Part shown: positions 1-64,000 of the stretch, one piece after another | Layout: every line of letters begins with the position of its first letter | Numbering within the stretch: the first letter of the stretch is position 1 | Source of the DNA: Bordetella parapertussis | GTDB lineage: Bacteria > Pseudomonadota > Gammaproteobacteria > Burkholderiales > SG8-41 | Reading direction: 5' to 3' | DNA: 64,000 bases | Assembly: GCA_945861275.1 (NCBI GenBank) | Contig: CAMATZ010000033.1 | Coordinates: 1-64,000, forward strand | Notes under the pieces: model-generated | Seen by the model: only the letters and a program-made list of their open reading frames with translations | Told to the model about the DNA's origin: nothing | The model's database searches: none | Position numbers and translations under genes: made by a program

Positions 1-147
1 CACGCGAGACATTACCGACTATATCGTCGGGTTCTACAACAGCGCCCGCCTGCACTCGACATTGGGTTACCTGCCGCCCAATGCCTATGAACTCCAATCG
101 GCAGCAAAACAACCTATCGACGTGTCCGAAATAACTTGACCACGACA
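1..147 (+). mobile_element. Right end of an IS3-family insertion sequence (partial)
   Basis: The window opens inside the 3' end of a transposase gene, followed at 137-147 by a sequence ending in CA. Read from the other strand, the end begins TGTCGTGGTCAAGTTATTT, which fits IS3-type termini (5' TG, 3' CA). The left end lies outside the window. The sequence just after it (148-213) is a right half of the heptad hairpin repeat that is complete at 30885-30993, so the element seems to have inserted into such a repeat. Confidence 0.75.
2..139 (+). CDS. IS3-family transposase OrfB, C-terminal fragment
   Basis: The frame from position 2 to the TGA at 137-139 encodes the last 45 residues of a DDE integrase. 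It contains the typical IS3 OrfB end: DYIVGFYNSARLHS, then LGYLPPNAYE, where the catalytic glutamate helix has already passed. The start is cut by the window edge, so no statement can be made about whether the full element is intact. Function in the family is cut-and-copy transposition by the OrfAB fusion made through ribosomal frameshifting. Confidence 0.85.
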   Translation, partial: TRDITDYIVGFYNSARLHSTLGYLPPNAYELQSAAKQPIDVSEIT

Positions 148-213
148 GAGGTACGTCCAACCCACTAGCGGAGTGCTTCTTTACTCCTCACCCTTCACCC
201 TTCACCCTTCACG
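148..213. repeat. Heptad hairpin repeat, loop plus right arm only
   Basis: These 66 bases match 30928-30993 at all but one position. The right arm is a run of CCTTCAC/CCTCACC heptads. The GTGAAG left arm expected upstream is missing because the IS3 element ends at 147. Confidence 0.85.
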
Positions 214-243
214 CCCTGACGCCGGTTGTGGTTTAATGCCGTT

Positions 244-1113
244 ATGAAAAAAACCTTTAAAACCATAGCGCTGATCGGCAAGTACAACAGCCCCGAGATC
301 GCCGAACCGCTGCTTAAGCTGGCGGATTTTCTCAAGCGGCGCGGCATTAGCGTGTTAATCGATAAACTCACCGGCGCGTACATCACCGATTCGCCGTATC
401 CGATACGCGAGCTTGAGGAATTGGGGCGTACGGCCGAACTTGCCATCGTGCTCGGCGGAGACGGCACCATGCTCAACATCGCGCGCACGCTGGCGCCGTT
501 CGAGGTGGCGCTGGTGGGGGTCAATCAGGGGCGGCTGGGGTTTTTGACTGACATATCGCTCGACACCATGTACGAGACCATCTCCGGCATACTCGACGGT
601 CACAGCGTGACCGAAGACCGCATGCTGCTGCAAGGTGAAATCCATCGCGGCGGCGAACGCGTGCTGGATGTGCTGGCGTTTAACGACGTGGTGGTGAGCA
701 AGGGCGTCGAAGGCAATATGGCCGAAATCGAGGTGCATATCGACGGCGAATTCATCTACCACCAGCGTTCCGATGGCTTGATAGTCGCCACGCCCACCGG
801 CTCGACTGCCTATGCGCTGTCGGCAGGCGGACCGATTGTGCATCCTGCGTTGCGGGTGATTGCGCTGGTGCCGGTATCGCCGCACACGCTATCCAACCGG
901 CCGATCGTGGTCAACAGCGACAGCGTGATCGAAATCGTCATGCGTAGCGACAGCGACGCGCGTGCGCACTTCGACAGCCATTCGCACTTTGCGCTGCGCG
1001 AGGGCGACCGTGTGATTGTGAAGCGTTACCCGCATACCATCAGCCTGTTGCATCCGATCGGACATAGTTATTACCGCATGTTGCGGGAGAAATTGAATTG
1101 GAATCGGGAGTGA
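244..1113 (+). CDS. nadK: NAD kinase
   Basis: Phosphorylates NAD to NADP using ATP or polyphosphate in the cytoplasm. The 289-residue product has the family GGDGT motif at residues 71-75 with the catalytic aspartate at 73, and the TPTGSTAY and AGGPI segments of the NAD-binding C-terminal domain. The ATG at 244 was chosen over one 18 bases upstream because MKKTFKTIALIGKYN is the usual N-terminus. It is followed at 1121-1240 by a heptad hairpin and then recN, the common nadK-recN order in Proteobacteria. Confidence 0.95.
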   Translation: MKKTFKTIALIGKYNSPEIAEPLLKLADFLKRRGISVLIDKLTGAYITDSPYPIRELEELGRTAELAIVLGGDGTMLNIARTLAPFEVALVGVNQGRLGFLTDISLDTMYETISGILDGHSVTEDRMLLQGEIHRGGERVLDVLAFNDVVVSKGVEGNMAEIEVHIDGEFIYHQRSDGLIVATPTGSTAYALSAGGPIVHPALRVIALVPVSPHTLSNRPIVVNSDSVIEIVMRSDSDARAHFDSHSHFALREGDRVIVKRYPHTISLLHPIGHSYYRMLREKLNWNRE

Positions 1114-1120
1114 CAGGGCC

Positions 1121-1240
1121 GTGAAGGAGTGAAGGAGTGAAAGCGGTACCCCATTACCATCAAATATCACGGAAGGTTGCGCGCGCGTAAGAACTGAGAT
1201 GAAGTACCCGATTCACACTTTTACCCCTTCACGCCTTCAC
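1121..1240. repeat. Heptad hairpin between nadK and recN
   Basis: Left arm 1121-1143 is a tandem of GTGAAGGA-type units. Right arm 1212-1240 carries the inverted CTTCAC units. The loop is about 68 bases. It fills the gap between the nadK stop and the recN start. Confidence 0.75.
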
Positions 1241-1254
1241 TGCGAAGCAATAGC

Positions 1255-2922
1255 ATGTTGCGAAGCCTAAGCATCCGCGACTTTGTAATCGTTGAAAAAA
1301 TGGAGCTGGAATTCGATTCCGGCTTTACGGTACTGACCGGCGAAACCGGCGCGGGCAAGTCCATTCTGATCGATGCGCTGGCGCTGGTGCTGGGCGCACG
1401 CGCTGACGCGCTGGTGGTGAGGCAGGGCGCCGAGCGCGCGGAAGTGAGCGCGGAGTTTGATATCGCTACGCTGGCGCCAATCAAAAAATACCTTGAAAAA
1501 CAAGAGCTTACGGACGAAGGTGATGCGTGTCTGGTGCGCCGGATCATAGACGCCAGCGGCCGCTCGCGCGCCTTCATCAACGGCACGGCGGTTACTGTCA
1601 CGCAGTTACGCGAACTCGGCGAGTTTCTGGTGGATATTCATGGCCAGCATCAACATCAGTCGCTGACGCGCGCGCCGGCACAACGCGAATTGATCGATGC
1701 GTACGGCAAACTCGAAGCGCAGGCCGGGCAGGTTGTTGGCGCGCACCGCGATTGGCGCGACAAAGCTGAACGGCGGCGCGCATTTGAATCGAATGCCGCC
1801 GCCTATGTTGCTGAACGCGAGCGTCTCGAATGGCAGGTGAACGATCTCACGCAGCTCGATATCAAGGCGGATGAGTGGCCGGAGCTGAGCGCCGAGCATT
1901 CGCGCCTGGCGCATGCGGCGAGCCTGATTGAAGCCGCCGGGTTCGCCATGGAGACCTTGTCCGAGGGCGAGGGCGCGAGCTTGGCGCAGGTGAACGGCGT
2001 GATCGCGCGGCTGAAAAATCTGCTGGATTACGACCCCAAGTTAAAAGAAGTGTTGGAGGTGCTGGATCCCGCGCAAGTGCAGTTGCAGGAGGCTGTCTAC
2101 AGCCTGCGCCACTATCAGCAAAAACTCGACCTTGACCCCCAAAGGCTGCGCGCCGCCGAACAGCGCATGGATGCCATCCACAGCGCTGCGCGCAAGTACC
2201 GCAGCGAACCCGCGCAACTGCCCGCAATGCTTGCCACAGCACGCACACGGCTCCACGAACTTTCGCTCGCTGGCGACGCCGACGCGCTGCGCAAACTGGA
2301 GGCCGCGGCGCGTGAAGCCTGTGTAGCGGAAGCAAAAAAACTTTCCACCGGCAGGCGCACGGCGGCGAGAAACCTGGCGGAAAAAGTCACCGCGGCCATG
2401 CAAACACTGGCGATGACCGGCGGCGTATTCGAGGTTGCGCTCAATGCGCAGGAAGAGCCTGCCGCGCACGGGCTGGAGAACATCGAGTTTCTGGTTTCTA
2501 CGCACAAAGGCATGACACCGCAAGCACTGGCAAAAGTAGCGTCCGGCGGCGAGTTGTCGCGCATCAGCCTGGCGCTGCAAACCGTCACCAGTCAGGTGGC
2601 GCAGGTGCCGACCTTGATTTTTGACGAAGTGGATGCCGGCATCGGGGGCAGAGTCGCTGAAATCGTCGGCAAGTTGCTTAACGAGCTCGGCAAAAAGCAT
2701 CAGGTGATGTGTATCACGCATCTGCCGCAGGTCGCCGCCTGCGGCGATCAGCAATGGCAGGTGGCGAAAAGCGCATCCCAGGGCAAGGTCGCCAGCAAAG
2801 TCATCGTGCTCGACCCGGCACAACGTGTTGAAGAGATCGCGCGCATGTTGGGTGGCGTGAAGATCACCGACACCACACGCAGGCATGCGGCAGAAATGCT
2901 TAACGGCAAGAATCAGGACTGA
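1255..2922 (+). CDS. recN: DNA repair protein RecN (SMC-like ATPase)
   Basis: SMC-like ATPase acting in double-strand break repair. The 555-residue length is normal. Walker A GETGAGKS lies at residues 29-36, the ABC signature ASGGELSR near 428-435, and Walker B LIFDEVDAG near 454-462. The central part is coiled-coil-like with an interrupted hinge. The ATG at 1255 gives MLRSLSIRDFV, the usual start. The last codons and the stop (N-Q-D-TGA) already belong to the GGACTGA heptad repeat that follows. No LexA box was established by eye upstream. Confidence 0.95.
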   Translation: MLRSLSIRDFVIVEKMELEFDSGFTVLTGETGAGKSILIDALALVLGARADALVVRQGAERAEVSAEFDIATLAPIKKYLEKQELTDEGDACLVRRIIDASGRSRAFINGTAVTVTQLRELGEFLVDIHGQHQHQSLTRAPAQRELIDAYGKLEAQAGQVVGAHRDWRDKAERRRAFESNAAAYVAERERLEWQVNDLTQLDIKADEWPELSAEHSRLAHAASLIEAAGFAMETLSEGEGASLAQVNGVIARLKNLLDYDPKLKEVLEVLDPAQVQLQEAVYSLRHYQQKLDLDPQRLRAAEQRMDAIHSAARKYRSEPAQLPAMLATARTRLHELSLAGDADALRKLEAAAREACVAEAKKLSTGRRTAARNLAEKVTAAMQTLAMTGGVFEVALNAQEEPAAHGLENIEFLVSTHKGMTPQALAKVASGGELSRISLALQTVTSQVAQVPTLIFDEVDAGIGGRVAEIVGKLLNELGKKHQVMCITHLPQVAACGDQQWQVAKSASQGKVASKVIVLDPAQRVEEIARMLGGVKITDTTRRHAAEMLNGKNQD

Positions 2923-2996
2923 GGACTCAGGATTGAGTAACCCCAGTCCAGCGTTTACTCAGACCTCAGTCCTCAGTCCTCAGTCCCCAGTCCTGA
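2914..2996. repeat. GGACTGA-type heptad hairpin after recN
   Basis: Left arm 2914-2937 has the units GGACTGA, GGACTCA and GGATTGA. Right arm 2958-2996 has inverted CAGTCCT units. The arm starts within the recN stop codon. The same unit type recurs at 14883-14940 after folP. Confidence 0.8.
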
Positions 2997-3018
2997 CCAA
3001 AGAGAGTGCCACGCGCTG

Positions 3019-3097
3019 GGTGAAGGATGGACGGTAAAGGACGGACTGCGCGGGTGTTTACCCCTCCCTCTTCACCCGCTACCCTTCACGGTCCTTC
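3019..3097. repeat. Heptad hairpin overlapping the 3' end of fur
   Basis: A degenerate GGGTGAAGGA arm near 3019-3031 faces CTTCACCCGCTACCCTTCAC at 3070-3089. The right arm overlaps the last codons of the minus-strand fur gene, whose stop codon lies in the repeat. Confidence 0.55.
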
Positions 3098-3512
3098 GAG
3101 GGCAATCATCCCGTAAACATTCGGCGTAAAGATGCAGCGAGTGATCATGAATTTTGAAGCCGCGCGCCGCAGCCACTTGTGACTGGCGCTTTTCGATTTC
3201 AGCGTCGTAGAACTCTTCAACGTGGCCGCATTGCACGCAAACCAGATGGTCGTGGTGAGTTCCCTGATTGAGTTCGAACACGGCTTTGCCGGATTCGAAG
3301 TGATGGCGTATCAGCAGACCCGCTTGTTCAAATTGCGTCAACACGCGATAGACTGTAGCCAAGCCGGTGTCGGTGCCGTCTTTTTGCAGCAGCTTGTAAA
3401 CTTCTTCGGCGGACAGGTGTCGCACTGTGCTGCGCTCGAAAAGCTCAAGTATGCGCAAGCGGGGCAGCGTCGCCTTGAGGCCGCTGGTCTTAAGATTTTC
3501 AGTTGAACTCAC
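3072..3512 (-). CDS. fur: Ferric uptake regulator Fur
   Basis: Iron-responsive DNA-binding repressor. The N-terminal winged helix (GLKATLPRLRILELFE, then LATVYRVLTQFE) and the metal-binding HHDHLVCVQCG segment are clear. A second pair of cysteines lies near the C-terminus (CLRDDC). The frame is open to an ATG at 3599, but that gives a 29-residue extension unlike the family. GTG at 3512, giving VSSTENLKTSGLKATLPR and 146 residues, fits the usual length, though the exact start is uncertain. The C-terminal RRTVKGSG is encoded by the heptad repeat. It is divergent from the BamE-domain gene, the common arrangement in Betaproteobacteria. Confidence 0.9.
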   Translation of the reverse strand: MSSTENLKTSGLKATLPRLRILELFERSTVRHLSAEEVYKLLQKDGTDTGLATVYRVLTQFEQAGLLIRHHFESGKAVFELNQGTHHDHLVCVQCGHVEEFYDAEIEKRQSQVAAARGFKIHDHSLHLYAECLRDDCPRRTVKGSG

Positions 3513-3632
3513 CGGCTTGTCTATCGGAGTGGGGGCAGTCTGCGCTATGATATTGCTTATTTTCCGCGGTGGAAACCGCGCGCTATATTCTAGCGTCACG
3601 ATGGGTCTCTGAATACGATTGCTTTACCTTAT

Positions 3633-4730
3633 ATGCCACTTAAAAACAATAGCTTAATTCTACTAATCCTGTTGATTGCGGGCTGTCAGCAGATGCCACA
3701 GCTGTCCGTGCCGACGCTGCCGGGCCTGGGACCGCGTAAAATCGAAATTCAGCAGGGCAACGTTATTACGCAGGAAATGGTGGATAAGTTGCAACCCGGC
3801 ATGACGCGGAATCAAGTGCGATTCGTTCTCGGCACACCGCTCCTGGTGGACCCGTTTCGCACCGATCGCTGGGATTACGTTTACACCATGAACAAGGCCG
3901 GCCAACTGGTCGAACAGCGCCAGCTCAAAGTGTTTTTTCAGGGCGACAAATTGCTGCGCTACGAAGGTGATATCGTGGCCGAAGCCAAAGCAGCAGCGAA
4001 GCCCGCGGATAAAAGCGTCGCCCAACCGCTGGTCAAGCCAGCAGCCGCACCTGTGGCGGCCGCGCAGCCCGCGCCGGCTGCACCTGCCGTGACCGCTAAG
4101 CCGGCCGCGCCGGGCTCGGCAGGTGCTGTTGCCGCTGACATCGGCATGCCGCAACTGCGCATGGCGCCGGCGGTTGGCGAGGCTGGCCCGTCCGCCACCG
4201 CTCCCGCCGCTGGCGTTGCGCCGGTGCCGCGCGAGCCTGAAACCATCGTTGCGCCGCCGCTGGATACGCCGCCGCTGCCGCGTCTGGTGATACAACCTGA
4301 GCAACCCGATCAAACCGCGCAGCAGCCCGCTTCCAAACCGGAAGTGAAGCCTGCCGAAAAGCCGGCTGCTGTTCCGGGATTCTTCGGGCGTCTGTTCGGG
4401 GCCAGGCCTGTCCAGCCTGCACAACCCAGCGCACCTGCGGCTGTGCCTGTAACACCCGCCGCCCCGCCCGCGCCTGTGGCAGCGCCCGCGCCGGTTGAAA
4501 AACCGCTGATGGCAAAACCGGTGGAGAAACCGGTAGAAAAACCGCTGGCGGCAGCGCCTGTGCAAAAACCCGCCGACAAGCCGGTTGCCGGACGCGGATT
4601 CTTCGGGCGCATGGTCGATGCCATCACTACGCCGGCGCCGCGTGCCACCTTTGGGGAAGAACGCACGCCACAGCCTGGTTCTGCGCCGCCGCCTTTTATA
4701 GATATCGATCCGGCACCGAAAAAACCGTAA
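3633..4730 (+). CDS. bamE: Outer-membrane assembly lipoprotein BamE domain protein with long Pro/Ala-rich tail
   Basis: BamE is an outer-membrane lipoprotein of the BAM complex that inserts beta-barrel proteins. The N-terminus is a lipoprotein signal with lipobox LIAGC (Cys18). The BamE/SmpA domain spans about residues 38-112 ([25 protein letters not shown]). Unlike the roughly 110-residue E. coli protein, this one has 365 residues. The extra 250 are rich in Ala, Pro and Lys, with repeated KPVEKP units and two copies of a GFFGR motif (near 250 and 320). Its second to eighth codons include the 16-nt AT-rich repeat at 3641-3656. Divergent from fur and upstream of dapB. Confidence 0.88.
3641..3656 (+). 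repeat. AT-rich 16-mer repeat, copy a
   Basis: TAAAAACAATAGCTTA, identical to the copy at 28881-28896. It encodes residues 4-8 of the BamE-domain lipoprotein. Confidence 0.7.
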
Positions 4731-4815
4731 GCCGGCGCGGGGCATGGTCGCGTGCCCGAACGGCACATGCATCGCGGGAAATCGAGAAAACCGCCACCGT
4801 GTCCAGGAGTTTGCC

Positions 4816-5619
4816 ATGTCACTGAATATCGCTATCGCAGGCGCCAGCGGGCGCATGGGCCGCACCCTGATTGAAGCCGTGTTGCGCGGCACCGAGGTCA
4901 AGCTGGCCGCCGCGCTTGAAATCGCAGGTAGCCCGCATCTCGGCAAAGACGCGGGTGAACTGGCTGGCGCGCCTTGCGGCGTCAAGATCACGGATGACAT
5001 TGAACGCGCACTCAAGGGCTGCGACGTCCTCATTGATTTCACGCGGCCCGAAGGCACGCTGCATCACGTTGCGTTATGCCGCAAGCTTGGTGTGCGGCCG
5101 GTCATCGGCACCACCGGTTTTGACGAGGCGGGGAAGAAAACCCTTGCCGACGCGTCCCGCGAAATCGCCATTGTGATGGCGCCCAACTTCAGCGTTGGCG
5201 TCAACGTCACCTTCAAACTGCTCGAAACCGCGGCAAAATCGCTCAACCAGGGTTACGACGTTGAAATCATCGAAGCGCATCATCGCTTGAAAGTCGATGC
5301 ACCGTCCGGCACCGCGCTACGCATGGGCGAAGTCGTCGCCGGCGCCTTGGGCCGCGATCTGAAGCAATGCGCGATCTACGGGCGCGAAGGCGTTACCGGC
5401 GAACGCAAAGACGACACCATTGCGTTTACAACCATTCGCGGCGGCGATTTGGTTGGCGATCACACGGTGATGTTCATCGGCATGGGCGAGCGTGTGGAAA
5501 TCACCCACCGTTCCTCCAGCCGCATGAATTACGCCACCGGGGCGCTGCGTGCGGCGCAATGGGTGATGGCGAAACCGGGCGGGCTGTATGACATGTTTGA
5601 TGTATTGGGGTTTCGCTAG
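4816..5619 (+). CDS. dapB: 4-hydroxy-tetrahydrodipicolinate reductase
   Basis: NAD(P)H-dependent reductase of the diaminopimelate/lysine pathway. The 267-residue product has the nucleotide-binding GASGRMGR at 9-16 and the catalytic [15 protein letters not shown] segment (H155, H156, K159). An AGGAG lies just before the ATG at 4816, which supports this start over the ATG 72 bases upstream. It sits between the BamE-domain gene and carAB, which is frequent in Betaproteobacteria. Confidence 0.95.
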
Positions 5620-5639
5620 GGCGCGCTACGCCGTGCGGT

Positions 5640-5668
5640 TTGAAGCCCCTGCCGCCTTCGCGTATAAT
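5640..5668 (+). promoter_or_regulatory. Sigma70-type promoter of carAB
   Basis: TTGAAG at 5640-5645 and a perfect TATAAT at 5663-5668 are separated by 17 bases. Transcription would begin near 5675, about 80 bases before the carA start. Confidence 0.7.
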
Positions 5669-5681
5669 GCCGACTCCAAGC

Positions 5682-5708
5682 AGCGGGACAGGCGACACCT
5701 GTCCCGCT
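5682..5708 (+). promoter_or_regulatory. Perfect 11-bp hairpin in the carA leader
   Basis: AGCGGGACAGG (5682-5692) and CCTGTCCCGCT (5698-5708) form an 11-bp stem with a five-base loop just downstream of the predicted start of transcription. Only three T residues follow, so it is a weak terminator at best. A role in pyrimidine- or arginine-dependent attenuation is possible but not shown. Confidence 0.55.
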
Positions 5709-5755
5709 TTCCACATCCCGTGTTGCAAATACACTCGTAATATCAGGAGGTTGTC

Positions 5756-6904
5756 GTGTCACCACGTACGCCTGCCATTCTCGTACTCAGGGATGGAACG
5801 GTATTTCGTGGCACGTCTATCGGTGCTGACGGGGTGTCGGCCGGTGAGGTGGTATTTAACACCGCCATCACCGGTTATCAGGAGATTCTCACCGATCCCT
5901 CGTACTGCCGGCAGATCGTTACGCTGACCTATCCGCATATAGGCAACACCGGCGCCAATGCCGAGGATGTGGAGTCGGACGGTGTTTTTGCGGCGGGGCT
6001 GGTGATACGTGATCTGCCGTTGCTGGCGTCGAATTTCCGCATGCAATGGACGCTGGACGAATATCTCAGGCGCGAAAATGTGGTGGCGATTGCCGATATC
6101 GACACGCGCAAGCTGACGCGTATTCTGCGTGACAAGGGTGCGCAGGAAGGTTGCCTCATCGCTGGCAAGATTGACGAAAAGGCGGCGCTGAAAGCGGCAC
6201 AGGATTTTCCTGGTTTGAAAGGCATGGACCTCGCCAGGGTCGTCAGCTGCAAGAAGGAATATGGCTGGGACGAAACCACCTGGACGCTGGGCAAAGGCTA
6301 CGGGAAACTGACCGCGCCAAAATTCAATGTGGTGGCTTACGATTTCGGGGTCAAACGCAATATCCTGCGCATGCTGGCCGCACGCGGCTGCAAGCTGACC
6401 GTGGTGCCGGCGCAAACGCCGGCGCAGGACGTGCTGGCGCTGAAACCCGACGGTGTGTTTTTGTCCAACGGCCCTGGCGACCCGGAGCCTTGCGATTATG
6501 CGATACGCGCCATCCGTGAACTGCTGGAAAAAAGCGTGCCGTTATTCGGCATCTGCCTGGGCCATCAACTGCTGGGGCTCGCCAGCGGTGCGCAGACGAT
6601 CAAGATGAAGTTCGGTCACCACGGCGCCAATCACCCGGTGCAGGATCTCGATAGCGGCCGTGTGATGATTACCAGCCAGAATCACGGTTTCGCGGTGGAC
6701 GCGAAAACGCTGCCGGCAAACTGCCGCGTCACCCACCTGTCTTTGTTTGACGGCAGCCTGCAGGGCTTTGCGCGCACCGACAAACCAGCGTTTTGTTTTC
6801 AGGGCCATCCGGAAGCGAGTCCGGGGCCGCATGATGTGGGTTATTTGTTTGATCGATTTATCAAGCTTATTGAGGAACGGAAGTCTGCGGCGGTAAGAAT
6901 GTGA
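5756..6904 (+). CDS. carA: Carbamoyl-phosphate synthase small (glutaminase) subunit
   Basis: Releases ammonia from glutamine for CarB, feeding arginine and pyrimidine synthesis. The 382-residue product has the class I amidotransferase nucleophile Cys267 in FGICLGHQ and the His351/Glu353 pair in GHPEAS. Translation starts at GTG 5756, five bases after a strong AGGAGG at 5745-5750. The stop codon TGA (6902-6904) lies in the first unit of the heptad repeat that separates it from carB. Confidence 0.96.
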
Positions 6905-7034
6905 AGGCGTGAAGGAGTGAAGGGGTGAAGCCCCCCTCTCCCCAACCCTCTCCCCCTGCCGGGGGCGAGGGAGCACCCCGTCCGCTGGGGTACCCCGTTC
7001 ACTCCTTCACTCCTTCACGTATTCACGTCTTCAC
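6901..7034. repeat. Composite repeat between carA and carB (heptad arms around a REP-like core)
   Basis: GTGAAGG-type heptads at 6901-6930 face CCTTCACT-type heptads at 6998-7034. Between them (6931-6986) is a CCCTCTCCCC...GGGCGAGGGAG palindrome of the kind repeated at 47856-47916 and 60157-60184. The arrangement looks like one repeat nested in the loop of another. Confidence 0.8.
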
Positions 7035-7040
7035 AAAAAA

Positions 7041-10000
7041 ATGCCCAAGCGTACAGACATCAAGTCCATCCTGATCATCGGCGCCGGCCCGATCATCATC
7101 GGCCAGGCGTGCGAGTTTGATTACTCCGGCGCGCAGGCGTGCAAAGCGTTGCGCGAGGAGGGTTATCGCGTGGTGCTGGTGAATTCCAATCCTGCGACCA
7201 TCATGACCGATCCCGGCATGGCGGATGCGACCTACATCGAGCCGATCACCTGGCAGATGGTTGCAAAAATCATCGCCATCGAAAGGCCCGATGCGCTGCT
7301 GCCGACGATGGGCGGGCAGACCGCGTTAAATTGCGCGCTCGACCTCGCGCGTGAAGGTGTGCTGGCAAAATACGGCGTGGAAATGATCGGTGCCTCCAAG
7401 GAGGCTATCGACAAGGCCGAGGATCGCGAAAAATTCAAAAAGGCGATGGCCAAGATCGGCCTCGACAGCCCGCGCTCCGCGCTTGCGCATTCGCTGGAAG
7501 AGGCGCTGCAAGTGCAGGCGATGGTGGGCTACCCGACGATTATCCGCCCCTCGTTCACGCTTGGCGGCACCGGTGGCGGCATCGCTTACAACAAGGAAGA
7601 ATTTATTGCCATCGTGGAGCGCGGCATCGATGCCAGCCCCACGCACGAAATTCTGATCGAAGAATCGGTGATCGGCTGGAAAGAATTCGAGATGGAAGTG
7701 GTGCGTGACCGCAAGGATAACTGCATCATCGTTTGCTCGATCGAAAACCTGGATGCGATGGGCGTGCATACCGGCGACTCGATCACGGTGGCGCCGGCGC
7801 AGACGCTGACTGACAAGGAGTATCAGATCATGCGTAACGCCTCGATCGCGTGCCTGCGCGAAATCGGGGTGGACACCGGCGGCTCCAACGTGCAGTTTGG
7901 CATCAACCCCAAAGACGGGCGCATGGTCATTATCGAGATGAATCCGCGCGTGTCGCGCTCAAGCGCGCTGGCATCGAAAGCAACGGGTTTTCCGATTGCC
8001 AAAGTCGCGGCCAAGCTGGCGGTGGGTTACACCCTGGATGAGTTGCGCAATGACATTACGGGTGGCGCGACACCGGCGTCGTTCGAGCCGACGATCGATT
8101 ATGTGGTAACCAAGATACCGCGCTTTGCGTTCGAGAAATTTCCCTCGGCCGATGATCGGCTGACCACGCAAATGAAATCCGTGGGCGAGGTGATGGCGAT
8201 GGGCCGCACCTTTCAGGAGTCGATGCAAAAAGCCTTGCGCGGGCTGGAAGTGGGTGTGGATGGATTTAATCAGCGCACGCGTGACCGCGAAGTCATTGAA
8301 GCCGAGCTGGGGCGTCCGGGGCCGGATCGCATCTGGTATGTGGGTGACGCGTTCGAGTGCGGGTTTACGCTGGAAGAGGTGCACGAACTTACGCACATCG
8401 ATCCCTGGTTCCTGGCGCAGATCAAGGACCTCATCGATATCGAAATGGCGCTTGACGATCAGCAGTTGGTCAATATCGATGCGGCCGCCCTGCGCGGGCT
8501 CAAACGCAAGGGTTTTTCCGACCGCCGCCTCGCGCACCTGCTCAAGTCCAGAGAGGCCGATGTGCGCAAACGCCGGCACGATCTCGGCATCCGGCCGGTG
8601 TACAAGCGCGTGGACACCTGCGCCGCGGAGTTCGCCACCAACACCGCATACCTGTATTCGACCTATGAGGAAGAGTGCGAATCGCTGCCAACCACGCGCA
8701 GGAAAATCATGGTGCTGGGCGGCGGGCCGAATCGCATCGGCCAGGGCATTGAGTTCGATTATTGCTGCGTGCACGCAGCGCTGGCGCTGCGCGAAGACGG
8801 CTTCGAGACCATCATGGTCAACTGCAATCCGGAGACGGTTTCCACGGATTACGATACCTCGGACCGATTGTACTTTGAGCCGGTGACGCTGGAAGATGTG
8901 CTGGAAATAGTACACATCGAAAAACCCTTTGGCGTGATCGTGCAGTTTGGCGGACAAACGCCGCTGAAACTGGCGCGCGATCTGGAGGCGAATGGCGTGC
9001 CGATCATCGGCACTTCTCCGGATTCCATCGACGTGGCCGAAGACCGCGAGCGTTTCCAGAAGTTGCTGCAGCGGCTAAAGTTGAAGCAGCCGCCGAATCG
9101 CACGGTGCGCAGCGCGGCGAAGGCGTTGCTGGCAGCGGAGGAAATCGGTTATCCGCTGGTGGTGCGTCCGTCGTATGTGCTGGGCGGGCGTGCGATGGAA
9201 ATCGTGCATCAGAAGGAAGACCTCGAACGTTATATGCGTGAGGCGGTAAAGGTATCCAACGATTCGCCCGTATTGCTCGACCACTTTTTGAACGATGCGA
9301 TTGAAGTTGACGTGGATGCGGTGTCCGACGGCACGCAAGTGATTATCGGCGGCGTGATGGAACACATTGAGCAAGCGGGTGTGCATTCGGGCGACTCGGC
9401 GTGTTCGCTGCCGCCGTTTTCGCTGTCGCCCGCATTGCAGGAAGAACTGCGCCGCCAGACGGTGGCGATGGCAAAAGCGCTGAAAGTGGTGGGGCTGATG
9501 AACGTGCAATTCGCGATTCAGAAAAACGGCGATGCCGACGTGGTGTATGTGCTGGAAGTGAATCCGCGCGCCTCGCGCACGGTGCCGTTTGTATCGAAGG
9601 CCACCAGTCTGCCGCTGGCCAAAATAGCGGCCCGCTGTCAATCCGGTAAAACACTTTTAAATCAAAACGTTACATGCGAAATAGTGCCGCCATATTTTTG
9701 CGTTAAAGAAGCGGTATTTCCGTTCATAAAATTTCCCGGCGCGGATACCATACTGGGCCCGGAAATGAAATCGACGGGTGAAGTGATGGGTGTGGGCGAA
9801 ACTTTCGGCGAGGCGTTTGTAAAATCACAAATGGCGGCGGGCGAAAAATTACCGACGACGGGTAAAGTGTTCGTCAGCGTGCGCGATGGCGACAAGCCGC
9901 GCGCGGTGGAGATCGGCCGCGCGCTGGATGCGCTGGGGTTTGCGCTGGTGGCCACACGCGGTACCGCGAATGCGCTGGCCGCCGCGGGACTGAAAGTCAC

Positions 10001-10265
10001 GCCGATCAATAAAGTGGCTGAAGGCCGCCCGCACATCGTCGATATGATCAAGAACGCTGAAATCGTGCTGGTGGTCAATACCGTCGAGGAGACGCGCAAG
10101 GCGATCAGGGATTCCTATGCGATCCGGCGCGCAGCGTTGCAGCACCGCGTACCGGTATACACCACCATCGCGGGCGCGCGCGCGGCTTGCGCCGGCATGG
10201 CGGAAGCACGCGAGTTGCATGCCTATGCGTTGCAAAATTTGCACCAGCGTTTGGTGGTTGCTTAG
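7041..10265 (+). CDS. carB: Carbamoyl-phosphate synthase large subunit
   Basis: Makes carbamoyl phosphate from bicarbonate, ammonia and two ATP. The 1074-residue product shows both homologous halves: ATP-grasp domains with [12 protein letters not shown] and [13 protein letters not shown], and [14 protein letters not shown] / [18 protein letters not shown]-terminal allosteric domain is present (from about residue 940). Length is typical. It is separated from carA by a 134-base composite hairpin repeat rather than being tightly coupled, which may affect subunit stoichiometry. Confidence 0.97.
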
Positions 10266-10276
10266 AGGAGGATTTC

Positions 10277-10753
10277 ATGAACCAAGTGCCCTTAACCGTG
10301 CGCGGTGCGGAAAAACTGCGTGCCGAACTGCACGATCTGAAAATGGTGCAGCGGCACACGATTATCGCGGCCATTGCCGAGGCGCGCGCGCATGGCGATC
10401 TTTCGGAGAATGCTGAGTATCACGCGGCCAAGGAACGGCAGGGCTTTATCGAAGGGCGTATAGCGGACCTTGAGGGCAAGCTTTCCAATGCCGAAATTAT
10501 CGATCCGGTGACGCTCGATGCCGACGGGCGCTGTGTATTTGCGGCGACGGTGGATCTGGAAGACGTGGAAAAGGGGACCCAGGTCACCTATCAAATCGTC
10601 GGCGAGGATGAGGCCGATATCAAGCAGGGCAAGATTTCAATCAATTCGCCCATAGCACGTGCGCTGATCGGAAAATCGGCCGGCGATATCGCCGAGGTGA
10701 ACGCGCCGGGCGGGGTGCGGGAGTATGAGATATTGGCGGTGAGGTATGTTTGA
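10277..10753 (+). CDS. greA: Transcription elongation factor GreA
   Basis: Stimulates RNA cleavage by stalled RNA polymerase. The 158-residue product has the N-terminal coiled coil with the acidic tip ([23 protein letters not shown]) and the C-terminal FKBP-like domain ending in [10 protein letters not shown]. The ATG at 10277 follows GAGGA at 10266-10271. carB-greA is a common proteobacterial order. A strong heptad hairpin follows and probably ends transcription between greA and the convergent yhbY. Confidence 0.95.
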
Positions 10754-10756
10754 GGG

Positions 10757-10840
10757 CGTGAAGGGGGAAGAGTGAAGAGTGAAGGGTAACAGCCTGCGGC
10801 GCACTCTTCACTCTTCACTCTTCACCCTTCACGGCCCTTC
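10757..10840. terminator. Heptad hairpin between convergent greA and yhbY
   Basis: Left arm 10757-10788 consists of GTGAAG units and right arm 10803-10840 of inverted CTTCACT units, giving a long imperfect stem with a short loop. It lies between two convergent genes, where a bidirectional terminator is expected. No U-tract is present, so termination is an inference. Confidence 0.55.
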
Positions 10841-11195
10841 AGCCCTGATAACTGCGCTTGGTCCGCCGCTGTTTGTTGCGCGCCTTGGGTTTGTGTTGCG
10901 GCAGTTTCTTTTGAGTTTGTTCCGGCGGTTTCGGACGGTACATCACCAGCATCTTGCCGATATGCTGTACCGGGCTGGCGTCCAGCGCCGAGCTTATTTC
11001 GCCTATTATGTGCAAGCGTTGGTCACGGTCGTCGCCATGCACGCGTATTTTGATGAGTTCGTGGGTCTTCAGGTGAACATCGATTTCCCGCAGTACCGCG
11101 GGCGTCAAACCGCTGTCGCCGATGAGCACTACGGGTTCGAGATGGTGCGCACGCGCCTTGAAGGCGCGGCGTTGGGTGGGCGTGAGTTCGTTCAT
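10839..11195 (-). CDS. yhbY: YhbY-family RNA-binding protein (CRM domain)
   Basis: Small ribosome-assembly-associated protein. The 118 residues include the CRM domain with LTPTQRRAFKARAHHLEPVV at the start and the GxxG-like segment VLIGDSGLT, followed by a basic C-terminal tail (KPKARNKQRRTKRS). Divergent from rlmE with only 38 bases between the two starts. The yhbY-rlmE-ftsH-folP-glmM-tpiA-secG order is widely conserved in Beta- and Gammaproteobacteria. Confidence 0.93.
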   Translation of the reverse strand: MNELTPTQRRAFKARAHHLEPVVLIGDSGLTPAVLREIDVHLKTHELIKIRVHGDDRDQRLHIIGEISSALDASPVQHIGKMLVMYRPKPPEQTQKKLPQHKPKARNKQRRTKRSYQG

Positions 11196-11233
11196 GGGCG
11201 TAGTTTAAGCTATTTGATCGCCGGCTAATCGAC

Positions 11234-11854
11234 ATGGCCAAAAGAACCCGCAGCAGCAAAGCGTGGATGATGCAACATGTTAACGACCCCTACGTCAGAC
11301 GCGCGCAGGTCGACGGCATGCGTTCGCGCGCGGCTTACAAGCTGATGCAGATCAATGACAAAGACAAGCTCCTCAAGCCCGGTATGCTGGTGGTCGATTT
11401 GGGTGCGGCGCCTGGCGGCTGGTCGCAGGTGGCGGGGCGGCTGGTGGCGCCGGCTGGCTGTGTGATCGCCATCGACTTGCTGGAGATGACGGGGCTGCCG
11501 GGCGTCGAAATTATCCAGGGCGATTTTTCCGGGGCCGCAGGCCTGGCTCAGCTGGAACGGGCGCTTGCTGGTGCTACGGCAGACCTTGTGCTTTCCGATA
11601 TGGCGCCCAATATCAGCGGTATTGCGACAGCGGATCAGTCGCGACTGATGGGCTTGGCGGAACTGGCGTTGGCGTTTGCGGCCAGGCATTTGAAACCACA
11701 GGGCAGTTTTCTGGTCAAAGTTTTTCACGGCGCGGGTTTTGAGGATTACGTCAAAACCATGCGCGGTGTGTTTGCGCAGGTGCTAACACGAAAGCCTGAC
11801 GCGTCGCGCAAGGGGTCGCGCGAAGTGTATTTGCTGGGTAGAGGACTGAAGTGA
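11234..11854 (+). CDS. rlmE: 23S rRNA 2'-O-ribose methyltransferase RlmE (FtsJ)
   Basis: Methylates U2552 (E. coli numbering) of 23S rRNA in the 50S subunit. The 206-residue product has a K-D-K-E type active site: early Lys in RAAYKLMQI, Asp in LSDMAPNISG, Lys in GSFLVKVFHG, and a late Glu in SREVYLLG. The SAM site is VVDLGAAPGGWSQ. Degenerate GGACTGAAGTGAG tandem units follow the stop at 11846-11876. Confidence 0.95.
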   Translation: MAKRTRSSKAWMMQHVNDPYVRRAQVDGMRSRAAYKLMQINDKDKLLKPGMLVVDLGAAPGGWSQVAGRLVAPAGCVIAIDLLEMTGLPGVEIIQGDFSGAAGLAQLERALAGATADLVLSDMAPNISGIATADQSRLMGLAELALAFAARHLKPQGSFLVKVFHGAGFEDYVKTMRGVFAQVLTRKPDASRKGSREVYLLGRGLK

Positions 11855-12094
11855 GGGACTAAAGTGAGGGTCTGAAATCGCTTAAAACGATGGCAGGCGC
11901 TTAAAATCGGCTGAATAAGTGTTGAAAAGCAGTTGATTACATTGGATTTCATGGCTGCGCGCACGCAGGAAAAAGTTTAGAATCAAGGTTCGACGCAATT
12001 TACGCCTGCTGGAGGCATTCCAGCGACTTTTCGCAAGCTGTGCCGAATTTGAATGCCGTGCATGTGCGGTACCGATGTGCGGCGAGGAGCATCA
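11855..12094 (+). other. Leader region between rlmE and ftsH
   Basis: These 240 bases hold no credible gene. They begin with a short run of heptad-like GGACTAAAGTGAGG units (to about 11876). An AT-richer stretch around 11910-11985 follows. No convincing sigma32 promoter for ftsH was found by eye. Confidence 0.5.
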
Positions 12095-13984
12095 TTGAAT
12101 AATCTCGTAAAAACCGTGGCCATCTGGATGGTGATTGCCATTGTGCTGATGACGGTGTTCAACCAGGTGGGTACCCAAAAATCGGTGCAAAAACCGATGG
12201 AATATTCGCAGTTTATCGACGAGGTTAAGCAAGGCCGTGTGGCCAAAGTCACCATCGAAGGGCGAATTCTCAAAGGTACCAAATCCACCGGCGAGAAATT
12301 CACCACTTACGCACCTTCCGATCCGTGGCTGGTGTCCGATCTGCTCAAGGCCGGCGTGATCGTCGAAGCCAAGCCCGATGAAGAGCCGTCGCTCCTGATG
12401 AACATTTTCGTGTCGTGGTTCCCGATGCTGCTGCTGATCGGTGTATGGGTGTTTTTCATGCGCCAGATGCAGGGCGGCGGACGCGGCGGCGCGTTCTCAT
12501 TCGGCAAGAGCAAAGCGCGCATGCTCGACGAATCCAACAATACGGTGACCTTCGCCGATGTCGCGGGTTGCGAAGAGGCAAAAGAGGAAGTAGCGGAACT
12601 GGTGGAATTTTTGCGCGATCCGTCGAAATTCCAGAAACTCGGCGGACGCATACCGCGCGGCGTGCTGATGGTGGGCAGTCCCGGCACCGGCAAGACGCTG
12701 CTGGCGCGCGCCATCGCCGGCGAGGCGAAAGTGCCTTTCTTTTCGATTTCCGGCTCCGATTTCGTGGAAATGTTCGTCGGCGTGGGTGCGGCGCGGGTGC
12801 GTGACATGTTTGAGAACGCCAAAAAACATTCGCCTTGTATTGTGTTCATCGACGAGATCGACGCGGTGGGCCGTCAGCGCGGCGCAGGTCTGGGCGGTGG
12901 CAATGACGAGCGCGAACAGACGCTGAACCAGTTGCTGGTCGAGATGGATGGCTTTGAAGCCAACGTCGGGGTGATCGTTATCGCCGCGACCAACCGGCCG
13001 GATGTGCTCGATCCGGCGCTGCTGCGTCCGGGGCGGTTCGACCGGCAAGTGGTGGTGCCGCTGCCCGATATTCGTGGCCGCGAGCAGATTCTGCTGGTGC
13101 ATATGCGCAAAGTGCCGATTGCGCCCGATGTCAAAGCCGACGTGATCGCACGCGGCTCGCCGGGTATGTCCGGAGCAGATCTTGCAAATCTGGTGAACGA
13201 AGCCGCGCTATTCGCCGCACGCGGCAACAAGCGCCTGGTGGATATGGACGATTTTGAACGCGCCAAGGACAAGATATTCATGGGCGCCGAGCGTAAATCG
13301 ATGGTGATCACCGAGGAAGAAAAGCGCGCCACGGCGTATCACGAGTCGGGCCACGCCATTGTGGGCGTGATGTTGCCGGGCATTGATCCGGTGCATAAGG
13401 TGACCATCATTCCGCGTGGCCGTGCGCTGGGATTGACGTGGGTGCTGCCGGAGCGTGATCGCATCAGCCAGTATAAAAAGCAGATGTTGGCGCAGATCAG
13501 CTTTTTGTTCGGCGGACGCATTGCCGAGGAACTGTTTGTGCATGATATTTCCACCGGCGCATCCAACGACTTCGAGCGCGCCACGCAAATGGCGCGCGAC
13601 ATGGTCACGCGCTTCGGCATGTCGGACTCGATGGGGCCGATGGTCTACGGCGAAAATGAGGGCGAAGTGTTCCTCGGGCGCTCGATCACCACCCACAAGA
13701 GCGTGTCCGAGACTACCCTGCAAAAGGTCGATGCCGAAATCCGCCGCATTATCGATCAGCAATACGCGGTCGCGCGCAAGATCATCGAAGACAACCGTGA
13801 CAAGGTTGAGGCGATGACCAAGGCGCTGATGGAATGGGAGACCATAGACGCGGACCAGATCAAGGACATCGCGGAAGGCCGTCCACCGCGTTCACCCAAG
13901 CCGTTGCAGTCTGCAATTCCGCCGCCCGGCGACAGTACGCCGCCGGGCGCTACCGCGCCGGTGGCGCCGGCGACGGAGACTTAA
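12095..13984 (+). CDS. ftsH: ATP-dependent zinc metalloprotease FtsH
   Basis: Membrane AAA+ protease that degrades misfolded membrane proteins and regulators such as sigma32 and LpxC. Two N-terminal membrane segments (about 4-22 and 100-120) flank a periplasmic domain. Walker A is GSPGTGKT at 194-201 and the zinc site is HESGH at 416-420. I chose the TTG at 12095, five bases after AGGAG, because it gives the normal [14 protein letters not shown] start and 629 residues. The ATG at 12053 would add an unlike leader. Pro/Ala-rich C-terminus. Confidence 0.95.
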
Positions 13985-13989
13985 CAAAC

Positions 13990-14062
13990 GTGAAGAGTGA
14001 AGAGGGAAGGGCGAAGCGTGGGTTGGTTGTTACTCTTCACTCTTCACCCTTCACTCTTCACC
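13990..14062. repeat. Heptad hairpin between ftsH and folP
   Basis: GTGAAGAGTGAAGAGGGAAG at 13990-14009 onward faces CTCTTCAC units at 14033-14062. The right arm ends two bases before the folP start codon, so folP has no clear independent ribosome-binding site outside it. Confidence 0.8.
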
Positions 14063-14063
14063 A

Positions 14064-14909
14064 ATGACGTTTCTAGATTGCGGCCGCTTCAAACTCCCGC
14101 TCACCCGCCCGCTGATCATGGGCGTGATCAATGTTACGCCCGATTCTTTTTCGGATGGCGGTCAATATACTGCATTAAATCAATCCCTTACGCACGCAAA
14201 TACCTTGCTTGCGGAAGGCGCGGATATTCTGGATATCGGCGGTGAATCGACGCGTCCGGGTGCGGCGCCGGTAACTCTGGAGGAAGAGCGGCGGCGTGTG
14301 CTGCCGCTGCTGGAACGGCTGGTGCGCGAGGCCGTGCCGGTTTCGATAGACACGCAAAAACCCGCGCTGATGCGCGACGCGGTGGCGGCAGGCGCTTCTA
14401 TGGTGAACGATGTCAATGGCTTTCGTGCACCCGGTGCGCTGGAAGGGGTGGCAGGCAGCGGGGCCGCAATCTGCATTATGCATATGCAGGGCGAGCCGCG
14501 CGGCATGCAGCACAATCCGCGCTACGAGAACGTAATCAGCGAGGTTCGCAACTATCTCACCGCACGCGTGCGCGCGGCGGAAGATGCGGGCATTGCGCGT
14601 GAGCGCATTGTTGTCGATCCGGGTTTTGGATTTGGCAAGGCGTTGGAGCACAATCTTGCGCTGTTGCGCGGGCTGAGTGAATTCAGGGATATCGGTGGCG
14701 CGCTGCTGGCGGGATTGTCGCGCAAGACGATGCTGGGCAGGATCACTGGGCGTGATCCCGCCGCGCGCGTGTTCGCGAGCGTCGCTGCTGCGTTGCTTGC
14801 GGTGCAAAATGGCGCACAGATTGTGCGCGTTCATGATGTGGCGGCGACGCGCGATGCGCTGGCAGTTCTGACTGCAGTTAATCAGGACTTAGGACTTAGG
14901 ATTGAGTAA
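14064..14909 (+). CDS. folP: Dihydropteroate synthase
   Basis: Condenses p-aminobenzoate with hydroxymethyl-dihydropterin diphosphate in folate synthesis and is the sulfonamide target. The 281-residue TIM barrel shows [35 protein letters not shown] and GLSRKTMLG. The C-terminal residues DLGLRIE are encoded by GGACTTAGGACTTAGGATTGAG-type heptads and are probably not functional. Upstream of glmM, as in E. coli. Confidence 0.95.
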
Positions 14910-14940
14910 CCCCGTGAGGTATGCTCAGCCCTCAATCCTA
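14883..14940. repeat. GGACTTA-type heptad hairpin between folP and glmM
   Basis: Left arm 14883-14906 (GGACTTA, GGACTTA, GGATTGA) faces CTCAGCCCTCAATCCTA at 14924-14940. The left arm encodes the last residues of FolP. The right arm ends ten bases before the glmM start. Confidence 0.75.
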
Positions 14941-14949
14941 GAAGGAAAC

Positions 14950-16296
14950 ATGACGAGAAAATATTTCGGCACGGACGGCGTGCGGGGCAAGGTGGGTAAG
15001 CTGCCGATCACGCCGGATTTTGTGTTGCGGCTGGGCTATGCCGCGGGCAAAGTGTTGGCAGCGGGCTTGCAGCCGGGCGAAAAGCCTGCGGTTTTGATCG
15101 GCAAAGACACGCGAATTTCAGGCTACATGTGCGAATCGGCGCTGGAGGCGGGCTTTACCAGCGCCGGCGTGGACGTGAAGCTGGTGGGGCCGATGCCGAC
15201 ACCTGCGGTGGCCTATCTCACGCGTGCGCTGCGGCTCACTGCCGGCGTGGTGATCAGCGCATCGCACAATCCGTTTGACGACAACGGCATCAAATTCTTT
15301 TGTGGCAAGGGCGAAAAGCTGCCCGACACCGTTGAATCTGCGATAGAGGCGCAGCTCGAACAGCCGATGCACTGCGTGAGTTCGGCCGACCTGGGCAAGG
15401 TGCGCCGCATCGAGGATGCCGCGGGACGCTACATCGAATTTTGCAAGAGCACGTTTCCATCGACGCTGAACCTGCGCGGCATGAAAATCGTTGTAGATTG
15501 CGCGCATGGCGCCGCCTATCACATCGCGCCGCTGGTATTCCATGAATTGGGTGCTGAAGTGGTTAGCATCGGTGTCGACCCCAATGGTTTTAACATCAAC
15601 GACAAGGTCGGTGCGACCCATCCTCAGGCACTGCAAAAAGCGGTGCAAGAGGCGCACGCGGATTTGGGTATAGCACTGGATGGCGACGCCGACCGCTTGT
15701 TGATGGTGGATGCCGCGGGCACGGCTTACGACGGTGATCAACTGTTGTACGTGATTGCTCGCGACGGACAGCGGCGTGGACTGTTGCAGGGCGGCGTGGC
15801 GGGCACGCTGATGAGCAATCTTGCGTTTGAACGGGCGCTGGGGGCGATCGATATCCCTTTCGAGCGCGCGCAGGTGGGCGACCGTTATGTGCTGGCGTTG
15901 ATGCAGCAGCGCGGCTGGCGCCTGGGCGGCGAAAATTCCGGCCATATCCTGTGCCTGGATCAGCATTCCACCGGCGATGGCATCATCGCAGCGCTGCAGG
16001 TGCTGCGCGCGTTGCGTGAATTGCGCATGACATTGACAGCGGCGTGCGCGCCGGTGGTGCTGTATCCGCAGGTGCTGCTCAATGTGCCGGTCAAGCCGCG
16101 CAAGGGTAATGCCCGAGACCCGCGTGTCGATAAGCTGCTGCAGCAGGCCGCACGCGACCTGGGCAGCGATGGCCGTGTGCTGCTGCGCCCATCGGGTACC
16201 GAACCGGTGATCCGGGTGATGGTGGAAGCCCGCTCGAGCGCCAAGGCCAAGCGCTGGGCGAAAGCCATCGCCGATGCGGTAGCCGCCGTGGACTGA
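14950..16296 (+). CDS. glmM: Phosphoglucosamine mutase
   Basis: Converts glucosamine-6-phosphate to glucosamine-1-phosphate for UDP-GlcNAc and cell-wall synthesis. The 448-residue product starts [13 protein letters not shown], has the phosphoserine loop [12 protein letters not shown] (residues 102-113), the metal loop DGDADR, the sugar-binding GGENSGH and the C-terminal phosphate loop [12 protein letters not shown]. The ATG at 14950 was preferred to one at 14902 because the extra 16 residues derive from the heptad repeat. Confidence 0.96.
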
Positions 16297-16463
16297 CGTG
16301 CGCGTGAGCGCAGCTTTCATTTTTTTCACGGAAACGATCATCTGCATTGCGCGCAAAAACCGCGTTAAATCAACAGCTTCGCGTCGCCCATCAGGGCAGC
16401 CTTACATTGACCCGAAGTTGCCGTCCCTGTAAACTCCAAGAGTTTTTGCGAGCCGGGTGTTAA

Positions 16464-17213
16464 ATGCGCAGCAAGATGGTCGTGGGTAACTGGAAGATGA
16501 ACGGCAACCTTGCGTCAAATCAGGCGCTGCTTAAGTCATTGATTCCTTTGTTGGCTTCTGTCACTCGTGCGCAGTGCGCGGTGTGCGCGCCGTATCCGTA
16601 TCTGGCGCAAACCGAGCATATTTTGCGCGGCAAGGGCATTGCGTGGGGCGCGCAGGACGTGTGCGAATACGAACACGGCGCCTATACCGGCGGAGTTTCC
16701 GCGGGCATGTTGGCTGATTTTGGCTGCCGTTATGTCATTGTGGGGCATTCGGAACGGCGCACACTGTTTGGCGACTCGGATAACGTGGTGGCACTGAAAT
16801 TTGTTGCGGTAATAAAAGCGCGCCTGACGCCGATTTTGTGCGTAGGCGAAACGCTGGCAGAGCGTGAAGCGGGCGTGATGGAGCAGGTCATCGCGCGCCA
16901 AATGGATGCGGTCATCGCGCACTCGGGGACGGCAGCGCTGGGGCAGGCGGTGATGGCGTATGAGCCGGTGTGGGCCATAGGCACCGGCAAAACCGCCACG
17001 CCAGATGAGGCACAGGCGGCGCACGCATTGATACGCGAGCGGGTAGCGGAGCATGACATGCGCGTGGCGGACGGATTGCCGATCCTTTATGGCGGCAGCG
17101 TCAAAGCGGCGAACGCGGCGCAGTTGTTCGCGATGCCTGATATCGATGGCGGCCTGATCGGTGGCGCGTCGCTGCTGGCGGAGGAGTTTGCGGCGATTTG
17201 CAAGGCGGCGTAA
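16464..17213 (+). CDS. tpiA: Triosephosphate isomerase
   Basis: Interconverts dihydroxyacetone phosphate and glyceraldehyde-3-phosphate. The 249 residues show the N-terminal VVGNWKMNG, the catalytic His in VGHSERR, the catalytic Glu in AYEPVWAIGTGK, and the phosphate-binding LYGGSV and GLIGGASL loops. Followed after 35 bases by secG, the usual arrangement. Confidence 0.96.
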   Translation: MRSKMVVGNWKMNGNLASNQALLKSLIPLLASVTRAQCAVCAPYPYLAQTEHILRGKGIAWGAQDVCEYEHGAYTGGVSAGMLADFGCRYVIVGHSERRTLFGDSDNVVALKFVAVIKARLTPILCVGETLAEREAGVMEQVIARQMDAVIAHSGTAALGQAVMAYEPVWAIGTGKTATPDEAQAAHALIRERVAEHDMRVADGLPILYGGSVKAANAAQLFAMPDIDGGLIGGASLLAEEFAAICKAA

Positions 17214-17248
17214 GGGTTTTTAAGTAATTGATAATATTGGATTAATTT

Positions 17249-17656
17249 ATGGATCTCGGGGTTCTCATTCTGCACGTTATCGCCGCCGCTGGCATCATAG
17301 GCTTGGTGCTGGTGCAGCACGGCAAGGGCGCGGACGTGGGCGCGGCGTTTGGTACCGGTTCCGCGGGCAGCGTGTTTGGTTCTGCCGGCTCGGCCAATTT
17401 TTTAAGCCGCATGACAGCGGGTCTGGCCTTGGTGTTTTTTTTAACCAGCATCGGCTTGTCGTTTCTGTCGAATAAAAGAACTGCTGGCAAAGGGGTAATG
17501 GCCAATCAGCCGGCGGCGACGCAAAGCGCGCCGGATAAAGTGCCGGGCGCGTCGGAGGTGCCAGCGGTTCCGGCGGCAAAAAGTGTTCCGGGTGAAAAGT
17601 TTGACAAGGCGGCCCCAGCAGCACCGGCTTCCAAAGCAGCAGATTTGCCGAAGTAA
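17249..17656 (+). CDS. secG: Preprotein translocase subunit SecG
   Basis: Small inner-membrane partner of SecYE. Two hydrophobic segments (about 3-22 and 53-72) surround the conserved cytoplasmic loop with GKGADVGAAFGTGSAGSVFG. A Pro/Ala/Lys-rich C-terminal tail follows. 135 residues, in the normal range for Betaproteobacteria. Sits between tpiA and tRNA-Leu. Confidence 0.95.
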   Translation: MDLGVLILHVIAAAGIIGLVLVQHGKGADVGAAFGTGSAGSVFGSAGSANFLSRMTAGLALVFFLTSIGLSFLSNKRTAGKGVMANQPAATQSAPDKVPGASEVPAVPAAKSVPGEKFDKAAPAAPASKAADLPK

Positions 17657-17707
17657 GGACAGGATAAATCCCCGCAACGGGGAACGGGTTGTTGCTTCAA
17701 GCGTTAT

Positions 17708-17792
17708 GCCGTCGTGGTGGAATTGGTAGACACGCCGTCTTGAGGGGGCGGTGGCGAAAGCCGTGAGAGTTCGAGTCTCTCCGTCGGCACCA
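17708..17792 (+). tRNA. tRNA-Leu (anticodon GAG)
   Basis: The 85-base sequence folds as a class II tRNA. It has a GCCGTCG / CGTCGGC-type acceptor stem and encoded CCA at 17790-17792, a TGGTAGAC D-arm, and anticodon stem CCGTC/GGCGG with loop TTGAGGG giving GAG. A long variable arm (TGGCGAAAGCCG) and GTTCGAGTC T-loop follow. The secG-tRNA-Leu-nuoA order is typical of Betaproteobacteria. Confidence 0.96.
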
Positions 17793-17873
17793 GGATTTTG
17801 AGTCTGTTTGCGCTAAATCAATGGTTTTTGGTCACCGTGACATATAGTCATATTTTCCGCTGCGAATAACACC

Positions 17874-18248
17874 ATGCTAGAAAATTATTTTCCCATTCTG
17901 ATGTTTGTCGGCGTCGGACTTATGGTTGGTGTTGCGCCGATGTTGTTGGGTAGCGGACTTTCACGGCTGCTGGGCGCACATCGGCCGAACGAGGAAAAAC
18001 TTTCTCCGTACGAGTGCGGCTTCGAGGCGTTTGAAGATGCGCGCATGAAATTCGACGTGCGCTACTATCTGGTGGCGATACTGTTCATTCTGTTTGATCT
18101 CGAAATTGCGTTTCTGTTTCCGTGGGCGATCGTGCTCGGCGAGCAGAGCGAAAGCACGTTCCGTTACCTCGCCATGGTGGTGTTCCTTGGCATCCTCGTC
18201 GTGGGTTTTGTTTATGAGTGGATGAAGGGCGCACTGGACTGGGAATAA
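17874..18248 (+). CDS. nuoA: NADH-quinone oxidoreductase subunit A
   Basis: Membrane subunit of complex I. The 124-residue product has three membrane helices (about 5-28, 65-88, 96-116) and the conserved loop with the key cysteine, [12 protein letters not shown], then [26 protein letters not shown]. Normally nuoB follows directly. Here 4.5 kb encoding fumarate reductase and a methyltransferase intervene. Confidence 0.96.
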
Positions 18249-18342
18249 AGGGAAAGCGCAAAGGGTTTGCCGCGACGGTCGCTGCGTTACAGGAATTCGC
18301 GCCGGCAGCGTGTGACGTAGTGCAAGGGGTCGATCGGAGCCG

Positions 18343-20103
18343 ATGGAAACTATCCGCACAGACGTTGCGATTGTAGGAGCCGGCGGGGCCGGTTTACGCG
18401 CCGCCATCGCGCTGGCGGAGACCGATCCGACGCTGCGCATCGCGCTCATCTCCAAGGTCTACCCGATGCGCAGCCATACCTGCGCGGCCGAGGGTGGCGC
18501 GGCCGGGGTGATCAAGCCGGACGACAGCCTCGAACATCACTTCAACGATACCGTAGGCGGCGGTGATTGGCTGTGCGATCAGGACGCCGTGGACTACCTG
18601 GTACAGGAAGCCCCCAAGGAACTTATTCAACTCGAACACTGGGGTTGTCCGTGGAGCCGCGAGGCGGACGGATCGGTGGCCGTGCGTCCGTTCGGCGGCA
18701 TGCTGAAACAGCGCACCTGGTTTGCCGCCGATAAATCCGGTTTTCACATCCTGCATACGCTGTTCCAGACCTCGCTCAAGTATTCCTCCATCCAGCGCTT
18801 CGACGAGTATTACGCCACCGATCTGATCGTCGATGACGGACGTTGTCAGGGGTTCACCGCGATCGAGATGCGCAGCGGCCAGATGCGGCTGTTCCAGGCG
18901 CGCGCCGTGATCATCGCCGGCGGTGGCGCCGGCCGCATGTTCCCCTTTACCACCAACGGCGCGATCAAGACCGGCGACGGCATGGCGCTGGCGTATCGCG
19001 CCGGCGTGCCGCTCAAGGACATGGAATTCGTCCAATACCATCCGACCGGTCTGCCCAACACCGGCACGCTGCTGACCGAAGCTTGCCGTGGCGAGGGTGG
19101 AATCCTGCTCAACAGGAACGGCCGCCGTTTTTTGCAGGACTACGGCATGGGACCGGAGACGCCGGTGGGCAAGCCGCAACTCAAGACCATGGAACTTGGC
19201 CCGCGCGACCGCGTCAGCCAGGCGTTCTGGCATGAGCAGAAAAAGGGCAATATGCTGCCCACCAAGTATGGCGATTGCATGCTGCTCGATCTGCGGCATC
19301 TGGGTGAGAAGAAAATCAACGAGCGCCTGCCGCTGGTGCGCGACATGTCGATCAGCTATTTGAGTGTCGATCCGGTCACCGATCCGGTGCCCGTGCGCCC
19401 GGTCGTGCATTACATGATGGGCGGCATCGATACCGACATCAGGGCTGCGACGCCGCTTGCCGGACTGTTCGCTGCGGGCGAGTGCGCTTGTGTGAGTATC
19501 AACGGCGCTAACCGCCTCGGCTCAAATTCCCTCACCGAGATTCTGGTGTTCGGGCGCCGCGCCGCGCTGAGCGCGGTCGAGTACATGCGCTCCGGCGCCC
19601 GTTCTGAAAACAATGCGGCGCTGGCGGCGCAGGCTGCGGCAGCGCAGGCGCGTATTCGTGCGCTGTTCGAGAAAACGGGCGGCAGGGAATCCGTCGCCGG
19701 GTTGCGCCGCGAAATGATGGCGACGATGGAGGACCACGCGGGAATTTATCGCAGCGCGGCGGGATTGTCAGCGGCGTGCAACAAGCTTGGCGAACTTCGC
19801 CAGCGCTATCGGGAGGTCGAATTGACCGACAAAACCAACGTCTACAACACCGACCTGCTGCAGGCGCTGGAGCTGGGTTCGATGCTGGATTGCGCGGAGG
19901 CGGTCACCGCCAGCGCACTGGCGCGCACGGAGTCGCGCGGCGCCCACCAGCGGCTCGACTTCGTCGAGCGCGACGACAAGAACTTTCTGCGCCATTCGCT
20001 GGCGCACTTTCAATCGAGCGACCCGCCCCGAATCGATTATCGCGACGTGGTAATTACCAAATCCCAGCCAGGCGTGCGTGATTATTCGGGAGGCCACAAA
20101 TGA
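18343..20103 (+). CDS. frdA: Fumarate reductase flavoprotein subunit
   Basis: Catalytic subunit of quinol:fumarate reductase, facing the cytoplasm. The 586-residue sequence resembles E. coli FrdA closely. It has the FAD-binding VAIVGAGGAGLRAAIA (8-23), covalent-FAD His45 in PMRSHT, the GGDWLCDQD segment, QYHPTGLPNTG, EACRGEGGIL and GANRLGSNSLTE. These variants (WGCPWSR, YGMGPETPVG, LGPRDRVSQAFWHE) are FrdA-like rather than SdhA-like. First gene of frdABCD, 94 bases after nuoA on the same strand. Direction of catalysis in vivo is an inference. Confidence 0.95.
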   Translation: METIRTDVAIVGAGGAGLRAAIALAETDPTLRIALISKVYPMRSHTCAAEGGAAGVIKPDDSLEHHFNDTVGGGDWLCDQDAVDYLVQEAPKELIQLEHWGCPWSREADGSVAVRPFGGMLKQRTWFAADKSGFHILHTLFQTSLKYSSIQRFDEYYATDLIVDDGRCQGFTAIEMRSGQMRLFQARAVIIAGGGAGRMFPFTTNGAIKTGDGMALAYRAGVPLKDMEFVQYHPTGLPNTGTLLTEACRGEGGILLNRNGRRFLQDYGMGPETPVGKPQLKTMELGPRDRVSQAFWHEQKKGNMLPTKYGDCMLLDLRHLGEKKINERLPLVRDMSISYLSVDPVTDPVPVRPVVHYMMGGIDTDIRAATPLAGLFAAGECACVSINGANRLGSNSLTEILVFGRRAALSAVEYMRSGARSENNAALAAQAAAAQARIRALFEKTGGRESVAGLRREMMATMEDHAGIYRSAAGLSAACNKLGELRQRYREVELTDKTNVYNTDLLQALELGSMLDCAEAVTASALARTESRGAHQRLDFVERDDKNFLRHSLAHFQSSDPPRIDYRDVVITKSQPGVRDYSGGHK

Positions 20104-20843
20104 GCGAGCGCCTGTTTGAACTGGAGGTGTTGCGCTACAACCCGGAGACCGATAAGGAGCCGCATTTCCAGCGTTACACGGTCAGTTGCGAGGAAGAGTG
20201 GGTAGTGCTGGACGCCTTGAATCGCATCAAGGAAACGCTCGACCCCACGCTGAGCTACCGCTGGTCGTGCCATATGGCGGTGTGCGGCAGCTGCGGCATG
20301 ATGATCAACAGCGAGCCCAAGCTCGCCTGCAAGTCTTTCCTGCGCAACTATAGCGGCGTGATTCGCGTCGAGCCTCTTGCCCATTTCCCGATCGAACGCG
20401 ACCTGGTAACGGTTATTGACGATTTCGTCGATAAACTCAAGCGCGTCAAGCCCTACCTGATTGCGAAAGAAGAAAAGCCCTTGAGCGCCGGCGAGTATCG
20501 CCAAACGCCGGCCCAACTGAAGAAATTCAAGCAGTACACCCTCTGCATCAACTGCATGCTGTGTTATGCCGCATGCCCTGAATACGGCTTGATACCCAAG
20601 TTCATCGGCCCGGCTGTGATCGCACTTGCACATCGCTACAATCAGGATTCTCGTGATGGCGGGCGCGATGAACGGCAGGAGGAAATTGCGGCGAGCGAAG
20701 GCGTGTGGGAATGCTCGTTTGCAGGCGCCTGCTCCGAAGTGTGTCCCGAGCACGTCGATCCGGCCGGCGCGCTGCAACAGGTCAAGATCGCGAGCACCGT
20801 AGACTGGTACCAGGAACATTTGATGCCCTGGGTGAAGAAATGA
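20100..20843 (+). CDS. frdB: Fumarate reductase iron-sulfur subunit
   Basis: Carries electrons from quinol to FrdA. The 247-residue product has all cluster ligands. The [2Fe-2S] site is C57, C62, C65 and C77 in WSCHMAVCGSCG and KLACK. The two C-terminal clusters use CINCMLCYAACP (149-160) and C205, C211, C215. The ATG overlaps the frdA stop (ATGA), showing translational coupling. It matches E. coli FrdB in its details, such as YRWSC, FPIERDLV, GPAVIALAHRYN and SRD. Confidence 0.95.
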   Translation: MSERLFELEVLRYNPETDKEPHFQRYTVSCEEEWVVLDALNRIKETLDPTLSYRWSCHMAVCGSCGMMINSEPKLACKSFLRNYSGVIRVEPLAHFPIERDLVTVIDDFVDKLKRVKPYLIAKEEKPLSAGEYRQTPAQLKKFKQYTLCINCMLCYAACPEYGLIPKFIGPAVIALAHRYNQDSRDGGRDERQEEIAASEGVWECSFAGACSEVCPEHVDPAGALQQVKIASTVDWYQEHLMPWVKK

Positions 20844-21232
20844 GTCGTAAACCTTACACGCGCGAAGTGCCGAGGGTACGCTGGTTCTTTGATCATCCGC
20901 GCTACCTGCGTTACATGGCGCGTGAATTAACCTGCCTCTTCATTGGCGCCTATACCTTGCTGCTGGTGGTGGGGATAGGGCGGCTGGCGGAAGGGCGGGT
21001 AGCCTATGAGGCCTTCCTTGAAGCACTGAAGAGTCCGCCGAGTGTCGTGTTTCACGTGCTGGCGCTCGGTTTTGCCATCTATCACAGCGTGACCTGGTTC
21101 AATCTGACACCCAAGGCGCTGCCTGTTCAGATAGGTGAGGAATTCATGCCCGACTGGGTAATCGCCGGCGCCCACTATGCGGTTTGGGTATTGTTGTCGC
21201 TGGGCGTACTTTTTCTCGCGGGAGTATTCTGA
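20840..21232 (+). CDS. frdC: Fumarate reductase membrane anchor subunit C
   Basis: One of two hydrophobic anchors that bind the quinone. 130 residues with three predicted membrane helices (about 27-50, 66-90, 105-128). The start SRKPYTREVPRVRWFF and the segment HSVTWFNLTPKALPV match E. coli FrdC (RKPYVRP...; HTKTWFELAPKA). ATG at 20840 overlaps the frdB stop. The frame is open further upstream inside frdB, but that extension is a shadow of frdB. Confidence 0.9.
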   Translation: MSRKPYTREVPRVRWFFDHPRYLRYMARELTCLFIGAYTLLLVVGIGRLAEGRVAYEAFLEALKSPPSVVFHVLALGFAIYHSVTWFNLTPKALPVQIGEEFMPDWVIAGAHYAVWVLLSLGVLFLAGVF

Positions 21233-21234
21233 CC

Positions 21235-21576
21235 ATGGGCAAGTCGAATAAACCGCTGGTGTGGGGACCGTTTGCTGCAGGGGGTACCATAACCGCGTTC
21301 CTGACCCCGGTATTGATCCTGTTGACGCTGCTGGCGGCGCTAGGGCAGATGCCGGAGTTGCTCGCCTATGAGCGCCTGCACGCATTGGTGTCGCACTGGC
21401 TGGTCAAGTCCGTGATCGTGGTGGTGGTTTTTCTGTCGTTGTGGAGCGCTGCACACCGGCTGCGCATCACGTGCTACGATTTTGGGGTGCGGGCGGATAC
21501 ACTGGTGGCAGCGCTGGTTTATTTTGTTGCAGTGGCCGCTACCCTGGCAACCATCGTTTTCCTCGCCCGATTCTGA
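21235..21576 (+). CDS. frdD: Fumarate reductase membrane anchor subunit D
   Basis: Second anchor of the heterodimeric membrane domain, so this is an E. coli-type (two-anchor, normally haem-free) quinol:fumarate reductase. 113 residues, three membrane helices (about 14-38, 53-75, 88-110). Recognisable features are KPLVWGPFAAGGTITAFLTPVLILL and LWSAAHRLRI, like E. coli FrdD (PVFWGLFGAGG; LWCGLHRM). The start is two bases after the frdC stop. Confidence 0.9.
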   Translation: MGKSNKPLVWGPFAAGGTITAFLTPVLILLTLLAALGQMPELLAYERLHALVSHWLVKSVIVVVVFLSLWSAAHRLRITCYDFGVRADTLVAALVYFVAVAATLATIVFLARF

Positions 21577-21682
21577 GTACTGCGAAGTGAGGCGCGGCAT
21601 GGAGAGGACAGATTTTGCGGAATAGAAGAGCGTGCACGCGTGCAGCGGCAGCCGACGTAGATGTTATGGAGACCCACAGTAG

Positions 21683-22449
21683 ATGATCCCGCCGCCGCCA
21701 CCCGTAGCTACACGCGAACTTGTGCGTGAAGACCGCTTTAATGCAATTTGGACGCAGGAACTGAATAATGTTTTTGCCGATGTTGCGCCCTATTATGACC
21801 GTGCCAACTACGTCGCGAGCCTTGGACTATGGGGCTGGTTTCTCAACAGTTTCATGTCCATAATCGAGCTGCGGTCGAATCAGCGCGCGCTGGACGTATG
21901 CGCTGGCACCAATGCCATAGGGATTGCTCTGCTGCGGCGCGAGCCCAGCCTTGAAGTGTACGCAATAGACCGCAGCGCGGAGATGCAGGAGGTCGGCCGG
22001 CAGCGTGCCGAGGCCCGCGGGTTTCGCATCCACAGCGTCATCGGCGACGTGCATCAGCTGCCTTTTCCCGATATCACTTTGACGTTGTCACCCTGCAGTT
22101 CGCCTCGCGGCACCTGCGCGTAAAGCACGTCTTCGGCGAGATTCATCGCGTGCTTAAGCCGGGTGGAAGTTTTTACCATTGCGACATGTTGCGACCGGCC
22201 AATCCGCTGGTCGCTAAACTGTACTATGCTTACTTGCGCATGTGCCTGGCATTCACCGGTTTTCTGTTCCGCAGCAACACCGCCGCGTTGAACTGCAAGA
22301 AATATTTCATCGATGCGCTGCAAATGTTCTACTCGGCCAATGAATTGTCGGATGTCCTGCGTGGCGTGGGCTACTGCGACGTCTCGGCCAAGACCGTGTT
22401 TGCGGGCATGATCGGATGCCACCGTGCGCTCAAGCCACAGCCGAAATGA
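21683..22449 (+). pseudogene. UbiE/MenG-like quinone C-methyltransferase gene with one frameshift
   Basis: Two frames together encode one class I SAM methyltransferase of about 255 residues. The first part (21683 to about 22072) has the UbiE-type start VFADVAPYYDRANYVASLGLWGWF and SAM motif ALDVCAGTNAIGIALL. The second part (about 22075-22449, one frame back) continues FDVVTLQFASRHLRV, IHRVLKPGG, then YFIDALQMFYSANELSDVL and a UbiE-like end GMIGCHRALKP. A single missing base near 22070-22074 explains the break, which could be a real mutation or a sequencing error. The position after frdD suggests modification of a low-potential quinone such as a demethylmenaquinone. Substrate unproven. Confidence 0.75.
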
Positions 22450-22723
22450 AGCTGCGGTCCGCCGCGCGACTAAGATGTCGCACGCCGGAATGAGCTTCTG
22501 CGTTGACCCACGGTGCCCGGGAGAGTTAAAATCCGACATCTTTGATAGCAGGCAAGCTTGGAAATTGGCGCTGCATTTTCAGTGACGGGTAGCGCAGGAT
22601 AACCATCGCTAGTTTGCGCCTGATTTACTGCGTGTTTCCCTGAGCATTTTTTTATAAGCATAGCCCATTTAATGGTGAATAGAGGCGCGAAAATGGATGC
22701 GGAATTTGTCACCAGGGAACAGC

Positions 22724-23206
22724 ATGGGCGCGATTGACCAGAACCTGACACAGCATGGCTTTGTCACCACGACGGTCGACACGGTCGTCAACTGGACACG
22801 CACCGGGTCGCTGTGGCCGATGACGTTCGGACTTGCCTGTTGCGCGATCGAAATGATGCACGCGGGCGCTTCGCGCTACGATCTCGACCGCTTTGGCATC
22901 GTGTTTCGGCCGAGTCCGCGCCAGTCTGATCTGATGATCATTGCCGGCACCTTGTGTAACAAGATGGCGCCCGCCCTGCGCAAGGTCTACGACCAGATGG
23001 CCGAGCCGCGGTGGGTGATCTCGATGGGTTCCTGTGCCAACGGCGGGGGCTACTATCACTATTCCTACTCCGTGGTTCGGGGCTGTGATCGCATTGTGCC
23101 GGTCGACATCTACGTGCCGGGCTGCCCGCCGACGGCGGAAGCACTGCTCTACGGCATCATTCAGTTGCAGAACAAGATCAAAAGAACCAATACCATCGCA
23201 CGCTGA
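22724..23206 (+). CDS. nuoB: NADH-quinone oxidoreductase subunit B
   Basis: Holds the terminal N2 cluster next to the quinone site of complex I. 160 residues with tandem cysteines C39-C40 ([11 protein letters not shown]), [12 protein letters not shown] and the [11 protein letters not shown] motif. ATG at 22724 follows AGGGA and gives [17 protein letters not shown], close to other betaproteobacterial NuoB starts. An ATG at 22697 would add nine residues. It is preceded by 274 bases without a gene after the methyltransferase, so an independent promoter is possible. Confidence 0.96.
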
Positions 23207-23829
23207 TGTCTTCCCGGCTCGAAACCCTGACCACAGTGGTGCAAGCGGCGCTGGGCGATATGCTCGTCAGTTCCACCGTCGCGCTTGGCGAATTGACCGT
23301 GGTGGTGAAGTCCGGGCATCTGCTGACGGTGGCGCAAAAGCTGCGTGATTCTGCGGCGCTGAAATTCGAGCAAATGATTGATATTTGCGGCATGGACTAT
23401 AGTCGCCACGGTGAAGGTGCGTGGCAGGGCCAAAGATTTGCGGTGGTGTATCACCTGTTGAGCATCAGCTATAACTGTCGTTTGCGCCTGCGTGTATTCG
23501 CGGACGACGATGATTTCCCGGTCGTTGATTCGGTGATCGGCGTGTGGCCCGCGGCGAATTGGTTTGAACGTGAAGCCTTCGATCTTTTCGGCATCATTTT
23601 CAGCGGCCACCCGGATCTGCGCCGCATCCTGACCGACTATGGGTTTATCGGCCACCCGTTCCGCAAGGATTTTCCGATCTCGGGTAACGTCGAGATGCGC
23701 TACGACCCGGACAAGCAGCGCGTCATTTACCAGCCGGTCACGATTGAGCCGCGCGAAATCGTGCCGCGCATCCTGCGCGAGGAGCACTACGGCGACAGCG
23801 AGGGTTTGCGCAGTAGTGGCAAGGACTGA
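23206..23829 (+). CDS. nuoC: NADH-quinone oxidoreductase subunit C
   Basis: Hydrophilic 30-kDa-type subunit of the connecting arm. 207 residues with the family segments [38 protein letters not shown] and GHPFRKDFP. The ATG overlaps the nuoB stop. It is not fused to NuoD, unlike in E. coli. Confidence 0.96.
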
Positions 23830-23832
23830 AGC

Positions 23833-25086
23833 ATGGCCGAGATCCGCAATTACACGATGAATTTTGGCCCGCAGCATCCTGCGGCGCACGGCGTGTTGCG
23901 GCTGGTGCTGGAGCTTGACGGCGAAGTGGTCGAACGCGCCGACCCGCATATCGGATTGCTGCATCGCGCTACTGAAAAACTGGCCGAGCACCGGACCTAC
24001 CTGCAGACGTTGCCGTACATGGACCGGCTCGACTACACCACCCTGATATGCAACGAGCACGCCTATGTGATGGCGATCGAAAAGCTCCTTGGCCTCGAAG
24101 TGCCGCTGCGCGCGCAGTACATCCGGGTGATGTTCGATGAGATTACACGGGTGCTGTCGCACCTATTCGCGCTTGGCGCCCATGGCCTTGACCTTGGGGC
24201 GATGACCGTATTTCTGTACTGCTTTCGCGAACGCGAGGATTTGGTCGACGTGTATGAGGCTGTCACCGGCGCGCGCATGCATGCCGCCTACTACCGGCCG
24301 GGGGGTGTCTACCGCGATCTGCCAGACCGCATGCCGCAGTACCAGGCGTCGAAAATCCATAACGCGTCCGCAGTACGCGTACTCAACGAGAATCGCCAGG
24401 GCTCCGTTCTGGATTTCATCGAGGACTTCATCAACCGATTTCCAAAATGCATCGATGAATACGAAACGCTGCTTACCGACAACCGCATCTGGAAGCAGCG
24501 TACCGTTGGCATCGGCGTGGTTTCGCCGGAGCGTGCGATGGCGCTGGGTTTCAGCGGCCCGATGCTGCGCGGGTCGGGTGTCGAATGGGACTTGCGCAAG
24601 AAGCAGCCCTACGAGGTCTATGACCGGCTTGAGTTCGATATACCAGTCGGCGTGAACGGCGACTGCTATGACCGTTACCTGATACGTATCGACGAGATGC
24701 GGCAGTCGAATCGCATTATCCGGCAGTGCGTGGACTGGCTGCGCAAGAACCCGGGACCGGTGATCACCGGCGATCACAAGGTTGCCCCGCCCTCGCGCCT
24801 CGCGATGAAGGCCAACATGGAGGAGTTGATCCATCACTTCAAGCTTTTCACCGAGGGCATGCACGTGCCGCCGGGCGAGGCGTACGCGGCGGTGGAGCAC
24901 CCCAAGGGTGAATTCGGGATTTACCTGGTCTCCGACGGCGCCAACAAGCCTTATCGGATGAAAATACGCTCGCCGAGTTTCACCCATCTGTCCGCTATGG
25001 ACGAAATGGCGCGTGGCCACATGCTGGCGGATGTGGTGGCCATTATCGGCACCTATGAAATCGTGTTCGGGGAGATCGATAGATGA
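23833..25086 (+). CDS. nuoD: NADH-quinone oxidoreductase subunit D
   Basis: 49-kDa-type subunit that forms the quinone-binding cavity with NuoB. 417 residues with [15 protein letters not shown], the [14 protein letters not shown] segment, [17 protein letters not shown] and C-terminal GEIDR. It starts three bases after nuoC. Confidence 0.97.
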
Positions 25087-25571
25087 ATGCGCGGATGATG
25101 CTGAGTCCGGGCGCGCTCGCCAAAATCGATAAGGCGATTGCCAAATATCCGCCGCAAGAGAAGCAGTCCGCGGTGATGGCGGCGCTGACCATCGCGCAGG
25201 ATGAAAAAGGCTGGCTCTCAACCGAGACCATGGATTTCGTGGCGCAATATCTCGAGATGCCGCCGGTGGCGGTGTATGAAGTGGCAACGTTCTATACGAT
25301 GTATGACGTAAAGCCGGTTGGACGCCACAAATTGACGATTTGCACCAATCTGCCGTGCGCGCTGTCTGGGGCAAACCATGCCGCCGGGTATCTTAAGCAC
25401 AAGCTCGGTATCGGATTTGGAGAAACCACGACGGATGGCCGTTTTACGCTGAAAGAAGGCGAGTGCCTGGGCGCTTGCGGTGATGCGCCGGTGTTGATAC
25501 ACAATAACAAACAGATGCTGTGTGCAATGTCGAACGAGAAGATCGACAGGCTGATCGAGGAGCTGAAGTAA
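25083..25571 (+). CDS. nuoE: NADH-quinone oxidoreductase subunit E
   Basis: 24-kDa-type subunit with the N1a [2Fe-2S] cluster. 162 residues. Ligands are the two cysteines in CTNLPCAL and the two in [11 protein letters not shown]. The start overlaps the nuoD stop by four bases. Confidence 0.96.
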
Positions 25572-26884
25572 TGGGCTTGCCTGTCGCACCCTTCGCGAAA
25601 GATCTGTATGGCCCCGATGCCCTGATCATGAAGGACATCGACGGCACCAATTGGCGTCTCAAGGACTACGAGGCACGCGGCGGCTATCAGGCGTTGCGCA
25701 AAATCATCAACCAAAAGATTTCACCTGAAACCGTCATCGCCGAGGTCAAGAAATCGGCGTTGCGCGGACGCGGCGGCGCGGGGTTTCCGGCGGGGCTCAA
25801 ATGGAGTTTCATGCCGCGGCAGTATGCGGGTGCGAAGTATCTGGTGTGCAACTCCGACGAAGGCGAGCCGGGCACCTTCAAGGATCGCGATATCCTGCGC
25901 TATAACCCGCACAGCGTGATCGAGGGCATGGCCATCGCCGCCTACGCCATGGGCACTGCCGTCGGTTACAACTACATACACGGCGAAATCTGGGACATCT
26001 ACGAGCGCTTTGATGAAGCGCTGGAAGAGGCGCGTGCTGCAGGCTACCTGGGTGACAGGATTCTGGGATCGGAATTCAGCTTCCAGCTACACGGACACCA
26101 CGGATTCGGCGCTTACATCTGCGGCGAGGAAACCGGGCTGCTGGAGTCGCTCGAAGGTAAAAAAGGCCAGCCGCGCTTCAAGCCGCCGTTTCCGGCGAGC
26201 TTTGGTCTGTATGGTAAGCCGACCACGATCAACAATACCGAAACGTTTGCGGCGGTGCCGTGGATCATTGTTAACGGCGGGGAGGCTTTCCTCAATCTGG
26301 GCAAGCCCAACAATGGCGGCACCAAATTGTTCTCGGTATCGGGCGACGTGGCGCGTCCGGGTAACTACGAAGTCAGGCTCGGAACGCCGTTCGCGAAATT
26401 GCTGGAAATGGCCGGCGGCATGCGCGATGGCAAAAAATTGAAGGCCGTAATCCCCGGTGGTTCGTCGATGCCTGTGTTGCCCGCCGACATCATGATGGCC
26501 ACCGACATGGATTACGACTCCATTGCCAAGGCGGGATCGATGCTCGGTTCCGGTGCGGTGATCGTGATGGATGAAACGCGCTGCATGGTGAAGTCGCTGC
26601 TGCGTTTGTCGTATTTTTATTTTGAGGAGTCGTGCGGCCAATGCACGCCGTGCCGTGAGGGCACCGGCTGGCTGTATCGCATGGTTGACCGCATAGAGCA
26701 TGGCAAGGGCCGCAACGAAGACCTCGATCAATTGAACCGCGTGGCCGACAATATTCAGGGACGCACGATTTGCGCGCTGGGCGACGCAGCGGCGATGCCG
26801 GTGCGTGCGTTTATCCATCATTATCGCGATGAATTTCAATATCACATCGACCACAAGAAATGTCTTGTGGCGCCTTACATCTAA
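25571..26884 (+). CDS. nuoF: NADH-quinone oxidoreductase subunit F
   Basis: NADH- and FMN-binding 51-kDa-type subunit, where electrons enter complex I. 437 residues with FMN/NADH loops [14 protein letters not shown] and [20 protein letters not shown], and the N3 [4Fe-4S] ligands in [11 protein letters not shown] plus a later cysteine in TICALGD. The ATG overlaps the last base of the nuoE stop. Confidence 0.97.
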
Positions 26885-29277
26885 TGCCACTAGAAATCGA
26901 AATTGACGGCAACACGCTTGAAGTGCCCGACGGCAGTACGGTGATGGATGCCGCGCGTCTGGCGGGCATTTACGTGCCGCATTTTTGCTATCACCGCAAG
27001 CTGTCGATAGCCGCCAATTGCCGCATGTGTCTGGTGCAGATCGAAAAAGCGCCCAAGCCCATGCCGGCGTGCGCGACACCGGTGACCAACGGCATGAAAG
27101 TGCAAACCCATTCCGAGCAGGCCGTCACCGCACAAAAAGGCGTGATGGAGTTTTTGCTGATTAATCATCCGCTGGATTGCCCGATCTGCGATCAGGGCGG
27201 CGAATGCCAGTTGCAGGATTTGGCGGTGGGTTATGGCGCCAGCGGCTCGCAATACGAAGAAGACAAGCGCGTGGTGGTCAACAAAAACCTGGGGCCGCTG
27301 ATTGCCACTGACATGACGCGCTGCATACACTGCACGCGCTGTGTGCGCTTCGGGCAGGAGATCGCCGGTGTAATGGAACTCGGCATGATCGGGCGCGGCG
27401 AGCATGTCGAGATCATCACCTTCGTCGGCAAGACCGTGGATTCCGAATTGTCGGGCAACGTGATCGACCTGTGCCCGGTGGGCGCGTTGACCTCCAAGCC
27501 ATTCCGCTACAGCGCGCGCACCTGGGAGCTTACGCGCAAATCTTCGATCAGCCCGCACTGCGGTCTGGGTTCCAACCTGACGTTGCAGATAAAGCAAAAC
27601 CGGGTGATGCGCGCACTGCCGCTTGAGAACGAAGCGATCAACGAGTGCTGGATTTCGGATAAAGACCGTTTCTCGTATGAGGCGCTTAATTCCGATCAGC
27701 GCCTCGCGCGTCCGATGTTAAAGCAAAGCGGGGCATGGAAAGAAGTGGATTGGCAGACCGCACTGGCGTTTGTCGCCACCGAACTAAAACGCATCGCGGC
27801 GGCGCATGGTGCGCAATCCATCGGCGCGCTGGCGACGCCGCATCAAACGCTGGAAGAGTTGCATCTGCTGCAAAAAGTGATGCGTGGTTTGGGATCGGGC
27901 AATGTCGATTTCCGCTTGCGCCAGTCTGATTTCCGCGCCGACGGCAGCATGGCTGGCGCGCCGTGGCTGGGGATGAGTATCGCTGAAGTGTCGCAACTGG
28001 ATCGTGTGCTGGTGGTCGGTTCCAGCTTACGCAAGGATCAGCCGCTGATCGCGCACCGGCTGCGGCAGTCTGCTAAAAAATCATTAAAAATCAATATTCT
28101 GCATGCAGTAGATGATGATCTGCTGATGCGCATTACAAATAAGGCTATCGTCGCGCCGGCGGCGATGGTGGATACGCTGGCACAGGTGGTGAAGGCGGCA
28201 TCAGCGGCGAAAAATGTGGCCGTGCCGCATAGCGTGAGCGCCGCGGTGGCTAACGTGACGATTGCTGACAATGCCCAGCGCATCGCGGCCAGCCTTGTCG
28301 ATGGCAGGAATGTCGCGGTGTTCCTCGGCAATTTCGCGCAGCATCATGCGCAGGCGTCGCAACTGCACGCGCTGGCGCAGGCGTTGGCGGAAATCACCGG
28401 CGGACGTTTTGGTTTTCTGGGTGAGGCTGCGAACAGCGTCGGCGGTTACGTCGCGAACGCGCTGCCTTCAGACTCAGGCGCCGGTGGCGCCAACGCGGCG
28501 CAGATGATTGCGCAGCCGCTCAAGGCGTATGTGTTGCTGGGTGTCGAACCCGAACTCGATATGCATGATCCGCGCCTGTCCGTCGCCGCCATGAAGCAGG
28601 CCGAGCTGGTGGTGGCGATGAGCGCTTACCAGCACCGGGCGCTGGATTACGCGCAGGTGCTGTTGCCGATTTCTCCGTTCACCGAGACCGCGGGCACCTT
28701 CATCAATACCGAAGGCCGTGCGCAAAGTTTTCAGGGCGTGGTGCAGCCGTTGGGTGAGACGCGGCCCGCGTGGAAAGTGTTGCGTGTGCTCGGCAATCTG
28801 CTGGGGCTGGCGGGATTTGAGCAACAAAGCGCCGACGATGTGCGCCTTGAAGCCCTCGGCATAGAAAACAAAAATATTAATAAAAACAATAGCTTACACT
28901 CAGAACCGAAGGGCGTAGTTGCGGCAGGTTCAGGTCTGCAACGCATCGCCGAAACGCCGATTTACGCGGCAGACGCGATTGTGCGCCGCGCGCCGTCGCT
29001 GCAAAAAACACACGATGGATTGCCGCCGCTGGCGAGCATGAATCGTGCACTGGCCGACACGCTTGGATTGCGTGATGGCGACAGCCTGCGCGTGCGCCAG
29101 GGTGGCGGCGAGGCGTTGGTGGCGTATGCCATCGACGATAAATTGCCGGCACACTGCATACGGCTCGCCGCTGCGTGCGCAGAAACCGCTGCGCTGGGTG
29201 ACGCCCATGCCGAATTGACGGTTGAGCGTATTGCGGGTCAGCCGCTGTTGCCCAAGGTGGAAGAGGTCGCGGTGTGA
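26884..29277 (+). CDS. nuoG: NADH-quinone oxidoreductase subunit G
   Basis: 75-kDa-type subunit carrying the [2Fe-2S] N1b and [4Fe-4S] N4/N5 clusters. 797 residues: ferredoxin-like start with CRMCLV and PACATPV, the [19 protein letters not shown] segment, the [13 protein letters not shown] cluster site, then a molybdopterin-oxidoreductase-like region without molybdenum function. Near residue 660 there is a short Asn/Lys-rich insert ([14 protein letters not shown]) encoded by an AT-rich patch that contains the 16-nt repeat. Confidence 0.96.
28881..28896 (+). repeat. AT-rich 16-mer repeat, copy b
   Basis: TAAAAACAATAGCTTA inside nuoG, identical to the copy at the start of the BamE-domain gene (3641-3656). 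It encodes part of an Asn/Lys-rich insert in NuoG. Confidence 0.7.
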
Positions 29278-30383
29278 GCGCGGTATTCCAGCCCATCGTT
29301 AGTTTTGGCTACTGGCTGTGGGGCCTGCTCGCGGCTTTGCTCGCGGCGATATTCGGCAACGAACTCGCGCCCTATGTGCTGTATGGCGTGAAAATTCTGC
29401 TGTTGATTATCTGTATCGTCGCGCCGCTGATGCTGAGCGTGGCTTACCTCACGTTGTGGGAGCGCAAGGTAATCGGCTGGATACAACTGCGCCTGGGCCC
29501 AAACCGGGTGGGACCGATGGGACTGCTGCAACCCATCGCCGATGGCATCAAGCTGATGATGAAGGAAATTATTATTCCTTCGGGCGCCAACAAGCTGCTG
29601 TTCGTGGTTGCGCCCGTTCTCGCGATCATGCCGGCACTGGCGGCGTGGGCGGTGGTGCCGTTCGATCCGGAAATGGTGCTGGCCAATATCGACGCGAGCC
29701 TGCTCTACATCATGGCGATTACCTCAATGGGCGTGTACGGGGTGATCATCGCGGGCTGGGCGTCGAACTCCAAATATGCGTTCCTTGGCGCCATGCGCTC
29801 GGCGGCGCAGATCGTGTCGTACGAAATCGCCATGGGCTTTGCGTTGGTGGGGGTGCTGATGGCGGCGCAGAGTCTGAATCTGGTGGAGGTCGTGAAAGGG
29901 CAGCAAAGCGCCTATGGCGCGTTCGGCTGGTTCTGGATTCCGTTGTTTCCGTTGTTTCTGACGTATTTGATCGCCGGCGTGGCGGAAACCAATCGCGCGC
30001 CGTTTGATGTCGCCGAAGGCGAATCGGAAATCGTCGCCGGATTTCATGTTGAGTATTCGGGCATGACCTTCGCGATATTCTTCCTCGCGGAATACGCCAA
30101 CATGATTTTGGTCGCGATGTTGTGCGCGCTGATGTTCCTCGGCGGCTGGCTGTCGCCATTCCCGCAGTCGTGGGGTGTGCTGGGCGCATCGAGCTTTTTG
30201 TGGCTGCTGTTCAAGGCGTTTCTGGTGGTGTCGAGCTTCCTGTGGTTTCGCGCAACTTTCCCGCGCTACCGTTACGACCAGATCATGCGCCTGGGCTGGA
30301 AGGTATTCATTCCGGTGACGCTGGTGTGGATCATTGTGCTCGGTGCGTGGATGCAGACGCCGTTGTGGGTATGGTGGAAGTGA
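29274..30383 (+). CDS. nuoH: NADH-quinone oxidoreductase subunit H
   Basis: Membrane subunit at the junction with the peripheral arm, lining the quinone entrance. 369 residues, about eight helices, with the conserved [19 protein letters not shown] and [27 protein letters not shown] split over a loop. Starts with GTG at 29274, overlapping the nuoG stop. Confidence 0.96.
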
Positions 30384-30387
30384 GCCA

Positions 30388-30885
30388 ATGAACATGATTG
30401 ACAAAGTTAGCGGATTTTTCCGCACGTTTCTGTTGCTGGAGCTGGTCAAGGGCATGATGCTCACCGGCCGCTATATGTTCGCGCGCAAGATCACGGTGCA
30501 GTTTCCTGAGGAAAAAACGCCGCAAAGCGGACGTTTCCGCGGCCTGCATGCGTTGCGCCGCTACCCCAACGGCGAGGAACGTTGCATCGCGTGCAAGCTG
30601 TGCGAGGCGGTATGCCCGGCGCTGGCAATCACCATCGAATCCGAGCAGCGCGACGACGGCACGCGCCGCACCACGCGCTACGATATTGATTTGACGAAAT
30701 GCATTTTCTGCGGCTTCTGCGAAGAATCCTGTCCGGTGGATTCCATCGTGGAGACGCGAATTTTCGAGTACCACGGTGAGAACCGCGGTGATTTGATTTA
30801 CACCAAGCCCATGCTGCTTGCCATCGGTGACGCCTACGAAGAACAAATTGCCAAGGATCGCGCGGACGATGCAGCTTACCGCTAG
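30388..30885 (+). CDS. nuoI: NADH-quinone oxidoreductase subunit I
   Basis: TYKY-type ferredoxin subunit with clusters N6a and N6b. 165 residues with [13 protein letters not shown] and [17 protein letters not shown] at 30388 ([11 protein letters not shown]) is preferred over an upstream in-frame ATG inside nuoH. The stop codon is followed at once by the heptad hairpin. Confidence 0.96.
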
Positions 30886-30993
30886 TGAAGGGGGAACAAG
30901 CGTGAAGAGTGAAGGGGGAAGAGTGAAGAGGTACGTCAAACCCACTAGCGGAGTGCTTCTTTACTCCTCACCCTTCACCCTTCACCCTTCACG
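30885..30993. repeat. Heptad hairpin between nuoI and nuoJ
   Basis: Left arm 30885-30930 (GTGAAGR units), loop with GTACGTCAAACCCACTAG, right arm 30958-30992 (CCTTCAC units). The segment 30928-30993 is identical to 148-213 except for one base. A related loop occurs at 31972-31996. Confidence 0.85.
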
Positions 30994-31002
30994 CTCTTAA
31001 TA

Positions 31003-31635
31003 ATGACCTTCCAATCCTTCATCTTCTACTTCCTGTCCAGCGTGCTGATCGTCGCGGCGCTGGGCGTAATCACGGCGCGCAATCCGGTGCATGCGGCCTT
31101 GCTGCTGGTGCTGGCGTTTTTTACCTCCTCCGGTCTGTGGCTGCTGCTGCAGGCGGAGTTTTTGGCGATCACGCTGGTGCTGGTGTATGTGGGTGCGGTG
31201 ATGGTTTTGTTTTTGTTCGTGGTGATGATGCTGGACATCAATCTCGAGAAACTAAGGGCAGGCTTCTGGCGCTATCTGCCGCTGGGCGGCCTGGTGGCAT
31301 TATTGCTGGTGACTGAAATGGCGATGATACTCACCAGCCGTTCGGTCGGATTTGGCGATGTGCCGCAGCCACCAGCGCTGCCGGCGAACCTGAGCAATAC
31401 CAAGGAACTTGGCCGGCTGATCTATACCGAGTACGTATATCCGTTTGAAATTGCCTCGGTGATTCTGCTGGTGGCTATCGTGGCGGCGATTGCGCTGACG
31501 TTACGCAAGCGCAAGCTCAGCAAATACATCGACCCAGCGGCGCAAATCGCGGTCCAGCGCAAGGACCGTGTGCGCATCGTGACCATGGCCAGTGAGACGC
31601 GGCAGGATGGCAAGGAGGGCGGCAAGCCATCATGA
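31003..31635 (+). CDS. nuoJ: NADH-quinone oxidoreductase subunit J
   Basis: Membrane subunit with five helices. 210 residues. The conserved helix-3 region [18 protein letters not shown] is present, followed by a hydrophilic C-terminal tail. It starts ten bases after the heptad hairpin, which sits within the operon. Confidence 0.96.
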
Positions 31636-31937
31636 TTCCGCTTTCCAGTTATCTGATTTTGGGCGCGATTCTGTTCGCCATTTCGGTGGTGGGCATATTC
31701 CTCAACCGCAAGAACATCATCGTGCTGCTGATGGCGATTGAGTTGATGCTGCTGGCGGTGAACATGAACTTCGTGGCGTTTTCGCATTATTTGAATGATC
31801 CGGCGGGGCAGATATTCGTGTTTTTTATACTGACAGTGGCAGCCGCCGAGTCGGCCATCGGCCTGGCGATTCTGGTGGTGTTATTCCGCAATCTGAATAC
31901 GATTAATGTCGAAGACCTGGACAAATTGAAGGGCTAA
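31632..31937 (+). CDS. nuoK: NADH-quinone oxidoreductase subunit K
   Basis: Small three-helix membrane subunit with the conserved charged residues of the proton path (Glu in [13 protein letters not shown] and [11 protein letters not shown]). 101 residues. The ATG overlaps the nuoJ stop by four bases. Confidence 0.96.
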
Positions 31938-31942
31938 GGGAT

Positions 31943-32026
31943 GTGAAGAGTGAAGGGTGAAGAGTGAAGGGGCACGTCAAACCCGCTAGAGCGGCGCCTC
32001 TTCACTCTTCATTCTTCACTCTTCAC
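31943..32026. repeat. Heptad hairpin between nuoK and nuoL
   Basis: Left arm 31943-31972 (GTGAAGA, GTGAAGG units), loop with GCACGTCAAACCCGCTAG, right arm 31997-32026 (CTTCACT units). The arms pair almost perfectly. The loop is a diverged copy of that at 30931-30957. Confidence 0.85.
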
Positions 32027-32034
32027 GAATGTAA

Positions 32035-34095
32035 ATGACTGGCATGCAAAAACTCTATCTGCTGGTGCCGCTGGCCCCGCTGTTTGGCGCCATTGCCGCG
32101 GGCCTGTTCGGCTGGGCGCTGTCGCGGCGTGCCGTGCACTGGATCGCCATCATCGGCATGATCGTCTGCCTCGCGGCGTCGGTTGCTGTCTATCAGGACG
32201 TGATGCAGGGTCACCATTTCAACGGCGCGCTCTACACCTGGATGGTATCGGGCAATGCCCGCTTCGAGCTGGGTTTCCTGATTGATCCGCTGTCGGCAAC
32301 GATGATGGTGGTGGTGTCGTTTGTGTCGCTGATGGTGCATATCTACACCATCGGCTACATGGCCGATGATCCGGGTTACAAGCGCTTCTTCAGCTACATC
32401 TCGTTGTTCACGTTTTCGATGCTGATGCTGGTGATGAGCAATAACTTCCTGCAGCTGTTCTTCGGCTGGGAGGCGGTGGGGCTGGTGTCCTATTTGCTGA
32501 TCGGTTTCTGGTATACGCGGCCTACTGCGATATACGCCAACCTCAAGGCGTTTGTGGTCAACCGCGTGGGCGATTTTGGCTTCCTGCTCGGCATTGCGCT
32601 GGTGTTCATGTATTTCGGCGACCTGGAATATGTGAAGGTGTTCGCCAACGCCAAAAACCTGGCCGCCAACACCGTGGAGATTATCCCCGGCACGGCGTGG
32701 TCGCTGATGACGGTGATTTGCATCCTGCTGTTCATCGGTGCGATGGGCAAGTCAGCGCAGTTCCCGCTGCATGTCTGGTTGCCCGATTCGATGGAGGGCC
32801 CGACGCCGATCTCCGCGCTGATCCACGCCGCGACCATGGTGACGGCGGGCATTTTCATGGTGGCGCGCATGTCGCCGCTGTTTGAGTTGTCCGACACCGC
32901 GCTGAGCTTCGTGATGACGATCGGCGCGATCACCGCATTTTTCATGGCGCTGATCGCCACCGTGCAATACGACATCAAGCGTGTCGTGGCCTATTCCACC
33001 TTGTCGCAACTGGGCTACATGACGATGGCGCTGGGCGCGTCCGCGTATTCGGCGGCGATATTCCATCTGTTCACGCATGCTTTTTTCAAGGCCGTGCTGT
33101 TCCTCGGCGCGGGCTCGGTGATCATCGCCCTGCACCACGAGCAGGACATGCGCAAAATGGGCGGGCTTGCCAAATACATGCCGATCACTTACGCCACCAT
33201 GCTGATCGGCGCGCTGGCCAACGCCGGTTTGCCGCCTTTCGCGGGCTTTTTCTCGAAAGATACCATTATCGAAGCGCTGCACGCCTCACCCCTTGCCGGC
33301 GCCGGCTTTGCGTATGTGCTGGCAACCGCCGGTGTGCTGGTGGGCGGCTTTTATTCGTTCCGTCTGATGTTTTACGCGTTTCATGGCAAAGAGCGGTTTG
33401 CCGATCCCCATGATCCGGCGGTGAAAGCGTGTGACGCCGAGCGCGCGCAGGCGCACGCCAAGGATGCGCACGCCTCTGACGCGCATCACAGCGAGCATCA
33501 TTTTAGCTACATCAGCAAGCCGCATGAATCACCGTGGGTGGTCACGCTGCCGCTGGTGCTGCTGGCGATACCCTCGGTGTGTGCGGGCTGGATCATCGGC
33601 TCGTTTGTATTCGGCGATTATTTTGGCAACGCCATCACGGTGTCGGCGGCGCATCCGGCGATTGCCACGTTAACGCAACAGTTTCACGGGGTGATCGGCA
33701 TGATCACGCACGGCTTCGCCAGCTTGCCGTTCTGGTTTGCGGTGGCGGGCGCGGCAACGGCTTATTACATCTACATCGTGCGTCCTGATCTGCCAGCGGT
33801 GCTGCGCGCGAAGTGGGGTGTGGTGGTGACCATTCTCATGGACAAATACGGCTTTGACCGCTTTAACGACTGGTTCTTCGCGGGCGGTGCGCGCCTGCTG
33901 GGCAAGGGTTTGTGGAAGGGGGGCGACGTGGCGGTGATTGATGGCGTGCTGGTCAACGGCTCGGCCAACGCGGTGGGCTGGTTATCAACAGTGATCCGCA
34001 AGCTGCAATCCGGCTATATCTACAACTACGCTTTTGCCATGATTTTCGGCATTCTGCTGCTGTTGACGATTACCCTGTGGTCTTTGGCGGTTTAA
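32035..34095 (+). CDS. nuoL: NADH-quinone oxidoreductase subunit L
   Basis: Antiporter-like proton-pumping subunit. 686 residues with the family segments FSMLMLVMSNNFLQLFFGWE, GKSAQFPLHVWLPDSMEGPTP split over the lysine helix, and the long lateral helix near the C-terminus. A His/Asp-rich loop (HAKDAHASDAHHSEHH) lies near residue 480. A second possible start (Met4, 32044) gives MQKLYLLVPLAPL. Confidence 0.96.
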   Translation: MTGMQKLYLLVPLAPLFGAIAAGLFGWALSRRAVHWIAIIGMIVCLAASVAVYQDVMQGHHFNGALYTWMVSGNARFELGFLIDPLSATMMVVVSFVSLMVHIYTIGYMADDPGYKRFFSYISLFTFSMLMLVMSNNFLQLFFGWEAVGLVSYLLIGFWYTRPTAIYANLKAFVVNRVGDFGFLLGIALVFMYFGDLEYVKVFANAKNLAANTVEIIPGTAWSLMTVICILLFIGAMGKSAQFPLHVWLPDSMEGPTPISALIHAATMVTAGIFMVARMSPLFELSDTALSFVMTIGAITAFFMALIATVQYDIKRVVAYSTLSQLGYMTMALGASAYSAAIFHLFTHAFFKAVLFLGAGSVIIALHHEQDMRKMGGLAKYMPITYATMLIGALANAGLPPFAGFFSKDTIIEALHASPLAGAGFAYVLATAGVLVGGFYSFRLMFYAFHGKERFADPHDPAVKACDAERAQAHAKDAHASDAHHSEHHFSYISKPHESPWVVTLPLVLLAIPSVCAGWIIGSFVFGDYFGNAITVSAAHPAIATLTQQFHGVIGMITHGFASLPFWFAVAGAATAYYIYIVRPDLPAVLRAKWGVVVTILMDKYGFDRFNDWFFAGGARLLGKGLWKGGDVAVIDGVLVNGSANAVGWLSTVIRKLQSGYIYNYAFAMIFGILLLLTITLWSLAV

Positions 34096-34125
34096 CAAAC
34101 ACATTTAGAACAAATACCCAAGTCC

Positions 34126-35616
34126 ATGTACGCACTACCCCTGTTAAGCCTTGCGATCTGGATACCGATTGTTTTTGGTGTGGCCGTGCTCGCCACCGGC
34201 GCCGACCGCAATGCACCGATCGCGCGCGTTATTGCGCTGATCGGCGCGCTGCTGGGCTTCCTCATCACGCTGCCGATTTACGCCGGATTCAGCACCACGC
34301 TGGGCGGCTTTCAGTACATGGAAAAAGCCGAATGGATCGAGGCGCTCAACGTTCACTACCACCTCGGCCTCGACGGCATATCGCTGTTGTTGTTGCTGCT
34401 CAACAGTTTCACCACGGTGATTGTGGTGATCGCGGGCTGGGAAATTATTCAAAAACGTGTCGCGCAGTACATGGCGTCGTTCCTGATTTTGTCGGGCGTG
34501 ATGAATGGTGTGTTCTGCGCGCTGGATGCACTGTTGTTTTATGTGTTTTTCGAAGCCACGTTGATTCCGATGTTCATCATCATCGGCATTTGGGGCGGGC
34601 CGCGGCGCGTTTATGCATCGATCAAGTTTTTTCTTTATACCTTGTTCGGTTCGCTGCTGTCTCTGGTGGCGCTGATTTACCTTTACTTTGCAGCGGGCGG
34701 CAGTTTTTCGTTGCTGGATTTTTACGACACGCCACTCGCCATGAACGCGCAGGTGTTGATTTTCTTCGCATTTTTCATGGCATTCGCGGTCAAGGTGCCG
34801 ATGTGGCCGGTGCATACCTGGCTGCCCGATGCGCACGTCGAAGCACCCACCGGCGGTTCGGTGGTGCTGGCAGCGGTGATGTTGAAGCTGGGCGGCTATG
34901 GCTTTTTGCGGCTGTCGCTGCCGATTGTGCCGGACGCGAGTCACGCACTCGCGGGATTCATGATTTTTCTGTCGCTGGTGGCAGTGGTGTACATCGGGCT
35001 GGTGGCGCTGGTGCAAACCGACATGAAAAAGCTGATCGCCTATTCGTCGATTTCGCACATGGGTTTTGTCACACTCGGATTATTTATTTTCAACGCGCAG
35101 GGCATGGAAGGCGCGGTGATCCAGATGATTTCCCACGGCTTTATATCGGCCGCGCTGTTCCTGTGCGTGGGCGTGCTGTATGACCGCATGCACACGCGCG
35201 AGATTGGCGACTACGGCGGCGTGGTCAACACCATGCCGGTATTCTCGGCGTTTTTCATGCTGTTCGCCATGGCCAACGCCGGCCTGCCCGGCACCAGCGG
35301 CTTCGTCGGCGAATTTACCGTGATACTGGGGGCGATGCAGGCGAATTTCTGGTACGCATTCCTTGCCGCGACCACGCTGATCTTCGGTGCGGCGTACACG
35401 CTGTGGATGTATAAGCGGGTGATTTTCGGCGCGATGGCCAATACCCATGTGGCCGAACTCAAGGATATCAATCTGCGCGAGTTCGTGGTGCTCGGCGTGC
35501 TGGCAGTGGCGGTGCTGGTGATGGGCGTGTGGCCGCAACCGTTCGCGGAATTAATGCACACCTCGGTCAGTGACATCCTGGCGCATGTCATGCACACGAA
35601 GCTGCCTGCGCAATAG
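34126..35616 (+). CDS. nuoM: NADH-quinone oxidoreductase subunit M
   Basis: Antiporter-like proton-pumping subunit. 496 residues with [31 protein letters not shown] and [20 protein letters not shown] split over neighbouring helices. It starts 30 bases after nuoL. Confidence 0.96.
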
Positions 35617-35630
35617 GCCACGCCAATATC

Positions 35631-37088
35631 ATGCAATACATTCAACCCCTGTGGCCCGCGTACCCCGAGATTTTTCTGCTGGCGATGGCGTGCGTGATTC
35701 TGATTGCCGATTTGTTCGTGAGCGACTCAAAGCGCGGGATCACCTATTTCCTGACGCAAGCCGCGCTGGCGGGTTGCGCGCTGATTACCTGGCTCACCTG
35801 GTCCAGCGCCAGCGGCGAACCGGTGCATACCTTCAGCGGCATGTTTGTCGGCGATATGATGGCCAATGTGCTGAAGCTGATCACCTATTTTGGCGTGATG
35901 GCGATACTCGTCTATGCGCGCGATTACATTCAGGTGCGCGGCATGTTTCGCGGCGAATTTTTTACGCTGATGCTGTTTGCCACGCTGGGCCTGATGATCA
36001 TGATTTCGGCCAACAGTTTGCTGACGTTGTATCTGGGGCTGGAACTGCTGAGTCTGTCCCTCTACGCGATGGTCGCGTTGCAGCGTGATTCCGCTGTGGC
36101 CACCGAAGCCGCGATGAAATATTTCGTGCTGGGTGCGCTCGCTTCCGGCATGCTGTTGTACGGCATGTCGATGATTTATGGCGCGACCGGCACACTTGAG
36201 ATCACGCGCATTGCCACCGTCATCGCCGACGACGGCGCGAAAAACGTGGTGCTGGTTTTCGGGCTGGTGTTTCTTGCCGCGGGCATTGGTTTCAAGTTGG
36301 GGGCGGCGCCGTTTCACATGTGGCTGCCGGACGTGTACCACGGCGCGCCGACTGCGGTCACACTGTTCATCGGTTCGGTGCCCAAACTGGCTGCCTTTGC
36401 GTTTGTGGTGCGCCTGCTGGTGCAAGGGCTGGGGGTCGAGGAAATTCAGGGGCACTGGCAGCAGATGCTGGCGGTGATGGCGGTGCTGTCGCTGATCATC
36501 GGCAATATCACCGCCATCGCGCAAACCAATTTGAAGCGCATGCTGGCGTATTCAACGATTTCTCACATGGGTTTTTTGCTGATCGGCATCTTGGCGGGCG
36601 GGCTCAACGGCTACGCCTCGGGCATGTTCTACGTGGTGGTTTACGTGCTGATGAGCCTCGGCACCTTCGGCATGATCCTGCTCTTGTCGCGGGAGGGATT
36701 TGAAGCTGAAAACCTTGATGATTTCAAAGGCTTGAATCAACGAAATTCGTGGTATGCGTTGTTGATGCTGTTGCTGATGTTTTCGATGGCGGGGGTGCCG
36801 CCGACGGTGGGGTTTTACGCGAAATTCGCGGTGTTGCAGGCCATTGTGGATGCGGGGCATCTGTGGCTGGCGGTGATCGCCGTGGTGTTCTCGCTGATCG
36901 GCGCGTACTACTATTTGCGCATCGTCAAGCTGATGTACTTCGATGCGCCGGAGGATAACGCGCCGATCACCCCGCGCGCCGATGCGCAGGTGCTGCTGTC
37001 GGTGAATGGTCTCGCGGTGCTGGCGTTTGGTATTTTTCCGCAGCCGCTGATGGCGCTGTGCGCCAGTTCGATACTGGCTTCGCTGTAA
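35631..37088 (+). CDS. nuoN: NADH-quinone oxidoreductase subunit N
   Basis: Third antiporter-like subunit and the end of the nuo locus. 485 residues with [32 protein letters not shown] and the [15 protein letters not shown] segment. It starts 14 bases after nuoM. Confidence 0.96.
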
Positions 37089-37144
37089 GTGTGACCAGCA
37101 CCGCGGAGTCATTCTTGGCCGAAAGCAAGGAATCGGGGCTGGAC

Positions 37145-37681
37145 ATGAGCGAAACGCAGCTCAGCTCGCGGACGGTATTTCAGGGAAAGTTGCTGCACGT
37201 AAAGTCGGATCAGGTGCGTCTGCCCAACGGCCACCAAACCACGCGCGAATATATTTTGCATCCGGGCGCGGCGATGATTATCGCCATGCCGGACGACAAG
37301 ACCATCACGCTGATACGCCAGTATCGCTATCCGCTCAATCGCCATTTCATCGAGCTGCCAGCGGGCAAGATTGATCCGGGCGAAGCGCCGCTCAATACCG
37401 CGCAGCGCGAGTTGCGTGAAGAGTGCGGTTACATCGCTGCCGAATGGCGGCATTTGACCACGCTGCACCCGGGCATCGGCTACTCCAACGAACACATCGA
37501 GCTGTATCTCGCGCGCGGCCTCACGCAGGCGGGGCGCAATCTGGACGACGACGAATTTCTGGAAATGATGCTGGTGCCGGTGGCCGAAGCGATGATGTGG
37601 ATACGCGACGGCCGCATCACCGAAGCCAAGGCGGTGATGGGCTTGTTGTGGGCCGAGAAAATTCTGCGCGGGGAGTGGTAA
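37145..37681 (+). CDS. NUDIX hydrolase, ADP-ribose pyrophosphatase type
   Basis: Probably cleaves ADP-ribose or related nucleotide sugars. The NUDIX box GX5EX7REUXEEXGU is complete, running from GKIDPGE to RELREECGY. The preceding EYILHPGAAMIIA and IRQYRYPLNRHFIELPAG are typical of the ADP-ribose family. ATG at 37145 gives 178 residues. GTG at 37091, just after nuoN, would add 18. Commonly found after nuoN in Betaproteobacteria, so it may be cotranscribed. Confidence 0.85.
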   Translation: MSETQLSSRTVFQGKLLHVKSDQVRLPNGHQTTREYILHPGAAMIIAMPDDKTITLIRQYRYPLNRHFIELPAGKIDPGEAPLNTAQRELREECGYIAAEWRHLTTLHPGIGYSNEHIELYLARGLTQAGRNLDDDEFLEMMLVPVAEAMMWIRDGRITEAKAVMGLLWAEKILRGEW

Positions 37682-37735
37682 AGCGGTGCTGTTTCTGTGT
37701 CGCACGCACAGCCGTGTGCTGTTAAAAAAACCGAA

Positions 37736-37751
37736 TAAAAACAAATAGTAA
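37736..37751 (+). repeat. AT-rich 16-mer repeat, copy c
   Basis: TAAAAACAAATAGTAA in the 81-base gap between the NUDIX gene and the fused spermidine-synthase-like gene, a few bases upstream of the latter's start. Confidence 0.65.
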
Positions 37752-37762
37752 CGTAACACCGC

Positions 37763-39787
37763 ATGCCGCTTTACGCCGCCACCATATTCCTCAGCGCTTT
37801 TTTGTTGTTTTTGGTGCAACCGGTTATTGCGCGTCAGATATTGCCGTGGTTCGGCGGCGCCGCGTCGGTGTGGGCGGTTTGTATGGTGTTTTTCCAGAGC
37901 ATTTTGCTGGCCGGCTACGCCTACGCCGACTGGACCTCGCGGCGCCTGACGCCGCGCACACAAGCCAAAATTCATATCGGTTTGCTCGCATTAAGTTTGC
38001 TGCTGCTGCCGATCGTTCCCGATGTGCAGTGGAAGCCCGACGGCGAAGCGGGTTCGGCGCCGGTGCTGGCCATTTTGGGGTTGCTCGGCGTCACCATAGG
38101 TTTGCAGTATTTTCTGCTGTCCGCCACCAGTCCGCTGCTGCAGGCGTGGTATTGGCGGCATTTCAGGCACGCCGTTCCCTACCGCCTGTTCGCACTGTCG
38201 AACTTCGCTTCATTGCTCGCGTTGCTGTCGTATCCGGTGGTGATCGAGCCCTGGTTGCGCAGCAGCGTGCAGTCGTACGGCTGGTCGGTGTTGTATGGCG
38301 TTTTCGCCGCATTGTGCGGATGGACGGCGTGGCGCAGCGCGCGCGCGGCGTCCGTGATCGCGCCGGCGCAGACGGCCGACGCAGGCGCCGACGCCGACAC
38401 GCCCGCGCCGTCGATGGGTGAGCGCGTGACCTGGATAGTTTACGCGGCGATGGGCTCGTGCGTGTTGCTCGGCGTCACCAATCACCTGACGCAGAATATC
38501 GCGTCCATTCCGTTTTTGTGGCTGGCGCCGCTGTCGCTGTACTTGATCACCTTCATTTTGTGTTTTGATCATCCGCGCTGGTATGTGCGTTCGCTGTTTA
38601 TCGTGCTGCTGGCGCTGGCATTGCCGGCGATGGCGTGGTTCAGCGAATCGCTGAATCTCTATATCGCGGCGCCACTGTATGCGGCGGGCCTGTTTGTGTG
38701 CTGCATGTTCTGCCACGGCGAGCTCTACCGGCTGCGCCCCGCGCCGCGTTATCTGACCACGTTTTATCTGATGATTTCCATCGGCGGCGCGCTGGGTGCG
38801 TTGCTGATCGGCATCGCGGCACCGCTGCTGCTCAAAGGTTATTTTGAATTGGGCATCACCGTTGCGGCGTGCGCGCTGCTGCTGTTCTGGAACGCACTGG
38901 CAGCGGCGCGCTGGATGGCGGTGCTGGCGTTCGTGGTGGCGAGCGTGACCACCGGATTTGTGATTAAAAACATCACGGAGTATTCAACCGATGTGCGCGT
39001 GATGGTGCGTAACTTTTACGGTGTGGTGCGCACCAAGGATTTCCCCTCGCCCGCGCCGTTTCGGGTGATGTATCACGGCGCGATCAATCACGGCGGCCAA
39101 CTGCTGGGGCCGGAACATCGGCGCCAGGCTTCAAGCTATTTCGGCCTCACCAGCGGCTATGGCCGCGCATTTGCGAGTTTGCCCGAATCGCCGCGCCGGG
39201 TGGGTGTGATCGGCCTCGGCGCGGGCGCGATCGCGGCCTACGCCCGCCGCGGCGATGTGTTTCGTTTTTACGAAATCGATCCGCAAGTGGCGGCGGTGGC
39301 GATGCTGGAGTTTTCGTTCCTCAAGGACAGTCCGGCGCAGGTCGACGTGGTGCTGGGCGACGGGCGCCTGTCGCTGGAGCGCGAAGCGCCGCAACGCTTT
39401 GATTTGCTGGCGATTGATGCTTTTGCCGGTGATTCGATACCCATGCATTTGCTGACACGCGAGGCGATGGCGGTGTACGTCAAGCACTTGGCGCCTGACG
39501 GGGTGATGGTATTTCAGGCGACCAATCGTTTTGTCAACATCGCGCCGGTGGTGGCGCGGCTGGCCGGCGAATTCGGCATGAGCGCGGTGATGGTGAGCGA
39601 CGAGCCGGAGAACAGCATCGGCGTCGACTACTGGCTGTCTTCGACCGATCAAATTGTCGTCACCAAAAACCGCGCGATACTGCAGGCGCCGGCGCTGCGC
39701 TCCGTTGCACAAGTGCTGCCGCAAGACGCTAGCCTGCGTTTATGGACGGATGATTTTTACAATTTGCTGGGCGTGTTGAAACGCTGA
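37763..39787 (+). CDS. Membrane-fused spermidine-synthase-like protein
   Basis: 674 residues. The N-terminal two-thirds (to about residue 420) is hydrophobic, with roughly eleven membrane helices. The C-terminal third is a SpeE-like Rossmann fold with SAM/dcSAM motif VGVIGLGAGAIAAYARRGD near 479 and the acidic segment LLAIDAFAGDSIP near 547. This architecture is a known fused membrane/spermidine synthase family of unproven activity. Whether it makes polyamines cannot be told from sequence. Reasonable start: ATG 37763, giving MPLYAATIFLSAF. Confidence 0.85.
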   Translation: MPLYAATIFLSAFLLFLVQPVIARQILPWFGGAASVWAVCMVFFQSILLAGYAYADWTSRRLTPRTQAKIHIGLLALSLLLLPIVPDVQWKPDGEAGSAPVLAILGLLGVTIGLQYFLLSATSPLLQAWYWRHFRHAVPYRLFALSNFASLLALLSYPVVIEPWLRSSVQSYGWSVLYGVFAALCGWTAWRSARAASVIAPAQTADAGADADTPAPSMGERVTWIVYAAMGSCVLLGVTNHLTQNIASIPFLWLAPLSLYLITFILCFDHPRWYVRSLFIVLLALALPAMAWFSESLNLYIAAPLYAAGLFVCCMFCHGELYRLRPAPRYLTTFYLMISIGGALGALLIGIAAPLLLKGYFELGITVAACALLLFWNALAAARWMAVLAFVVASVTTGFVIKNITEYSTDVRVMVRNFYGVVRTKDFPSPAPFRVMYHGAINHGGQLLGPEHRRQASSYFGLTSGYGRAFASLPESPRRVGVIGLGAGAIAAYARRGDVFRFYEIDPQVAAVAMLEFSFLKDSPAQVDVVLGDGRLSLEREAPQRFDLLAIDAFAGDSIPMHLLTREAMAVYVKHLAPDGVMVFQATNRFVNIAPVVARLAGEFGMSAVMVSDEPENSIGVDYWLSSTDQIVVTKNRAILQAPALRSVAQVLPQDASLRLWTDDFYNLLGVLKR

Positions 39788-40186
39788 GGTTGTGGCCGCG
39801 ATCAAGTTGCCTAAAAAACAGGCGCTGTAGAATAATTGCAAACACAACCGCGTTGCAGGCACCGATTCTCGCGCTTGTTCACAAGCTTATCCACAGAAAC
39901 TGTGCATAGTTTTTCGAGTCGCGACGCACAATAAAACGTGTTTAAATTCAATTGGTTATGCAAAAGCGCTGAAACACTCGCATGCTTTGTGCCTGATTCA
40001 ACGGGGCTTTTTTCAACCGCCGGACATGCGCAGGGTCAGTTACGAGTCACACGCGTGTTATGACCTGAAGTCCGTGCTTTAACGCCTTGTGTAAAAGAGA
40101 GTTTCTACGGCCTATTCGGTATTGCGGCAACTAACGCCAGTGTTAAAATCTCGCGCCAACGCTGGCTTATTTAATGAAGGAGGCTG
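39788..40186. other. 399-base intergenic region with two DnaA-box-like sites
   Basis: No credible gene was found. TTGTTCACA (39875-39883) and a perfect TTATCCACA (39887-39895) match the DnaA box consensus TTNTNCACA and are three bases apart. The region is AT-richer than its surroundings. There is no DnaA, DnaN or AT-rich unwinding element next to it, so a replication origin is not supported. Confidence 0.5.
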
Positions 40187-40342
40187 ATGGTGACTGACGA
40201 ACGCAGATACAACCCCGACGGTCGGCGGGAACGTAAAGATCGCCGCTCGAGTGATGAATCACAATCCCATGGCCGTCACAGCGGCAACGAGCGCCGCGCA
40301 GGATCCCGGCGCACGACCGGAGGCCGCCGCGAACCGCGCTAG
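40187..40342 (+). CDS. Small Arg-rich hypothetical protein
   Basis: A 51-residue frame preceded by AAGGAGG (40177-40183). The strong ribosome-binding site argues for translation, from ATG 40187 or, with better spacing, GTG 40190. The product is extremely hydrophilic, with about one third Arg/Lys and repeated RRERKDRRS, NERRAGSRR and GGRREPR segments, and has no hydrophobic core. It is probably disordered and may bind nucleic acid. I do not recognise a family. Confidence 0.5.
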   Translation: MVTDERRYNPDGRRERKDRRSSDESQSHGRHSGNERRAGSRRTTGGRREPR

Positions 40343-40458
40343 CTGGCTTTGAAAGGCAGGAGTAACTGCCAAGGGGCCTGTTGAGGAATTGGCGTCAGCA
40401 GTTACCCCGGTGATGGAATTTCCGTTTGTCACCCCCAATGCCCAACTGGCGCATTTAA

Positions 40459-41337
40459 ATGATTAGACTCGCCCTGATTTCCGAAGGTGTAAACACCTGG
40501 CCGGTCTACGTCGCGCAGTCGCTGGGCCTGTGGAAAAACGCCGGCGCCGAGGTCGATCTCACGGTCACCGGTTCGTCGATTCAGCAACTCGATACGCTGA
40601 AAAACGGTGGCTTTGATATCGGCTTTCAGCAGGTCGATCACATCGTGCGTGGTGTCGAGCAGGGCGCCGACCTGTTTATTTTCATGGCCCAATCGCACGC
40701 GCCGGAGTTGTCGCTGATGGTGTCGAAAGACATCACTGGCATCAGTGATCTCAAGGGCAAGAACATCGTGGTGGATGATGCGCGCACCGGTTATTCGCTG
40801 TTGCTGCGCAGGTTATTTGAGCAGCACGGCCTGAAAGAAAGCGACACGCATTTCAAAAACGTCGGCGGCTCGCAGGAGCGCTTCGACGCCATGATGAACG
40901 GCGCGGGCTCGGCGTGTTTCATCAATCCGCCATTTGACCGCAACCTGATGGCGGCTGGATTCAAGAGCCTCGGTGCATCGAGTGATTTCTTTCCGTCGTA
41001 TCCGGGGCCGATAGCGGCCGCGCGCCGCGCGTGGGCGCGTGAGCACAAGGCGGAACTCATCGCGTTTATTCGCGGCTGCAATCAGGCGTACGCGTGGCTG
41101 CAGGATGCGGCGAACCACAGCGCGGCGGTGCAATTGCTGCCGGCGCGGCTCAATATGGCGGCCGATCTGGCAGCGCAGGCGCTGGTGCGTGTGTTCAGCC
41201 GTCCACGCCCGCAAGTCGCTGAAGACGGCGTGCGGCAGGTGATGGATTTTGTCTGGGCGTCGGAGAAATTCACCGCAGCCAAAAGCAGCGCTGCCAAATA
41301 CCTGGATTTAAGTTATCTGCGCGAGGCGGGCGAGTAG
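40459..41337 (+). CDS. NMT1/THI5-like ABC substrate-binding-type protein without signal peptide
   Basis: 292 residues with the periplasmic-binding-protein fold of the NMT1/SsuA-like family: GVNTWPVYVAQSLGLWKNAGAEVDL, FDIGFQQVDHI, and ISDLKGKNIVVDDARTGYS. The protein begins directly with strand 1 (MIRLALISEGV), so no signal peptide is present. No ABC permease or ATPase lies nearby. It might be cytoplasmic, an enzyme-like member, or have a missed upstream start. The bases upstream show no alternative in-frame ATG with a good leader. Confidence 0.7.
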   Translation: MIRLALISEGVNTWPVYVAQSLGLWKNAGAEVDLTVTGSSIQQLDTLKNGGFDIGFQQVDHIVRGVEQGADLFIFMAQSHAPELSLMVSKDITGISDLKGKNIVVDDARTGYSLLLRRLFEQHGLKESDTHFKNVGGSQERFDAMMNGAGSACFINPPFDRNLMAAGFKSLGASSDFFPSYPGPIAAARRAWAREHKAELIAFIRGCNQAYAWLQDAANHSAAVQLLPARLNMAADLAAQALVRVFSRPRPQVAEDGVRQVMDFVWASEKFTAAKSSAAKYLDLSYLREAGE

Positions 41338-41428
41338 CCCAATTCGCGGGCGCCAGTCATGCTCGAACCCAGGGCGCAGCGCAATTGGTGTTATAAAACA
41401 GGACTTACGATTTAATCGAGGTGTTCTT

Positions 41429-42397
41429 ATGAAACCCATCCAATTGCTCGTGCTAGCGTTGACACTATGCATGGGTGCGCAGCTGGCCCGTGCACAAGAA
41501 AAATTTCCGAACAAGAACATACGCATGCTGGTGCCGTTCGCACCCGGTAGCCAGACCGACATCCTCGCGCGCTGGATTGGCGAAAAAATTCTCGAAAGCT
41601 GGGGCCAGCAGGTGGTGGTGGATAACCGTCCCAGCGCAGGCGGCACCATCGCCTCGCAATACGTGCTCGATGCCAATTACGACGGTCACACCATGATGAT
41701 GGTGTCCACCGGTCACGCGGGCAACGCCACGCTGTTCTCCAAATTACCCTACGACACGATCAGGGATTTCGCCGGCGTGTCGCAGGTGGCGAGTGTGCCC
41801 AACGTGCTGATAGTGGCGCCGGGTTTGGGTCCGAAGACGATGAAAGAACTGATTGCGATGGCAAAAGCGAAACCGGGAACCATGAATTTCAGTTCAGCCG
41901 GTATAGGCAGCGGCACGCAGATCAACGGGGAGATGTTCAAACTCGCCGCAGGCATTGATGCCACGCACGTGCCCTACAAGGGTGCACCTGACGCACTGAA
42001 CAATGTGATCGGTGGCGGCGTGCAATTTAATTTTGCGCCCATACTGGTGGCGATGGGGCAGTTGAAGGCCGGGCGGGTGCTTGCGCTTGCGGTGTCCACG
42101 GCGACGCGTTCGCCGCTGTTTCTCAACGTGCCGACGATCGCGGAAGCGGGGTTGCCCGGCTTTGAGTACGATCAATGGTACGGCTTGCTGGTGGCGGCCA
42201 AAACGCCACGACCGCTGGTGAACGCGGTGAATAAAGAAGTAGTGCGCATACTCAGTGCGCCGGAAATGAAGGAGCGTATGCTGACGCAGGGTGCAACCCC
42301 CAGGCCCACTACGCCAGAAGCGTTTGATGCCTTCATACGCGCCGAGGTGAAGAAGTTCGCGCCGGTGATTATTGCTTCGGGGGCGAAGGTTAATTGA
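41429..42397 (+). CDS. Bug-family periplasmic substrate-binding protein (TctC type)
   Basis: 322 residues. Signal peptide 1-22 (LLVLALTLCMGAQLARA). The mature protein starts with the family pattern FPNKNIRMLVPFAPGSQTDILAR and shows NRPSAGGTIA, FSSAGIGSG, HVPYKG and PGFEYDQWYGLLV. Bug proteins bind carboxylates such as tricarboxylates or aromatic acids. Ligand unknown here. First of a tandem pair with the next gene. No TctA or TctB is present in the window. Confidence 0.88.
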   Translation: MKPIQLLVLALTLCMGAQLARAQEKFPNKNIRMLVPFAPGSQTDILARWIGEKILESWGQQVVVDNRPSAGGTIASQYVLDANYDGHTMMMVSTGHAGNATLFSKLPYDTIRDFAGVSQVASVPNVLIVAPGLGPKTMKELIAMAKAKPGTMNFSSAGIGSGTQINGEMFKLAAGIDATHVPYKGAPDALNNVIGGGVQFNFAPILVAMGQLKAGRVLALAVSTATRSPLFLNVPTIAEAGLPGFEYDQWYGLLVAAKTPRPLVNAVNKEVVRILSAPEMKERMLTQGATPRPTTPEAFDAFIRAEVKKFAPVIIASGAKVN

Positions 42398-42401
42398 GTT
42401 C

Positions 42402-42431
42402 GTGAGGAGTGAAGGGTGAACAGTGAAGGGG
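42402..42431. repeat. Single heptad arm between two Bug genes
   Basis: GTGAGGAGTGAAGGGTGAAC followed by AGTGAAGGGGG. Only the left (GTGAAG) arm is present. No inverted partner precedes the next start codon. Confidence 0.6.
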
Positions 42432-42438
42432 GCAATCG

Positions 42439-43404
42439 ATGAGAGGCCATGTGGGTGTTTCCATGCTGTTTGCGTGCCTGTCGTTCGCGGCGCAGGCGCA
42501 GGAAACGAAAGAATTTCCTAACCGCCCACTACGCATCATGGGCGGTGGGGTGGGCAGCACGGCGGATTATCTGTCGCGCTTTATCGCACAGAAGCTCAAT
42601 GAAAAATGGAACCAGCCGGTGGTGGTGGACAGCCGCGCCGGCGCGGGTGGTACGCTCGCTGCCGATGTGGTGGCGAAGGCCGCACCCGACGGCTACAACC
42701 TCGTCATGGGGCACGCCGGGCCGATGGTGAGCGCGGTAGCGCTCTACAAGGAATTGCCGTATGACCCGGTGAAGGATTTCGCACCGCTCACGCGCATGAC
42801 CACCGGTGTGGTGGTGCTGGTGACGCATCCGTCGATGCCGGTGAGTAACACCAGGGAATTGATCGCGTACATCAAACACAAGGGCGGCCTCAGTTATGCG
42901 TCGGCGGGCAATGGCACGATGAGCCATCTGGCGGGTGAATTGTTCAACCGCATCGCGGGCGTGAAGGTCTTGCACGTGCCGTACAAGAGCGCGGGATTTG
43001 CACTGACCTCGCTGCTGTCGTCGGAGACACAGATATCGTTTCTGTCACCGGTAACGGCGCACACGCAACTGAAGGCCGGGCGCGTCAAGGCGTTGGCGGT
43101 GTCGAGCCAAACGCGTTTTGCGGGCACGCCGGAGATTCCCAGCGCGGTCGAGGCCGGCATACCCGGCATGGATGCGCGGCTGTGGTTTGGCCTGTTCACC
43201 ACCGCGAAAACGCCGCGCGTGGTAGTAATGAAACTCAATCATGCAATCACTGAGGTTTTGAATCGGGCGGAGGTGAAAGCGATGCTGCTTGCGCAAGGGG
43301 CGGAAGCCGCGCCGTCAACGCCTGAGGAACTGGGCGATTTCGTGAAAAGCGAACTCGCGCGCTGGATTCCCATAATCAAGGCGGCGGGGATTAAGGCGGA
43401 CTAA
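42439..43404 (+). CDS. Bug-family periplasmic substrate-binding protein
   Basis: 321 residues with signal peptide ending FAAQAQ (about residue 21). The ligand loop departs from the common PFPPGG form (RIMGGGVGSTADYLSR), which suggests a different ligand from its neighbour. Family segments DSRAGAGGTLAADVVAKAAPDGY, HVPYKSAG and FGLFTTAKTP are present. It lies 41 bases after the previous Bug gene. Confidence 0.88.
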   Translation: MRGHVGVSMLFACLSFAAQAQETKEFPNRPLRIMGGGVGSTADYLSRFIAQKLNEKWNQPVVVDSRAGAGGTLAADVVAKAAPDGYNLVMGHAGPMVSAVALYKELPYDPVKDFAPLTRMTTGVVVLVTHPSMPVSNTRELIAYIKHKGGLSYASAGNGTMSHLAGELFNRIAGVKVLHVPYKSAGFALTSLLSSETQISFLSPVTAHTQLKAGRVKALAVSSQTRFAGTPEIPSAVEAGIPGMDARLWFGLFTTAKTPRVVVMKLNHAITEVLNRAEVKAMLLAQGAEAAPSTPEELGDFVKSELARWIPIIKAAGIKAD

Positions 43405-43407
43405 CGG

Positions 43408-43469
43408 CCGTGAACGGGTGAAGGAGTGAAGGTGTGAAGGAGGTGCCCTGGTCATTCACGCCTTCACGG
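43408..43469. repeat. Heptad hairpin between Bug gene and tartrate-dehydratase-like gene
   Basis: Left arm GTGAACGGGTGAAGGAGTGA and following units (43408-43440). Right arm CATTCACGCCTTCACGG (43453-43469). Confidence 0.7.
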
Positions 43470-43514
43470 AAGTTGGTATTGTGAAGCGATGCAACGATCT
43501 TTCGAAAGTAGAAG

Positions 43515-44678
43515 ATGCGCATTACAGACATCCGCGAAACCGCTATTCCCCTGAATTCAACGCTGCGCAACGCGGTGTTCGATTTCAGTGAAATGACCAC
43601 TTCGGTGGTGGCGGTAATCACCGATGTCATGCGCGACGGCAAACCGGTGGCAGGTTTCGCCTTTAACTCCACTGGGCGTTATGCCTGCGGCGCGCAGATG
43701 CGCGACCGGTTCATTCCGCGCATTCTGAAGGCGAAGCCCGAGTCGCTGCTCAATGCGGCGGGCGACAACCTCGATCCCGAAAAAATTCTTGCCGTCATGA
43801 TGCAGCGTGAGAAACCGGGCGGGCACACCGAGCGCTCGGTAGCCATCGGCACCATTGAGGTCGCGTGCTGGGACGCGGTGGCGAAGATTGCCGGCAAGCC
43901 CTTGCATCGCGTGCTGGCCGAGCGCTACAACGACAGCAGGGTGACCGACAAAATTCCGTGTTACGTGGGCGGCGGCTGGTATGAGCCAGGCAAAGGCATT
44001 CCTGAACTGCTGGCCGAAATCCGCGGCAAACTGGACAGCGGCTACACCGTGATGAAGATCAAGGTGGGCGGTGCAAGCATTCCGGAAGACGTTGCGCGCG
44101 TGGAAGCAGCGCTAAAAATTGTCCAATCAAATCAACATCTTGCGGTGGATGCCAACGCGGGCTTTAACCGCGAACGTGCGCTCGCTTACGCCAGGGCGCT
44201 GGCGCCTTACAAACTTAAGTGGTTTGAAGAACCCACCGATCCGCTCGACTACGAACTGCTCACCGAATTCATCGCGCACTACGGTGCCGCGGTAGGCACC
44301 GGCGAAAATCTGTTTTCCACGCAGGACGTGGAAAACCTCGTCGCTTTCGGTGGCATGCGCGCGGGCGTCGATTTCATCCAGACCGATGTGCCGCAGTCGT
44401 ATGGCGTGGTGCAGTTCTCGCGCACGCTGGAGATGTTGCAGCGCCGTGGCTGGTCACGGCAATCGGTGTTCCCGCACGGCGGCAACCAGATGACGCTGCA
44501 CCTCGTTGGGGGCTTCGGCCTCGGGGGCTGTGAAGCCTATCCGGGTGTGTTTGGCATCTTCGCTGGTTTTGCGGATGACGCCAGAGTGGAGGATGGCTAC
44601 CTCAAACTGCCCGAGCGGCCGGGCATCGGCTTTGAGGCGCAGAATCAGTTGTATGCGGCGATGCGTGCCTTGGTGTGA
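43515..44678 (+). CDS. Enolase-superfamily dehydratase, D(-)-tartrate dehydratase-like
   Basis: 387 residues of the mandelate racemase/muconate-lactonizing group. Catalytic residues are visible: KxK-type K181/K183 in VMKIKVGG, metal ligands D212 (AVDANAG), E238 (WFEEP) and E264 (GTGENLF), and base H321 (FPHGG). N-terminal SEMTTSVVAVITDVMRDGKPV and NLDPEKILAVMMQREKPGGH closely resemble the characterised Bradyrhizobium D-tartrate dehydratase. That enzyme converts D-tartrate to oxaloacetate. Exact substrate here is an inference; the neighbouring Bug proteins may import it. Confidence 0.8.
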   Translation: MRITDIRETAIPLNSTLRNAVFDFSEMTTSVVAVITDVMRDGKPVAGFAFNSTGRYACGAQMRDRFIPRILKAKPESLLNAAGDNLDPEKILAVMMQREKPGGHTERSVAIGTIEVACWDAVAKIAGKPLHRVLAERYNDSRVTDKIPCYVGGGWYEPGKGIPELLAEIRGKLDSGYTVMKIKVGGASIPEDVARVEAALKIVQSNQHLAVDANAGFNRERALAYARALAPYKLKWFEEPTDPLDYELLTEFIAHYGAAVGTGENLFSTQDVENLVAFGGMRAGVDFIQTDVPQSYGVVQFSRTLEMLQRRGWSRQSVFPHGGNQMTLHLVGGFGLGGCEAYPGVFGIFAGFADDARVEDGYLKLPERPGIGFEAQNQLYAAMRALV

Positions 44679-44694
44679 AATGCTATCTTTATCG

Positions 44695-44804
44695 CTGTCA
44701 TTCCCGCCCCCGACTAAAGCATTCGAGGGCAGGCTGCGGCGGGAATCTATACGATGTCTCATGGGGCACTGTGTTATGGGTTCCCGCCTGCGCGGGAACG
44801 ACAG
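44695..44804. repeat. REP-like inverted repeat
   Basis: CTGTCATTCCCGC (44695-44707) faces GCGGGAACGACAG (44792-44804), with an inner palindrome TTCCCGCCTGCGCGGGAA (44781-44798). This CATTCCCGC/GCGGGAATG type is dispersed in many proteobacterial genomes. Confidence 0.7.
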
Positions 44805-44851
44805 TTTTGGTATGCAATTGGCCATAGTCGTATGAACTGGATCTGATAATC

Positions 44852-45097
44852 ATGAGTAAACAAAAGTCGTTACAGAGTGCGCTCAAACACCTCGACCAAG
44901 GCGACTGGGACGCCGCGCACAAAATCGTGCAAAGCGACGAGTCGGCTACGGGATGCTGGGTGCACGGCATCGTGCATGTGATGGAGGGCGATCTTGATAA
45001 TGCGCGCTATTGGTATGGGCGGGCGGCGCGGGTTTTTTCGGCGGATATGGCAGGGGAGATTGCGGCGGTGAAGAAATTGATGTTGTCGAATTCGTAG
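44852..45097 (+). CDS. Small conserved hypothetical protein with TPR-like repeat
   Basis: 81 residues. Two helix-turn-helix units (ALKHLDQGDWDAAHKIVQSD and HVMEGDLDNARYWYGRA) look like tetratricopeptide repeats. The GDWDAAH...W.HG..H..EGD..NA.YWY.RA pattern is one I recall from small proteobacterial proteins of unknown role. No signal peptide. Function unknown. Confidence 0.65.
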   Translation: MSKQKSLQSALKHLDQGDWDAAHKIVQSDESATGCWVHGIVHVMEGDLDNARYWYGRAARVFSADMAGEIAAVKKLMLSNS

Positions 45098-45121
45098 TCA
45101 GCAATTCGGAGATCGAGCGTC

Positions 45122-45472
45122 ATGAAACAGACCTACCAAGGTTCCTGTCACTGCGGCAAGGTCAAATTCGAGGTCGATGCCGATCTCGACCATGTTCGCG
45201 TTTGCGACTGCTCGATTTGCCGCAAAAGAGGCGCCCTCATACACCGGGTTGCACCGGATTGCTTCCGTCTCATTACGCCCGTCGAAGAACTCTCTTTGTA
45301 CCAGTGGCACACCAAAATCGCGAAAGATTATTTTTGCCCGGGCTGCGGGATACTGCCGTTCCGGCGTCCGCGCACGACTGAAGACGTCATCGGCATCAAT
45401 GTACGCTGCCTGGACGGCGTGGATTTTTCTGCGATTCCCATCAAGCCGATCTATGGCAGTCGCCTGGACTGA
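45122..45472 (+). CDS. GFA/CENP-V-type zinc protein
   Basis: 116 residues of the glutathione-dependent formaldehyde-activating (GFA) fold. Zinc ligands are clear in SCHCGKVKFE, CDCSICRK and CPGCGILP. Members activate or carry S-hydroxymethyl-glutathione or have unknown roles. Which applies here is not evident. It is followed by a 29-bp inverted repeat that may end its transcript. Confidence 0.85.
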   Translation: MKQTYQGSCHCGKVKFEVDADLDHVRVCDCSICRKRGALIHRVAPDCFRLITPVEELSLYQWHTKIAKDYFCPGCGILPFRRPRTTEDVIGINVRCLDGVDFSAIPIKPIYGSRLD

Positions 45473-45483
45473 TGCAAGATGTG

Positions 45484-45565
45484 GTAGGTCGGAACGCGTA
45501 GCGGTTCCGACACACTTGCACAGTACCACCACCGTTTGTCGGAACCGCTGCGCGTTCCGACCTAC
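45484..45565. repeat. Long inverted repeat, 29-base arms, between convergent genes
   Basis: Arms 45484-45512 and 45537-45565 are complementary at all but one position (which can pair G-U). Each arm is itself an imperfect palindrome around TCGGAAC...GTTCCGA. The right arm supplies the stop codon of the minus-strand CoA-transferase gene (45562-45564). It may act as a bidirectional terminator. Confidence 0.85.
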
Positions 45566-46794
45566 ACAACTTTTTTGTCACGCAGCGCCGCAATCTGGGC
45601 ATCGCTTTTGCCCAGCAGGCCGCGTAGTACAGCTTCCACATGTTCGCCCACCAACGGCGGCGGCATGTCGTAAGCAATCGGTGTGCGCGAAAACCTGATC
45701 GGGTTCGCCACCAGCGGCACACTGCCGGCAACCGGGTGCGGCATGTCGATTTTCATGCCGCGGTGCTGCACCTGCGGGTCGGCATAAACTGCATCGAGCT
45801 GGTTGATCGGGCCACAAGGCACACCTACGGTTTCGAACAGCGTTACCCATGCCGCTGTAGTTTTTTGCTTCAGGGCGGTGGCGAGCACGGCGGTACACGC
45901 GTCGCGATTGGCAATGCGCAGCGCGTTGCTGGCATAACGCGGGTCGGTTGCCGCTTCAGGCACGCCGGCGGCGACACACAGACGCTGGAATTGGCCGTCG
46001 TTGCCGGTGGCGATGATGATGTCGCCGTCCTCGGTGCGAAACGTTTGATACGGCATCACGTTCGGATGCGCGTTGCCCATGCGTTTGGGCACTTCGCCTC
46101 CGATAAGGTAATTGGCGTTCTGGTTGGCGAGCCACGCGACCTGTGTGTCGAGCAGCGCCATGTCGATGTGCTGGCCGCGCCCGCTCGCGTGGCGCTCATG
46201 TAAGGCCGAGACGATGCCCACCGTTGAATACATGCCGGTCATCAGATCGGCAATGGCGACGCCGACTTTCTGCGGGCCGCCGCCCGGCAGATCGTCACGC
46301 TCGCCGGTAATGCTCATCACACCACCCATGCCCTGAATCATGAAGTCGTAACCCGCACGGTCGCGATAGGGGCCGGTGTGGCCGAAGCCGGTGATCGAGC
46401 AGTAGACCAGGCGCGGGTTTAACGCTGACAGCGTGTCGTAATCGAGTCCGTAACGCTTCAAGTCGCCGACCTTGTAATTCTCGATCAGCACGTCAGACAC
46501 CTGCGCCAGTTCGCGGATGATGTGCTGGCCTTCGGCTTTGGCGATGTCGAGCGTGAGCGACTGTTTGCCGCGATTGGCGCACATGAAATATGCCGCGTCG
46601 CTGGTGTCCCTGCCATCGCGATCTTTGACGAAGGGCGGCCCCCACGCGCGGGTGTCGTCGCCCTTGCCGGGGCGCTCGATCTTGATGACATCAGCGCCGA
46701 GGTCGGCGAGCAGTTGCCCGACCCACGGGCCGGCGAGGATGCGGCTCATGTCGAGCACGCGGATGCCCGCGAGGGGGCCGGAGCGTTGTGTCAT
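45562..46794 (-). CDS. Class III (CaiB/BaiF) acyl-CoA transferase
   Basis: 410 residues. Transfers CoA between carboxylic acids. N-terminal PLAGIRVLDMSRILAGPWVGQLLADLGADVIKIE and catalytic Asp150 in GYDFMIQGMGG are diagnostic. Substrate unknown. The ATG overlaps the stop of the upstream conserved-hypothetical gene (ATGA), so the two are translationally coupled. Last gene of a five-gene minus-strand operon. Confidence 0.9.
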   Translation of the reverse strand: MTQRSGPLAGIRVLDMSRILAGPWVGQLLADLGADVIKIERPGKGDDTRAWGPPFVKDRDGRDTSDAAYFMCANRGKQSLTLDIAKAEGQHIIRELAQVSDVLIENYKVGDLKRYGLDYDTLSALNPRLVYCSITGFGHTGPYRDRAGYDFMIQGMGGVMSITGERDDLPGGGPQKVGVAIADLMTGMYSTVGIVSALHERHASGRGQHIDMALLDTQVAWLANQNANYLIGGEVPKRMGNAHPNVMPYQTFRTEDGDIIIATGNDGQFQRLCVAAGVPEAATDPRYASNALRIANRDACTAVLATALKQKTTAAWVTLFETVGVPCGPINQLDAVYADPQVQHRGMKIDMPHPVAGSVPLVANPIRFSRTPIAYDMPPPLVGEHVEAVLRGLLGKSDAQIAALRDKKVV

Positions 46795-47831
46795 TTGGGA
46801 ATTTTGATCTCGCGGCTGATCGCCTTGGTAGTTCCACCCCAGGTGGGCGCGTAAGCTGCTTTGCGTCCGACGCCACCGGCCACCACGATCATCAGGTCAT
46901 CCGCTTTTTCAGCGACACGAATTACATTTGCCGAAGGATCGGATGCCGCCGCCATGCGATGCTGGCGCAGTGCCGGCGGGAGTTTATCGACCGGCAGCAT
47001 TGCCTGCTCCCAAATCGCTGCTTTGGCCTTGGCTTTGGTGTAACCATCGCGGTGAAACATCGCAGCCCATTCCGGCGGCAGTATGCACAGCGGTTCGCCG
47101 CCGCCGAGCAAGCCGCTGCCGCCCGAGATGCCGGCGATTAACATCGATTGTGCGAAAGTCTGCGCAAGGCCGGCGGCATCCTGACTGTCGGAGTCGTTGA
47201 CTTCGCCGGTGCCGGAGATGCCCACTACCGTGACTACGCTTGCATCCGCGGCGAAACCGCGTTCCACATGCAGCGGCGACCATGGGCTTTCAGCAATATT
47301 TTCGGTAAAGCAGCAAGAGTATTTGGCGGGCTGGCCCAGTGTCGCCATATCGACTTCGCCGGGTATGGCGCCACCGATATTTTGCAGGATCAGCGTCATC
47401 GCGCGACCGATGGTAGCGTTGGCGCGATGGCCGGAACCCAGTGCGTTGTTCCTGCCATTCAATCCTATGCGCTCGGCGATGGGGCCGTTGACGATGTAGA
47501 TGGGTGCTGCGGAACCGGTGGTGGTGGCGATGCCCACCAGATTGAAGTTCATGTCGGACAGTGCATCAACCGCGGCGATCAGCACCGGCATGTACTCTGC
47601 TTTGCAGCCAGCCATCACCGCGCAAATCGCCACATCACCTGCGGTCACCGTTTCAAAGCCCGGCGGCAGCATGCTGATTTCGTCGCTGGGGTTGTAGCCG
47701 TAGTGTGCAAGCATCGTGGCGATGCGTTGTGCGGTCGGCGGAATTATCGGCAGGCCGTCGGTCAGGTAGGTGGCTGCCAGTGCTTCCTGCACGTCGTCGA
47801 TAGCAGCGTCCGCGCGGGTCCAGGGATTCAT
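46791..47831 (-). CDS. Conserved protein of unknown function
   Basis: 346 residues, no signal peptide or membrane segment. Notable segments are TDGLPIIPPTAQRIATMLAHYG, VMAGCKAEYMPVLIAA, YIVNGPIAERIGLN, SGHRANATIGRAM, GQPAKYSCCFTENIAESPW and LLGGGEPLCILPPEWA. Three cysteine-containing sites and several GxxG loops suggest an enzyme. I do not recognise a characterised relative. Coupled by a four-base overlap to the CoA-transferase gene and preceded by a dehydrogenase, so a role in a carboxylic-acid pathway is likely. Confidence 0.75.
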   Translation of the reverse strand: MNPWTRADAAIDDVQEALAATYLTDGLPIIPPTAQRIATMLAHYGYNPSDEISMLPPGFETVTAGDVAICAVMAGCKAEYMPVLIAAVDALSDMNFNLVGIATTTGSAAPIYIVNGPIAERIGLNGRNNALGSGHRANATIGRAMTLILQNIGGAIPGEVDMATLGQPAKYSCCFTENIAESPWSPLHVERGFAADASVVTVVGISGTGEVNDSDSQDAAGLAQTFAQSMLIAGISGGSGLLGGGEPLCILPPEWAAMFHRDGYTKAKAKAAIWEQAMLPVDKLPPALRQHRMAAASDPSANVIRVAEKADDLMIVVAGGVGRKAAYAPTWGGTTKAISREIKIPK

Positions 47832-47855
47832 GAGTCAAGTGCCATGCAAAGAAAA

Positions 47856-47916
47856 TCCCCTCGCCCCCGGAAACGGGGGAGAGCGAAGCGAGGGGGCTGG
47901 GTTAGGGTGAGGGGGG
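47856..47916. repeat. REP-like palindromic repeat
   Basis: CCCCTCGCCCCCGG, AAA, then CGGGGGAGAGCGAAGCGAGG form nested stems, followed by GGTTAGGGTGAGGGG. The same CCCTCTCCC...GGGTTGGGGTGAGGG vocabulary occurs at 6931-6986 and 60157-60198. Confidence 0.7.
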
Positions 47917-47939
47917 CTTTACCATCGACAGACAATATG

Positions 47940-47955
47940 TAACTATTTGTTTTTA
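47940..47955 (-). repeat. AT-rich 16-mer repeat, copy d
   Basis: TAAAAACAAATAGTTA on the minus strand. It encodes the last residues (K-N-K) and stop codon of the dehydrogenase gene ending at 47943. Confidence 0.7.
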
Positions 47956-48845
47956 TAGGTAAATTTGTGCATCTCGGTATGATCCGAAAGAAAGCCCAGT
48001 TTCTTTTCCATGTCATCCCAGATGTCAGCGGTGGGTTTGGCGAGGAGGGTGGAGGTGTTCATCGCCTGCGCGATTTCGAGTGCGGTGCGCACATCTTTCG
48101 CCATCAGCCCGGTCGAGAAGCCCGCATTGAACGCGCCGGAAAGCATGTATTGCTTGCATTTGTTTTTGGTGGTGTTGTTCATGCCGCTGGAGGTGTTGAT
48201 GATGTCCACCACCACGTTCGGGTCGATGCCGAACGCAGCACCCGCGTGCATCGCTTCGCAGGCGGCGATCAGCCCTGCCGCGGACACGTAATTGTTGAGC
48301 GCCTTGATCGCGTGCCCGGCGCCCAGCGGCCCGGCGTAATAAATCTGGTTGCCGAGTTTTTCGAGCATGGGCTTCACGCGTTCGAAAATCGCTTTATCGC
48401 CGCCGACCATGATGGAGAGTGTTGCCGCCGTAGCACCTTTGACGCCGTTAGACACTGGGGCATCGATGAATTGAAAGCCCTTTTTTTCCAGTATCGCGCC
48501 GAGTTCACGTGTGCCCATGGGCGAGGACGAACTCATGTCGATAATCAGGCTGCCGGGCTTGAGTGTTTCGCAGACGCCGTTTTTGCCACTGTCGTTTTCA
48601 CCGAGCAGCGCTTTGCGCACCAGTTTGCCGTCGGGCAGCATGGTGATCACCGTATTACTCTGGCTGGCGAGATCGGTGAGGCTGGTTGCGACTTCAACTT
48701 CATTGGCCGCGGCTACCGCGGCTGCTTTCTTCGGGTCGATGTCGAACAGCACCAGCTTATGACCGGCCTTGACGAGATTGGTTGACATCGGCGTGCCCAT
48801 GGCGCCGATGCCGGCGAATCCGATTTTTCCTAAAGTGGTAGTCAT
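47943..48845 (-). CDS. 3-hydroxyisobutyrate-dehydrogenase-family oxidoreductase
   Basis: 300 residues from the ATG at 48845, which has AAAGG upstream; an ATG at 48860 would add five. NAD(P)-binding GIGAMG at 12-17, the substrate-binding DAPVSNGVKGA and the catalytic Lys181 in GHAIKALNN identify the beta-hydroxyacid dehydrogenase family. Members oxidise 3-hydroxyisobutyrate, tartronate semialdehyde or related acids. The exact substrate is unknown. Middle gene of the five-gene operon. Confidence 0.88.
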   Translation of the reverse strand: MTTTLGKIGFAGIGAMGTPMSTNLVKAGHKLVLFDIDPKKAAAVAAANEVEVATSLTDLASQSNTVITMLPDGKLVRKALLGENDSGKNGVCETLKPGSLIIDMSSSSPMGTRELGAILEKKGFQFIDAPVSNGVKGATAATLSIMVGGDKAIFERVKPMLEKLGNQIYYAGPLGAGHAIKALNNYVSAAGLIAACEAMHAGAAFGIDPNVVVDIINTSSGMNNTTKNKCKQYMLSGAFNAGFSTGLMAKDVRTALEIAQAMNTSTLLAKPTADIWDDMEKKLGFLSDHTEMHKFTYKNK

Positions 48846-48958
48846 GCTTGGCCTTTGCATTAATAATCAAAATCACATACACAGAAATAGACAGGATTAA
48901 CAGGATGAAAGACGTTATTGCTCATATCCTGTCACTCCTTTCTACAAATGAATGTTGT

Positions 48959-49918
48959 CTACAACCCAACAGCCAACTCAACACCCAACCCGCGCGCCAT
49001 GGCTAACTCCAGCGCTTTGGCAGCAGCGTATAAATCCTGTATGCCCATGCCGTGTGACTCGTAGAGCGTGATTTGCGTGGCGGAGGCGCGTTTCGGTGCT
49101 TTGCCCGCATACACATCGCCGATTTCGGTGAGAGTGTCCCACTGGATCACGCCTTTTTCAAACGAGGACACCAGATCGCCGCATTCTTTTTGCGCCGTGC
49201 CGCGCGAATCGACGGTGATGTAGTTGCAGCGCTTCACCGCGGCATCGTCGATTTCCGCGCGTGATAGCGCGTTGGATCCTGCCGCGTTAATGTGCTGGCC
49301 CGGCTCCAGCCATTCGCCTTTTAACACGGGCGTGGCGGACTTGGTAATCACATTGACAATGTGCGCGCCACGCACTGCGGCCTCGGCGGACGCAGCGGGC
49401 ACTACCGGAAGACCGAGTTTTTCAGTCATCGTCTTGCAATAGGCTGCGAGCTTGTCGCGCGTGCGCGAGAACACCCGTGCTTCCTTGATTTTGCGCACCG
49501 TACACACCGCTTCGAGTTGCCCTATGGATTGATAGCCGCTGCCGATTTGGCCGACGATGCTGGCGTCTTGCGTGGCCAGATATTTTGTGGCCGCGCCGCT
49601 TGCAGCACCGGTGCGCACCATACTCATCCAGATGGCTTCGACCATTGCTTCGAGCTTACCGCTCTGAATGTTGATGAGATTGACGTAGAAGGACTTGCCG
49701 GTGGGGCGAGTGTAATAGAACTTGAAGCCGGTGTAGCCGATGGTTTTGGAGGATGCCTGCAACACATGCTGCGTACCCTCGGGCGTGTAAATACGCTGGC
49801 GAGGAATGTCAATCGCGTTATGCAGGGCGCGATCCTTTAGCGAGCGTTCCGTCGTCTCCAGCAGTATCGCCATGTTCAGCACTTGCTGAACATCGTTTTC
49901 GGACAGGTAATGAATCAC
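48959..49918 (-). CDS. Ornithine cyclodeaminase / mu-crystallin family protein
   Basis: 319 residues. NAD(P)-binding GQIGSGYQSIGQLEAV and the preceding SMVRTGAASGAATKYLATQDASI are typical of the family, which includes ornithine cyclodeaminase, alanine dehydrogenase and ketimine reductases. Second gene of the operon after the ThDP enzyme. Substrate cannot be assigned. Confidence 0.85.
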   Translation of the reverse strand: MIHYLSENDVQQVLNMAILLETTERSLKDRALHNAIDIPRQRIYTPEGTQHVLQASSKTIGYTGFKFYYTRPTGKSFYVNLINIQSGKLEAMVEAIWMSMVRTGAASGAATKYLATQDASIVGQIGSGYQSIGQLEAVCTVRKIKEARVFSRTRDKLAAYCKTMTEKLGLPVVPAASAEAAVRGAHIVNVITKSATPVLKGEWLEPGQHINAAGSNALSRAEIDDAAVKRCNYITVDSRGTAQKECGDLVSSFEKGVIQWDTLTEIGDVYAGKAPKRASATQITLYESHGMGIQDLYAAAKALELAMARGLGVELAVGL

Positions 49919-49958
49919 AAAAATCCTTTTGCCACCGAGGACACAGAGTTCCCTGTGG

Positions 49959-51644
49959 CTATTTGTTCTTTAGGGCTTCTTCGCGGATGGAGGACAGCGA
50001 CGCACGCGGCGTGATGGCATCGGGATCGATGCGCACTTCGATCAGCGCGGCGGTTTTGGCGTTCCACGCGCGCTCAAAGGCTGCTTCGAAATCCGCGGTG
50101 GCTTCGACGATTTCACCGTGCAGGCCGTAGGCGCGGGCAAGCGCGGCGAAATCCGGGTTCTTCAGCATGGTGCCGCTGATGCGCGTAGGGTAATGCCGTT
50201 CCTGGTGCATGCGGATGGTGCCGTACATGCCGTTATTCACCACGATGAAAATCACCTTGGCGTTGTATTGCATGGCAGTGGCGAGTTCCTGCCCGTTCAT
50301 CAGGAAGTCGCCGTCGCCGGAGAATGACACCACCGGCCGTTTGGGATGGACGATTTTAGCGCCGACAGCAGAGGGCACGCCGTAGCCCATAGCGCCGCTG
50401 GTGGGGGCGAGTTGCGTGCGGTATCCAGGGTAACGGTAAAAGCGATGCACCCACAGCGAAAAATTCCCCGCGCCGTTGGTGATGATCGATTCCGGCGGCA
50501 GGCGCTTGTTGAGCCACAGCACGATTTCACTCATATTGACCTTGCCCGGCACTTTCACCGGCTTCTGCCACGCTTCGTAGTCGGCGCGCGCGCCTGCTGT
50601 CCATTCGTCCCACGCGGGCTTTAATGGCGGCAGTTTGCGCGCGGCGGCGGCGAACTCCGGCATGCCGGAATTCATCAGTAAATCCCCCTGATACACGCGC
50701 CCCAGTTCCTCCGCACCACTGTAGATGTGGACAAATTTTTGTTTGGGCCGCGGGATGTCGATCAGCGAGTAATTCACGGTGGTCCACTCACCCAGGCGCG
50801 AGCCGATGGCGATCAACAGGTCACATCCTTGTATGCGCGCGGCGAGCGCGGGATTCAGACCTACCGCCACATCGCCCACGTAATGTGCGTCGCGATTGTC
50901 GATCATGTCCTGTGCGCGGTACGAGCATGCCACCGGCAGATTGAAAGCCTGGGCAAAGGCAAGAAAATCCTCACAGCCCTTTTTGTTCCAGCCACCGCCA
51001 CCGAGGATCACCATCGGTTTTTTGGCCTTCGACAACATGTCGCGGAGCCGGTGCATATCGGCTTCGCCGGGATTTGCGGCTATGCGCTGATAGCAGGCGA
51101 GATCGATTTCGCTGGCGAGTTGTATCTGCATGTCTTCGGGCAGTGCCAGCACCACCGGGCCGGGGCGGCCCGAGGTTGCGATGTGAAACGCATGACTGAT
51201 CATTTCCTGCACACGGTCGGCGCGATCGATGCTGGCCACCCATTTCGCCATCTGACCATACATGCGGCGGTAATCCACTTCCTGAAACGCTTCGCGCTCG
51301 ACCACCTCGCTATCGACCTGGCCGATAAACAGTATCAGTGGCGTCGAATCCTGAAACGCCGTGTGGATGCCGACGGCGGCATTGCTGGCGCCGGGGCCGC
51401 GCGTGACAAAACAAATGCCCGGACGCCCGGTGAGTTTGCCATAGGCGTCCGCCATGTTGGAGGCGCCGCCTTCCTGGCGGCAGATGACGAATTTTAATTT
51501 AGCTTCAACGTCGTGCATGGCGTCGAGCACCGCGAGATACGATTCACCGGGCACGCCGAACGCGGTGTCCGCGCCGTGAACGATGAGTGCATCGACAAGC
51601 AATTGAGCGCCGGTGCGCTGGCGGGGCTTTGCGCTGGGGGGCAT
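49959..51644 (-). CDS. Thiamine-diphosphate-dependent enzyme, acetolactate-synthase-like
   Basis: 561 residues in three domains. N-terminal pyrimidine-binding domain with catalytic Glu58 (CRQEGGASNMADAYG), central Rossmann-like domain (KPMVILGGGG), and C-terminal diphosphate domain with the GDG...N motif (FSGDGDFLMNGQE, VVNNGMYG). It is a catabolic-looking paralogue, without a small regulatory subunit nearby, so it need not make acetolactate. First gene of the minus-strand operon. Confidence 0.9.
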   Translation of the reverse strand: MPPSAKPRQRTGAQLLVDALIVHGADTAFGVPGESYLAVLDAMHDVEAKLKFVICRQEGGASNMADAYGKLTGRPGICFVTRGPGASNAAVGIHTAFQDSTPLILFIGQVDSEVVEREAFQEVDYRRMYGQMAKWVASIDRADRVQEMISHAFHIATSGRPGPVVLALPEDMQIQLASEIDLACYQRIAANPGEADMHRLRDMLSKAKKPMVILGGGGWNKKGCEDFLAFAQAFNLPVACSYRAQDMIDNRDAHYVGDVAVGLNPALAARIQGCDLLIAIGSRLGEWTTVNYSLIDIPRPKQKFVHIYSGAEELGRVYQGDLLMNSGMPEFAAAARKLPPLKPAWDEWTAGARADYEAWQKPVKVPGKVNMSEIVLWLNKRLPPESIITNGAGNFSLWVHRFYRYPGYRTQLAPTSGAMGYGVPSAVGAKIVHPKRPVVSFSGDGDFLMNGQELATAMQYNAKVIFIVVNNGMYGTIRMHQERHYPTRISGTMLKNPDFAALARAYGLHGEIVEATADFEAAFERAWNAKTAALIEVRIDPDAITPRASLSSIREEALKNK

Positions 51645-51767
51645 GATTTCTCCGGAGTGTTTGTTACGAATGCGAGTGTTGCTAATTCAAACCGCGCAGG
51701 GCGCGCGGGAGTGAAAGGTTATCACAAGTGGCGAGGCTAACAACCACATCGGACGCATCGTCCGTGT

Positions 51768-52043
51768 TCAGATGCGCGCCGCTTCTGGCGTGTCACCAGC
51801 AACACGCTGTTGGGCGGCCTGATAGAGAAACTCCGGCGCGAGATCAGCGCCATTCGGCCAGGTGACGGTTTCAAGCTCTGGATGAATCGTGGCTTGGGCG
51901 AAGAGTGCATTGTCTTTAAGGGGTTCAAACATCGGGCCCCAAAGTTCTCCACTTAGATCTACGGTGCCGGACATACCGTCCTGGAAACGAAGCCAAAGCT
52001 TGTATCCTTCCAGAGGCCTTACTTCAACCACTTTTGGAATCAT
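51768..52043 (-). CDS. DUF2442 protein
   Basis: 91 residues with KVVEVRPLEGYKLWLRFQDGMSGTVDLS and ELETVTWPNGADLAPEFLY, the DUF2442 pattern. It follows the DUF4160 gene by three bases. The two domains commonly occur as a pair and are suspected to be a toxin-antitoxin-like module, with this as the possible antitoxin. That role is not proven. Confidence 0.85.
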   Translation of the reverse strand: MIPKVVEVRPLEGYKLWLRFQDGMSGTVDLSGELWGPMFEPLKDNALFAQATIHPELETVTWPNGADLAPEFLYQAAQQRVAGDTPEAARI

Positions 52044-52046
52044 GAC

Positions 52047-52307
52047 TTACTCCAACGGTTCGATTTTGTTTAGGGGTTGTCTGGCCCGAGCGCGCGTCCA
52101 GTCGTCGAACAGTTCCGCCTGATGGAGCGCGCGCCATTCCTCGACCAGTCTCAGTGTGCGGGCACTCAGATTGCCGTCCACGATCGTACCATTGTCTATG
52201 CGAAGGGAGGCTTGTTCGCCACCATAATTCGCGTGGAAATGGGGCGGCGAATGGTCGTTATAGTACATGGCGATGATGATACCGAAGAATCTGCTTACTT
52301 CAGGCAA
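52047..52307 (-). CDS. DUF4160 protein
   Basis: 86 residues with GIIIAMYYNDHSPPHFHANYGGEQ split around the conserved PPHFH core and a C-terminal LRLVEEWRALHQAELFDDW. The histidine-rich PHFH motif is typical of DUF4160. Partner of the DUF2442 gene just downstream. Function unknown; a toxin role is a hypothesis. Confidence 0.85.
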   Translation of the reverse strand: MPEVSRFFGIIIAMYYNDHSPPHFHANYGGEQASLRIDNGTIVDGNLSARTLRLVEEWRALHQAELFDDWTRARARQPLNKIEPLE

Positions 52308-52601
52308 TCCGCGCTCCCGGAAATACGCTGACCATCATTATCTCTCAACTCGGTTCAAGGCGCCCCACGCAACGTTCCACTTAAGCAGCGCGCTTTAAGC
52401 GGCGGTTCCCGTCCATTAAATCCCTACAAATACGGTTAGAAATAGCATGATCGGAAAAATAGCGTACCACTGGCTCCCAATGCTGCCTAACACCACGCGT
52501 GCGCTGCCAATGGAGGTGGGCGATGCCCGCTGGAGCTGGTCAGTACCGTAGGGTGCAATCCCATTGCACCATCGCCTTGTTTTTCGGCTTTAATTAAATC
52601 G
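52308..52601. other. 294-base non-coding stretch between ypeA and the DUF4160 gene
   Basis: No gene was found. It contains GCCTAAC (52485-52491; GTTAGGC on the minus strand) and, at 52552-52570, a perfect 8-bp hairpin GGTGCAAT/ATTGCACC, probably a dispersed short repeat or the ypeA terminator. Confidence 0.5.
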
Positions 52602-53018
52602 CTAATCGGAGATGAGCCGCTTGCCGAGGCTGACAACCTCGTCTGGCGCATAACCGATGCGCCGATAGAATTCCAGAACTGCGTGATTGGTGGCACGGAC
52701 CTGCAAATTCACCTTGGGGCAACCACGAGCTTCAAGCGCGGCCTCGACATGGCGCATGAGCGTGCGACCAAGGCCGGCGTTGCGATGCCCGGGCTCGACG
52801 GCCAAATAATTAACCCAGCCCCTGTGACCATCAAAGCCTGCCATGATAGTGGCGACGAGCTGGCCTGCGATCTCGCCGACCACGAACAGCTCAGGCTGAG
52901 TGGTGAGCTTGCGCTGAATATCCTTGTGCGGATCGTTCCAGGGCCGCACGAGATCGCAGCGGCGCCATAGCGCAATGACTGCCGCTTCATCTGCGCTTGA
53001 GAACGTGCGGATCTTCAT
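52602..53018 (-). CDS. ypeA: GNAT acetyltransferase, YpeA type
   Basis: 138 residues. The sequence follows E. coli YpeA closely: ALWRRCDLVRPWNDPHKDIQRK, GFDGHRGWVNYLAVEP, the acetyl-CoA loop RNAGLGRTLM, ARGCPKVNLQV and the SLGKRLISD end. Acceptor substrate unknown. GTTAGCC lies seven bases before its start codon. It may be part of an acquired segment with the DUF pair. Confidence 0.88.
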   Translation of the reverse strand: MKIRTFSSADEAAVIALWRRCDLVRPWNDPHKDIQRKLTTQPELFVVGEIAGQLVATIMAGFDGHRGWVNYLAVEPGHRNAGLGRTLMRHVEAALEARGCPKVNLQVRATNHAVLEFYRRIGYAPDEVVSLGKRLISD

Positions 53019-53046
53019 GGGGCTAACGTTCCGTGCAATCGAAGCT

Positions 53047-53074
53047 GTGCCAGTGGCACGCCGCTGGCACAGCG
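53047..53074. repeat. Hairpin upstream of ypeA
   Basis: TGTGCCAG and CTGGCACA form a perfect 8-bp stem around a GC-rich loop, between the hydrolase stop and the GTTAGCC box before ypeA. It could be the hydrolase terminator or part of a degraded recombination site. Confidence 0.5.
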
Positions 53075-53111
53075 TCCGCGTTGACTGGGCGGTGAACGCA
53101 TAACATCGGAA

Positions 53112-55271
53112 CTACCTGAGCACGCTACTCGCCTCGGCCGCAGCCATCAAAGCGTCCGCATCCGTCGGCAACAAAAATCCCTGCGCCACGGCATTGGCCA
53201 CAGCCTTTCTGGCTGCTGCAACGTATCCCGCATGATCGCCGTAGCGTTCTTCGAGTGACAAACGCGGGTCGCCGTTGGCGGCGCGCTCGGCTTTGGTTTT
53301 CGCAAACGGGATCATGCCGCCGGCGTAGGCGCAAAGCTGGCCCTGATGGAACGGACGCTCGCCGCCGGCGGTGATGTTCCAGCCGAGGTAGGTGCCGAGC
53401 GGGGCATCGCGCAGCACCACCGGCACGCCGCCGACTTCGTTACCGTCGGCGTCGACCTTGGGCACCAGCATGCTGATGACCTGCTTGATGCGCGGCGGTG
53501 CGTTGCCGGGTACGCCCGAGCCGTCGTTGGGATTGAAGCCGGGCCCCCAGTCGTAATCCAGCAGCGGATTGATGAATCCCGGCTCCGGCGCGGTCGCGCG
53601 CAAGCCGGGTATCGTCGGAAAGCCCATCGCAGCCTTGTTGGCTTCCACCAGTTGACGTTCACGCAAGGTCGGATAGCGGCTGGCGGGCGGCGGCGTGTTG
53701 CGCATCACCCAGTTGCGAAAATGTACCGTCAGCGCGTTCGTCGTCTGCGTGTACGGCATCGGGTTGGCAGGGAGTTCGGCGATGCCGAAGTTGTTGCCGG
53801 GACATTGCACCGGCTTGCCGGATAAGCCAACGCCGGGCAGGCTGCTGTCAAAGCCGCCAGCACCGCCGCCGTGTGAGGTGCTCGCGATGTAATAGCGGCG
53901 CACATTGTCGGGTAGCGGAATGTCTTCCCTGCGATGCGTGCCCACCCATGCCGGACCCAGCCGCAGTGCCCAGATTTCGGCGCCGCCGAATTGCTCGATC
54001 ACTTTGGGGCAGGTTTTGGAAGCGTTGCAACGGTCAAGGATGCTGCGCGCCGGTAAACCGCGCGCTTGATCGGGATACGGCACCCACCACTGCGGTCCTT
54101 CGCTGCCGGCCTGATAGAGCTCCATTACGCCATCGGGCTGCGCCCAGCGAAAATTGAGTGCGATGCGGCGACCGGCGATGATGGGCCACAGGCCGTCATG
54201 CACCTGACGTTTGGCTTCGTCCTGATTGAAGCCTGAATGCAGCCACCCTCTGAGGTAATTGCCGGATTGCGAGCGGCCGCGCGCGATGCTCGATTGGATC
54301 CGGCCTGCCAGCGGATTCACGGTGCCGCTATCATCCCTGCTCGCAAATTTGAAAAAAGACGCGACGTCGCGCCAGGCAGCAAAACCGATGCCGAGCACGT
54401 ACGGGTCTTTCGCGGTGTACACCACTTGATACAGCTTGGCCGGATTGAAGCCGCCCTTCAGACAGATCTGCACCGGCAGTTTTGTCAGTGGCAGCGGCGT
54501 ATCGAAGGTGCCGCCGCCGCAGAATTTCCAGTCGCTGCTGGCGAACGGTGTTTCGCCGGTGACCTTGCCTTCCATCGTTTCGTGATCGCGCGACACCAGT
54601 GTTGCTTTCGCGGTATCCAGCGTCGCGGGCATATAGGGCAGCGGATTGGTCTGCACGATCAACGGTTGTGCATTCAAGCCGGTACGATTGATGATGCGGC
54701 CGAACACCTCGCCGGTGACCGGCGAGCCATCCGCGTTCTTTGCCACGGGAATCTGCAGCCAGTGATTGGCGCGCGCAGTCATTGTTGCGCGCAGCGTAGT
54801 GCCGAGTGCGGCGCTCATGCCGGCGTTGTCGCCCTGCCACGCGCTCGCCAGGCCCACATCGCCGAAGCCGCGCTCCAGGGCGCCCGGAGGAACCGGTCTG
54901 CCGCGATTGGGTACGTCATGCCACAGCAAGCCGCTGGCTTTGCCCATATCCACCGGCTTGGTGATCACAAACGTGGCGACATAGCGCACCTTGCCATCCG
55001 GGTCTTTCGCCAGTTCGATATCCTGTATGAGTTTGTTGAGTGGATCAGCCGGATCGAGCTCGCCGAAAGCGCGGCCTGAGATTTGCTCGTAGTGGCCGGC
55101 GTCGCCGAATGTCGCGCAGGCTGTGCCCTTGCAAAAGGCGGGTGATAGCGTTTCGTCGATGATGATTTTGGTGATGCGCGCCTGTGCGGGCGGGGCGCAC
55201 AGCATCAACGCCGCAACGGCGAGACCCGTCATCACACGCTTGCGTGCGTGCGTTATCCGATGTTGCGACAT
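53112..55271 (-). CDS. Secreted alpha/beta-hydrolase domain protein
   Basis: 719 residues from the ATG at 55271. The N-terminal RKRVMTGLAVAALMLCAPPAQA is a clear signal peptide, while the 70 residues of open frame upstream look non-coding. The nucleophile motif is GRSQSG, followed by NYLRGWLHSGFNQDE and FRWAQPDGVMELY, a pattern of a large alpha/beta-hydrolase domain family of mostly uncharacterised esterases. Probably periplasmic or extracellular. Last gene of a seven-gene minus-strand operon, 25 bases after a Bug gene. It may release the acid that the Bug protein binds. Confidence 0.75.
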   Translation of the reverse strand: MSQHRITHARKRVMTGLAVAALMLCAPPAQARITKIIIDETLSPAFCKGTACATFGDAGHYEQISGRAFGELDPADPLNKLIQDIELAKDPDGKVRYVATFVITKPVDMGKASGLLWHDVPNRGRPVPPGALERGFGDVGLASAWQGDNAGMSAALGTTLRATMTARANHWLQIPVAKNADGSPVTGEVFGRIINRTGLNAQPLIVQTNPLPYMPATLDTAKATLVSRDHETMEGKVTGETPFASSDWKFCGGGTFDTPLPLTKLPVQICLKGGFNPAKLYQVVYTAKDPYVLGIGFAAWRDVASFFKFASRDDSGTVNPLAGRIQSSIARGRSQSGNYLRGWLHSGFNQDEAKRQVHDGLWPIIAGRRIALNFRWAQPDGVMELYQAGSEGPQWWVPYPDQARGLPARSILDRCNASKTCPKVIEQFGGAEIWALRLGPAWVGTHRREDIPLPDNVRRYYIASTSHGGGAGGFDSSLPGVGLSGKPVQCPGNNFGIAELPANPMPYTQTTNALTVHFRNWVMRNTPPPASRYPTLRERQLVEANKAAMGFPTIPGLRATAPEPGFINPLLDYDWGPGFNPNDGSGVPGNAPPRIKQVISMLVPKVDADGNEVGGVPVVLRDAPLGTYLGWNITAGGERPFHQGQLCAYAGGMIPFAKTKAERAANGDPRLSLEERYGDHAGYVAAARKAVANAVAQGFLLPTDADALMAAAEASSVLR

Positions 55272-55296
55272 AGCCGGCTCCAGAAAATAAAGTGTG

Positions 55297-56316
55297 CTAC
55301 TCCAACTGCTGCATTTTTGAATCCACAATGATCTTGCGGTACTTGTCAGTGTCGCGTTTGACCATAGCGGCGAATTGTTCAGGCGAGCTGTCGAGGATTT
55401 CATAGCCCTGCGCGAGCAGTCTGTCTCTGATCTCGGGCAGCGCGACGATGCGCGTGATCTCGCGATGGTAGGCCTGCACAATGCGTGGTGGTGTTTTCGC
55501 CGGCGCGAACAGGCCGAACCACATGTCTATCGCATAGCCCTCGACGCCGCTTTCCATGAATGTCGGTACCCCCGGATATTTCACGTCGCGGCGCACGCCG
55601 GTGACGCCGATTGCGCGCAGCTTGCCGGATTCCACCTGGGTGATGGCGCCGGCGGAGGTGGTGATGGTTGCATGTATTTCGCCCGACATGACGGCGATCA
55701 TCGCCGGCACCCCGCCTTTGTAGGGCACATTGTTGATATCAATACCGGCGGCGAGCTTGAGCGCATTGGTGGCGATCTCGCCGGTGGCGCCGGCGATGCC
55801 GAGGTTTACCGTGCCGGGATTTTTTTTCGCGAGAGCAATGAAGTCTCTGAAGTTTGCCAGCGGCGACTTGGCATTAATCACCAGCACCAAATTACTCGAT
55901 ACCACTGCCGCCACCGGTGCAAAGTCCCGCACCGGGTCGTAGAGCGGCTTTTTATACAGCGTGGCGTTGATCGCATGGGTGCCTGTGTTTCCCACCGCGA
56001 GTACCGAACCGTTGGGCGTCGCCTTGGCCGCGTATTCCGTTGCAATGAGTCCGTTGGCACTGGCGCGATTGTCGACGACGATGTTTTGCCCCGTGGCTTC
56101 GCTGAGTTTGGGCACAATGACGCGCGCAATATAGTCCGAAGGTCCGCCTGCCGCGTTGGGCACGATCATCAGTATTGGCCGCTGCGGCAGCAGTTGCGCT
56201 AGTGCGTTGTTGGTTTGTGCCAAGGCCCGAGGTGCTGCAAGCAGCAGGACGCTTGCACAGGCGGCATAAAAATAGTTATTTAAAAACAAATACTTGCGAC
56301 AAATCGTCATGAGCAT
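55297..56316 (-). CDS. Bug-family periplasmic substrate-binding protein
   Basis: 339 residues with a signal peptide (YAACASVLLLAAPRALA) preceded by an unusual N-terminus, RKYLFLNNYF, which is encoded by the reverse of the AT-rich 16-mer. Family segments LMIVPNAAGGPSDYIAR, DNRASANGLIATEYAAK, NVPYKGG and MWFGLFAPAKTP are present. Met3 is an alternative start. Ligand unknown. Confidence 0.87.
   Translation of the reverse strand: MLMTICRKYLFLNNYFYAACASVLLLAAPRALAQTNNALAQLLPQRPILMIVPNAAGGPSDYIARVIVPKLSEATGQNIVVDNRASANGLIATEYAAKATPNGSVLAVGNTGTHAINATLYKKPLYDPVRDFAPVAAVVSSNLVLVINAKSPLANFRDFIALAKKNPGTVNLGIAGATGEIATNALKLAAGIDINNVPYKGGVPAMIAVMSGEIHATITTSAGAITQVESGKLRAIGVTGVRRDVKYPGVPTFMESGVEGYAIDMWFGLFAPAKTPPRIVQAYHREITRIVALPEIRDRLLAQGYEILDSSPEQFAAMVKRDTDKYRKIIVDSKMQQLE
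56281..56296 (+). repeat. AT-rich 16-mer repeat, copy e
   Basis: TAAAAACAAATACTTG on the plus strand, antisense within the N-terminal codons of the minus-strand Bug gene. Confidence 0.65.
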
Positions 56317-56372
56317 AGATAACTCCTTTAAGCAGCTTCAACGTGAGTGATGGGGTGCTCGCACAGCAATTG

Positions 56373-57716
56373 CTACGTGCTCAGCGACTCAAAAAACGGC
56401 GCTACGTCCGCTGCCTCCGTGATGCGCCAGCAAGCATCCACCGCGCGCTGTGCCTTCGCCTTGTCGAACACGATTTCCATTTGCAGCCGTGTTTTCTCGG
56501 AAATATCCGCATCGGTCATCGGCCGCGCCTGCGTGCCGAGCGCATTGTTGCAATGCGCCTCGAACACCTTGCCGTCTTTCATCACCACTTTCACGTGTGC
56601 CGCTTCGCGCGCGGTTTTCGGGTCGGGGGTGGCGACAACTTTTAGACGCAGCGCCGCCATCTCGGCGTCGTGAACCATGGCATCGGTGACTTGCGGCAAG
56701 CCTGCTGCCTTATGCAGCAGACAGGCAGCCGTCCAGTGCGGAAAACTCACCATCGCCTGCGACCGCAGCTTCGGCGCGGGGCGGTTGCACAATTGCACGC
56801 ACAGCGGGTTTACCGTGAGTTCCACGCGCTCGATCTGGCGCGCGTCGAAGCTGTGCCTGCCCACCATGTCGAGGCACGCATCGATTACCGGGTGAATCAC
56901 AAAGCCGCTCGGATAGGGCTTGTAGGCGACATCCAGCATTTCCCATTTTTTGCCCAGACCTTCGAGCGCAGCTTCCATTTGCGGATTCACGCCGAACGAG
57001 ACGCCGAAACCTTTCACGCCTTCGATCATGGTGTCGGCGCAGGTGTAGCCGCGCGCGGCGAGCAGCGCCGCCCACAGCCCCGCGCGTCCTGCGTTGCCGG
57101 GCGTGAGCCAGCTTGACATGGTGGCATGGGCTTCGCGCAATCCAGCGGATTGATTGGCAGCGATGCCGATGGCGGTGGTCATTTGATCTTCATTGAAGTT
57201 CATCACCTTTCCGGCAGCCACTGCCGCCCCGATGCAGCCGACCAGGCCTGCCATCGACAGTCCTACGGAAACTTCCGCCGGCGGTGTCACCACGATATTG
57301 CCGACGCGGCATTGAATCTCGTCACCCAGCACCACTGCGTGTATCAGTTCCCTGCCGCTGAATTTTCGGCGCGCCGCCATCGACACCAGTGCCGCGCCGA
57401 CCGGACTGGTGGGGTGCGCCACAGTGGCGTAATGCGTGTCGTTGAACGCCAGCGCGGCTGAACTCAACGAGTTGATCAATGCCGCATTCAGCGCATCCAG
57501 TTTGATGTTGCGGCCGATGATTACGGTGTCGTTTTTGCCGTTGAACTCGGTCATGGTTTCGATCATTTTCGAGACCACTTCTTCTGTGGCGCCGCCTGCT
57601 GCACAGCCGACGAAATTAACAAAGGCGCGCAGCCCTTCGTGTTGCACGGCCGGCGGCATGGTGTCGAAAGTCGAATGGACGGCAAAGCGGGCGAGTTCGC
57701 GGGTGATGGGTGTCAT
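56373..57716 (-). CDS. MmgE/PrpD family protein
   Basis: 447 residues from ATG 57716 (MTPITRELARFAVHS); an ATG at 57749 would add eleven unlike residues. The family includes 2-methylcitrate dehydratase and cis-aconitate decarboxylase. Recognisable parts are FVNFVGCAAGGATEEVV, the HPTSPVGAALVSMA segment, GNAGRAGLWAALLAARGY and KPYPSGFVIHPVIDA. Substrate unknown; here it neighbours transport proteins rather than prpBC. Confidence 0.87.
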   Translation of the reverse strand: MTPITRELARFAVHSTFDTMPPAVQHEGLRAFVNFVGCAAGGATEEVVSKMIETMTEFNGKNDTVIIGRNIKLDALNAALINSLSSAALAFNDTHYATVAHPTSPVGAALVSMAARRKFSGRELIHAVVLGDEIQCRVGNIVVTPPAEVSVGLSMAGLVGCIGAAVAAGKVMNFNEDQMTTAIGIAANQSAGLREAHATMSSWLTPGNAGRAGLWAALLAARGYTCADTMIEGVKGFGVSFGVNPQMEAALEGLGKKWEMLDVAYKPYPSGFVIHPVIDACLDMVGRHSFDARQIERVELTVNPLCVQLCNRPAPKLRSQAMVSFPHWTAACLLHKAAGLPQVTDAMVHDAEMAALRLKVVATPDPKTAREAAHVKVVMKDGKVFEAHCNNALGTQARPMTDADISEKTRLQMEIVFDKAKAQRAVDACWRITEAADVAPFFESLST

Positions 57717-57827
57717 GATGTGAGATGCGTAAGATGGGTGGGGCATCAATATACCGCGATTGACGCCAGCGGTGAAAGCCGTAGCGCGGCTCAGCGTGGC
57801 ATACGGCGATCCTGATGACCGGCTGCA

Positions 57828-59069
57828 CTAGGGCCGTTGGGCGTGTGATATTTTTCCGGCAAACAGCGCCAGCACGGCTGTCACCAGCAGAAACGTCACG
57901 CCAATCACGTAGAAGCTTGCTGCGATGCCCCAGGCTTCGGCGACCAGGCCCATGATTGCGGGCGTGATGATGGAACCGAGGCGCACCACGGCGTTGCGCA
58001 GCCCGACGCTCGCGCCGTGGCGCTCATTGGGCACCTCGTGGCTCAGTATCGAATACATCAGGGGCTGGCTCATCCCCTGCACGATACCGCGCACCACGCA
58101 TGCCGCGATCAGCAGGATCAAATAAGGACCGATCAGCGGTGTGATCGAAATAGCGGTGAGCGAGACCACGATGCACAACAGAATCAGCCGGTTGGCGCGC
58201 AGCCGGCGTTCGACCGGTGCGGACAGCAAGGAACCGATCACACCGGAAAGCTCCGCGATCGCGACCAGCGTGCCGATCAGCGTACCGCTCATGCCGATGC
58301 CGTTGAGATACACCACGAACAACGAGCTTTGAATCGCGCCCGATGAATTGCGCAAAAAACTGGCGGCGAGGATGAATGCCACAGACGGAATTAACGCAAG
58401 CAACAATGCCTGCTTGTGTAGTTCCCACTGCGGCAGCAGTACGGCCGCGCCACGCCTGCCGGTCAAGAGCACGGGAGGCGGTGCGCCATTCGCTACGCCG
58501 TGCGCCGTTGACGCGATGATGCCGGCACCGCACAGCGACACGCAGGCGAACGCGGCCCACGAGCCATAGTAATCCCATGCCGCGCCGACGACGACAGGGC
58601 CGATGAAGGTGCCGATACGCGTGGCCACGCTGTAGCGCGCCAGCATCGCGGTATCGCCGCGGCTGGACTGCATGGCCCATGTTTGCGAGGCCGCCATGCC
58701 CAGGGCAGAGGTGAGGCCGAGCAGCAATTGCAGCGCTGTCAGCACCACGAACCATCCCGAAATCGGATACAGCAACGGCAGCGCAGTGCTGCCCGCAGCC
58801 ACCCACAGCAGCACGCGCCGCGTACCGAGTTGATCCATCAGAATGCCGCCGTGGATGGACAGCGCTGCGGGCAGCACCGAACGTGCCGCGACGATCAGAC
58901 CGATCTCGGCGGCGTTAAGCCCGACTGCAACGGCGTAGAGCGGGACCACCACCGACAACATGTCCCACACGCCGTTGGTAAAAAGCCCGGCGCCCAGTGT
59001 GGCGCGCAGATCACGCGCGGCGCGAGCAGCAGCGGGATCGCGGGCGTTCGCGGATTTTTGTTGTGGCAT
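57828..59069 (-). CDS. Major facilitator superfamily transporter
   Basis: 413 residues with twelve predicted membrane helices. The loop between helices 2 and 3 shows MDQLGTRRVLL, the MFS motif A variant, with a corresponding ERRLRANRLILL in the second half. Substrate unknown. Being in the middle of the PRISE/Bug/MmgE operon suggests uptake or export of the same compound class. Confidence 0.87.
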   Translation of the reverse strand: MPQQKSANARDPAAARAARDLRATLGAGLFTNGVWDMLSVVVPLYAVAVGLNAAEIGLIVAARSVLPAALSIHGGILMDQLGTRRVLLWVAAGSTALPLLYPISGWFVVLTALQLLLGLTSALGMAASQTWAMQSSRGDTAMLARYSVATRIGTFIGPVVVGAAWDYYGSWAAFACVSLCGAGIIASTAHGVANGAPPPVLLTGRRGAAVLLPQWELHKQALLLALIPSVAFILAASFLRNSSGAIQSSLFVVYLNGIGMSGTLIGTLVAIAELSGVIGSLLSAPVERRLRANRLILLCIVVSLTAISITPLIGPYLILLIAACVVRGIVQGMSQPLMYSILSHEVPNERHGASVGLRNAVVRLGSIITPAIMGLVAEAWGIAASFYVIGVTFLLVTAVLALFAGKISHAQRP

Positions 59070-59164
59070 GCCTATAGCGTAGCAGGCGTTGTGCCGCTAC
59101 GCGGGGATGAGAGCGTGCACAGGTGCGCCAACTCGTAGCTGGCTGCGGATCGCTAATTACAACA

Positions 59165-59180
59165 TAAGTATTTGTTTTTA
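59165..59180 (-). repeat. AT-rich 16-mer repeat, copy f
   Basis: TAAAAACAAATACTTA on the minus strand, ten bases beyond the stop of the Bug gene ending at 59190. Confidence 0.7.
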
Positions 59181-59189
59181 TTGCAACAA

Positions 59190-60152
59190 TTACTCTGCAC
59201 GTATACGCGCAGCGAGGATCACTTTGCTCATGCGCGCGGTGTCGGCCTTGATCACCTGATCGAAATGCGCTGGCGTGCCGCCGACCAGTTCCATGCCGAC
59301 GGCGAGAAATTTGTCGCGTATGTCGGGGCGCGCGAGCACGCTGTTGGTTTCACGATTGAGCCGCTCGATCACTGCCGGCGGTGTTTTCGCGGGTGCAAAC
59401 AGGCCGTTGGTGGATACGCTTTCGAAGCCAGGTAATCCTGCCGCGGCGACGGTGGGGATGCCCGGCAACAAAGGTGACGGACGCAGTGTGGTGACGGCAA
59501 GCGCGCGCAGGCGTCCTGCTTTGATTTGCGGTATCGCGCCGCCCACCGAGGTAAACATGATTTGCACGCGGCCTGCAATCACATCGTTCACCGCGAGGCC
59601 GACGCCCTTGAACGGAATATGCACAATGTTCACGCCGGTCATGTATTTGAACAATTCTCCGGCCAGATGCGGTGTAGCGCCCATCGGTCCCGAGGCATAG
59701 TTGAGATCGCCGGGTTTGGCTTTTGCCAGTGCTATCAATTCCTCGACCGATTTTGCCGCCACCGATGGATGCACCACCAGTATCAGCGGCGATGCGGAAA
59801 TGTACGACACCGGTGCAAAGTGGCTCATGCTGTACGGCACATGACTGCGCAAGTACGGCATCAGCCACAGGCTGCTGCTGTAGAGCATCAGCGTGTAGCC
59901 GTCGGGCTGTGCTTTAGATGCAATGTCGCCGATGATGACGCCGCCCGTGCGGTTGTCGACTACGATCTGCTGGCCGAGGTTTTCGGTGAGCCGGTGCGAC
60001 AGCAGGCGCGCGGTGAAGTCGCTGCCGCCACCGACTTCGGCAGTGAGCAGGCGGATGGGTTTGGTGGGGTAGGCCTGTCCTGAGCCGGTCGAAGCGGGTT
60101 GGGCGTGGGTAAGGGGCGGGATTACCATACAAGCCAAAACGGCCAAGCGCAC
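59190..60152 (-). CDS. Bug-family periplasmic substrate-binding protein
   Basis: 320 residues from the GTG at 60152, chosen because it starts a signal peptide (VRLAVLACMVIPPLTHA) and has GGGAGAGGGAG just upstream. That ribosome-binding site lies in a REP-like palindrome. The frame is open much further upstream but reads through the repeat and the previous gene. After the signal peptide comes ASTGSGQA, encoded by a dispersed repeat, then YPTKPIRLLTAEVGGGSDFTAR. Family segments DNRTGGVIIGDIASKAQPDGY, HIPFKG and GLFAPAKTP follow. Confidence 0.85.
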   Translation of the reverse strand: MRLAVLACMVIPPLTHAQPASTGSGQAYPTKPIRLLTAEVGGGSDFTARLLSHRLTENLGQQIVVDNRTGGVIIGDIASKAQPDGYTLMLYSSSLWLMPYLRSHVPYSMSHFAPVSYISASPLILVVHPSVAAKSVEELIALAKAKPGDLNYASGPMGATPHLAGELFKYMTGVNIVHIPFKGVGLAVNDVIAGRVQIMFTSVGGAIPQIKAGRLRALAVTTLRPSPLLPGIPTVAAAGLPGFESVSTNGLFAPAKTPPAVIERLNRETNSVLARPDIRDKFLAVGMELVGGTPAHFDQVIKADTARMSKVILAARIRAE

Positions 60153-60156
60153 TGCT

Positions 60157-60184
60157 CCCTCTCCCGCCCTGGGGCGGGAGAGGG
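60157..60184. repeat. REP-like perfect palindrome, 13-bp arms
   Basis: CCCTCTCCCGCCC and GGGCGGGAGAGGG flank two bases. It is followed by TTGGGGTGAGGG to about 60198. On the minus strand it places GAGAGGGAG in front of the GTG start of the Bug gene at 60152. Confidence 0.85.
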
Positions 60185-60228
60185 TTGGGGTGAGGGTAGG
60201 GGCAAGCGTAATGGAACCCAAAGCCAAT

Positions 60229-61206
60229 TTACTCCGGCGTAATCCCGGCATCCTTAACCACCTTGACCCAGCGCGCACGATCTTTGTTGACGAACGCCTC
60301 GAACTCCGCGCGGGTGTTGCCGTGTATGTCGAGGCTGGCCGCGGTGAGGCGCTCTTGCACTTCCGGCGCCTGCAGTGCCTGGCGCAAATCGGCGTTGAGC
60401 TTGTTGATGAGGTCCAGCGGCGTGCGTAGTGGTACGTGGATGCCGTTCCAGCCGTTGATTTCGTAACCGGGCACGCCGGATTCATCCATCGTCGGCAGTT
60501 CGGGCGCAAAGCGCGAGCGCTTCAAGCTGGTGACGGCCAGCCCGCGTAGTCTGCCGGCACGCACCACCGGCAGGCTCGATGGCCCGTATTGAAACGACAC
60601 ATGCACCTGGCCCGCGATGTGATCGGTGACAGCCGCGGCGACGGTTTTGTACGGCACATGCACCACGTTCAAACCCGCCATGCTTTTGTACATTTCGGCA
60701 GCCATGTGTGGCGGCGTGCCTCTGCCCGACGAGCCGTAGTTCAGTTGCCCCGGCCGTGCTTTGGTAAACGCGGTGAGTTCCTTCACGGTTTTCACCGGCA
60801 GCGAGGGATGCGTCATCAAATAAAACGGCGCGCTGGCCAGCAGCGTCACTGCCTGAAAATCGCGCGCGAGATCAAACGGCGGATTGGCCAGCAGGCTGGC
60901 GCTGACGGTGAAGGTGGCGGTGCTTAACAGCCAGGTGTGGCCGTCGGGCGCGGCCTTGGCCACGGTATCGGCGGCGACGGTGCCGCCGCCGCCGGGACGC
61001 GCATCGACCAGTACCTGGTATCCCCACATCGTCGACAGGCGTTGCGCGATGATGCGCGGCAGCACTTCGGAACTGGGGCCGAGGATGAAGCGCACGGGTT
61101 TGGCGGGGAACGCCTGTGCTGAGCCTGTCGCAGCGGGTTGTGACCATGCGCTGTTCGAAATTGCGAACAGCAGCGCCACGCAAACCCATGATTTTGTGCA
61201 TGTCAT
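60229..61206 (-). CDS. Bug-family periplasmic substrate-binding protein
   Basis: 325 residues, signal peptide MTCTKSWVCVALLFAISNSA followed by WSQ. Directly after it comes AATGSAQA, parallel to the ASTGSGQA of the neighbouring Bug protein. The ligand loop is FILGPSSEVLPRIIAQRL, unlike the common PPGGxxDxxAR form but like the Bug protein at 63422. Start overlaps the stop of the upstream PRISE-like gene (ATGA). Confidence 0.87.
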   Translation of the reverse strand: MTCTKSWVCVALLFAISNSAWSQPAATGSAQAFPAKPVRFILGPSSEVLPRIIAQRLSTMWGYQVLVDARPGGGGTVAADTVAKAAPDGHTWLLSTATFTVSASLLANPPFDLARDFQAVTLLASAPFYLMTHPSLPVKTVKELTAFTKARPGQLNYGSSGRGTPPHMAAEMYKSMAGLNVVHVPYKTVAAAVTDHIAGQVHVSFQYGPSSLPVVRAGRLRGLAVTSLKRSRFAPELPTMDESGVPGYEINGWNGIHVPLRTPLDLINKLNADLRQALQAPEVQERLTAASLDIHGNTRAEFEAFVNKDRARWVKVVKDAGITPE

Positions 61207-62249
61207 TGAACGATTCCCTGAATCCGGTAATTCTCAAACTGTTTGCGAAACATGTCGCGCGTATCCACCGCATCGTTGAACCCCAGCTTACGCGCTTTTT
61301 CCATGCTGGAAGTCACATCCCACTGCGGCCCCAATTGATAATCGCCATAGGGCCACAATGCCAGTTGATGCAGATCAGTAGTGCGCAGATTGTGCTTTTT
61401 GACCACGGCGTTCCATACCGGCGCTTTATCCTTGATCCACTCCTCGAGTTTGATACTTTGCGGGGTACCCGGCTTCATGCCAAATGCCGCCGCGAAACCG
61501 GGCCACAGTTCCGACCAGCGCGGAGTGTCGCCGTTGACCACGTTAAACGCTTGATTGGCGCAGCGCGGCTCGGTCGCCATCCACAACACGCTGCGGGCCA
61601 GCAGGGCGATGTCGGTGAATTGTGTCAGCGCATGAAAGCCGGTTTCGCTGCCGGGAAAGTCCAGCGGCAGCCCCAGTTCGCGCTGTATCGCGGCGTAGAC
61701 CGCAATCACCAAACCTATCGAACGCGGATGATCGACCGCAGGATCGCAGAACGCGTGGGGACGCGACGTCGAATAGCTCCATGCAGCGCTGCGTGTGCGT
61801 TCAATCAAAAAATCTTCCTGATTGAAATAATAATTCCGGTTCTGCGCGCGGGGCTGGGTTTCGACCATAGGCACCGGCACGGGCCCCAGTTGATGGCCGT
61901 AATATTTGCTGCCGTGAACTGCATGCACATGTTGCAGCTTGGCGACAGGTTCCAGCGTGTTGATCAGATTGACCAGCATGGTGGTATTGATCTCGACCGA
62001 TTCAGGCACGCCCTCCGGATGATCGTAGCGGCCTGCGTAAAAGACATGTGTGACTTCTTTAAGCGACCCCAGCGCGCGCTGGCAATCTGCGGCATCGGCA
62101 AGATTGACAGTGATCCAACGCACGCCATGCATCGACTGCGGGCGGCGCCCGAGGCCGATAATGTCCCAGCCTCCAGCCTTGCGTAGTTGTTCAACAATGC
62201 ATCGGCCGACCAGTCCAGAGGCGCCAGCGACGATAGCGATGTTAGTCAT
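61203..62249 (-). CDS. PRISE-like NAD(P)-dependent reductase (extended SDR)
   Basis: 348 residues of the atypical short-chain dehydrogenase group that includes plant progesterone 5-beta-reductase and iridoid synthase. Nucleotide loop GASGLVG at 9-15, Lys115 in GSKYYGHQLG, and the active-site tyrosine region NYYFNQEDFL (Tyr140/Tyr141). RPHAFCDPAVDHPRS and AFNVVNGDTPRWSELWP are typical. Such enzymes reduce activated C=C bonds of enones or enals with NADPH. First gene of the operon, coupled to a Bug gene. Confidence 0.8.
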   Translation of the reverse strand: MTNIAIVAGASGLVGRCIVEQLRKAGGWDIIGLGRRPQSMHGVRWITVNLADAADCQRALGSLKEVTHVFYAGRYDHPEGVPESVEINTTMLVNLINTLEPVAKLQHVHAVHGSKYYGHQLGPVPVPMVETQPRAQNRNYYFNQEDFLIERTRSAAWSYSTSRPHAFCDPAVDHPRSIGLVIAVYAAIQRELGLPLDFPGSETGFHALTQFTDIALLARSVLWMATEPRCANQAFNVVNGDTPRWSELWPGFAAAFGMKPGTPQSIKLEEWIKDKAPVWNAVVKKHNLRTTDLHQLALWPYGDYQLGPQWDVTSSMEKARKLGFNDAVDTRDMFRKQFENYRIQGIVQ

Positions 62250-62413
62250 GTTCGAGTTTTAATGAAGCGGGTTGCGCGGGTAGTAGGATACTGAATTTCT
62301 CAGCAATGCGCGCCGGCGAATCTTGCGCAGTTGAATTTGCCTGATGATTCGGACATCATGGCCAGGCTGATCCACTATAGTATACGGTTGAGAAGTAGCC
62401 GATTGAGGACCTC

Positions 62414-63364
62414 ATGATACTGCGCAACACGATAGTAACTTTGCTGGCCACGTTGGCAACCCCTGTTGCCGCGCAGTCCAGCTATCCCAATCGTCCGATT
62501 CGCGTAGTCATCCAGTTCCCGCCCGGCGGCTCCGACACCGTGGCGCGCATCCTGTGCCAGAAGATGGGCGAGAGCCTCGGTCAGCAGTTCGTTATCGACA
62601 ATCGGCCCGGCGCTGCAGGCGTGATCGGCGCCAACATCGTGGCGAAAGCCGCGCCGGACGGTTACACCATGTTATTCGCAACAGCGTCGTTTGCCGTGAC
62701 TGCGGCATTCAGCAAAAAGCTGCCGTACGATTCGATCAGGGATTTCGATTCGATAGGCTTCATCGGCTCACAGCCGTTTATTCTGGTGGTGCATCCGTCA
62801 GTGCCCGTGAATTCGGTGAAAGAATTCATTGTCTTTGCGAAAGCCAAACCGCTGAATTTCTCCTCTGCGGGCACCGGCGGCATCGGGCACCTCACGCATG
62901 AGCTGTTCAACAACATGGCCGGCATCAAAGGCACGCACGTGCCGTACAAGGGCACGGGGCCGGTGGTGACTGCGCTGGTTGCCGGCGAAGTCACGGTGGG
63001 CATGCCCAACATCACCGGCGTGTGGGGGCAGGTGCGTGCGGGCAGACTGAAGGCGCTGGGCGTGAGCAGCTTGAAGCGCACGGCTTTCGCGCCGGAGTTG
63101 CCGACTATCGCTGAGATGGGCGTGCCCGGTTTCGAATCGGCAACGTGGTACGGTTTGACCGCGCCGCGCGGCACGCCGTCCTCGGCGATCAACGTTTTGA
63201 ATCGTGAGATGGCAACCGCGCTCAAAACGGAGGTGCGCGAGAAACTTGCAGCGATAGGTGTTGATGTCGCGCCATCAACGCCGAAGGAATTTACCGATTA
63301 CATGCGCGCCGAAATTGCGAAGTGGAGCAAGATCATTAAAGAGGCAGGCATCAGCGATCAGTGA
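62414..63364 (+). CDS. Bug-family periplasmic substrate-binding protein
   Basis: 316 residues with signal peptide ending PVAAQ (residue 21) and the classic loop VVIQFPPGGSDTVARILCQKMG. Also DNRPGAAGVIGANIVAKAAPDGY, HVPYKGTG and SATWYGLTAPRGTP. Divergent from the PRISE-like gene, with 164 bases between the starts, a plausible shared regulatory region. TATAGTATACGG at 62377-62388 is a possible -10 area. Confidence 0.88.
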   Translation: MILRNTIVTLLATLATPVAAQSSYPNRPIRVVIQFPPGGSDTVARILCQKMGESLGQQFVIDNRPGAAGVIGANIVAKAAPDGYTMLFATASFAVTAAFSKKLPYDSIRDFDSIGFIGSQPFILVVHPSVPVNSVKEFIVFAKAKPLNFSSAGTGGIGHLTHELFNNMAGIKGTHVPYKGTGPVVTALVAGEVTVGMPNITGVWGQVRAGRLKALGVSSLKRTAFAPELPTIAEMGVPGFESATWYGLTAPRGTPSSAINVLNREMATALKTEVREKLAAIGVDVAPSTPKEFTDYMRAEIAKWSKIIKEAGISDQ

Positions 63365-63421
63365 GGCGTGACGGGTGAAGCGTGTGCAGTACGCTACCTT
63401 GATCTGCGTATGGAGAAAGAA

Positions 63422-64000
63422 ATGTTTAAAAACAAATACTTACGGTATGTTTTGGCTGCGAGCGTTGGTGTAGCGCCATGCGCCCTCGCACAAAACTATC
63501 CGACCAAACCCGTGCGTTTCGTGATCGGTCCCGCGCCAGATCTGTTGCCGCGCCTGATTGCGCAAAAGCTTTCCGAGAGTTGGGGGCAGCAGGTGATTGT
63601 CGATCAGCGTCCGGGCGCGGGCGGCGTGATCGCGGGCGATCTGGTGTCGAAGGCTGCGCCCGACGCTTACACCTGGTTGATGTCCACCGGATCGTTTTAC
63701 GTGCTCGACGCCTTGTATCCCAAGCTGCCCTACAACATGGTGCGCGATCTGACGCCGGTAACGCTGATGGCGACGCTGCCCTTTATCGCGGTGGTGCATC
63801 CGTCGCTGCCGGCGAAATCGCTTTCTGATCTGGTGCAGCTTGCAAAAGCCAGTCCCGGCAAATTGAATTACGGCTCGGCCGGCAACGGCACCACCACGCA
63901 GCTTGCGGCGGAATTGTTCAAGCTTTCGGCGAAGATCAACATCGTGCATGTGCCGTATAAGGGGGTCGCCGCGGCGGTGACCGATTTGCTGGGCGGGCAG
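63422..64000 (+). CDS. Bug-family periplasmic substrate-binding protein (cut by window end)
   Basis: The first 193 residues are seen. Signal peptide MFKNKYLRYVLAASVGVAPC then ALAQ, with KNKYL encoded by the AT-rich 16-mer. GAGAAAGAA precedes the ATG. The loop FVIGPAPDLLPRLIAQKL resembles the Bug protein at 60229-61206. DQRPGAGGVIAGDLVSKAAPDAY and HVPYKGV are present. The 3' end lies beyond 64000. Confidence 0.87.
   Translation, partial: MFKNKYLRYVLAASVGVAPCALAQNYPTKPVRFVIGPAPDLLPRLIAQKLSESWGQQVIVDQRPGAGGVIAGDLVSKAAPDAYTWLMSTGSFYVLDALYPKLPYNMVRDLTPVTLMATLPFIAVVHPSLPAKSLSDLVQLAKASPGKLNYGSAGNGTTTQLAAELFKLSAKINIVHVPYKGVAAAVTDLLGGQ
63427..63442 (+). repeat. AT-rich 16-mer repeat, copy g
   Basis: TAAAAACAAATACTTA, coding for residues 3-7 of the last Bug protein. 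Identical to copy f. Confidence 0.7.

Follow-up and report, generated by a model that had tools for sequence, protein, structure and literature searches.

The window, by which we mean the whole stretch of 64,000 nucleotides that was analysed, carries a complete frdABCD set between nuoA and nuoB, with all four frames intact and on the same strand as the nuo genes (Table 1). Four-base overlaps were found for frdA/frdB and frdB/frdC, and a gap of two bases separates frdC from frdD. Behind frdD lies the gene of a SAM enzyme related to UbiE, here called MT. The initial annotation described a full E. coli-type fumarate reductase operon splitting nuoA from nuoB, and both the coordinates and the family scores bear this out; the methyltransferase gene that it placed ahead of nuoB is also real, but its reading frame was found to be broken. 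No terminator was listed on the + strand between nuoA and frdA in our scans, and a promoter-like site was observed before nuoB (22503-22532) in a scan whose totals were little above those of shuffled sequences. The nuoA-frd-nuoB genes might, judging from this arrangement, form one transcript.

Table 1. Features in and around the nuoA-nuoB interval of the window.
Feature	Positions	Strand	Basis
tRNA-Leu (gag), between secG and nuoA	17708..17792	+	ARAGORN
nuoA, resident allele	17874..18248	+	PF00507, 131 bits; protein 99% identical in congener G360
Apparently imported tract frdABCD-MT-nuoBCD	18249..25160	+	DNA identity profile against G360; base-level alignments at both edges
frdA, flavoprotein subunit, SHT motif present	18343..20103	+	ORF, family scores, tree
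frdB, iron-sulfur subunit	20100..20843	+	ORF, family score, residue comparison
frdC, membrane anchor	20840..21232	+	PF02300; quinone-pocket residues
frdD, membrane anchor	21235..21576	+	PF02313; residue comparison
MT, SAM enzyme related to UbiE but in a clade of its own; reading frame broken	21683..22449	+	Family scores; clade placed via intact relatives
nuoB, apparently imported allele	22724..23206	+	95% to G333, 94% to G335, 90-92% to congeners
nuoC and nuoD, apparently imported alleles	23206..25086	+	NuoD 91% to G335, 84% to congener G360
nuoE, resident sequence back within gene start	25083..25571	+	Identity profile, edge alignments

Identity and origin of the frd insert

The FrdA protein passed both curated cut-offs, with 951 bits for PRK09231 (cut-off 854) and 933.0 bits for TIGR01176 (cut-off 932.7), the latter with a margin of just 0.3 bits. 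FrdB (368 bits, cut-off 333), FrdC (PF02300, 128 bits, cut-off 24) and FrdD (PF02313, 94 bits, cut-off 25) were also recognised. The stricter NCBIfam model for FrdC gave 86 bits, under its cut-off of 143, and that for FrdD gave 74 bits, above its cut-off of 60. The features of a two-anchor quinol:fumarate reductase, as initially annotated, are thus upheld by the FrdA equivalog scores and by both anchor families. The SHT motif of the frdA product is presumably part of the FAD site. A tree of FrdA against SdhA had been proposed as a check; in this tree, which carries a long-branch warning on the E. coli rows, the FrdA of the window joined E. coli FrdA outside the SdhA group, and the genome's own SdhA paired with E. 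coli SdhA (support 100/100).

The nuoA-nuoB interval was readable in 57 genomes of the family. Seven of these, from three genera and including the window genome, hold frdABCD-MT in the interval; two hold MT only, 47 are empty and one (G344) retains a remnant of 28 FrdA codons and 97 MT codons. The layout had been described as without a standard betaproteobacterial parallel, a claim that this synteny comparison overturns. Misassembly had been named as a possible ground for rejecting the locus, and here the same order in six other genomes speaks against it. A full frdABCD layout that recurs in those genomes is not accounted for by chance or by a misassembly in a single genome.

DNA identity to congener G360 was about 95% as far as the nuoA stop. 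The frd-MT segment has no counterpart in this congener, nuoBCD showed 72-87% identity and nuoE-F was high again at 94-99%. Base-level alignment places the right edge of the tract at about 25160 to 25202, at the nuoE start. Furthermore, the window genome is the only one among 14 genomes of the genus with frdC above the cut-off. Given this sharp-edged mosaic and the single frdC carrier in the genus, the frd-MT-nuoBCD block was apparently imported from a relative by homologous recombination, replacing nuoB, nuoC and nuoD.

An assembly chimera of two species would also give a tract whose ancestry differs from that of its flanks, and the genome is a draft of 95 contigs with 2.1% contamination. Such a chimera would need two joins inside one operon, both preserving the gene spacing, and it is set against the identical gene order elsewhere, the resident-type nuoA and nuoE on either side of the tract, and the finding of no second close NuoB in the genome, where just a 34% relative was observed. 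We regard a chimera as highly improbable.

The UbiE-like gene behind frdD

The frame of MT is broken near 22070, leaving pieces at 21683-22123 and about 22060-22449. In nine relatives that were translated MT is a single open frame of 249-257 codons, and the copy of G342 (locus L220) is also open (250 aa). The best Pfam and NCBIfam relatives of MT are the UbiE/Coq5 C-methyltransferases. Intact copies scored 124-143 bits on TIGR01934 (UbiE/MenG), under the cut-off of 158; for example, those of loci L226 and L247 scored 132 and 135 bits. The closest solved fold is likewise of the UbiE/Coq5 type (yeast Coq5, E 8.5e-18, TM 0.74/0.80). In the tree MT was observed on the UbiE side, yet a long branch (2.26) separates it from the UbiE rows. 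The arginine of the UbiE LRN motif has an aligned counterpart in MT, and an ordinary methylation is therefore possible.

Of 12 MT genomes tested, 10 also have a canonical UbiE. The two without it, G304 and G307, are both incomplete, and a relative without MT (G308) also has no canonical UbiE. The window genome has a canonical UbiE (G000:C14) as well as its separate SdhA; a search of it for UbiV, which takes part in making ubiquinone without oxygen, found none. One gene family per menaquinone pathway was tested in 17 genomes, including 12 of the 13 MT genomes. MenD was above its cut-off in none of the 17, with the best weaker match at 104 against 244 bits, and in 7 of 14 controls. For the MqnA/D family (PF02621) no match was found in the window genome; partial matches of 29-31 bits (cut-off 26) occur in 3 of the 17 genomes, namely G344, G203 and the frd-MT genome G342, and 4 of 14 controls had a match. 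With these menaquinone markers missing or weak, the occurrence of MT in the place of RquA (see below) bears on the low-potential quinone that such a chain would need.

The identification of MT as RquA, the rhodoquinone synthase, was considered and rejected, as MT forms a separate clade and no match to NF038261 (rhodoquin_RquA, cut-off 175 bits) was seen among the families listed. The MT proteins of L226 and L247 matched 34 and 37 families at E <=0.01, and NF038261 was absent from the best 25 of each, the last listed scoring 23-24 bits; the two MT pieces of the window gave no match to it at E <=0.001. As a control, the RquA protein of G203 scored 322 bits, and the other ten RquA proteins encoded after frdD share 62-88% identity with it. 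The clades of MT (100/99) and RquA (100/100) were separate in a tree whose bootstrap had not settled. The RquA aspartates D118 and D143, to which PMC9814641 assigns roles in SAM binding, are aligned and kept in MT, where D94 and D121 are invariant (A5).

A new finding is that, in the clade of the window FrdA, MT and RquA occupy the same position after frdD, and intact copies of the two were never found in combination. RquA lies directly behind frdD in 11 of 11 genomes of this clade and MT in 10 of 11. Among 74 family genomes frdC is present in 23, comprising ten with MT, twelve with RquA, none with both and one with neither (G332). The 80-genome set has frdC in 29 (13 with MT, 14 with RquA, no overlap, two with neither), and RquA occurs without frdC in two genomes. 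The P value for this exclusion (1.5e-6) is too small, since the count spans genomes that are related and partly incomplete or contaminated. The two labels change at least four times each on the FrdA tree, and the base of the shared MT/RquA clade is weakly supported (90/62).

Of the 14 proximal quinone-pocket positions listed for Frd, 9 have the same residue in the window as in E. coli (FrdB Q225 and K228; FrdC R28, E29, H82 and W86; FrdD W14, H80 and R81); those at FrdB 160 and 205, FrdC 32 and FrdD 18 and 84 differ. Most of the pocket residues agree between MT-linked and RquA-linked enzymes, which may reflect descent alone. At FrdC position 82 all RquA-linked rows have H, and 8 of 23 MT-linked rows have N instead.

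A possible NADH:fumarate chain

MT is not confined to this locus. It is mostly followed elsewhere by X, a helical protein of unassigned function, and is carried by the strains Sulfurisoma sediminicola BSN1 and Parasulfuritortus cantonensis LSR1. Among 80 MT loci, frd lies within 1.5 kb at 49 and nuo at 44; one or both are close by at 60 and neither at 20. A few MT genomes have an arsenate-reductase-like molybdoenzyme near MT. Five frd/MT/nuo arrangements were seen in other betaproteobacteria, and they strengthen the partnership of complex I and fumarate reductase that was initially suggested. We somewhat favour the reading that frdABCD and the MT gene behind it, joined in many lineages by X, make up a mobile respiratory cassette found in or beside nuo of many betaproteobacteria. 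By the same modestly favoured explanation, nuo, MT (with or without X) and frd would make an anoxic proton-pumping NADH:fumarate chain, the cassette having been imported here with nuoBCD. Complex I would oxidise NADH, pump protons and reduce the quinone; MT, in RquA's stead, would act on the head group of ubiquinone, or of one of its precursors, to give a low-potential quinone; and FrdABCD would reoxidise the quinol with fumarate as acceptor. The quinone reaction of MT, co-expression of the genes and any function of the broken MT of the window are what we infer from sequence, and Frd is likewise predicted to act as a fumarate reductase in vivo. More tentatively, and with rather less confidence than in the chain itself, MT, often with X, could give bacteria a second way, needing neither RquA nor either menaquinone pathway, of making a low-potential quinone, which might be rhodoquinone or a new benzoquinone; this route would travel with frd and nuo.

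Fumarate reductase is able to run backwards, and the Frd proteins could instead oxidise succinate as an additional succinate:ubiquinone oxidoreductase, or act as a safety valve for electrons, with MT as a spare UbiE near complex I. The placement of MT towards UbiE in the tree agrees with this, as do its Coq5 fold and the canonical UbiE and SdhA of the window genome. However, the distance of MT from the UbiE rows and its scores under the family cut-off argue against a spare UbiE, a canonical UbiE is already present in most MT genomes tested, and the exclusion between MT and RquA behind frdD would be left unexplained; we consider this explanation unlikely. It is similarly doubtful that the insert is a decaying passenger, brought in by chance with nuoBCD, with MT broken, X lost and frd next to go on the pattern of G344. 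Such decay would fit the frame break, the failure to find X in the window genome, the G344 remnant and the lone frdC in the genus. Against it, all four frd frames are open and most pocket residues are kept, a sequencing error in the draft genome could account for the one break in the MT frame, and X was also not found in G304, G307 and G342, each of which has an open MT and full frd at the nuo site. Under the favoured chain reading, the chain may itself be decaying in the window genome, with its frame-broken MT and no X found.

If this reading is correct, the locus would hold a minimal anoxic energy-conserving chain (complex I, a candidate quinone enzyme and fumarate reductase) in one gene cluster, and would illustrate its spread via allele replacement within a core respiratory operon. 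In two surveys (PMC11707229 and PMC13386864), rhodoquinone in Pseudomonadota is assigned through RquA. Should MT prove to be an enzyme of low-potential quinone synthesis, surveys of this kind would miss it in a broad betaproteobacterial set including BSN1 and LSR1, and many betaproteobacteria scored as ubiquinone-only would be capable of fumarate-type respiration.

Comparison with known systems

The window's enzyme shares its subunits, gene order, two anchors and FrdA group with E. coli FrdABCD; it differs in lying inside nuo, in the SAM enzyme behind frdD and in the missing or weak menaquinone markers of the 17 genomes. UbiE and Coq5 differ from MT, which falls under the family cut-off and has LDVCAGTNA as motif I where E. 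coli UbiE has LDLAGGTGD. The systems of RquA, rhodoquinone and fumarate reductase (Stairs 2018, PMC5953543; Neupane 2022, PMC9814641) likewise have a SAM enzyme of the UbiE/Coq5 kind directly behind fumarate reductase. RquA was identified in the frd clade of the window in 11 genomes, one by NF038261 and ten by identity, whereas MT is a clade of its own with another motif I and without the N-terminal YWWAY stretch of RquA. The proposed path from NADH through a low-potential quinone to fumarate is that of the Ascaris-type chain of complex I, rhodoquinone and complex II, as described in PMC5953543. In contrast to that chain, the system of the window is bacterial and has a dedicated frd, with its genes clustered in or beside nuo.

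The frd block between nuoA and nuoB

All four fumarate reductase genes, frdA, frdB, frdC and frdD, are located between the complex I genes nuoA and nuoB on a common strand; frdA overlaps frdB, and frdB overlaps frdC, by 4 bases each. In the profile search FrdA and FrdB exceeded the curated fumarate reductase cut-offs, and FrdC and FrdD matched the two anchor families. This gene order and these family matches uphold the observation of the initial annotation that an frd operon splits nuo in this sequence, which comes from contig 33 of a draft assembly of 5.5 Mb (95 contigs, 96.65% complete). Behind the frd genes comes a UbiE-like gene, hereafter MT, whose reading frame is broken near 22070. Its first fragment matches the N-terminal part of the UbiE profile and its second the C-terminal part.

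In a tree of 56 proteins, the genome's own SdhA pairs with that of E. coli (support 100/100). E. coli FrdA is placed on the opposite side together with the frd-linked proteins; the program flagged long branches near the E. coli sequences. On this placement the window's protein is an FrdA and not an SdhA. Its clade (base support 90/62) consists of proteins at least 76% identical to it where the whole protein was compared.

Locations of the features discussed
Feature	Location	Strand	Remark
nuoA	17874-18248	+	left flank of the frd block
nuoB	22724-23206	+	right flank of the frd-MT block
Cassette remnant	L072, G344:C53, about 7845-8187		28 FrdA and 97 MT codons
Second partial NuoA reading	L070:10642-10791 (G335)		47%
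X	L226:10832-11473		Sulfurisoma sediminicola BSN1, directly behind MT
Other divergent UbiE-like protein	G000:C67:4778-5431 (L200)		28% identical to MT
ArrA-like molybdoenzyme	L271:5087-7642		980 bits, under the 1600-bit cut-off
PF02613 (nitrate reductase delta) protein	L271:8482-9168		Rhodocyclales MAG

Recurrence and probable import of the cassette

NuoB was searched for in all 74 family genomes of the comparison set and matched in 64, and the interval upstream of nuoB could be read in 58 of these, leaving 57 usable as the contig of G310 stops short of nuoA. The layout had been thought singular, which is not borne out: nuoA-frdABCD-MT-nuoB was found in seven of the 57, namely the window's genome G000 (genus g1), G333 and G342 (g3) and G304, G305, G306 and G307 (g137). 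The interval is empty in 47. Two genomes, G331 and G335, carry MT alone there, with an frd of another FrdA clade elsewhere in the genome, and the remnant at this site in G344 suggests cassette loss through deletion. The second partial NuoA reading in G335, between nuoB and the MT-associated gene X, looks as if it were a nuoA duplicate left by cassette insertion.

Compared with the congener G360, the window from position 11.5 kb up to the nuoA stop codon is mostly 91-97% identical, with a few 250-base steps dropping to 80-90%. The DNA identity profile revealed no counterpart of 18250-22700 in G360, nuoBCD shows 72-87% identity, and every step of 25250-27000 (nuoE, nuoF) is 94-99% identical. The divergent tract has its left edge at the nuoA stop codon and its right edge between about 25160 and 25202. 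TpiA, NuoA, NuoE and NuoF are 96-99% identical to those of G360, whereas NuoB is closer to G333 (95% versus 91% to G360) and NuoD to G335 (91% versus 84%). None of the 13 other genomes of the genus (14 in all) has an FrdC over cut-off. From the profile, its edges, the protein identities and the lack of an FrdC over cut-off in the other congeners, we infer that frd and MT entered by homologous recombination together with foreign nuoBCD. The donor is not among the genomes compared, and the hints to it differ: g3 is suggested by NuoB and NuoD, g137 by the FrdA of highest identity (91%, in G306), and in the FrdA tree the window pairs with L220, the locus of G342 of g3. Identity is also lowered over nuoB to nuoF (window 22750-26500) in the congener G363 (L077/L076), suggesting repeated recombination in this part of nuo.

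MT and RquA behind frdD

The gene behind frdD in G203 and G030 is that of the rhodoquinone synthase RquA (322 bits on NF038261 for the G203 protein, cut-off 175). Both enzymes were searched for in 80 genomes, comprising the 74 of the family and six chosen for having frdC (G271, G103, G030, G248, G064 and G299). Within the family, frdC occurs in 23 of 74 genomes, MT in 10, all with frdC, and RquA in 14, 12 of them with frdC (G340 and G355 are without it); no family genome has both enzymes, and G332 alone has frdC with neither. Over the 80 genomes the totals are 29 for frdC, 13 for MT and 16 for RquA (14 with frdC), MT and RquA never overlapping, and frdC with neither was observed in G332 and G299. 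These counts score the window's broken copy as MT and exclude the G344 remnant, two broken RquA fragments in the MT-bearing genome G103, a weak MT match in G064 (113 bits, placed among canonical UbiE in the tree) and weak RquA matches in G324 and G326. Relatedness among the genomes, and the incompleteness or contamination (up to 9%) of some of them, make the P values for the exclusion indicative only. G264 and G142, with frdC of another clade, lay outside this search; RquA adjoins frdA in the former and none was seen near frd in the latter.

In the window's FrdA clade frdD is followed by MT or RquA, except in G248, where MT is in the nuo locus. As the two labels require a minimum of 4 changes each on the FrdA tree (5 and 6 on the best tree), MT and RquA appear to have replaced one another repeatedly downstream of this operon. 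A second RquA-frd linkage was observed at loci L030 and L192, where RquA adjoins frdA of a different, E. coli-like clade.

A scan of species genomes gave 236 stretches coding for MT relatives. Among the best 80 of these loci, frd lies within 1.5 kb in 49 (frdD directly upstream in 45), nuo is present in 44, either in 60 and both in 33. Five arrangements recur: nuoA-frd-MT-nuoB; frd-MT-tpiA-secG-nuoA; secG-MT-nuoA in loci without frd (Sulfurisoma and others); secG-MT-frd-nuoA (Sterolibacterium); and nuo divergent from frd-MT (Sulfuritalea and others). In 57 of these best 80 loci MT is followed on its own strand, at a distance of no more than 100 bases, by X, a gene some 210 codons long. For the members of X tested, searches of Pfam and NCBIfam gave no match over cut-off; the protein is confidently predicted to be almost wholly helical (pLDDT 93), and a structure search gave no clear relative among solved structures. 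In the 80-genome search X was found in nine genomes, every one with MT, and as a fragment in G300, and was not found in four MT genomes (G000, G304, G307 and G342). Twenty of the best 80 loci are without frd and nuo, and three of them (L242, L271 and L280) share a molybdoenzyme, which in L271 resembles the arsenate reductase ArrA. Enzymes of this type are usually fed by low-potential quinols. In L271 the ArrA-like gene and that of a PF02613 protein lie near a second MT copy, and the genes next to them may encode a two-component system.

Quinone chemistry and the predicted chain

Rhodoquinone, not ubiquinone, is described in two reports as coupled to fumarate reduction owing to its potential (PMC13386864, PMC5953543), and a third has RquA converting ubiquinone to rhodoquinone with SAM as amino donor and two aspartates required (PMC9814641). 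MenD was over cut-off in none of the 17 genomes tested and canonical UbiE was found in 15 of 17; PF02621 (MqnA/MqnD) had no match in G000 and ambiguous partial matches in G342, G344 and G203 (29-31 bits, over the 26-bit cut-off).

Both RquA-essential aspartates are kept in the alignment of MT, and SAM-site motif I deviates in MT and in RquA, differently in each. MT forms a monophyletic clade separate from RquA on the UbiE side of the tree (bootstrap not settled), and its predicted structure (pLDDT 90.7) is nearest to yeast Coq5. As the arginine aligned with that of UbiE is also kept, methyl transfer by MT appears as possible as amino transfer. The window's genome encodes another divergent UbiE-like protein.

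Of 14 positions of the Frd quinone pocket, 9 are the same in the window as in E. coli. Most of the 14 are the same in MT-linked (23 loci) and RquA-linked (11 loci) enzymes, perhaps through common descent; both groups have A18 in FrdD, where E. coli has G, and position 82 of FrdC is N in 8 of the 23 MT-linked rows.

The coupled chain proposed in the initial annotation is weakened for the window's genome: because MT is broken and X missing there, the chain may no longer work or Frd may use another quinol. In general the proposal is strengthened. The observations are genomic, and they fit best with Nuo, MT (with X) and Frd forming a compact NADH:fumarate chain in which MT would take the role of RquA through a putative quinone chemistry.
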